Below are positions 1 to 33,690 of a stretch of DNA of 33,690 nt, in pieces. The notes beneath the pieces are model-generated. The model had not been told where the DNA came from. It worked only from the letters and a program-made list of their open reading frames with translations, and searched no databases. This DNA is from an uncultured Bacilli bacterium (lineage in GTDB: Bacteria > Bacillota_I > Bacilli_A > RF39 > UBA660). Made by a program: the position numbers and the translations under genes. Within the stretch, counting starts at the first letter, position 1; each line of letters opens with the position of its first letter. The stretch covers positions 1-33,690 of the forward strand of contig CANRAE010000005.1 of assembly GCA_947628525.1 (NCBI GenBank), in the 5' to 3' direction.

Positions 1-7
1 TTTATAT

Positions 8-50
8 AAAAAAGAAAATCAAATTTATTATAAATTCAACTTTCTTTCCT
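8..50 (-). terminator. Possible intrinsic terminator downstream of ssrA
   Basis: Minus strand AAAGAAAGTTGAATTTATAATAAATTTGATTTTCTTTTTTAT: imperfect hairpin (AGAAA/TTTCT outer stem, AATTTA/TAAATT inner stem) followed by a T-rich run. Confidence 0.4.
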
Positions 51-115
51 TTTTCCCACAAAACTCTTTACACTAACTTTATCTTTGCTCGAATTTTCCG
101 AGTTTTCTATCAATT

Positions 116-456
116 TGGTGGAACCGGGGAGGATCGAACTCCCGTCCGAAATAGCCACATCTAAGACATCTACAAGTTTAGTTAACTAATAATATTCATT
201 ACATTATAAGCTAATTAACGAACAATAACATAACTATCCTATAAAGTTCATTATTTCCCTAGGAAAAGAAATAATATATTCTGCTAAAAATGAGCCTCTA
301 ATATTCCACGCAGAAAATGCAATAAAAGAAGCGCCTTGCGTTATATTATGCGAAAGCTAATTGATTTCTGTTTCCAGTTATTATTGTTTGCATTTAAGGT
401 TGCCACCTACTTGCAGTCTATGACTAAACTATCCCGTCGAAACCATATTCGGCCCC
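116..456 (-). ncRNA. ssrA: tmRNA (transfer-messenger RNA)
   Basis: Minus-strand 5' end GGGGCCGAATATGGTTTCGACGGGATAGTTTAGTCATAGACTGCAAGTAGGTGGC and 3' end TTTCGGACGGGAGTTCGATCCTCCCCGGTTCCACCA are the hallmark tmRNA termini. It lies directly downstream of smpB. Confidence 0.96.
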
Positions 457-465
457 ATGAGCTAG

Positions 466-494
466 ATTATACTATAAATTTCTCTTTTTTTCAA
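466..494 (-). promoter_or_regulatory. Putative sigma70-type promoter of ssrA
   Basis: Minus strand TTGAAA-(17 nt)-TATAAT about 10 nt upstream of the tmRNA 5' end. Confidence 0.75.
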
Positions 495-511
495 TATAAT
501 TCGCAATTTAA

Positions 512-539
512 AAGCTTAATAAGTTCTTTTATTAAGCTT
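512..539 (-). terminator. Intrinsic terminator hairpin at the smpB 3' end
   Basis: Perfect 11-bp stem AAGCTTAATAA / TTATTAAGCTT with a 6-nt loop, overlapping the last smpB codons and stop. Confidence 0.65.
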
Positions 540-956
540 TTCTATTGATCTCTTTATATCTTTTTCCTTTAAAGTTTCTCTCTTGTCATAATCTTTTTTA
601 CCTTTACACAATCCTAATAATATCTTAGCTTTATTGTTTTTAAAATACAATTTTAATGGAATTAACGTATATCCTTCTAGACGTGTCTTGTCAAATAATT
701 TAAATATTTCTTTCTTTTTCATTAATAATTTTCTAGTACGCGTTTCATTATGATTAAATATATTACCTTCTTTATAATAACCAATAAACATATTTAATAT
801 AAATAATTCACCATTTCTTACAATTGCATAACTATCATTAAAATTACAAGCACCACTACGAATTGATTTAATTTCTGTACCATATAACACTATACCACAC
901 TCAAATTCATCTTCTATAAAATAATTATATCGTGCTTTTCTATTTACTATCTCCAT
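516..956 (-). CDS. smpB: SsrA-binding protein SmpB
   Basis: 146 aa; MEIVNRKARYNYFIEDEFECGIVLYGTEIKSIRSG... is typical SmpB; adjacent to ssrA. Confidence 0.96.
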   Translation of the reverse strand: MEIVNRKARYNYFIEDEFECGIVLYGTEIKSIRSGACNFNDSYAIVRNGELFILNMFIGYYKEGNIFNHNETRTRKLLMKKKEIFKLFDKTRLEGYTLIPLKLYFKNNKAKILLGLCKGKKDYDKRETLKEKDIKRSIEKLNKRTY

Positions 957-968
957 TTTATCACTTCC

Positions 969-2096
969 TTAAATCGGCAATTTATTTATTCTGTTAGTTT
1001 TAGCTGTTACAATATTCATATATTTATTATAATAACCTTTATATCCTTTTAATATATCATCATTCATTTGATCAAAAGAATATACTTTAAAATCACTTTT
1101 AACATTACCATTTTTATAATAATTATAAGTAAGCATGACATTAGGATCACTAATGATTAATTGATTATCTTTTTTTTCCACATCTACGGATACCATTAGT
1201 CCTATTAAGCGATCCATCCCTTCTTGTCCTGATAAGAAATTACCTAATGAATATATTATAAGTGTATTACCTATATAGTCAATAGGTTCAATAACATGAG
1301 GATGTGTTCCTATAATAATATCCACACCTAAATTTGATAAATAATTAGCTATTTGTTCTTGTGAGGAAGTAACACTTGTATTATATTCTTCACCCCAATG
1401 CATAGATACCAATAATAAATCAACTTTATCTCTTATCTTTTCTATATCATTTTTCACTATTTGCTCATCATATATATTTACATAATAATTGTTATTAGGT
1501 TTTATACCATTAGTAGTTGTCGTATATGCTAAAAGAGCATACTTAATACCATTCATTTCTTTAATAGGAATATTATTTCTTTCTTCTTGGGAATTATATG
1601 ATCCACTTGCAAGAACATTCTTTTTTGTTTGCCAATAATTATTAGCACTTATGATAGCCTTACTACCGCAATCTAAAACATGATTATTAGCAAGACTCAC
1701 TAAATTGAATCCAGCGTCAATAAAGGCGTCCCCTACTTCTTGTGGTGAATTAAAAGCTGGATAACTAGATAATCCAAGAGAAACACCACCTAAAACTGTT
1801 TCTTGATTATAAAATGCTAAATCATGTTTTGTAATAAACTTTTTTACAGGTGATAACATTTTATAAAAATTGTATTTACCATCTTCATATGCATCATCAT
1901 ACACACTACTATGGATTAACGCATCCCCTACCATCACTAATGATATTTTATTATTATTTTTCTTAGTAACTTGCATTTGTTGATCTTCATTATTAAGACC
2001 CTTATTATTATTTATAACCATAATAACTACCAAAAAAAGAAACAAAGCTAAAATTACTTTAAATCTATATTTTAACCTTATCTTTTTCTTTGCCAT
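969..2096 (-). CDS. CapA-family protein (poly-gamma-glutamate synthesis / metallophosphatase-like), membrane anchored
   Basis: N-terminal TM segment; VMVGDALIH...YNQETVLGG...SLANNHVLDCG...SMHWGEEY...GTHPHVIEPID...YSLGNFLSGQ match CapA/PgsA family motifs. Confidence 0.88.
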   Translation of the reverse strand: MAKKKIRLKYRFKVILALFLFLVVIMVINNNKGLNNEDQQMQVTKKNNNKISLVMVGDALIHSSVYDDAYEDGKYNFYKMLSPVKKFITKHDLAFYNQETVLGGVSLGLSSYPAFNSPQEVGDAFIDAGFNLVSLANNHVLDCGSKAIISANNYWQTKKNVLASGSYNSQEERNNIPIKEMNGIKYALLAYTTTTNGIKPNNNYYVNIYDEQIVKNDIEKIRDKVDLLLVSMHWGEEYNTSVTSSQEQIANYLSNLGVDIIIGTHPHVIEPIDYIGNTLIIYSLGNFLSGQEGMDRLIGLMVSVDVEKKDNQLIISDPNVMLTYNYYKNGNVKSDFKVYSFDQMNDDILKGYKGYYNKYMNIVTAKTNRINKLPI

Positions 2097-2106
2097 ATAA
2101 AATCAC

Positions 2107-4209
2107 CTATAACTTTTTAATTATTGCAAAATCAATAATTTTTTCTTCCTTTGATGCTCTAACAACACGAACTAAAACCCGATCACCTAATTGATATTTA
2201 ATTTTAGTGCGTTCACCAGTAAGTGTTTGTGATACTTCATCAAAATTATAATAATCTCCTAGTTCACTAATATGTACTAATCCTTCAATCAAATTATCTA
2301 ATTGTATAAACACGCCAAAATTATTAACACTTGATACAATGCCTTCATATTCTTCACCAATATGATCTTCCATATATTCAGCCATTTTCATATCCTCTAC
2401 TTCACGTTCACATTCAACAGATTCACGTTCTTTTAAAGATGAATTATCGGCTATATAGATTAGCTTTTCTTGCCAATGATTAATGGTATTACTAGACATA
2501 TCATTATTAAATAAATAAGTTCTAAGTAATCTATGAACAGTTGTATCTGGATATCTTCTAATAGGTGAAGTAAAATGAGTATAACACTTACTAGCTAATC
2601 CATAATGGCCTAAATTCTGTGGTAAATAAATAGCTTTTTGCATATTTCTAAGTAATAGACTTGATAATATTTTAAACCCTGGTTTATCTTTTAGAAAAGT
2701 TATTAATTTTTGCATTGTCTTAGGACTAACATCCTTCATATTACCATTGATAGTATATCCTAAGGTTTGTAAAAAAGCTAAATAATCACGTATTTTTCCT
2801 TCCTTAGGATACTCATGAACACGATATATAAACGGCAAATCCATATAAAATATATGTGTTGCTACGCATTCATTTGCACAGATCATAAAATCCTCAATAA
2901 GCTTTTCCCCAGTACCTCTTTCTCGTAATACAATATCCACAGGATGGCATTGTTCATCAACTAAAATTTTAGCTTCATCAACATCAAAGTCCAAACTACC
3001 ACGTTCTATTTTGGCTTTTCTAATAATTTTAGATAATTCGTGCATTAATTTTAAATCATCAACAAAAGGAGCATAACCTTCTGGTATTGTATCATTTTCT
3101 AAGATACTATTTACTTTTTTATAAGTCATTTGTATTTTAGATTTGATTACACTTGGAAAAATATCATAATCGACTGTCTTCCCATTTTCATCTATTTCCA
3201 TAAGACAAGATATAGCTAATCTTTCGACATCAGGATTTAAAGAACAAATACCATTAGATAATTTGTGAGGTAACATTGGTATTACTCGATCCACTAAATA
3301 TACTGATGTACCACGTTCCATAGCTTCCTTATCAATAGCCGTTCCTTCTTTAACATAATAGCTAACATCGGCAATATGGACACCTAACTGATAATGTCCA
3401 TTATCTAATTTCTTAATAGAAATAGCATCATCTATATCCTTAGTATCATCACCATCAATAGTAAAAATTACTTCATTAGTTAAATCTTTTCTTCCTATCT
3501 TATCTTCACTGGTTACTTCTTCCTTAATATTATCTAATTCTTTAATAGTTTCTTCATCAAAAGTATCTTTAATATTGTATTTACAAACAATTGATAATAT
3601 ATCTACTCCAATATCATTTTTATGGCCTAAAATTCTTATAACTTCACCCTTAAACTTATTATTACTTACTTGGGAAGTTATTTTAACTAGTACTTTATGA
3701 CCATCAACTGATCCTTTATTTTTACCTTTTGGTATTTCAATTTGCATTTTTAATTTTTTATCATCAGGTATTAAATAACCTTTTTCTTTTTTAAAATAAA
3801 TTTCCCCAACTACTGTGGATAAATCTCTTTTAACTACTCTTACAATACGTCCTTCTACTCTACCATCTGGTTTATTACTGATTATTTCGACTAAGACAGT
3901 ATCACCATCAATACAACCATTCATATTATCCATACTAACAAAAATATCTTCTTCTTGATTAGATACATCAACAAAACCAAAACCTTTCTTATTAGTACGC
4001 ATAATACCTTTTCTTAAATTACTATTTTCAAACAACATATATCGATCTTTATTAGAATGATATATTTCTACACTTTCTTCTAACTCTTTCAAAGCCTTAA
4101 TAAGTTCTTCTGTTTCTGATACTGTTTGTATATTTAAGGCTGAATCTATTTCTTCAAATGAAAGGGCTCGATCATATTTTTTTAATATTTCTAATATTTT
4201 ATTTTTCAT
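2107..4209 (-). CDS. rnr: Ribonuclease R (RNase II/R family exoribonuclease with S1 domain)
   Basis: TIDGDDTKDIDDAISIKKL...GVHIADVSYYV...RVHEYP...HYGLASKCYTHFTSPIRRYPDTTVHRLL plus C-terminal S1 domain. Start chosen at the internal Met (MKNKILEIL). Confidence 0.95.
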   Translation of the reverse strand: MKNKILEILKKYDRALSFEEIDSALNIQTVSETEELIKALKELEESVEIYHSNKDRYMLFENSNLRKGIMRTNKKGFGFVDVSNQEEDIFVSMDNMNGCIDGDTVLVEIISNKPDGRVEGRIVRVVKRDLSTVVGEIYFKKEKGYLIPDDKKLKMQIEIPKGKNKGSVDGHKVLVKITSQVSNNKFKGEVIRILGHKNDIGVDILSIVCKYNIKDTFDEETIKELDNIKEEVTSEDKIGRKDLTNEVIFTIDGDDTKDIDDAISIKKLDNGHYQLGVHIADVSYYVKEGTAIDKEAMERGTSVYLVDRVIPMLPHKLSNGICSLNPDVERLAISCLMEIDENGKTVDYDIFPSVIKSKIQMTYKKVNSILENDTIPEGYAPFVDDLKLMHELSKIIRKAKIERGSLDFDVDEAKILVDEQCHPVDIVLRERGTGEKLIEDFMICANECVATHIFYMDLPFIYRVHEYPKEGKIRDYLAFLQTLGYTINGNMKDVSPKTMQKLITFLKDKPGFKILSSLLLRNMQKAIYLPQNLGHYGLASKCYTHFTSPIRRYPDTTVHRLLRTYLFNNDMSSNTINHWQEKLIYIADNSSLKERESVECEREVEDMKMAEYMEDHIGEEYEGIVSSVNNFGVFIQLDNLIEGLVHISELGDYYNFDEVSQTLTGERTKIKYQLGDRVLVRVVRASKEEKIIDFAIIKKL

Positions 4210-4231
4210 ACTATTCACCAATAACATTATA

Positions 4232-4259
4232 CAATAAAAAAAAGACTATTCCTAGTCTT
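4232..4259 (-). terminator. Intrinsic terminator after secG
   Basis: Minus strand AAGACTA-GGAA-TAGTCTT followed by TTTTTTATT. Confidence 0.75.
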
Positions 4260-4260
4260 C

Positions 4261-4476
4261 CTAAACAAAATTCATTACTAAACTTACAACAAAGAAAACA
4301 AGCCCTAATGTCATAGTAATGCGACTAATCAATAATTCTACTCCGCGTTCTTTCCTTTGACTAAATAAATCAGCATTACCACCAGATATAATTTGTGAAG
4401 CACTCTCGGCTTTATTACTTTGTAACAAAACAATAGCAATTAATAATAATGATATGATTAGTAAAAAAATTTTCAT
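4261..4476 (-). CDS. secG: Preprotein translocase subunit SecG
   Basis: MKIFLLIISLLLIAIVLLQSNKAESASQIISGGNADLFSQRKERGVE...; RBS GGAGGG just upstream of the ATG at 4476. The 100-aa ORF in the track is over-extended. Confidence 0.9.
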   Translation of the reverse strand: MKIFLLIISLLLIAIVLLQSNKAESASQIISGGNADLFSQRKERGVELLISRITMTLGLVFFVVSLVMNFV

Positions 4477-4534
4477 ACCAATCCCTCCGTTTTCTAAGAA
4501 GTATTTTAACATATATATATTTAAAATGCAATAA

Positions 4535-4559
4535 ATAAAGATACTTTGTGCATCTTTAT
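4535..4559 (-). terminator. Putative terminator closing the four-gene islet
   Basis: Inverted repeat ATAAAGAT / ATCTTTAT with a 9-nt loop, followed on the minus strand by TTATTGCATTTT (weak T-tract). Confidence 0.5.
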
Positions 4560-4612
4560 CCAAGCTACAATTAGTCCTACATAATATTAATTAAGCTTTA
4601 TTTAGTTGCCAA

Positions 4613-5689
4613 CTATAACAACATATCAAATATCTTATCTAATTCATTATACCATACATTATTCCAATTTTCTTGTTTATACTTTTTTATATTTTCAATG
4701 TAATGTGGTATATTTTCATAAAAATTTTTAAACTCATTTTCAGAAAATTCTCTTATTCTATGACCCAAATTATACTTCTCCACCATCAGGCAATTATAGT
4801 GTTGCTCATATGTGTCTAACGGAAAAAGAAGCATAGGTAAATTACCATATAATGATTCACTTATTAATTGGTGACCGGAAGATGAAATAACAAAATATGC
4901 ATTTGAAAAATCTTCATCAAACGACAGACCAAACGGCTTGAAAACAAAATTATTATTTCCCTTGTATTCATCAAATTCAATATTTGTATAAATAACAAAT
5001 GTTATATCCGTACAATATTTTAACATTTCCAAAATTTGAATGAAATCGGTTTTATTATCAGAATATGGTGAAAAATAAACTATACCCTTTTTTACATCTA
5101 TATATTCTCTAACTATTGGTTTAATAATTGGCGGTAGTATGTATACATTGTCATTTGGCACATTGATTTTAAAAAACGATGAAATAATTCTATAATCAAC
5201 CTTAGGTGCAAAATATTTTAATCTAATAATATCTTCATTTATAGAATAATTTTCTATATTATAGTTTTCAATATACAAAAATTTGGATTGTTGTTCCATA
5301 CAAATAACTTTCGTTCCCGTCGCATAAGCATATTGAATAACATTAGGTTCATAGTCGCTAATAACTAAATCAAATTGAGGTTCTTTATTAAATATGTTTT
5401 GCAATTCAATAGAAAACTTTAAAAAAGATTCAAACTGATCAACTCTAGAATTTTTATATTTTAATAAACAATCAGCAAAATTGATTCCTTTATCTGTGCA
5501 AGAAATCCAAGGAATATCTATTGCAACAATTTTAATATTGGGGAAAATACTTTTTATTGTATTTATTTTATTCTTTGTTGTAGCAACAACTATTTCTACA
5601 TTCCTTGACATTAATAAATTAATTACATTTATTTGACGATTAATATGACCATTACCTATTCCACAAATTCCTATTAATACTCTTTTCAT
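4613..5689 (-). CDS. Glycosyltransferase, MurG/GT1-like (GT-B fold)
   Basis: N-terminal MKRVLIGICGIGNGHINRQINVINLL glycine-rich nucleotide-sugar-type start; FGLSFDEDFSNAYFVISSSGHQLISESLYGNLPMLLFPLDTYEQHYNC resembles the GT-B C-terminal donor site. RBS AGGAGC. Confidence 0.7.
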   Translation of the reverse strand: MKRVLIGICGIGNGHINRQINVINLLMSRNVEIVVATTKNKINTIKSIFPNIKIVAIDIPWISCTDKGINFADCLLKYKNSRVDQFESFLKFSIELQNIFNKEPQFDLVISDYEPNVIQYAYATGTKVICMEQQSKFLYIENYNIENYSINEDIIRLKYFAPKVDYRIISSFFKINVPNDNVYILPPIIKPIVREYIDVKKGIVYFSPYSDNKTDFIQILEMLKYCTDITFVIYTNIEFDEYKGNNNFVFKPFGLSFDEDFSNAYFVISSSGHQLISESLYGNLPMLLFPLDTYEQHYNCLMVEKYNLGHRIREFSENEFKNFYENIPHYIENIKKYKQENWNNVWYNELDKIFDMLL

Positions 5690-5697
5690 AAAAGCTC

Positions 5698-6660
5698 CTA
5701 TATTAACCTAATACTATGATTAGTTTCATCACAAACTAAATGTACTTTAGATCCATTAACAATAACAATTCTAGGCGAACTGTGTCCTAAATCAAAATTT
5801 TTAATATATGGAATATTAAGCTCCCCTAGTCCTCTTGTTATCGCCTCGTCAAGCGAAATGTCTGTATAACTTTCTTCTTCTGTTCTACCAAAAATCAAAC
5901 ATTTAGCATATTTAAACCATCCGGCGTTTCTTAAATGCCATAAACATCTAAATATAGTTTCATTACTCATATAGTTAATGTCAAAATACCAAATAGTTCC
6001 CTCTTCTTTATGATTTTCTATAAATTTGCAAGTACAATCATATTTAGTTCCTAACAAATCAATTAAGCATTCTAAATATCCGCCAATTATAATCCCTGTA
6101 ACATTAATATTACTGGTTGATAACCAACAACTGATTTCCTTTTCCCCTGATTCTCTCATTTTGTATTTAAAATCGTTTTGTATAATTTTATCTCCAAAAA
6201 GTAATTTGTAATTACTTGACAGTTCTTCAAAACTAGCTTGTTTTAAAGCTGCTGCATTATAAAAATAAATAGTCATAACATTATATTTAGTAGTTAATAT
6301 ATATAATAAAATAGTCATATCTGATTGTCCTTGCACCCATTTATAATTATCTATAATACAGTCTAAATTTACCTCATCAAGTAATTCAACTAAATAATCT
6401 CCACCAGTAACACCAACAATTAATTTTATCTGTTTATTTTTTATTAATTTTGTTAATTCTTTGGCTCTATCAGAAGCCGAACTACTCGTACCATTTACAC
6501 TTTTCCTAGTGTATTGGTCTTCTATGACATTTAACTTATTATTTTGGAACCATTTTATTACCTCATCTAAATCATGTATTTTATTTTTTTTCACTATACC
6601 ATTAGATGGTGATGCAATGGATATACTATCCCCCACTTGTAAATATTTTGGAATAATCAT
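5698..6660 (-). CDS. S66-family peptidase (LD-carboxypeptidase / microcin C immunity MccF-like)
   Basis: LQVGDSISIASPSNG; ASDRAKELTKLIKNKQIKLIVGVTGGDYLVELLDEVNLDCI; VQGQSDMT nucleophile region; IIIGGYLECLIDLLGT; FDLGHSSPRIVIVNGSKVHL His region. Confidence 0.85.
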   Translation of the reverse strand: MIIPKYLQVGDSISIASPSNGIVKKNKIHDLDEVIKWFQNNKLNVIEDQYTRKSVNGTSSSASDRAKELTKLIKNKQIKLIVGVTGGDYLVELLDEVNLDCIIDNYKWVQGQSDMTILLYILTTKYNVMTIYFYNAAALKQASFEELSSNYKLLFGDKIIQNDFKYKMRESGEKEISCWLSTSNINVTGIIIGGYLECLIDLLGTKYDCTCKFIENHKEEGTIWYFDINYMSNETIFRCLWHLRNAGWFKYAKCLIFGRTEEESYTDISLDEAITRGLGELNIPYIKNFDLGHSSPRIVIVNGSKVHLVCDETNHSIRLI

Positions 6661-6672
6661 TTTATCCCTCCC

Positions 6673-8019
6673 CTATAATACCTTTTGAAAAAGTTTAGTA
6701 TCAGATACATTCAAACTATTTAAACACTTTGCTGTGAACTCATAATACAATTCGCCTAAAGGCTGATATTCATTTAAATTGTTGTTAAATTCATGCGAAA
6801 CAGAATATAGATATCTTAATAATTTGCTAATATCTCCAAATGTCACAGCCTTATCAATAACTTGATTAACTAGTGCCATGTTGCTTAATAATTTGCAATT
6901 ATAAATAGTACCATTTCTAGCAATTCTTTTAGCATTTTGTAATCCTTTATATATTTCACCCCAAAAATTTATCTTAAAATATTCGGGATTTTCAAAATCT
7001 ATAATCGTATCATTACTATTTGCAATAATTATAAACTTTATTAAATCTCTTGCGTTTATAAACTGGGAATCAACTTTAATATCATTATCTTTTACTAGAG
7101 AAAATAAGTTGCGGGACCACTCTTCTATATTCCTAGAATCAGCATTTTTACATAAACTATAAGTCAAATAAGAAACATCACAATTTAAATTATTAATATG
7201 AACAACATCTAAAACCTTCTTTATATGTTCAGACTGATTAGAACCAATTATATTTATAATTTTACTGTTTTTATATTGATTATTTAATATAAACATAAAT
7301 TCCTGTAAAACATATTTTATCTCGCCATTAGACTTAAAAGCATCTTCATACGTTAATTTTTTTACTATATTGTATAATTCTTGATCAGCATATAACTGAG
7401 ATTCCAACAAATAACTGTTATCGGATAATAATAACTGTTTAAAATAATTCTCTATAATATTTAAACTTTCATAACAAAAAGACAAATATGCTAAAACATT
7501 TTTATTATCTTGATTATCATAATGAAAAACTGAGCTATATATTAAATTAAATAATGCCTCATTATTGGTATTAGTTTGACTATTTACAAAATGCTTAATG
7601 GATTTTTCTGAAATATTACCAACTGTAAAAATATTATTTTTTTTTCCACTTGTTTTAATGATATTAACAAGGGCTTTATCAATTATAATATTTCTTAATT
7701 GTCCTAACATAGGAATAGGCTTATTAGGATGTAAGTCCCCATACCTTATAGTGAAATTGTCATCATAAATTGGTTTATCGTTTAAAAAATTATATATTTC
7801 TGCTAGACAAACATCTTTGCTAATTTGGAAATGAGGATAACCATTTACAAAATTACAATTTTTGTAATTAGAATTAGGTTTAGTAATGGAAAATGATGAT
7901 AATCCATCTTTTTCAAAATATATAAGTTGTGAACCATCATATTTATATTGATCAATTAAATAATCTTTTAGAAAAGATTTGTATGCTCCCAAAATTTTAT
8001 TTTTACTACTAATCATCAT
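6673..8019 (-). CDS. Divergent arginyl-tRNA synthetase-like protein, apparently lacking a canonical HIGH motif
   Basis: HPNKPIPMLGQLRNIIIDKALVNIIKTSGKK parallels ArgRS (S)PNxxKPLHxGHLRNxxIGDALARIL; NIIGSNQSEHIKKVLDVV parallels ArgRS VxGAdQxxHFxQlf; FIIIANSNDTIIDFE and LLRYLYSVSHEFNNNLNE parallel the post-KMSKS and DALR regions. Confidence 0.7.
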   Translation of the reverse strand: MMISSKNKILGAYKSFLKDYLIDQYKYDGSQLIYFEKDGLSSFSITKPNSNYKNCNFVNGYPHFQISKDVCLAEIYNFLNDKPIYDDNFTIRYGDLHPNKPIPMLGQLRNIIIDKALVNIIKTSGKKNNIFTVGNISEKSIKHFVNSQTNTNNEALFNLIYSSVFHYDNQDNKNVLAYLSFCYESLNIIENYFKQLLLSDNSYLLESQLYADQELYNIVKKLTYEDAFKSNGEIKYVLQEFMFILNNQYKNSKIINIIGSNQSEHIKKVLDVVHINNLNCDVSYLTYSLCKNADSRNIEEWSRNLFSLVKDNDIKVDSQFINARDLIKFIIIANSNDTIIDFENPEYFKINFWGEIYKGLQNAKRIARNGTIYNCKLLSNMALVNQVIDKAVTFGDISKLLRYLYSVSHEFNNNLNEYQPLGELYYEFTAKCLNSLNVSDTKLFQKVL

Positions 8020-8728
8020 TTAAATCACCATCAATATAAATTCTTAAAACTGGAATTTTTATATTACCATACAAATACTTAATTACGCTTGCTCTATGCT
8101 GACCATCCCTTATATAAGGTTCATCATTATATAAAATAATGTATTTCCCTAGGTATGGATAGCCATTTTTTTTAATACTTGATAAAGTTTCCATAAGTCT
8201 ATCATAATCGCTGTCTATTAAATGATTTGAATTAAAAGGTGTGTAAATTACGCATTCACTACCTTTTTGTAAAGCTTTATAACTTTCTGAACATTCCAAA
8301 GGTACAGGGTTACTATTTTTTCTTAATAACATAAAATCATTAACTTCTATTTCATCTACTTTTGTATTAGTTATTCTCGGAATAAATTCATATAAAAATA
8401 ATGACATATATATTGGATCAATTAGTTTATAATTATAACCAATTGGGTAATTCTTTTCAAGAAAAGAATAAATTTCCTCCACAAGTATATTTAATTCAAC
8501 ATTAGACAATACCAAAGTTTCACTATTAAATGTAAAATTTATTCTTTCATAGCATTTTTCGATTTTAAAATTTTTCATTTGATTCAAAGTAAAATTATTA
8601 AGATATTTATTTTTATTTTGCATATATTCTATCTCACTATAACATCTTAATATGATTGAAATTACATGGATAAAATCAATTTCATTTATCTTGTTTTTCT
8701 CTTTAATCCAACATATTTTTTCAAACAT
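8009..8728 (-). CDS. ParB/Srx-like domain protein (DGQHR motif)
   Basis: C-terminal part LGKYIILYNDEPYIRDGQHRASVIKYLYGNIKIPVLRI is ParB N-terminal/Srx-like. Start at 8728 (MFEKICWIKE) supported by RBS AAGGAGG. Confidence 0.65.
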   Translation of the reverse strand: MFEKICWIKEKNKINEIDFIHVISIILRCYSEIEYMQNKNKYLNNFTLNQMKNFKIEKCYERINFTFNSETLVLSNVELNILVEEIYSFLEKNYPIGYNYKLIDPIYMSLFLYEFIPRITNTKVDEIEVNDFMLLRKNSNPVPLECSESYKALQKGSECVIYTPFNSNHLIDSDYDRLMETLSSIKKNGYPYLGKYIILYNDEPYIRDGQHRASVIKYLYGNIKIPVLRIYIDGDLNDD

Positions 8729-8802
8729 AACTCCCTCCTTGATTAACAAAAACTAATATCTTAAATAAAAAAGGTGACTTATAGCACAATATTAATGACA
8801 CT

Positions 8803-8831
8803 ATATTAGCAAATATCAAAAAAATTATCAA
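8803..8831 (-). promoter_or_regulatory. Putative promoter of the four-gene islet
   Basis: Minus strand TTGATA-(17 nt)-TAATAT with extended -10 (TGC before TAATAT), about 75 nt upstream of the 8728 start. Confidence 0.65.
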
Positions 8832-9010
8832 GATATTTTTTACTTATTATTTTCTTTAAAATATAAAATATCAATATAATTTAATAAATATCTAATAATT
8901 TATTTAAATAATAATTAAATATGATAATAAATTAACCTTATTAAATTACATAATAAGTGCTGAATTCAATGATTATAAAACAACACCCAAGGGCAAAAAT
9001 TCAATAAATT

Positions 9011-11591
<2,581 letters not shown>

Positions 11592-11725
11592 GAGCTTACC
11601 TTCCTTTATGATCTTTTCACTATATATCTATAATTATTATACTATTATTATATTTTTTTTCTAGTATATTATTTAAATTTGTTAGTTGTTATGATATACT
11701 TTTACTATATTAAGGAGGAGGAAAT

Positions 11726-12982
11726 ATGAATATTGTAAAACTTAATGAATATGAATTTGATAAATTTTCAAAAACACATAAATATCATAGTTATTACCAA
11801 ACTTCTTCTTATGCTAAATTAATGGAAAAATCAGGTCTTAAACCATTATATTTAGGATTTTATGATAATAATAATATGGTGGGAGCTACTTTAATTTTAG
11901 CTAAAAATGTTTTAATGGGTTTCAAATATGGATATGCTCCAAGAGGTTTATTAATCGATTATGAAAAATTTTCACAGTTAACAGAAATTACAATGGAACT
12001 TAAAAATTATTTATTTAAAGATCGTTATATTTTATTAAAAATAGATCCTTTAATAGTAATTAATGAGAAAGATAAAAAGGGAAATATTTTATATAGTTAC
12101 AATAATTTAGATAATTTAATTAATAAATTAAATGATATAGGTTATCATCATTGTGGTTTCAATCAATTTTTTGAATCGATCAAGCCAAGATGGAATGCTT
12201 CTATTGATCTAAGTGAGGATATTAATACTGCATACAAAAAATATAATAAGCAAATAAGAACTAAAATTAGAAAAGCTAATAAATTTGGAGTTACTGCTTA
12301 CAAAGATAACAATGCTATTGACAAAATATATTCTTTTATAGAAAAAAATGGGACATATTCGATTGATTATTATTATAATTTAAGAAAAGAATTTGGTGAT
12401 GATATTGAAGTTTATGTAACCAATTTAAATACTTCTGTTTATGTTGAGGGAAGTAGATTATTATATGAAAAAGAGTTAGAGTATAACGATTATTTAAATA
12501 ATATTATTTCAAGAGACAACTACAAAGGAAAAAACATGAAAGATATTTTAAATAAAAAGATGGAATCAGATAAGATGTTAGTTTCTTATAAAAATTATAT
12601 GATTAAAGCTACTGATTTATTTAAAGAATATCCCGAAGGGTTAATTATTGGTGGGGCAGTATTAATCAAAGATAATGATATCCTTCGTTTATTAATTGAA
12701 GGATATGATCATGATTATGGCAATTTATGTCCATTATATTTATTAAAATGGGAAATTATTAAAGAATATAATCAATCACAATATAAAGAGTTTGATCTAA
12801 ATGCCATTGTTGGTGATCATGATAAAAATAATCCTTATTATGGATTAAACGAAGCCAAATTAGGATATAATGCCGTTAGTCGTGAATATATAGGAGAATT
12901 TAATTTAATAATTAATAATCCAATGTATGCATTATATAAAAGCATTCAAGCAAATGATTCATTTAAAGATATTAAAAAATAA
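11726..12982 (+). CDS. FemAB/FemX-family peptidoglycan bridge aminoacyltransferase
   Basis: HSYYQTSSYAKLMEKSGLKPLYLGFYD...YGYAPRGLLIDYE...RWNASIDLSEDINTAYKKYNKQIRTKIRKANKFGV...YLLKWEIIKEYNQSQYKEFDLNAIVGD is typical FemAB; RBS AAGGAGG. Confidence 0.9.
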   Translation: MNIVKLNEYEFDKFSKTHKYHSYYQTSSYAKLMEKSGLKPLYLGFYDNNNMVGATLILAKNVLMGFKYGYAPRGLLIDYEKFSQLTEITMELKNYLFKDRYILLKIDPLIVINEKDKKGNILYSYNNLDNLINKLNDIGYHHCGFNQFFESIKPRWNASIDLSEDINTAYKKYNKQIRTKIRKANKFGVTAYKDNNAIDKIYSFIEKNGTYSIDYYYNLRKEFGDDIEVYVTNLNTSVYVEGSRLLYEKELEYNDYLNNIISRDNYKGKNMKDILNKKMESDKMLVSYKNYMIKATDLFKEYPEGLIIGGAVLIKDNDILRLLIEGYDHDYGNLCPLYLLKWEIIKEYNQSQYKEFDLNAIVGDHDKNNPYYGLNEAKLGYNAVSREYIGEFNLIINNPMYALYKSIQANDSFKDIKK

Positions 12983-12993
12983 ATAATAGTATT

Positions 12994-13022
12994 AAAGATG
13001 CTTTGTTAAAGTATCTTTTTTC
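12994..13022 (+). terminator. Intrinsic terminator after the femAB-like gene
   Basis: AAAGATGCTTT-GTT-AAAGTATCTTT (11-bp stem with one G-U pair) followed by TTTC. Confidence 0.75.
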
Positions 13023-13062
13023 TTTTGACAATAATTAATCTTCTCATTATAATAAGTTACAC

Positions 13063-14127
13063 ATGGATGGAAATATGAAAACGGGAAACATAAATACTAT
13101 TGCTAAATGGGATTTAATAAATAATTGTTGGAATTATAATATTGATGATACTAATTTAGGTAAAAGTCTAGCTATTGCTAACTATACTCCTATTATTAAT
13201 AACGAAAAAGAAAAAATAAATTATATCATCATTGGTTATGGTTCTAGAGTTGAAGATCACTCAAAAGATAGTAAAACGATTAAAGAAAAAGAAGTCCGTA
13301 TAGATAACACTCTTAACTATTTTCAAAAACTAAATAGTAACTATAATATTAAACTATTCTTAATGGACGCTGATGCACCAATTATTGAAGATGCTAAGTT
13401 ATTAGCGCAATATATTGATTTATTGGCTAGCCAAGAAAATACCAATACAATAAATATTATCGCTCTTTCTAAGTGTGGTGCTATGAGTTTCTATATGCCA
13501 AGTTTTTTCAAAAATCCTTATTCCTTTCAAAAAACTAATATATTTAATGCCGCTACTCCTTACCGTGGAACAAAATTAGCATCGCCCTTAATTTTTTATC
13601 CTGAGGTAAAACAATTAGTTATTAATATGATTGGGGATCATAAATTAACCGACTTAATATACAAAAATCTAATCAAATTTTATGAAAGCATCAGCAGTAA
13701 TTCACACATGGATTATGATATAGCAGTTCCTAATGGTATACCCAAAGATAAATTAAACTGTTATGATTCATCATTTATACCAAACATATTTCAAGAAAAC
13801 AATATAAATGCCATCAAAAGAATCAATGGCTTTAAAAATATTGTAACAACCATAGATGATAAAACTTTTCGTGAAGCTGCTAAAACAATGAACTTTACAG
13901 GAATGGGATTATGTTTAATAAATAAAATATTTTTTGAAAATAAATCTGATGGTATGGTTTATTGTGAAGACCAGAAAAATGTCGAGAGTGTTTTAGATAT
14001 TCATAGTTATACTATAACTAGCCATCATTCTGTAAATACAAATATAAAAGCCTTTAATAATATATTAGATTTGGTTAACGATTCTATCGAAGAAGAAAAA
14101 GAGAAAAAATTATCATTAAAAATTTAA
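13063..14127 (+). CDS. Hypothetical protein, possible alpha/beta-hydrolase (lipase/esterase-like)
   Basis: INYIIIGYGSR... followed by INIIALSKCGAMSFYMPSFF (degenerate nucleophile elbow) and a late SDGMVYCED...HSYTITSHHSVNTN segment that could supply Asp/His. Confidence 0.45.
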   Translation: MDGNMKTGNINTIAKWDLINNCWNYNIDDTNLGKSLAIANYTPIINNEKEKINYIIIGYGSRVEDHSKDSKTIKEKEVRIDNTLNYFQKLNSNYNIKLFLMDADAPIIEDAKLLAQYIDLLASQENTNTINIIALSKCGAMSFYMPSFFKNPYSFQKTNIFNAATPYRGTKLASPLIFYPEVKQLVINMIGDHKLTDLIYKNLIKFYESISSNSHMDYDIAVPNGIPKDKLNCYDSSFIPNIFQENNINAIKRINGFKNIVTTIDDKTFREAAKTMNFTGMGLCLINKIFFENKSDGMVYCEDQKNVESVLDIHSYTITSHHSVNTNIKAFNNILDLVNDSIEEEKEKKLSLKI

Positions 14128-14136
14128 TTATTTATA

Positions 14137-14176
14137 TAAAAAAACAAACCATACACAATATGGTTTATTTTTTTGT
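14137..14176. terminator. Bidirectional intrinsic terminator between convergent genes
   Basis: AAACCATA-CACAA-TATGGTTT flanked by an A-run on the left and a T-run on the right. Confidence 0.8.
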
Positions 14177-16828
14177 TTTTTGATACTTAATCTTTTTATA
14201 AATTTCTAATACAAACAAAATAATAGTTGATATTAAAAATAAATAAATTAAATGTAAAACCGGAATTGATGAAGTTTGTAAAAAGGCACTTAATCCATCA
14301 ACTTCTGCAAAAATAATTTGTAATACTATAGCACTAACTATACTAAAAATGACAAAAGGATTGGTTTTAAAAGAGATTTTGTAAAAAGATTCCTTTTCAC
14401 TACGGCAATTAAGAACATGCATATTTTGCATAAAGACCATAAGCATTACAATATAACCTCGGGCTAATTTAACATCCATTCTTAGTCCCTTAATTAAATA
14501 CACCCATACACCAAATACTATTAAACCTATCGTAAGACCTGATAATAAAACCTCATGCATTAAAGTTTTATTAAAAATAGATTCTTTTGTATCCCTTGGT
14601 TTTTCTTGCATTATATTTTGCTCTGGTTTTTCAAATGATAATGCTAAATCTTGAAGACCATCAGTTACAATATTTAACCACAATAGTTGAATAGCCACTA
14701 ATGGCATAGGTAAATCACAAGCAATAGAAAGTAAAAAGAACATTACTTCAGCTAAACCACACGATAATAACAAATAACTTACTTTTCGAATATTACTATA
14801 AGCACAACGACCTTCTTTAATTCCTCTTACAATTGATTTAAAATTATCATCCATTATAATCATAGCTGACGTCTCTTTTGCTGTATCTGTTCCACTACCC
14901 ATCGCAATTCCAATATTAGCACTTCTTATAGCCGGAGCATCATTTACTCCATCACCAGTAACTGCAACAAATTCACCTTGGCGTTTATATGACTCTACTA
15001 TTTCTAATTTATCAAGGGGACTAACACGTGAAAAAACTTTTTTAGAGCTAACAAACTCATCAAACATTTTTTCACCCAAAGCATAATACTTATTAACATC
15101 TTCGCCACTAGCAACTTCATTATAATCATTAACTAACTCTAAATCTTTGGCGATCTTATAAGCGGTTAAAGGATGATCACCAGTAATCATTACTACTTTA
15201 ATTCCCGCATTACTACATTCTTTAATAGATTTTTTAACCTCATCCCTTACTGGATCAATAAAAGCAACTAAACCACAAAAAGTTAATTTTTCTATATCAT
15301 TTTCATCATAATATTCTTTTTCTTGAAACTTTTTAACTTCCCCATTAGCAATAGCAATAACTCTATAACCTTCACGAGCTAACTCTTCATTTTGCTTTTT
15401 TAATAATTCACAATCTATTTTAATATTCTTATTTTTACTATTCATACGATTAGAAAAACTTAATACTTTTTCCAATGATCCTTTTACTGTACAATAATTA
15501 TTTTCATCTATACTATAGAAAACAGCTGAATATTTGTTTTCTGATTCATAAGGAATTCTACCTTTAATTTGAATATTATTACTATCTATACCTGCCTTTA
15601 AGCCTAAGGCTAAAAAAGCAATATCAATAGAGTCCCCATACATCGTAAAATTATTATCATTTTTTTCAAGCTTTGCTTCATTATTAATAGTACCTAATAA
15701 ACTAATAAATTGTGCTTGTTCATAATCGTTCCCATTAGTAATAATTTTACCTTTATCATTATAACCAGTACCTTCTATATCATATAAAGATCCATCTGGT
15801 AATAATATTTTTTTAGCTGTTTGTTCATTAACAGTTAAAGTACCAGTTTTATCACTAGCAATTACGGTACAACTACCTAAACTTTCTACTGAATTTAATT
15901 TCTTTACTACCACATTATTTTTAGCCATTCTGTTTGAAGCAATTGATAAGGCCATTGTTAAAGCAAGTGGTAAACCTTCTGGCATTGCCGAAACAGAAAG
16001 AGCAATTACTGATAAGAAGATTTCACTACCAGGTACTTGTTTATATAATAAAACACAAGTTATAATTAGAGCTACTACAATGATTAAGATACTTATTTGC
16101 TTAGAAAACTTTTCCATTCTAATAGTTAATGGTGATTTAGTTTCTTTTGTATTAGATACTTTATTGGCAATTTTACCAATTTCCGTATTTAAAGCAGTTT
16201 CAACAACGATAGCTTTAGCACGTCCCGTTACAACTACGGTTCCCGCATAAGCCATGTTTTTACGATCTCCTAGGTTAGCTTGTTCTAGTATTATTTTATT
16301 AGTCTTAACAATATTAGTACTTTCACCAGTTAAAATAGATTCATCAATTTGTAAATTATGACATTCAATAATTCTTAAATCAGCACTTATTTTATCACCT
16401 GACTCTAATAAAACAATATCACCACGAACTAATTCACTAGAATCAATTGTTTGTTCAATACCATCACGCAATACTTTGCAATGGACTTTAATTAATTTAG
16501 ATAGACTTTCTGCTGTTTTTTCAGCATTCCACTCTTGAAATGTTCCTATAATTAAGTCAACAATAACTATAAATAATATAGCACAAGCATCAACATATTC
16601 ATTTATTATGATAGAAAAAATAATAGTAACAATAAGTAATAACACAATAGGATCAAGTATTTGACGAAAGAAAATCTTTAAAGCACTATCTTTTTTCTTT
16701 TTAGGTAATTCATTTTTACCATTTTTAATAAGTCTTTCCAATGCCTCGCTTTTATCTAATCCTTCTTCATTAGATTTTAAACGTTCAAGCACTTCTTTAT
16801 AATCTAAAATATACCACTTTTCTTCCAT
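14165..16828 (-). CDS. Cation-translocating P-type ATPase (calcium-type, PMCA/SERCA-like)
   Basis: DESILTGES; SAMPEGLPLALTMALSIASNRMAKNNVVVKKLNSVESLGSCTVIASDKTGTLT; MITGDHPLTA; VTGDGVNDAPAIRSANIGIAMG; C-terminal cation ATPase domain. Confidence 0.95.
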   Translation of the reverse strand: MEEKWYILDYKEVLERLKSNEEGLDKSEALERLIKNGKNELPKKKKDSALKIFFRQILDPIVLLLIVTIIFSIIINEYVDACAILFIVIVDLIIGTFQEWNAEKTAESLSKLIKVHCKVLRDGIEQTIDSSELVRGDIVLLESGDKISADLRIIECHNLQIDESILTGESTNIVKTNKIILEQANLGDRKNMAYAGTVVVTGRAKAIVVETALNTEIGKIANKVSNTKETKSPLTIRMEKFSKQISILIIVVALIITCVLLYKQVPGSEIFLSVIALSVSAMPEGLPLALTMALSIASNRMAKNNVVVKKLNSVESLGSCTVIASDKTGTLTVNEQTAKKILLPDGSLYDIEGTGYNDKGKIITNGNDYEQAQFISLLGTINNEAKLEKNDNNFTMYGDSIDIAFLALGLKAGIDSNNIQIKGRIPYESENKYSAVFYSIDENNYCTVKGSLEKVLSFSNRMNSKNKNIKIDCELLKKQNEELAREGYRVIAIANGEVKKFQEKEYYDENDIEKLTFCGLVAFIDPVRDEVKKSIKECSNAGIKVVMITGDHPLTAYKIAKDLELVNDYNEVASGEDVNKYYALGEKMFDEFVSSKKVFSRVSPLDKLEIVESYKRQGEFVAVTGDGVNDAPAIRSANIGIAMGSGTDTAKETSAMIIMDDNFKSIVRGIKEGRCAYSNIRKVSYLLLSCGLAEVMFFLLSIACDLPMPLVAIQLLWLNIVTDGLQDLALSFEKPEQNIMQEKPRDTKESIFNKTLMHEVLLSGLTIGLIVFGVWVYLIKGLRMDVKLARGYIVMLMVFMQNMHVLNCRSEKESFYKISFKTNPFVIFSIVSAIVLQIIFAEVDGLSAFLQTSSIPVLHLIYLFLISTIILFVLEIYKKIKYQKTKK

Positions 16829-16992
16829 ACAATTGCTCCTTATCTTACATAGAAACTATAACATTTATAGATAATTTATGTCAATAAAGAATAGAACAGA
16901 TTACATTTTAAATTTACTATTCCATCACTTTCGTAAATAATAAATTGATATAGCATATAATAAAAATACTGCTGATAAAGTTGCAACAAAAA

Positions 16993-17021
16993 AATAAAAA
17001 AAAGAAGATCAATTGATCTCC
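16993..17021 (-). terminator. Intrinsic terminator of tuf / str operon
   Basis: Minus strand GGAGATC-AATT-GATCTTC followed by TTTTTTTTATTTTTTT. Confidence 0.85.
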
Positions 17022-17031
17022 TAATTTTACA

Positions 17032-18216
17032 TTATTTAATGATTTCTGATACTGAACCAGCACCAACTGTACGTCCACCTTCACGAATTGAGAACTTAGT
17101 TCCGTTTTCAATTGCAATTGGGTGAATTAATTCAACAGTAATTGATACATTATCTCCTGGCATAACCATGTCTACACCAGCTGGTAATTCAATAACACCA
17201 GTAACATCAGTAGTTCTGAAATAGAATTGTGGACGATAATTTGCAAAGAATGGAGTATGTCTTCCACCTTCTTCTTTAGAAAGAACATATACTTCAGCTT
17301 TAAACTTAGTATGAGGTGTAACACTTCCTGGTTTAGCTAATACTTGACCACGTTCAACTTCTTCACGAGCAATACCACGTAATAATACACCAGCATTATC
17401 TCCTGCTTCTGCAAAATCAAGTTGTTTTCTAAACATTTCAATTCCTGTAACAACTGTTTTCTTAGTATCTCTAATACCAACAATTTCTACTTCATCATTT
17501 AATTTTAATGTTCCACGTTCTACACGACCTGTAACAACTGTTCCACGTCCTGTAATTGTAAATACATCTTCAATGCTCATTAAGAATGGTTTGTTATTAT
17601 CACGTTCAGGAGTTGGAATCCATGTATCTACTGCATCCATTAATTCATCGATAGCAGCTACATATTTAGCATCTCCTTCAAGAGCTTTTAATGCTGAACC
17701 ACGGATAATTGGAGTATTGTCTCCATCATAACCATATTCACTTAATAATGAACGAATTTCCATTTCAACTAAATCTAATAATTCTGGATCATCAACTTGA
17801 TCACATTTGTTCATAAATACAACCATTCTTGGTACACCAACTTGACGTGATAGTAAGATATGTTCACGAGTTTGTGCCATAGGTCCGTCAGTAGCAGCAA
17901 TAACTAAGATTGCTCCATCCATTTGAGCAGCACCAGTAATCATGTTTTTAACATAATCAGCATGTCCTGGGCAGTCAACATGGGCATAGTGACGAGTTGC
18001 TGTTTGATACTCTACGTGTGCAGTATTAATTGTAATACCACGTTCTCTTTCTTCTGGAGCTTTATCGATATTTGCATAATCAACGAATTCTCCACCAAAT
18101 TTTTCTGCTTGTCTTTTTGTAATTGCAGCAGTTAATGTAGTTTTACCATGGTCAACATGTCCAATTGTACCAATGTTAACATGTGGTTTGCTTCTGTCAA
18201 ATTTTTCTTTTGCCAT
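17032..18216 (-). CDS. tuf: Translation elongation factor Tu
   Basis: [33 protein letters not shown]...[25 protein letters not shown]...[15 protein letters not shown]. Confidence 0.99.
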
Positions 18217-18324
18217 TTTTATTTCCTCCTTTTTTAATTACTATTATATTTTATCTAATAATTGATAAATTATCAACTATTTTTTCTATAATAATCAATG
18301 GAATCCATTGTTATTATTTTTTTA

Positions 18325-20394
18325 TTAATTACCGCTTTTCTTAATTATTTCATCAGCGATATTTTTAGGAACTTCTTCATAATGATCAAATGTCATAACG
18401 AAAGCTCCACGTCCTTGGCTGTTACTTCTTAATGAAGTAGCATATCCAAACATTTCTGCTAATGGTACCATTGCTGATAGCATAATAGCATTTCCTCTAT
18501 TTTCTTGACCTAATGGACGACCACGTCTACTAGTTAAGTCTCCCATAACATTACCAAAATATTCATCTGGTACTGTTACATCAACTTTCATTATAGGTTC
18601 AAGTAATACTGGATTACATTTATTTTTTGCTTCTTTTAATGCCATAGAAGCTGCAATTTTAAATGCCATTTCACTTGAGTCAACATCATGGTATGAACCA
18701 TCGAATAATGTAGCTTTAACGTCTATCATAGGATATCCTGCTAAAACTCCACCTTCAAGTGCTTCTTGTAATCCTTTATCAGTTACTGGTATATATTCTC
18801 TTGGAACTACACCACCAACAATAGCATCAACGAACTCGTATCCTTTATCAGGATTTGGTTCAAATTTAACCCATACATGTCCATATTGTCCACGTCCACC
18901 AGATTGTTTAATATATTTACCTTCACAATCAGCAGCTTTTTTAATTGTTTCACGGTATGCAACTTGTGGTTTACCAACATTAGCTTCAACCCCAAATTCT
19001 CTACGCATTCTATCAACTAAAACGTCTAAGTGTAATTCTCCCATACCAGCAATAACTGTTTGACCCGTTTCATGATCAGTATGAACTTTAAATGTAGGAT
19101 CCTCTTCTGCTAATTTTTGTAAAGCAATTCCCATCTTATCTTGATCAGCTTTTGATTTTGGTTCAACAGCTAATTGAATAACTGGTTCAGGGAATTCCAT
19201 AGATTCTAGAATTACAGGTTTCTTTTCATCACATAATGTATCTCCTGTTGTAGTATTTTTAAGTCCAACAGCAGCAGCAATATCACCTGTATAAACTTCT
19301 GAAATTTCGGTTCTGTTGTTAGCATGCATTTGTAATAAACGTCCAATACGTTCTTTACTATCTTTTGTTGAATTTAAAATATAAGAACCACTACTTAAAT
19401 GTCCTGAATATACTCTAAAGAAAGTTAAACGTCCAACAAAAGGGTCAGTCATAACTTTAAATGCTAAGGCACTAAATGGTTCGTCATCACTAGGATGTCT
19501 TAATACTTCATTTCCATTTAAATCTGTTCCTTTGATTGATTCAACATCAATTGGTGATGGTAAATAATCAATTACAGCATCTAGTAATAATTTGATACCT
19601 TTATTTCCTAAAGCTGTTCCACACATTACTGGGAAGAACTTAACTTCAAGTGTTCCTTTTCTTATTGCTCTTTTGATTTGTTCAATGGAAATATCTCCAC
19701 CTTCAAGGTATGCTTCCATCATTTCATCATCAAATTCAGCAACTGCTTCAATTAATTCAGCACGTTTTTCTTCTGCTAAATCTTTTAAATTAGCTGGAAT
19801 CTCAATTTCAACTGGCTCTTCTTCTTGTTTTCCATCGTATTGGTAAGCTTTCATTGTTACCAAGTCAATAACACCATTAAAATTATCTTCTGCACCAATA
19901 GGCCATTCAATAGGTTTAGCATTTACTCCAAGTCTTGAATCAATTGATTTTAAACTATAAACAAAATCTGCTCCCATTTTATCCATTTTATTAGCGAAAA
20001 TAATTCTTGGTACTTTAAAATCAGTAGCTTGATGCCATACTGTTTCTGTTTGTGGTTCAACACCAGCTTGAGCATCAATAAGTGCAACGGCACCATCTAG
20101 TACTCTTAAACTACGACTTACTTCAATAGTAAAGTCTACGTGTCCAGGGGTATCAATTATATTTAGTCGATATCCTTTCCAAAAAGCTGTTGTAGCAGCA
20201 GAAGTGATAGTTATACCACGTTCTTGTTCTTGCTCCATCCAGTCCATTTGGCTAGCACCATCATGAGTTTCTCCAATTTTATGTATTTTCTTTGTATGGA
20301 ATAAGACACGTTCTGTACAAGTTGTTTTTCCGGCATCAATGTGTGCCATTATTCCAAAGTTTCTTGTTTTATTTAAAGCTGTCTCTCTTGCCAT
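18325..20394 (-). CDS. fusA: Translation elongation factor G
   Basis: [58 protein letters not shown]...[23 protein letters not shown]. Confidence 0.99.
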
Positions 20395-20406
20395 ATTATC
20401 CCCTTC

Positions 20407-20874
20407 CTACCAACGATAATGAGCAAATGCTTTATTAGCTTCTGCCATTCTATGAGTATCTTCACGTTTTTTAACAGCTGCACCTGTTCCATTTGATGCA
20501 TCAATGATTTCAGCAGCTAAATTTTCAGCCATACCTTTTCCGCCTCTTGCTCTTGAAAAGGTTACTAACCAACGAATTCCCAATGCTTGACTTCTAGCAG
20601 GTGATACTTCGATTGGTACTTGATAGTTTGATCCACCAACTCTACGTGATTTAACTTCAAGAGCTGGTTTAATGTTTTCCATAGCTTTTTCGAAAACTTC
20701 CATAGGATCTTGTCCTGTTTTTTCTTTTACTATATCAAATGCTTCATAAAGGATTGTTTGAGCAATTCCTTTTTTACCATCTAACATAATTGCGTTAATT
20801 AATTTTGTAACTACTTTTGATTTATATATTGGATCTGGTAAAACGTCTCTTTTTACCGCACGTCTTTTACGCAT
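20407..20874 (-). CDS. rpsG: 30S ribosomal protein S7
   Basis: [39 protein letters not shown]...[13 protein letters not shown]...; str operon position. Confidence 0.99.
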
Positions 20875-20903
20875 ATTTTATCCTCCCTTCGTTTATTTGT
20901 TAA

Positions 20904-21323
20904 TTATTTCTTTGCTTTTTCTTTTTTTGCTCCGTATTTACTACGTCCTTGTTTTCTGTCTTTAACACCAGCTGTATCTAATGTACCACGAATAATATGG
21001 TAACGTACACCGATTAAGTCTTTAACACGACCACCACGGATTAATACAACACTGTGCTCTTGTAAATTATGACCAATTCCTGGAATATAACAAGTTACTT
21101 CCATTCCATTACTTAAACGTACACGAGCATATTTACGAAGTGCTGAGTTTGGTTTCTTTGGTGTCATTGTTCCAACACGAGTACATACTCCACGTTTTTG
21201 AGGTGAATTTTGATCAGTTTGTTTCTTTTCAATACTGTTTAATCCAATTCCTAAAACAGGTGATTTACTTTTTCTAGTTTTATCAGATCTGCTTTTTCTA
21301 ACTAATTGGTTTACTGTAGGCAT
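20904..21323 (-). CDS. rpsL: 30S ribosomal protein S12
   Basis: [12 protein letters not shown]...[76 protein letters not shown]. Confidence 0.99.
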
Positions 21324-21422
21324 AAATTCAATCTCCTTTCCTTACACATTACCAGGTGTATCATTCTTGATTCTAAATATAAGTTTTGCATAAAGCAAAA
21401 CCTAAAATTAATCAACGTTAAT

Positions 21423-21451
21423 AATATACCATTATCATTTTATGAAGTCAA
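21423..21451 (-). promoter_or_regulatory. Putative str operon promoter
   Basis: Minus strand TTGACT-(17 nt)-TATATT about 100 nt upstream of rpsL. Confidence 0.7.
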
Positions 21452-21530
21452 CTACTTTTTTAATATATTTTTTATACTTAATTTAATAATATAAAATCCT
21501 TATGTTATAATATTACTCGGATGTGATTTA

Positions 21531-22430
21531 ATGAATGAATTATTAAATAATTGTAGATTGTGTCCTAGAAATTGCCATGCCAATAGGAATGCTAACAAAA
21601 AAGGTTTTTGTAGTATGACTAATAAAGTTATGGTAGCAAGAGCAACACCACATTATTGGGAAGAGCCTATTATTTCTGGGGAAAAAGGATCAGGTACCGT
21701 TTTCTTTTCAGGATGTAATTTAAAATGTGTATATTGTCAAAACTATCAAATATCTACTAATAACTTTGGCAAAGAGATTACAATTACAAGATTAAGTGAA
21801 ATATTTTTAGAATTACAAGAAAAGAAAGTTAATAATATTAATTTAGTAACGCCAACTCATTTTGTACCCCAAATTATTGAAGCTTTAAAAATAGCTAAAA
21901 AGAACGGCCTAAATATCCCCATTATTTATAATAGTAGTGGTTATGAAAGCGTTAATACAATTAAGCTTTTAGATGGTTATATTGATATATATTTACCTGA
22001 CTTTAAATATTATGATAACAAGTATGCCTTAAAATATTCTAAATGTCCTAATTATTTAGAAAATGTTACTGCTTCTCTACAAGAAATGATTAAACAAGTA
22101 GGAACGCCTAAATTTAATAAAGAAGGAATGCTTATAAAAGGAGTAATAGTAAGACATATGCTGTTACCTGGTTTATTAAATGACTCTAAAAAAATTATCC
22201 ACTATCTTGTGGATAATTATAATGATGATATTTTTATAAGTATTATGAATCAATATACTCCTACTAATAATCTTAAAGATTATCCTGAAATAAATCGTTT
22301 AATAAGTAGTGATGAATATGATGAATTAATTGATTATGCAATGGATTTAGGCCTTAAAAATGGTTTTATGCAAGAAGGCGAAACGCAAAAAACAAGTTTT
22401 ATACCAGAATTTGATAATACTGGTGTATAA
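21531..22430 (+). CDS. Radical SAM protein, COG1313/PflX-like (putative pyruvate formate-lyase activating enzyme-like)
   Basis: N-terminal CRLCPRNCHANRN...GFC; radical SAM CNLKCVYCQNYQIS; MLLPGLLNDS; length and motifs fit COG1313. Confidence 0.85.
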   Translation: MNELLNNCRLCPRNCHANRNANKKGFCSMTNKVMVARATPHYWEEPIISGEKGSGTVFFSGCNLKCVYCQNYQISTNNFGKEITITRLSEIFLELQEKKVNNINLVTPTHFVPQIIEALKIAKKNGLNIPIIYNSSGYESVNTIKLLDGYIDIYLPDFKYYDNKYALKYSKCPNYLENVTASLQEMIKQVGTPKFNKEGMLIKGVIVRHMLLPGLLNDSKKIIHYLVDNYNDDIFISIMNQYTPTNNLKDYPEINRLISSDEYDELIDYAMDLGLKNGFMQEGETQKTSFIPEFDNTGV

Positions 22431-22436
22431 CTTGTT

Positions 22437-23381
22437 TTATTTATAAATACAATTATTATCAAATATTTTGACAAGATCTAAAACTTCTCTGCTTTTAGCA
22501 AGAACTTTATTTAATTTATATTTTTTAAATAAACGAGCATGAGATAATTGTTCTTCATCTTTTAAAATTTCATCTAATAATTTATTTAACTTTGAATAAC
22601 TTCCTTTTATATTAGTGATATTATCAAACCAAGAAGCAATATCATCGACATTTCCTTTAAAACGCAAATTTTCAACGGTAGGTATAAAGGTTTTATTTTT
22701 CATTAATTCTTGACAAATATAAGATTGAAAAAAGTAAGCATCTGATTTATAACCATTAGCATTAATATCATGTTTTAAAGTATATAAAGCATTGTTAAAT
22801 TCATGATTATTTATTTCATATTGATTAAAAGAATTAATAATATTAATAATATCTTCAGTCTGTTTAGTATTAATTATTTCTTCTAATGTTACATCCTGAC
22901 TTCTTTTTTGAACTTTGTTTAGTTCATTTTTTAAAAACACTGTATGACTCAATCCTGTACGTATAATTACTTCTTCATTATTCCATGTTATTTCATTTAA
23001 AACGGAATTGATAGCATGATTAAATTCATGGGCCAAATTATCTATTAACGCTACTAATGATGTATCATAATAGTCATTTAAAACTATTCTTTTTTCAGTA
23101 AAATATTTAATAATACCATCTTCATTTTTAGCTTTTATTTTTCGATCAAAGAAAGCAGTTACTACTTTGTCTTGATGATAATTAATTAAAATAGGAATAT
23201 CATCAAAGCATTTCAAAATAGTCCCTTCTTCTCTAATTCCATATTTAATAATAAAAGCAGGAACAATTAAATATAACACATGACGTACATTGTTAGGATA
23301 ATCTCTTCTGATACAAACACGTTCTACAAAATTAATATACTTATCTAAAAAAGCATTGATATTAGTTTGACTTAAATTCAT
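22437..23381 (-). CDS. Hypothetical protein with HExxH (HEFNH) motif, putative zinc metalloprotease-like
   Basis: LVALIDNLAHEFNHAINSVLNEITWNNEEVIIRTGLS: HEFNH in a helix-like context; no other recognised domain. Confidence 0.5.
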   Translation of the reverse strand: MNLSQTNINAFLDKYINFVERVCIRRDYPNNVRHVLYLIVPAFIIKYGIREEGTILKCFDDIPILINYHQDKVVTAFFDRKIKAKNEDGIIKYFTEKRIVLNDYYDTSLVALIDNLAHEFNHAINSVLNEITWNNEEVIIRTGLSHTVFLKNELNKVQKRSQDVTLEEIINTKQTEDIINIINSFNQYEINNHEFNNALYTLKHDINANGYKSDAYFFQSYICQELMKNKTFIPTVENLRFKGNVDDIASWFDNITNIKGSYSKLNKLLDEILKDEEQLSHARLFKKYKLNKVLAKSREVLDLVKIFDNNCIYK

Positions 23382-23416
23382 ATTATCACCTTAATAATTA
23401 TAACATATATATTATA

Positions 23417-24622
23417 TTATGAAATATTTGGATCATTTTTATTAAGTAAAGCAGCCTTCATAACTGTATTTTTACCATATTTGTCATTGACACTATCAAT
23501 TATTTTTTGAACATTATGATCTTTTTCATCGTATTGTTCAAATAAAGATAATTGTCTATCACAACGATCAGTAAAATTACTAAGTCTTACTCCTAAATTT
23601 CTAATTTTAGTACCATCCCAAAAGTTTTCAAAAAGATTTAAGATATTTTTATATATTTCTTCCGTAATATCAGTAGCGTTATCTAATTTTATTTGTTTGG
23701 AAAGATTTTTAAAATCATATGTTTTGATAGTTACAGCAACAGTCTTCGCATACATTTGCTCTTTTCTTAATGCCTTAGTTACTTTTTCCACTTGTTCTAA
23801 TAAAGTATTACGTAACCTATTAATATTATCGACATCAACTTCAAAAGTTTCTGAAACACTAATGCATTTATTAGCTTCTTCTATGTTAATAACAGGAGAA
23901 TTATCTATGCCATTGGCATATTCCCACAATAGTTGTCCAAAGCTTTTGAAATGTTTCTTTAAAAAACTAATATCACATTTTGCTAAATCACCAATGGTAT
24001 TAATTCCTAACATTTCTAGTTTTTCAGCTGTCTTTTTACCTACCATAAATAAATCATTAACTGGTAAAACCCACATTTTAGTTTCTATTTCATCATTATA
24101 AAGCGTATGAACTTTATTTGGTTTTTCAAAATCTGAGGCCATTTTAGCACATAATTTATTATTGGCAATCCCAATATTAACCGTAAAACCATATTTGGTA
24201 TATATTTCATCCTTAATTTTATAAGCTAAATCAATTAAATTATCGTATAAATAATTGGTATTACTCATATCTAAAAAGCATTCATCAACCGATAATTGTT
24301 CTAATAAAGGTGAGTAATTAGATAAGTATTTCATTAATTTATTAGACATTTCATGATAATAATGATGATCTGGTGGATAAACTTTTAAATTTTTACATTT
24401 TTTTCTAGCGCTATATATTGTTTCTGCTGTTTTGATGCCGTATTTTTTAGCTATTGGTGATTTAGCTAAAACGATACCATGTCGCAACGATTCATCCCCA
24501 CCAATAATAGAGGGAATATTTCTAATATCAATAGGAGAACCTTCTTTAAGCATTTTTACAGCTGTCCATGATAAAAAAGCATTATTAACATCAATATGAA
24601 AAATAACTCTTTCTTTATTCAT
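23417..24622 (-). CDS. dinB: DNA polymerase IV / Y-family (DinB/UmuC-like)
   Basis: RVIFHIDVNNAFLSWTAVKML...KSPIAKKYGIKTAETIYSARKKC...QLSVDECFLDMS...NIGIANNKLCAKMASDFEKPNKV...LFMVGKKTAEKLEMLGINTIGDLA. Confidence 0.9.
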   Translation of the reverse strand: MNKERVIFHIDVNNAFLSWTAVKMLKEGSPIDIRNIPSIIGGDESLRHGIVLAKSPIAKKYGIKTAETIYSARKKCKNLKVYPPDHHYYHEMSNKLMKYLSNYSPLLEQLSVDECFLDMSNTNYLYDNLIDLAYKIKDEIYTKYGFTVNIGIANNKLCAKMASDFEKPNKVHTLYNDEIETKMWVLPVNDLFMVGKKTAEKLEMLGINTIGDLAKCDISFLKKHFKSFGQLLWEYANGIDNSPVINIEEANKCISVSETFEVDVDNINRLRNTLLEQVEKVTKALRKEQMYAKTVAVTIKTYDFKNLSKQIKLDNATDITEEIYKNILNLFENFWDGTKIRNLGVRLSNFTDRCDRQLSLFEQYDEKDHNVQKIIDSVNDKYGKNTVMKAALLNKNDPNIS

Positions 24623-24747
24623 TATTACCACCATCTAAATTATAGAACAAATTTTCGCATTTTTCAATATTTTCTATTATAATACTTAGCTTTCTATTTT
24701 AATTAAAATAAATATATTATATAATTAATTTATAAAGGAAAGATAAA

Positions 24748-25812
24748 ATGAAGAGCAGTAAGAAAAAAAATAAAACTTATCAACCTCTTGTAAGTATTAT
24801 TGTGCCTATTTACAAGGTTGAAAAATATCTACCACGTTGTTTAGATTCTTTAATCGTCCAAACTTTTAATAATATAGAAATTATATGTATAAACGATGGA
24901 TCGCCAGATAATTGTCATCTTATTTTAGATAATTATTATAATAAATATCCCCAAAAAATAGTTATTATCAATAAAGAAAATGAAGGGGTATGGAAAGCAA
25001 GAAAAGATGGTATTTCTAAGGCCAGAGGAAAATACATTGGTTTTGTTGATGCCGATGATTATGTAGATAAAGATTTTGTGCAAAAAATGGTTCATAAAAT
25101 AAAAGAAGATAATGCTGACATAGTAGTGTGTGGTTATGAAAGAATAAATCAAGAAACGCAAAAAAGATACTCTAAAGAAATGAGTTATGATAATAAAATA
25201 ATCGATATGGATAAAAACCCTAGTGATATTTTAATGATTAATGGTGCTGCTTGGAATAAACTTTATAAAGCAGAAGTTTTAAAAAAGATCGATGATTTAA
25301 AACAAGTTCCTACTATTCTTGATGATTTTATTTTTTTATTGTTAACATATTTAAAAGTTAAAAAAATTTCATTTATACCATCTTATTTAGTTTATTATAT
25401 GGTAAGATCTGATTCTATTGTAAGTAATATCAATAAAAAACAAGTAGCTTCTCTTTATAAATCTTTATTAGAAGTAAAAAATATTTATGAAAATAGTAAT
25501 AATCAAGTAATGATGCAAATACTAAATGATATGGCTTTTTTACATCTAGGTATATCTTTAATATTTAGATTATCTTATGAAGAAAATACTTCATTAAAAG
25601 AAGTAATAAAAAATAATAATAATTATCTAGATAATAATTTTCCTCTATATAAAAAGTCGCCTTTTTTGAAATTATCTTATATCATTACCCATAATTTTAA
25701 AAATATTAAGATTTGGATTGTTAAACTATTTTATAAACTACATCTATTCCCTTTTTTTATAAAAGCATATAAATTTATTATATCCAAAACAAATAAAGAC
25801 TTTAAATGGTAA
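24748..25812 (+). CDS. Family 2 glycosyltransferase
   Basis: PLVSIIVPIYKVEKYLPRCLDSLIVQTFNNIEIICINDGSPDN...GKYIGFVDADDYVDKDFV: canonical GT2. Confidence 0.93.
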   Translation: MKSSKKKNKTYQPLVSIIVPIYKVEKYLPRCLDSLIVQTFNNIEIICINDGSPDNCHLILDNYYNKYPQKIVIINKENEGVWKARKDGISKARGKYIGFVDADDYVDKDFVQKMVHKIKEDNADIVVCGYERINQETQKRYSKEMSYDNKIIDMDKNPSDILMINGAAWNKLYKAEVLKKIDDLKQVPTILDDFIFLLLTYLKVKKISFIPSYLVYYMVRSDSIVSNINKKQVASLYKSLLEVKNIYENSNNQVMMQILNDMAFLHLGISLIFRLSYEENTSLKEVIKNNNNYLDNNFPLYKKSPFLKLSYIITHNFKNIKIWIVKLFYKLHLFPFFIKAYKFIISKTNKDFKW

Positions 25813-25829
25813 AACTGGTGAGGTAAAGT

Positions 25830-26690
25830 ATGGAAAACAAAGAATATGATCAAAAGACATTAAGAAAACTACAATTAATAGAATTAACCATTCTAAAAGA
25901 TTTTATATCCCTATGTCAAAAGCATAAACTACATTATTTTGCCCTTTGGGGAACTGCTATTGGGGCTTTAAGACATAAAGGTTTTATTCCATGGGATGAT
26001 GATATAGATGTTTGTTTAACTAGAAAAGAATATGACTTATTTTTAAAATATGCCAAAGAAGAATTAAGTGATAAATATGATATTTTAAATCAAGACACAA
26101 CCTTAGAATATCCACTTTTTTTTACAAGATTAATGCTTAAAAACACCACTTTTAAAACGATCGATGTTAAAGATATGAAATATAAACAAGGAATATATTT
26201 AGAAATATATGCTTTTGATAATATACCTGATGATGAATCTTTATATAAAAAGCAAGGAAAAAAAGTTTGGTTTTACTCCCATCTATTTATTATTCGAAAT
26301 GAAAAATTACCAATCATTAAAGGTAATAAAGTAAAAGTTTTCTTTATGCAAATAATTTGTTTCATACTACATTATCTATTAATAATATGTGGTATATCAA
26401 GAAAATTTATATATAATAAAACGATGCACTATTTAACAATGTATAACAATATCAAAACCAAAAGATGTGCTTATTTAACGGATATTAGTCCTTTTATTAA
26501 TACTATTAACTATAAAGATTTATTTCCTACTGTTTTATTAGACTTTGAAGATATAAAATTATCTTTTCCCAATAATATGCATCCATTAATGACAGATCAG
26601 TATGGTGATTATATTACTTTACCACCTATGGAACAAAGAAAAAATCATTATCCAATAGAATTAGATTTTGGTGAATATGATGAAAAATAA
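25830..26690 (+). CDS. LicD-family phosphotransferase
   Basis: LRKLQLIELTILKDFISLCQKHKLHYFALWGTAIGALRHKGFIPWDDDIDVCLTRKEYDLFL: canonical LicD motif. Confidence 0.93.
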   Translation: MENKEYDQKTLRKLQLIELTILKDFISLCQKHKLHYFALWGTAIGALRHKGFIPWDDDIDVCLTRKEYDLFLKYAKEELSDKYDILNQDTTLEYPLFFTRLMLKNTTFKTIDVKDMKYKQGIYLEIYAFDNIPDDESLYKKQGKKVWFYSHLFIIRNEKLPIIKGNKVKVFFMQIICFILHYLLIICGISRKFIYNKTMHYLTMYNNIKTKRCAYLTDISPFINTINYKDLFPTVLLDFEDIKLSFPNNMHPLMTDQYGDYITLPPMEQRKNHYPIELDFGEYDEK

Positions 26691-27855
26691 GACTTTATTT
26701 TGGAATTTTTTAAGTGGTCTTCTTTATGGCGCTAATACCTTTATTTTTTTATTAATTATTGCTACTTTTAAAAATGATATTGATAAAAATACTTTCTCAT
26801 TTATTCTTTCTTTGTCTTCGTTCATATATTTATTAGCCAGTATGGAAATGCGTGCTTTTCAAGTAGCTAACAAAGAATATTCATTTTCTTCATACTTATC
26901 TATCCGTTTTTTATCATCAACTATTACTTTATTAATATCTACCATTATTATTTATATAATTTATCAAAACAACGCATATTTAATGATTTTTTTACTATTT
27001 ATTTTACTAAAAGTAATAGAGGCAATGACCGAAGTAATAGAAGGAAATATGCACCAACATAACGATTTATTAGGTGCCTCTAAATCTTTATTTATAAGAA
27101 CTTTTTTAACTTTATTTGTATTTACTATAATTATATGGTTAAGACAAAACCTTTTTCTAGCAACTAGTACCATTGTGATTCTTAATATTATTTATTGCCT
27201 ATTGTTATATATTTGGGCAATAAAAAAAGAACAAATAAAATTGAACTTTCATGATTGTTATAATATTTTTCCTATATTAAAAAAATTAATACCTCTTACA
27301 ATTGGTTCTTGTTTATGGTTTTCGTTATTCTTTTTTCCTAAAATAAGATTAGAATTTATAGATAATAACTTACAATATATTTTAAATTGTTTAATTATAC
27401 CCTGTTCTTTCTTTAATTTAATTAGTAGCTTTTGTTTTAAAAATACTTTATTAATATTTAGAGATACCGTTAATGATCAAAAGTTATTTATTAAAAAAGT
27501 TAAGCACTATCTTATACTATTATTTTTAATATGTGTACCTCTTACAATAATAAGTTATTATTTAGGGATACCTCTATTAAGTTATTTATTTAAAGTATCT
27601 ATAAAAAAATACAATATGGCTTTTTTAATATTAATAATAAGTGGGGAACTAAACTTAATCAGTAATTTTTGTTATTATATGTTAGTTATTTTAAAAAAGC
27701 CTAGAACCATTTTACTAGGATATTTATTAAGTTTTATTATTTTAGTAACTTTATTAATATTATCTAATTCTCTTGTTAGTATTTGTTTATCTATATTAAT
27801 TGCCATGCTATGTAATTTATTATTTTTTATCTACCATATATTTAAAAATAGTTAA
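26677..27855 (+). CDS. Polytopic membrane protein, probable polysaccharide flippase (Wzx/MATE-like)
   Basis: About 12 hydrophobic segments; located between licD-like and licC-like genes. ORF-track start at 26668 is TTG; ATG at 26677 preferred. Confidence 0.65.
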   Translation: MMKNKTLFWNFLSGLLYGANTFIFLLIIATFKNDIDKNTFSFILSLSSFIYLLASMEMRAFQVANKEYSFSSYLSIRFLSSTITLLISTIIIYIIYQNNAYLMIFLLFILLKVIEAMTEVIEGNMHQHNDLLGASKSLFIRTFLTLFVFTIIIWLRQNLFLATSTIVILNIIYCLLLYIWAIKKEQIKLNFHDCYNIFPILKKLIPLTIGSCLWFSLFFFPKIRLEFIDNNLQYILNCLIIPCSFFNLISSFCFKNTLLIFRDTVNDQKLFIKKVKHYLILLFLICVPLTIISYYLGIPLLSYLFKVSIKKYNMAFLILIISGELNLISNFCYYMLVILKKPRTILLGYLLSFIILVTLLILSNSLVSICLSILIAMLCNLLFFIYHIFKNS

Positions 27856-28559
27856 AAGTATTTTCTTTTAGATAATTGCTTATTTTCAAACTTTTTAGCT
27901 ACTCTTTGATAATCATCAATATTATCAATTTCATCTACTTTATCACTATCTATATTGGTTTCAATCATATAAATCTCATTTAAAGAGTTAAAAACAACAT
28001 GGTCATAATATAAATGGGGATTTTCTAAATCACTAATAGATACTTTTTTTAAATTGTCTCTTAATATTTTGGCATCACTATTAATATAATAACTGATTCC
28101 AAACAAAGTGGGTCTATTTTCATTAGTTATATCAAAACCTATAATACGATCTTCTAAAAGTTGTAACGCCCATTCATTATTTGTTTTTTCTCTAATAACA
28201 GTATAATAAGTACTCTGATTATGTCTTTGAAAAATATTATCTAAAAGACAAACATCACTATCAATAACAAATGAATCATTTAATTTATCACTAGCTAATG
28301 ACAAAGAATAAATATTATTAAATTTTTTATAATAAGGATTATTAATTAAATGACAACCATATTTGTCTTTTAAATATTCAAATTGATCACCACAGAAACC
28401 CGTTACAATACTTATATCATTAATACCATTTTCTTTTAAATATTCAATAGTATATTCAATTAATGGTTTATTATTAAATAACAAAAGTGATTTTGGAGTG
28501 CTTTTAGTTAATGGATATAATCTAGTTGAACAACCTCCGGCTAAAATTATTGCATTCAT
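27852..28559 (-). CDS. Nucleotidyltransferase, LicC-like (CTP:phosphocholine cytidylyltransferase family)
   Basis: MNAIILAGGCSTRLYPLTKSTPKSLLLFNNKPLIEYTIEYLKENGINDISIVTGFCGDQFEYLKDKYG...YVIRE-like TYYTVIREKTNNEWAL...; layout closely follows pneumococcal LicC as I recall it. Confidence 0.82.
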   Translation of the reverse strand: MNAIILAGGCSTRLYPLTKSTPKSLLLFNNKPLIEYTIEYLKENGINDISIVTGFCGDQFEYLKDKYGCHLINNPYYKKFNNIYSLSLASDKLNDSFVIDSDVCLLDNIFQRHNQSTYYTVIREKTNNEWALQLLEDRIIGFDITNENRPTLFGISYYINSDAKILRDNLKKVSISDLENPHLYYDHVVFNSLNEIYMIETNIDSDKVDEIDNIDDYQRVAKKFENKQLSKRKYF

Positions 28560-28664
28560 AAACATTATCCCCTTTCACATTATAACTTATATAAAATTTC
28601 TTTTCAATAAACCAATTTACTTTTTACCAAAATAACGATATACTCTAATAAAATGAGGTGCTTT

Positions 28665-30692
28665 ATGAAAAAATTTAAACAATCCTATTTATTTTGTTTT
28701 TTAATTATTTTATTATCATTTTTACTTATAGCTATACTTTGTAAATTTAATTTTAGTAAAATTGTTTTTTTAAGCATCCCAATGCTTTTAGTAGATTTTT
28801 TCATAATTAGTGGATCAAAAACAGCTTGTAAATACTTGTATAAATATCGTTTTTTAATATTAGGCATCATCTTTATTATCTTAGTATTAGGAAAATATCA
28901 TGGTTCATCAATAAATATTTGGAACAATATAATAGAACCTAGTACCACTATATCAAATAATACTCCTTTGTTTTTCCGTGGACAAGATATACGTAGTGAT
29001 GAATGGGCGGTATCAACACCTATTACTATTAGTCAATTAGCTAATAATTCTAACTTTAATTATTTATCACCAATAGTACGAGGCGGAAACACTGATATGT
29101 TTATCACCTATGGTGGACCAGTTAAAGATATTGTACAAATAAGCTGGCTTAGTAAAATAGGTTATTTATTTTTTGGTGAAGAATATGGATTATCAATATT
29201 TTGGTGGGGACGTCTTTTAGGTTTATTTATTGTATCATTTGAATTTATGATGATATTAAGTAACAAGAAAAAGTTAATATCTTTAATATATGCATCAATT
29301 ATCGTGTGTTCTCCACCTATTGCTTGGTGGTACTCAGTTATGATAATTGAAATATTATTATATGGTCAATTATTAGTAGTCCTTCTCTATTACTTTTTAA
29401 CCGTAAAAAGCGATAAAATCAAGTACTTAATTGCCATTGGCCTTGCTATTAGCTTTCTTAATTATTGCATGACCCTATATCCATCTTGGTCCATACCTTT
29501 TGCCATTGTATTTGCCATTATTGGTATACATATTTTACGAAACAATGCAAGAGCTTTTACTAAAAGCGATCTTATTAGTATCTTTTTATTCTTAATTATA
29601 GTCTCTTTTATTGGTATACGCATTTTTTATTTAAGTAAAGATACTTTTATATCACTACTTCAAACAAAATACCCTACTAATTATGAAAAAGAATATCTAT
29701 ATTTTAAACAAATATTTAATTGGCCTTTATCCATATTGTTAAATTATTATTCTTATGTTGATTATAACAATCTTTGTGAAACAGCTAATTTTATATCACT
29801 TAGTCCTCTGCCATTGATATTATCTATATATTATTTATATAAAAACAAAGGGCAAAATAAAAATATTTTATATCTTAGTATTTTTTGCTTATTGTTAATG
29901 GTTATAGTAATAATTCCTTTGCCAGACATTTTTTATAAATTAACTTTTTCTTCTTCTTTTCATTTTTCTAGGGTTAATATTGTTATTAATTATATTAATT
30001 TATTACTATTCTTCTTATTGTTAATAAATAATTTTAAATTAAACAAAAAGGAAATGAGTATCATAACTATACTTTGTATAATATTGATATTATTATCTAA
30101 TGTTATTGTTTTAAATTATTATAATTATTATCTTTTATTAATCGCTACAATTATGTTATTTATGATAGGAATAATGGCTTTTGATAAAAATAAACAAAAA
30201 CTTTGTTTATTAATACTTCTTTTCTTTAATTTTATTAGTGTTTTTGATGTTAATCCCATTGCCCGTGGTACTAGTGTATTACACGAAAAGCCATTTGCTA
30301 AAAAAGTAAGAGAAATAGTTGCTATTGATAAAGATGCTAAATGGATAACTTTAAATGACCTTTGGTTACAAAATTATTTAGCAGCTAATGGGGCTAAAAC
30401 CATTAATACAGTTAATTATTACCCTAATATAGATTTATGGAAAAAAATTGACAGTAACCTAGAACATGCAGAAGTTTATAATCGCTACGCCCACATTCAA
30501 ATAATTCCTAGTGATGAAACAGCTTTTACTATTATAAATAGAGATGCAATAAATGTATATTTAACATATGCTGATTTAAAACAATTAAATGTCAAATATA
30601 TCGCTACAAGTTTAGAAATAGAGCCAGATGTCGGTTATCCCGTTGAAATAAGATATTGTAGTGAAAATATGTACATCTATGAAGTAAAATAA
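28665..30692 (+). CDS. Large polytopic membrane protein, probable surface-glycan (GT-C/YfhO-like) enzyme
   Basis: Many TM helices; RGQDIRSDEWAVSTPITISQLAN...NFNYLSPIVRGGNTDM; C-terminal extracytoplasmic tail. RBS GAGGTG before ATG at 28665. Confidence 0.55.
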   Translation: MKKFKQSYLFCFLIILLSFLLIAILCKFNFSKIVFLSIPMLLVDFFIISGSKTACKYLYKYRFLILGIIFIILVLGKYHGSSINIWNNIIEPSTTISNNTPLFFRGQDIRSDEWAVSTPITISQLANNSNFNYLSPIVRGGNTDMFITYGGPVKDIVQISWLSKIGYLFFGEEYGLSIFWWGRLLGLFIVSFEFMMILSNKKKLISLIYASIIVCSPPIAWWYSVMIIEILLYGQLLVVLLYYFLTVKSDKIKYLIAIGLAISFLNYCMTLYPSWSIPFAIVFAIIGIHILRNNARAFTKSDLISIFLFLIIVSFIGIRIFYLSKDTFISLLQTKYPTNYEKEYLYFKQIFNWPLSILLNYYSYVDYNNLCETANFISLSPLPLILSIYYLYKNKGQNKNILYLSIFCLLLMVIVIIPLPDIFYKLTFSSSFHFSRVNIVINYINLLLFFLLLINNFKLNKKEMSIITILCIILILLSNVIVLNYYNYYLLLIATIMLFMIGIMAFDKNKQKLCLLILLFFNFISVFDVNPIARGTSVLHEKPFAKKVREIVAIDKDAKWITLNDLWLQNYLAANGAKTINTVNYYPNIDLWKKIDSNLEHAEVYNRYAHIQIIPSDETAFTIINRDAINVYLTYADLKQLNVKYIATSLEIEPDVGYPVEIRYCSENMYIYEVK

Positions 30693-30727
30693 GAACCATC
30701 ATAATTATACAATGGTTCTTTTTCTTT
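30691..30727. terminator. Probable bidirectional terminator between convergent genes
   Basis: AAGAACCAT ... ATGGTTCTT followed by TTTCTTT on +, preceded by A-rich sequence. Confidence 0.7.
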
Positions 30728-32246
30728 ATTTATTTTCTGTAACTAAAACATCACCAGTCATTTCCTTAGGTATTTCTAAATGCATTACTTTTAAAATTGT
30801 TGGTGCTATGTCAGCTAATTTTCCAATACGATTACTATCAATAGTATACTCTTTATTCAAAAAAATAAATGGTACTAAATTAGTTGAATGCATTTTATTT
30901 GGTGTTCCATCTGGATCGATCATATTTTCACAATTACCATGATCAGCAGTAATGAAAATATTATACTTTTCTGGATCAATATTCTGTATTATTTTACCCA
31001 AGCAATTATCTAAATGTTCTACCCCTTCTATTACCTTAGGATATATTCCAGTATGACCTAAGGCATCACCATTAGGAAAATTAACAACTATAAAATCATA
31101 TTTATCCTTAGCTCCAATTAAATAATCTGTTATATCATAAGAACGCATTTTAGGATCTTCATCATAAGTAAATACATGTGAACGTTCAAATATTTGGCGA
31201 TCTTCCTTAGGAAAGATGTTATCACAACATCCACTAAAATAGAAAGTAACATGTCCTGATTTTTCAAATTCACTTAGACGTAATTGTTTTAATCCTTTAT
31301 TACTAATGTACTCTCCTAATGTATTATTTAAATCTTCTGGTTTAAAAGCAACATATAAGTTTTTATAAGCACTATTTTCTTCATAATCGGTCATTGTAAC
31401 TAGGGTTAAATCTAATTTTTTTACAGGAAATTCTTTAAAATTTGGATCTTTTAAACTTCTTAAAAATTGAATCATACGATCTGATCTAAAATTAAACATT
31501 ATCATGCTGTCATTAGAATTAATAGGGACTTTTTGTATAACCGTAGGCTTCATAAATTCATCGGTTAAATTCTCTTCATATTCTTTTTGAAAGGCCTCAT
31601 TAATATCTTTTACATTAATATTGCTTTCACCGTTAATAATAGCGTTATAAGCTAATGACGTTAACTCCCAATTACGATCCCTATTCATGGCATAATATCT
31701 ACCACCAATTGTAACGATCTTACCAACGCCAAGTTCTTCTATTTTTTCTTGTAATTCTTCTATATACTTAGGTGCTACCAAAGGTTCAGTATCACGCCCA
31801 TCTAATAAAGCATGAATATAAACACGATCGAAGTTTTCTTTTTTACATAATTCTAATAAAGCTTTAATATGGTCAATATGCGAATGAATTCCTCCATCTG
31901 AAACCATTCCTAATAAATGTAAATTTGAATTATGTTCTTTGCAATTATTTATAGCTTGTAAAAAAGCTTCATTTGAAAAAAATGATTTATCAGAAATAGC
32001 TTTATTTATTTTCATTAGTGATTGGTATACAATTCTACCTGCTCCTATATTAGTATGTCCAACTTCACTATTTCCCATTTGTCCTTTGGGAATGCCGACC
32101 GCTTCTCCACTAGCTTCTAATCTACAATGTGGATAATGTGCCCACAAATAGTCAAAATTAGGCTTTTTAGCCTCTAAAAAAGCATTACCATAAGTCTCTT
32201 CACGTAGACCTACTCCATCCATAATGATTAATATTACTGGTTTCAT
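30726..32246 (-). CDS. gpmI: 2,3-bisphosphoglycerate-independent phosphoglycerate mutase
   Basis: MKPVILIIMDGVGLREETYGNAFLEAKKPNFDYLWAHYPH...GQMGNSEVGHTNIGAGRIVYQ...GMVSDGGIHSHIDHI...ITADHGNCENM. Confidence 0.98.
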   Translation of the reverse strand: MKPVILIIMDGVGLREETYGNAFLEAKKPNFDYLWAHYPHCRLEASGEAVGIPKGQMGNSEVGHTNIGAGRIVYQSLMKINKAISDKSFFSNEAFLQAINNCKEHNSNLHLLGMVSDGGIHSHIDHIKALLELCKKENFDRVYIHALLDGRDTEPLVAPKYIEELQEKIEELGVGKIVTIGGRYYAMNRDRNWELTSLAYNAIINGESNINVKDINEAFQKEYEENLTDEFMKPTVIQKVPINSNDSMIMFNFRSDRMIQFLRSLKDPNFKEFPVKKLDLTLVTMTDYEENSAYKNLYVAFKPEDLNNTLGEYISNKGLKQLRLSEFEKSGHVTFYFSGCCDNIFPKEDRQIFERSHVFTYDEDPKMRSYDITDYLIGAKDKYDFIVVNFPNGDALGHTGIYPKVIEGVEHLDNCLGKIIQNIDPEKYNIFITADHGNCENMIDPDGTPNKMHSTNLVPFIFLNKEYTIDSNRIGKLADIAPTILKVMHLEIPKEMTGDVLVTENK

Positions 32247-32258
32247 AACTTTCTCCTC

Positions 32259-33533
32259 CTATAATGTATCTGCAAGACAAAACAAAGCATAAATAGGTAT
32301 ATAGCGAACACCTTTTTTCAAACTGAAATTATCTTCGGTAATACGTATAGCATCTTTTACTTTAAATTTATTCATAAAAAGGGTAAGAGCTTTGGATTTA
32401 GAAATATTTTTATTTACTAACTCTATGGGAATAATTCTACCTGCTCTTGTCTGAATTATAAAATTTACTTCTGCTTTGCCTTCTGATTGATAATAATATA
32501 ATCCATATCCATTACTAATTAAATTAATAGCAATACAATTTTCATATATAATGTTTTTAATAGAATAATCATTTAAGAACTTGTTTCTATTCAAATGCAT
32601 TTGATAAAACAAAACACCTGTATCATTCATATATAACTTAAAACTCTCAGGATCTTTACAAGAACTAAGGGGCGACTTAACTTCACTTATTTTATAACAT
32701 TTATAAGCAATGTTATTATTATGTAAAAAAGAAATGGCTTTGTCAAAATCTTTTGATCTACTACCTAACTTAATTAATCCATATTGAAATTTACGATTTT
32801 GTTTTTGTAATTGAAAGGGAATGCTATCTAGTACCTCATTACATCTACTAATATCTATCAAATTATCCATTGTTCCTATTTCTTTTTTATAACAATCTAA
32901 TACTTTCGCATATACTGGTAAAGTTAATAAAGTGTTTTTTTCTGACAATTTAATATTAACTGCTTCGGGCATTCCACCAGTCATAATGAAGTCATCAAAA
33001 TATTCCATGGCTAGTGTATGAAAAGGCATAGGTGTATTATTTTTAAAAGAAGTCTTAATAAAATCTATTAATTGTTGATTTCCCATAGATAATAAATATT
33101 CTTCAAAATCAAGTGGAAACATTGCTTTGTAATGAAATTCTTCACCTTTAAAAGTATTTAAATTATCTTTTTTAGATGTAATCATAATAATATGATAATT
33201 ATTATCAAACTTTCCAAATACCCTAAGACCATTAACTATTACTGGATCATCAACATTATCAAATATTATTAATGTATCATTAGCCATAATAGTTTCATTA
33301 GATAAAAGAGATAATTTCGTAATAATACGATCAATAGTTTTCTCTTTACTTAAAAGACTTACAAGTTCTAAATTATTATCACAATTAAAATAAGCAACAT
33401 TCTTATATTCTTCTTCCCCAAATTTTAAAGCCGTATAAGTTTTCCCTACTTGTTTATTTCCGTATATCAAAAGTGGTTTTCTAGTTACATCTTTTTTCCA
33501 ACGCATTAAATAAGTATTTATTTTTCGTTCCAT
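32259..33533 (-). CDS. ATP-binding protein, AAA_14 plus DUF4143-type
   Basis: RWKKDVTRKPLLIYGNKQVGKTYTALKFGEEEYKNVAYFNCD (Walker A), TLIIFDNVD (Walker B), FPLDFEEYLLSMG, FIMTGGMPEAVN, C-terminal nuclease-like GLYYYQSEGKAEVNFIIQTRAGRIIPIEL. RBS AGGAGG before 33533. Confidence 0.88.
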   Translation of the reverse strand: MERKINTYLMRWKKDVTRKPLLIYGNKQVGKTYTALKFGEEEYKNVAYFNCDNNLELVSLLSKEKTIDRIITKLSLLSNETIMANDTLIIFDNVDDPVIVNGLRVFGKFDNNYHIIMITSKKDNLNTFKGEEFHYKAMFPLDFEEYLLSMGNQQLIDFIKTSFKNNTPMPFHTLAMEYFDDFIMTGGMPEAVNIKLSEKNTLLTLPVYAKVLDCYKKEIGTMDNLIDISRCNEVLDSIPFQLQKQNRKFQYGLIKLGSRSKDFDKAISFLHNNNIAYKCYKISEVKSPLSSCKDPESFKLYMNDTGVLFYQMHLNRNKFLNDYSIKNIIYENCIAINLISNGYGLYYYQSEGKAEVNFIIQTRAGRIIPIELVNKNISKSKALTLFMNKFKVKDAIRITEDNFSLKKGVRYIPIYALFCLADTL

Positions 33534-33621
33534 AAAATGACCTCCTATCACAATTATATACAATGTAATTATATTATTTTATTTATAACAAGTCAATATA
33601 CTGTCAATTTGTGCAAGAAAA

Positions 33622-33662
33622 GAATTAAAATGAAATACAAAAAATATATTTCATTTTAATTC
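33622..33662. repeat. Perfect inverted repeat (16-bp arms, 9-nt loop)
   Basis: GAATTAAAATGAAATA-CAAAAAATA-TATTTCATTTTAATTC. Confidence 0.85.
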
Positions 33663-33690
33663 GCGCCTTTCGGCCATTACCATAATTTGG

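Follow-up and report, generated by a model that had tools for sequence, protein, structure and literature searches.

Synthetase paralogues in gene clusters are known as resistant copies or ligases that still use ATP. In the mycothiol pathway, for example, the glycosyltransferase MshA is accompanied by the CysRS-like ligase MshC and an amidase. Relatives of aminoacyl-tRNA synthetases in small-molecule clusters include the LeuRS of agrocin 84, the SerRS of albomycin, and the IleRS2 of mupirocin (PMC5059758, PMC9437257), while the S66-family enzyme MccF hydrolyses the amide of an aminoacyl-nucleotide in the microcin C system (PMC9239234). ParB-fold proteins also occur in small-molecule clusters, as exemplified by SbnI and EdeB, and both SbnI and SerK are serine kinases (PMC12704722, PMC9641203). 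The locus described here shares one feature each with MccF, agrocin 84 LeuRS, MshC, and the silent synthetase paralogue HisZ, but the whole set with none of them. Searches of the open-access literature found no description of a system of this composition, although that does not prove that none exists.

The locus is a four-gene islet in a 33,690-nucleotide stretch of DNA (hereafter the window, at its full length) from an uncultured Bacilli bacterium (contig CANRAE010000005.1). The contig belongs to a 1.26-Mb genome. The features of the islet are as follows.

4532 to 4562, minus strand: AU-rich hairpin, candidate terminator at the 3' end of the islet (-14.6 kcal/mol, z -3.06)
4613 to 5689, minus strand: GT1-type glycosyltransferase of the MJ1255/PF13528 family, 358 aa, putative core gene (Pfam and tree)
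5698 to 6660, minus strand: MccF-like S66 peptidase, 320 aa, putative cassette gene 2 (Pfam and best PDB match, 3sr3)
6673 to 8019, minus strand: ArgRS-like probable pseudo-synthetase, 448 aa, putative cassette gene 1 (hhalign against 13 ArgRS, and motif table)
8009 to 8728, minus strand: ParB/Srx-like protein (weak label), 239 aa from ATG, putative core gene (the listed ORF starts at a TTG and spans 8009-8749, 246 aa)
8803 to 8831, minus strand: promoter-like TTGATA-17-TAATAT with TG, not above chance in AT-rich DNA
4541 to 9008, no strand: inserted segment between secG and eno, ends approximate (blastn of the flanks against the congeneric loci L104-L108)

The four minus-strand ORFs are packed tightly in the order ParB-like, ArgRS-like, S66, and glycosyltransferase; the first two genes overlap by 11 bp, and the later intergenic gaps measure 12 and 8 bp, in agreement with the spacing given in an earlier note made from the sequence alone. 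Good Shine-Dalgarno sequences precede the S66 gene (GGGGAGGG) and the glycosyltransferase gene (AGGAGC). Because AAGGAGGGAG precedes the ATG at 8728, the ParB-like gene most likely starts there and not at the TTG from which the ORF was listed. The hairpin previously noticed at the downstream end does fold at the energy listed above; it is AU-rich, and a scan for G+C-rich terminators missed it. A promoter had also been proposed upstream of the islet. The site is present, with its TG, but carries no weight because the region contains 43 such promoter-like sites where 47.6 would be expected, and it was therefore rejected.

The block is not a one-off: it recurs, is mobile, and appears to be modular. 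A glycosyltransferase alignment, used to scan the GTDB contigs, revealed two loci, L013 and L014, with glycosyltransferases 44 and 47% identical. L013 is arranged as ParB-like, glycosyltransferase, ArgRS-like, and S66 genes, followed by a large serine recombinase gene; in L014, the order is GluRS-like, S66, ParB-like, and glycosyltransferase. All four families thus co-occur in L013 and three of them in L014, so that the lack of co-occurrence in other genomes, which would have refuted the earlier proposal, is not what was observed. The intact islets come from three genera of one family, and each has its own gene order and genomic site. A ParB-like profile run over 289 genomes of the order gave strong matches only in the window, G034, and G711 (matched on contig coordinates to L014 and L013, respectively), with weaker matches at E ~1e-4 in G789 and G043, and a phylum-wide sample of 299 yielded no other. 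A fourth genus (G051) holds a relic in which approximately the last 60 ArgRS-like residues are fused to the first dozen S66 residues (MIYPKRLKENDI), preserving the junction between the two genes. Read by eye, this relic lies downstream of the apparent 3' end of a PolC-type gene; a glycosyltransferase match in the same genome at E 5e-4 was not counted as an islet member. Single-sequence searches with the ArgRS-like protein returned the window alone among 398 genomes of the class and nothing informative among plasmids, phages, viral contigs, and GTDB contigs, and one weak match within the family was later recognised as the G051 relic. The intact block is so far limited to three gut-type Bacilli genomes.

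The islet sits between eno and secG-rnr-smpB-ssrA, and in five other genomes of the genus eno and secG adjoin without it. Flank homology to these congeners ends at ~4535-4542 and restarts at ~9008-9036 in blastn alignments; these breaks, at ~4541 and ~9008, and the uninterrupted eno-secG arrangement together identify the window block as an insertion. No target-site repeats were detected around the window copy, and no recombinase is present in it. In L014, the islet lies between the tsf end, terminator included, and a decayed duplicate of this stretch that matches it at 140 of 158 positions with one 16-bp gap. Integration into a gene's 3' end leaves a duplication of this kind. The block is mobile. 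One could still regard the four genes as chance neighbours or as a non-functional acquisition, given their rarity (3 of the 289 genomes of the order) and the existence of a relic; yet the set is intact, in rearranged form, in three genera, despite protein identities of 35-47% to the window copy. The same gene set in other genera, combined with an empty site in five congeners, indicates that the islet is more than chance, and we consider such an accident very improbable.

Two of the four proteins could be assigned readily. The window S66 protein matches PF02016 (1.7e-22) and PF17676 (4.7e-20), both over cut-off, and the glycosyltransferase matches PF13528 (3.5e-25, 89 bits against a cut-off of 25), while falling below the TIGR00661 cut-off (87 against 196 bits). 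The families proposed earlier for both proteins are secure on these profile matches. Fold and family are common to MccF and the islet S66 proteins, and solved MccF structures are the best matches for the enzymes of the window (3sr3, 4.6e-19) and L013. Within the catalytic triad, Ser113 and His293 align and are invariant in the three members, whereas the Glu position is Asp in the window and L013 and Glu in L014. The Glu-to-Asp substitution in the Arg-type cassette distinguishes the islet from the microcin C cluster, and it counts against the mechanism set out below. The islet further differs from that cluster in carrying no mccA, mccB, or mccC.

The three islet glycosyltransferases form one clade (support 100/99). 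A related clade occurs in gut Clostridia and in one Mollicutes-type genome, within a recurrent, biosynthetic-looking cluster containing asparagine-synthetase-like, radical SAM, nucleotide-sugar enzyme, kinase-like, and deacetylase-like genes (named by eye). In several Clostridia, this cluster also contains an intact second MetRS, with another MetRS elsewhere in the genome. The tree does not firmly join the two clades as sisters, and these associations are circumstantial indications that this glycosyltransferase family may serve synthetase-linked conjugates.

The ParB-like protein is more elusive. A DGQHR segment is invariant in the three members, the N-terminus is helical, and a C-terminal HTH region is lacking. 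Only weak profile matches were obtained, namely to DndB (0.025 and 0.03, for two members) and to the PHROG "ParB-like partition protein" (0.052); ParB/Srx-like, the name given in the earlier note, is therefore kept as a weak label for a protein recognised by its DGQHR motif. That region is all it has in common with SbnI, SerK, and EdeB, from which it differs in its helical N-terminal part, and the SbnI-like kinase activity once suggested for it finds no significant match. Foldseek of a low-confidence model returned no fold match for the ParB-like protein; single-sequence AlphaFold models were too poor to use (pLDDT 33 and 51). A PADLOC search for anti-phage defence proteins returned nothing credible for the four islet proteins, and a role in defence was rejected for want of a match to a known defence protein.

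Assigning the ArgRS-like protein required greater sensitivity. In Pfam, it matches DALR_1 at 0.013, below the cut-off, and a PDB search with a two-member profile (window and L013) was not significant; the assignment therefore depends on profile-profile scoring with controls. Aligned by hhalign to 13 ArgRS of relatives, the two-member profile scored 33.7 over 401 collinear columns, compared with a mean of 16.8 (sd 2.5, maximum 23.8) for 100 column-shuffled controls, 12.3 for the reversed alignment, and 19.6 for a MetRS alignment. The 13-member alignment was needed, as hhalign against the single ArgRS of the host genome was indistinct from 184 background ORFs. Homology runs the full length of the synthetase and takes in its anticodon-binding DALR part, and an ordinary ArgRS is encoded elsewhere in the host genome. 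The HIGH motif, HVGH in the ArgRS alignment, is replaced by MLGQ in the window and KLGQ in L013, and the KTRDG loop (the KMSK equivalent) is missing. In the pocket, Tyr, Gln, and His are kept, Asp and Asn are replaced by Glu and His, respectively, and the glutamate of GES is gone; we take these positions, assigned from ArgRS structures, to be the arginine site.

The corresponding protein of L014 is GluRS-like (tRNA-synt_1c at 2.3e-13, over the curated cut-off; gltX at 1.3e-24; PDB GluRS at 1.2e-15). Here, KMSK aligns with FNVN, and inspection of PSEAPFRITCLRT by eye shows FRIT at the place of HIGH. With HIGH and KMSK absent from both types, the ArgRS-like and GluRS-like proteins are probably non-activating pseudo-synthetases, and the fact that precisely the ATP signatures have gone from two unrelated types of synthetase in one genetic slot speaks for a non-activating role common to both. 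The earlier description of an aaRS paralogue therefore holds insofar as ArgRS homology is collinear, but "pseudo-synthetase" is the better term now that the catalytic motifs prove to be lost; an ordinary resistant paralogue, as had been suggested, does not agree with the loss of HIGH and KMSK. The agrocin 84 LeuRS and the other resistant copies are working enzymes, unlike these proteins. Mycothiol biosynthesis likewise combines a glycosyltransferase, a synthetase-like protein, and an amide-cleaving enzyme, but MshC keeps ATP-dependent activation (PMC9437257), and the islet contains no thiol or inositol genes.

Comparison of the three copies revealed that the two halves of the islet have different affinities. 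The ParB-like proteins of L013 and L014 are 71% identical, against 42-45% for the window with either, and the glycosyltransferases follow the same pattern (59% against 44-47%). The S66 proteins, on the other hand, are 38% identical between the window and L013 and only 25% between L013 and L014, and the synthetase-like proteins of the window and L013 share 35% identity, that of L014 being unrelated at this level. In L014, the GluRS-like gene fills the ArgRS-like slot, and its S66 protein comes from another clade, with BA_5613/Lmo1638 as the closest solved subgroup instead of MccF (3sr3/3tyx). The synthetase-like gene lies directly upstream of the S66 gene in every copy, the two overlapping in L013 and L014. 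Because the ParB-like/glycosyltransferase pair groups L013 with L014 whereas the S66/synthetase-like pair groups L013 with the window, the simplest reading of these identities is that the synthetase-like and S66 genes are exchanged as a cassette on a constant core of ParB-like and glycosyltransferase genes. That S66 changes along with the synthetase-like gene (ArgRS-type in the window and L013, GluRS-type in L014) lends weight to the earlier proposal, which is partly supported, that the islet may serve a pathway for an amino-acid conjugate or its detoxification.

Other roles for the pseudo-synthetases can be envisaged. They may serve a non-metabolic function, for example by controlling translation or a cell-surface glycan, and act as amino-acid sensors in the manner of HisZ, a synthetase paralogue that is catalytically silent and detects its amino acid (PMC9437257). 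HisZ is a class II protein derived from HisRS, however, with HisG as partner and with no S66 enzyme or glycosyltransferase; the islet contains no regulated partner gene, and an S66 enzyme that changes with the synthetase type fits a shared substrate better. We consider a sensor role improbable. Alternatively, the pseudo-synthetases may bind charged tRNA-Arg or tRNA-Glu, with S66 transferring the aminoacyl group onto a glycosylated acceptor as a serine acyltransferase. The homology extends over the full synthetase with its anticodon-binding part, the pair is translationally coupled, and both tRNA-dependent and synthetase-like biosynthesis have precedent (PMC9437257). Such transfer would nevertheless place an unfamiliar demand on the peptidase and is similarly doubtful. 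We know of no S66 enzyme that acts as an acyltransferase.

The gene content bears on a further alternative. Adenylation, peptide-bond, and export genes are absent from the islet; none of its four proteins is ThiF-like, and an MccB-type adenylyltransferase is accordingly lacking. Within the inserted segment (4541-9008), no further ORF of at least 60 aa lies on the coding strand, and no precursor peptide was found among ORFs of that size. The absence of export and activation genes would suit a mobile immunity islet directed against an aminoacyl-nucleotide antibiotic of neighbouring cells, in which S66 would hydrolyse the toxin, the glycosyltransferase would glycosylate it, the pseudo-synthetase would be a decoy absorbing the synthetase-directed toxin, and the ParB-like protein would regulate. 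The closeness of S66 to MccF points the same way, as does a sporadic, mobile distribution within one family that includes a decayed relic. A parallel is found on a plasmid of Exiguobacterium sp. Helios, where a cluster of dNK, AlaRS paralogue, phosphotransferase, MFS transporter, and S66 genes likewise places S66 beside a synthetase paralogue; that AlaRS belongs to class II and scores like an intact enzyme, however, and the cluster has no glycosyltransferase or ParB-like gene. Moreover, a decoy should retain its adenylate site, yet HIGH and KMSK are exactly what has been lost, and a conserved ParB-like and glycosyltransferase core would be unusual for immunity alone. Immunity as the sole function is the strongest of the alternatives, albeit rather unlikely.

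The block is most likely a small amino-acid-conjugate pathway or the immunity arm of one. Within that range, we tentatively favour, at somewhat short of an even chance, a mobile, modular mini-cluster for an amino-acid-based small molecule with built-in protection. In this mini-cluster, the pseudo-synthetase would no longer activate its amino acid but would still recognise it, an adenylate mimic, or tRNA, thereby setting the amino-acid specificity of the cassette. Such residual recognition is inferred from few residues, with the Glu and Asn of the arginine site gone. The co-translated S66 enzyme would act on the same aminoacyl amide, either by cleavage (MccF-like immunity or processing) or by transfer via its serine; the glycosyltransferase would add a sugar to the conjugate; and the ParB/Srx-like protein would bind a nucleotide and either phosphorylate a precursor, as do SerK and SbnI, or switch the islet on. 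Such a cluster would yield a conjugate of Arg or Glu that carries a sugar and that plausibly acts, as a mimic, on the matching aminoacyl-tRNA synthetase, with protection encoded by the cassette. With adenylation, peptide-bond, and export functions missing, it is not obvious how four genes could make up a complete biosynthetic route.

What sets this locus apart is that two unrelated synthetase types, both without ATP motifs, occupy the same slot beside S66. It is possible, and we propose it with caution, that class-I pseudo-synthetases of differing amino-acid types, each with its own S66 enzyme, are swapped on a constant ParB-like and glycosyltransferase core, and that these dead synthetases serve as readers of amino acids, adenylates, or tRNA in small-molecule metabolism, with Arg and Glu versions seen here. 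The two versions predict different substrates. If the pseudo-synthetases are indeed specificity readers, the synthetase fold would have acquired a new function, and the combination of pseudo-synthetase, S66, glycosyltransferase, and ParB-like genes would provide a search handle for small-molecule systems in small-genome gut bacteria.

A trace of integration or a candidate mobility gene is found at the islet relatives of two further genera of the family, L013 and L014, and a relic of the islet lies in G051, a genome of a fourth genus. These features, together with a plasmid-borne gene row, are as follows:

L014, 6928-7090 and 11094-11235: two copies of the tsf 3' end, terminator included, one on either side of the islet
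L013, 13652-15307: large serine recombinase, immediately after the islet
L002 (G051 contig 30), about 100-320: relic of the ArgRS-like/S66 junction, preceded by a PolC-type gene
L011 (NZ_CP053558.1, Exiguobacterium plasmid), 204-6029: deoxynucleoside kinase, AlaRS paralogue (595 aa), phosphotransferase, MFS transporter and S66 peptidase

The duplicated tsf end is an integration scar, and the recombinase is a candidate mobiliser of the islet. In the window, a PGA_cap-type (PF09587) gene (969-2096) separates rnr from smpB; the rest of this operon is housekeeping.

L011 is a further case of a synthetase and an S66 peptidase as neighbours, and its gene row probably serves resistance or biosynthesis.

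Homologues of the islet glycosyltransferase stand at the centre of a recurrent cluster in Clostridia MAGs (L016, L019, L021, L022, L030 and L038), and also at L008/L029. Read by eye, the cluster contains asparagine-synthetase-like, radical SAM, kinase-like and YdjC-like genes as well as genes for a UDP-sugar dehydrogenase and an epimerase. It has the look of a biosynthetic cluster, as yet undescribed. Several copies carry an intact MetRS gene in addition to one located elsewhere in the same genome; this extra copy is possibly a self-resistance gene.

Follow-up and report, generated by a model that had tools for sequence, protein, structure and literature searches.

A very probable arginyl-tRNA synthetase paralogue lacking its catalytic motifs is encoded beside an MccF-like hydrolase in an inserted four-gene cassette

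The ORF at 6673..8019 on the minus strand encodes an intact protein of 448 aa (P0001) that, as judged from sequence comparison, is very probably a highly diverged paralogue of arginyl-tRNA synthetase (ArgRS). Neither the HIGH motif nor the KMSK-equivalent loop by which a functional class I ArgRS is recognized was found in P0001 or in its homologue from another genus, P0011, and the loss of the ATP motifs is evident from the alignments. The gene is the second of four in a cassette that also encodes an S66 (MccF-like) hydrolase. We tentatively favor, at slightly less than an even chance, a model in which the paralogue is an aminoacyl-tRNA-dependent transferase that loads an amino acid onto a scaffold, from which the S66 enzyme removes it. 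The whole stretch of DNA analyzed (the window, 33,690 nucleotides) is contig C5 of a low-GC draft genome of 1.26 Mb (G000), from a Firmicute of gut or rumen type. The sequence-only reading had described the frame as open throughout and kept in an operon, which was borne out, and the separate canonical argS that it left to be confirmed was located elsewhere in the host genome (G000:C27).

The only relevant Pfam match of P0001 was DALR_1 (E=0.013, residues 375-417), which was below the gathering score. No match was obtained in NCBIfam, and no ArgRS was found when PDB chain sequences were searched with P0001. A local ArgRS HMM detected neither P0001 nor P0011, which reflects the extent of the divergence and weakens the case for ArgRS ancestry. 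A set of ten canonical ArgRS from related genomes was used as the reference for BLASTP and hhalign. The best BLASTP alignment, obtained without composition correction against the ArgRS of a relative, was colinear over residues 19-427 with 20% identity and 43.9 bits; this score was reached by none of 1000 shuffles (maximum 38.9) and by no other ORF among the 87 compared (maximum 33.1). The two-sequence profile of P0001 and P0011 aligned colinearly with the ten ArgRS over 388 columns in hhalign (E=0.0028), and with the GluRS and GlnRS profiles gave only short, out-of-order matches. The KxNGxxxYxxx[DE] block arose by chance in 30 of 20000 shuffles. P0011 on its own gave no significant match to ArgRS. 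By these comparisons, the similarity of P0001 to ArgRS exceeds chance. The ancestry of P0001 is argued from colinearity, motif blocks, and the analogy with P0005, the synthetase-like protein of a third cassette; on the sequences compared, synthetase ancestry is probable for P0001 and certain for P0005. The diverged ArgRS paralogue proposed by the sequence-only reading thus found support. Of the profile and structure check it had outlined, the profile part gave the colinear alignment with a substituted HIGH loop, whereas the fold was not confirmed: the AlphaFold2 model of the ArgRS-like pair, built on the two-sequence alignment, had a mean pLDDT of 37.6, and Foldseek gave no usable matches with it.

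Positions of the lost and retained active-site blocks, all on the minus strand, were taken from hhalign against the ten canonical ArgRS and a motif table. The HIGH-equivalent loop YGDLHPNKPIPMLGQLRN (residues 93-110, 7690..7743) aligned to YGGxNVAKxLHVGHLRS of canonical ArgRS. The HVGH of the relatives was replaced with P-M-L-G-Q, so that P and Q stand in place of the two histidines and the loop is longer by one residue, and P0011 showed the same loss, with P-K-L-G-Q. At the KMSK-equivalent GADGKPFKTR position, the lysines were lost from CKNADSRNIEEW (residues 290-301, 7117..7152), the GKPFKTR loop of the relatives being RNIEEWS in P0001 and NDYGEWS in P0011; CKNADSRNIEEWS of P0001 aligned to VNGADGKPFKTRDG of ArgRS. 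Several other blocks were retained. The Arg-pocket block KSNGEIKYVLQE (residues 229-240, 7300..7335) corresponded to KSNGxxxYxTTDLA, and GSNQSEHIKKV (residues 259-269, 7213..7245) corresponded to DNRQxLHFEQV. VNGYPHFQIS aligned to the end of the Add-1 domain (VNGYLNLTIS in L030), and the DALR-like C-terminal, anticodon-binding segment (6769..6897) was placed by the sub-threshold Pfam match and the colinear hhalign alignment. The motifs quoted in the sequence-only reading, namely HPNKPIPMLGQLRN (residues 97-110), NGYPHFQISKD, IINIIGSNQSEHIKKV, and the C-terminal DALR-like stretch, were all present in the ORF, and its claims that both HIGH histidines were replaced, that a KMSK-like loop was missing, and that a DALR-like tail remained agreed with these alignments.

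The YxTTD block of P0001 kept its Tyr and acidic residue, and the Gln and the His were kept as well; following the yeast ArgRS structure, we take these residues to bind the side chain and the alpha-amino group of arginine. The Lys before the HIGH loop and the Gly of that loop were also kept. The acidic residue opening the DYGG block, presumably the binder of the arginine guanidinium, was replaced with Arg in both ArgRS-like proteins (Arg92 in P0001). The loaded amino acid may therefore not be arginine, and arginine specificity is uncertain.

The whole cassette (4613..8749, minus strand) lies between eno (9023-10252) and secG (4261-4476), and its order is DGQHR/ParB-like, ArgRS-like, S66 hydrolase, and MJ1255-family glycosyltransferase (GT). 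All four genes are on the same strand, and their coding regions overlap or are 8-12 bp apart. In the four congeners G001-G004, the cassette was absent and eno, secG, and rnr were contiguous; alignment of the flanks showed that congener homology ended just past eno and resumed at the secG promoter region. By this alignment, the cassette is an insertion into an otherwise empty site; it is presumably mobile. No recombinase was found inside the insert in the host genome.

Gene 1 (8009..8728, minus strand) encodes the DGQHR/ParB-like core protein, which is 45% and 41% identical to P0007 and P0009, its counterparts in the two other cassettes. The listed start is a TTG at 8749; the ATG at 8728, behind AAGGAGGG, is the likely one. 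PYIRDGQHR was invariant across the gene 1 proteins of the three cassettes, and the only matches, to DndB (Pfam, E=0.025) and ParB, were sub-threshold. The AlphaFold2 model of the trio had a pLDDT of 57.3 and was poor in the DGQHR half, and Foldseek gave no usable fold match. In SerK and SbnI, the ParB fold is an ATP-binding module serving an enzymatic activity, that of serine kinases (PMC12704722); by analogy with these, we would guess that gene 1 encodes a small-molecule kinase. Gene 3 (5698..6660, minus strand) contains both S66 domains (PF02016, 1.7e-22; PF17676, 4.7e-20), and its best PDB match was MccF 3sr3 (4.6e-19). In the alignment with MccF, at the positions that we take to form the Ser-Glu-His triad, S113 and H293 were kept and the Glu was replaced with Asp (D227); W180 aligned to a Trp of Bacillus anthracis MccF. 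Gene 4 (4613..5689, minus strand) is the second core gene, encoding the MJ1255-family GT (Glyco_trans_1_3, 3.5e-25), with a TIGR00661 match of 1.2e-24 below the curated cut-off.

Other genes of the window were also inspected. A FemAB-family protein (11726-12982, plus strand; Pfam 1.6e-58), a member of an aminoacyl-tRNA-dependent ligase family, is encoded approximately 3 kb from the cassette. Its neighbor MurD was also seen at the eno locus in G001, G003, and G004, so a connection with the insert is improbable; the G002 contig begins inside eno. The ORFs at 13063-14127 (plus strand, 354 aa) and 22437-23381 (minus strand, 314 aa) had no Pfam match. A LicD-family protein and a nucleotidyltransferase are encoded at 25830-28565 close to glycosyltransferase-like genes and may reflect phosphocholine-type modification of surface glycans, and an AAA_14/DUF4143 ATPase is encoded at 32259-33563 (minus strand).

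Convincing DGQHR and GT genes were detected in three of the 389 family genomes, namely the host genome, G038, and G390. Three intact cassettes and one remnant, in G055, are thus known. The order in G390 is DGQHR, GT, ArgRS-like, and S66, and its ArgRS-like protein is P0011, which is 35-36% identical to P0001 and has all the pocket blocks and the same motif losses. The existence of this equally intact orthologue with the same blocks in another genus lends weight to the earlier suggestion of selection rather than decay. A large serine recombinase (L016:2675-4330), whose best matches were CcrC, CcrB, and XisF, below their cut-offs, is encoded directly downstream of the G390 cassette and is a candidate agent of its mobility. 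The order in G038 is synthetase-like, S66, DGQHR, and GT, with P0005, a GluRS paralogue (Pfam 2.3e-13; gltX 1.3e-24; hhalign 1.1e-9 over 294 columns), as the synthetase-like protein. P0005 has PSEAPFRIT in place of PTGxxHIG and no KLSKR, and it keeps SDGxxxYNF, IIRG, and DDTN. Thus, the catalytic motifs were lost in all three synthetase-like proteins, and the HIGH loop was one residue longer than the canonical one in P0005 as well as in the ArgRS-type proteins. In G055, a decayed ArgRS-like/S66 remnant (L011:110-323, on G055:C30, minus strand) lies between polC and the contig end; it comprises the last ~64 residues of the ArgRS-like protein and an overlapping S66-like start that soon hits a stop.

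Comparison of the cassettes demonstrated that the DGQHR and GT proteins of G038 and G390 were 71% and 59% identical, whereas their S66 proteins shared only 25% identity and their synthetases were GluRS-like and ArgRS-like, respectively. The cores of the host genome and G390 were more distant (41% and 46%), with 35% identity of the ArgRS-like proteins and 38% of the S66 proteins. The S66 of the GluRS-type cassette was closest to generic MccF-like/LD-carboxypeptidase proteins, and the replacement of the triad Glu with Asp was common to the S66 of both ArgRS-type cassettes. The synthetase gene was followed directly by the S66 gene in all three intact cassettes and in the G055 remnant. The combination of close cores with unlike synthetases and hydrolases suggested that these two genes were exchanged as a pair, and the simplest reading of the three cassettes is that the pair was swapped as a unit on a persisting core. 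Since the two enzymes change together while the rest stays, they should share the changed feature, plausibly the amino acid.

Only two full copies of the ArgRS-like protein, P0001 and P0011, are known. No full-length relative of P0001 was found in other genomes among the first 96 relatives searched, and the ArgRS-like gene was absent from the other searched genomes of the G390 genus. Scans of GTDB, which work by short peptide patterns and may overlook diverged relatives, returned no relative of P0001 and, with the DGQHR pair, a single record, that of G038, described as a MAG of a Bacilli bacterium from the reticulum of roe deer. Scans of IMG/VR of the same kind with the synthetase, DGQHR, and GT alignments yielded none, as did searches of PLSDB plasmids with P0001, P0007, P0008, and P0011 and of INPHARED phages with P0001; P0005 had only low-identity, gltX-type matches on plasmid records. 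Weak DGQHR matches in G098 and G047 were set aside because they lay inside long unrelated frames.

A synthetase that has lost its ATP motifs would hardly activate an amino acid by itself, yet it could retain the capacity to bind an aminoacyl-tRNA. The transferase model is favored because of the loss of these motifs, the MccF-type S66 partner, and three precedents. AcmF is an AlaRS-like protein without most ATP-binding residues; it takes Ala from Ala-tRNA and attaches it to a nucleoside sulfamate, from which the Ala is released by AcmE, encoded in the same cluster (PMC12945691). SbzA performs a comparable transfer with Ile in SB-203207 biosynthesis (PMC6331615), and cyclodipeptide synthases have lost HIGH and use aminoacyl-tRNA (PMC2922099). 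S66 enzymes of the MccF kind hydrolyze the amide bond that joins an amino acid to a nucleotide moiety (PMC9239234), and MccF accepts Asp and Glu but not Leu (PMC11241378). We infer the aminoacyl-tRNA donor, the nature of the acceptor, the direction of the S66 reaction, and the identity of the amino acid. In this model, P0001, a former ArgRS that has lost ATP activation of the amino acid, would take the amino acid from an aminoacyl-tRNA charged by the normal synthetase of the cell. The acceptor would be an amine or a comparable group on a small molecule, probably a scaffold of nucleoside or sugar type that the GT and the ParB-like protein make or tailor. The S66 enzyme would cut the aminoacyl bond again, for self-protection or activation, and the synthetase/S66 pair would set the amino acid, being ArgRS-derived here and GluRS-derived in G038. 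Several points count against this model. Only three intact cassettes and one remnant are known, and an exporter, a precursor peptide, and a nucleoside-making enzyme are all absent from the cassette. The Arg at the opening of the DYGG block, the Asp in the triad of the ArgRS-type S66, the generic affinity of the S66 from the GluRS-type cassette, and the low-confidence AlphaFold2 model likewise weigh against it.

An amino-acid ligase that depends on ATP, like MshC for mycothiol or BshC for bacillithiol, in which the GT builds a glycoside and the paralogue ligates the amino acid with its own nucleotide chemistry, was also considered. The coupling of a GT with a synthetase paralogue is the mycothiol arrangement (MshC: PMC9736012, PMC9437257), and the kept Lys and Gly at the HIGH loop agree with such a role; however, the ArgRS-like proteins lack the HIGH histidines and KMSK-equivalent lysines, the GluRS-like one lacks HIGH and KLSKR, and the cassette has no deacetylase gene, which makes a ligase unlikely. 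Somewhat unlikelier is a non-catalytic sensor or regulator of the other three genes, that is, a sensor of an amino acid or uncharged tRNA or a HisZ-like subunit. Persistence of the pocket blocks and the DALR-like segment after loss of the ATP motifs would suit it, but an ArgRS/GluRS swap that also involves S66 is more readily understood if both enzymes act on the same amino acid bond, and, the role of the ParB-like protein aside, the cassette encodes no recognizable transcription factor. The operon partners, the GluRS swap, and the co-exchanged S66, which the sequence-only reading did not mention, point to aminoacyl transfer in small-molecule chemistry over regulation.

The compact and sporadic cassette, with its varied neighborhoods, empty sites, and the recombinase adjoining the G390 copy, could also be an anti-phage or toxin-antitoxin system tampering with tRNA or nucleotides, and DGQHR proteins are known in Dnd systems too. 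A known defense system was rejected, since P0001-P0006 match no PADLOC model; this result and the lack of copies in the INPHARED, IMG/VR, and PLSDB searches render a defense role quite improbable. That P0001 is no synthetase relative and its motifs are a chance likeness in an AT-rich protein might be argued from the lack of a library model over threshold, the non-significance of P0011 alone, and the poor AlphaFold2 model. Such a coincidence is highly improbable given a full-length colinear alignment that beats all shuffles and decoys, a DALR segment in the right place, and the unambiguous GluRS paralogue that occupies this slot in an orthologous cassette. Least probable of all is an antibiotic-resistant spare synthetase that protects the host from an aaRS inhibitor, of the type present in producers of albomycin or indolmycin: such resistant spares are known (PMC9437257) and the paralogue does stand beside an MccF-like hydrolase, but a spare must be active, and the catalytic motifs are lost in all three proteins.

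Known synthetase paralogues that move an amino acid from aminoacyl-tRNA to a metabolite belong to single pathways with one amino acid each. Here, one four-gene frame holds a protein derived from either ArgRS or GluRS, and the hydrolase changes with it; no ArgRS-derived case was found in the open literature searched, although one may have been described. Whether the cassettes represent a mobile, amino-acid-programmable, and previously undescribed pathway is doubtful, although conceivable; in it, a GT and ParB-like core with a swappable pair of a motif-dead class I synthetase and its cognate S66 would produce nucleoside- or sugar-like metabolites bearing an amino acid, which might target the matching synthetase in competing organisms. 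If confirmed, the cassettes would be a natural scheme for exchanging the amino acid carried by a metabolite, and their comparison could show the effects of HIGH-loop loss.

Returning to the transferase model, several known systems resemble the cassette in part. In mycothiol biosynthesis, MshA and MshC likewise combine a glycosyltransferase with a synthetase paralogue; however, MshC is an ATP-using CysRS paralogue, and the other genes are unlike. MccF, the microcin C immunity protein (PMC9239234), belongs to the family of gene 3 and is its best solved-structure match, whereas both ArgRS-type S66 proteins have Asp for the catalytic Glu, the amino acid partner differs, and microcin C genes are absent near the cassette. 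Cyclodipeptide synthases are class I synthetase derivatives that have lost HIGH and use aminoacyl-tRNA, but they derive from a TyrRS/TrpRS-like domain, are small, and have no anticodon-binding domain. SbzA (IleRS-like) is a class I synthetase paralogue in a gene cluster with a canonical copy elsewhere in the genome; it differs in keeping slightly modified, near-intact HIGH and KMSKS motifs plus the editing domain, which counts against the model. The AcmF/AcmE pair of ascamycin biosynthesis also places a synthetase paralogue without ATP-binding residues beside a de-aminoacylating hydrolase. However, AcmF is of class II (AlaRS), AcmE is an alpha/beta hydrolase, and a second, active AlaRS (AcmD) is present in the cluster, whereas the cassette joins a class I (ArgRS or GluRS) paralogue and an S66 hydrolase within four genes.
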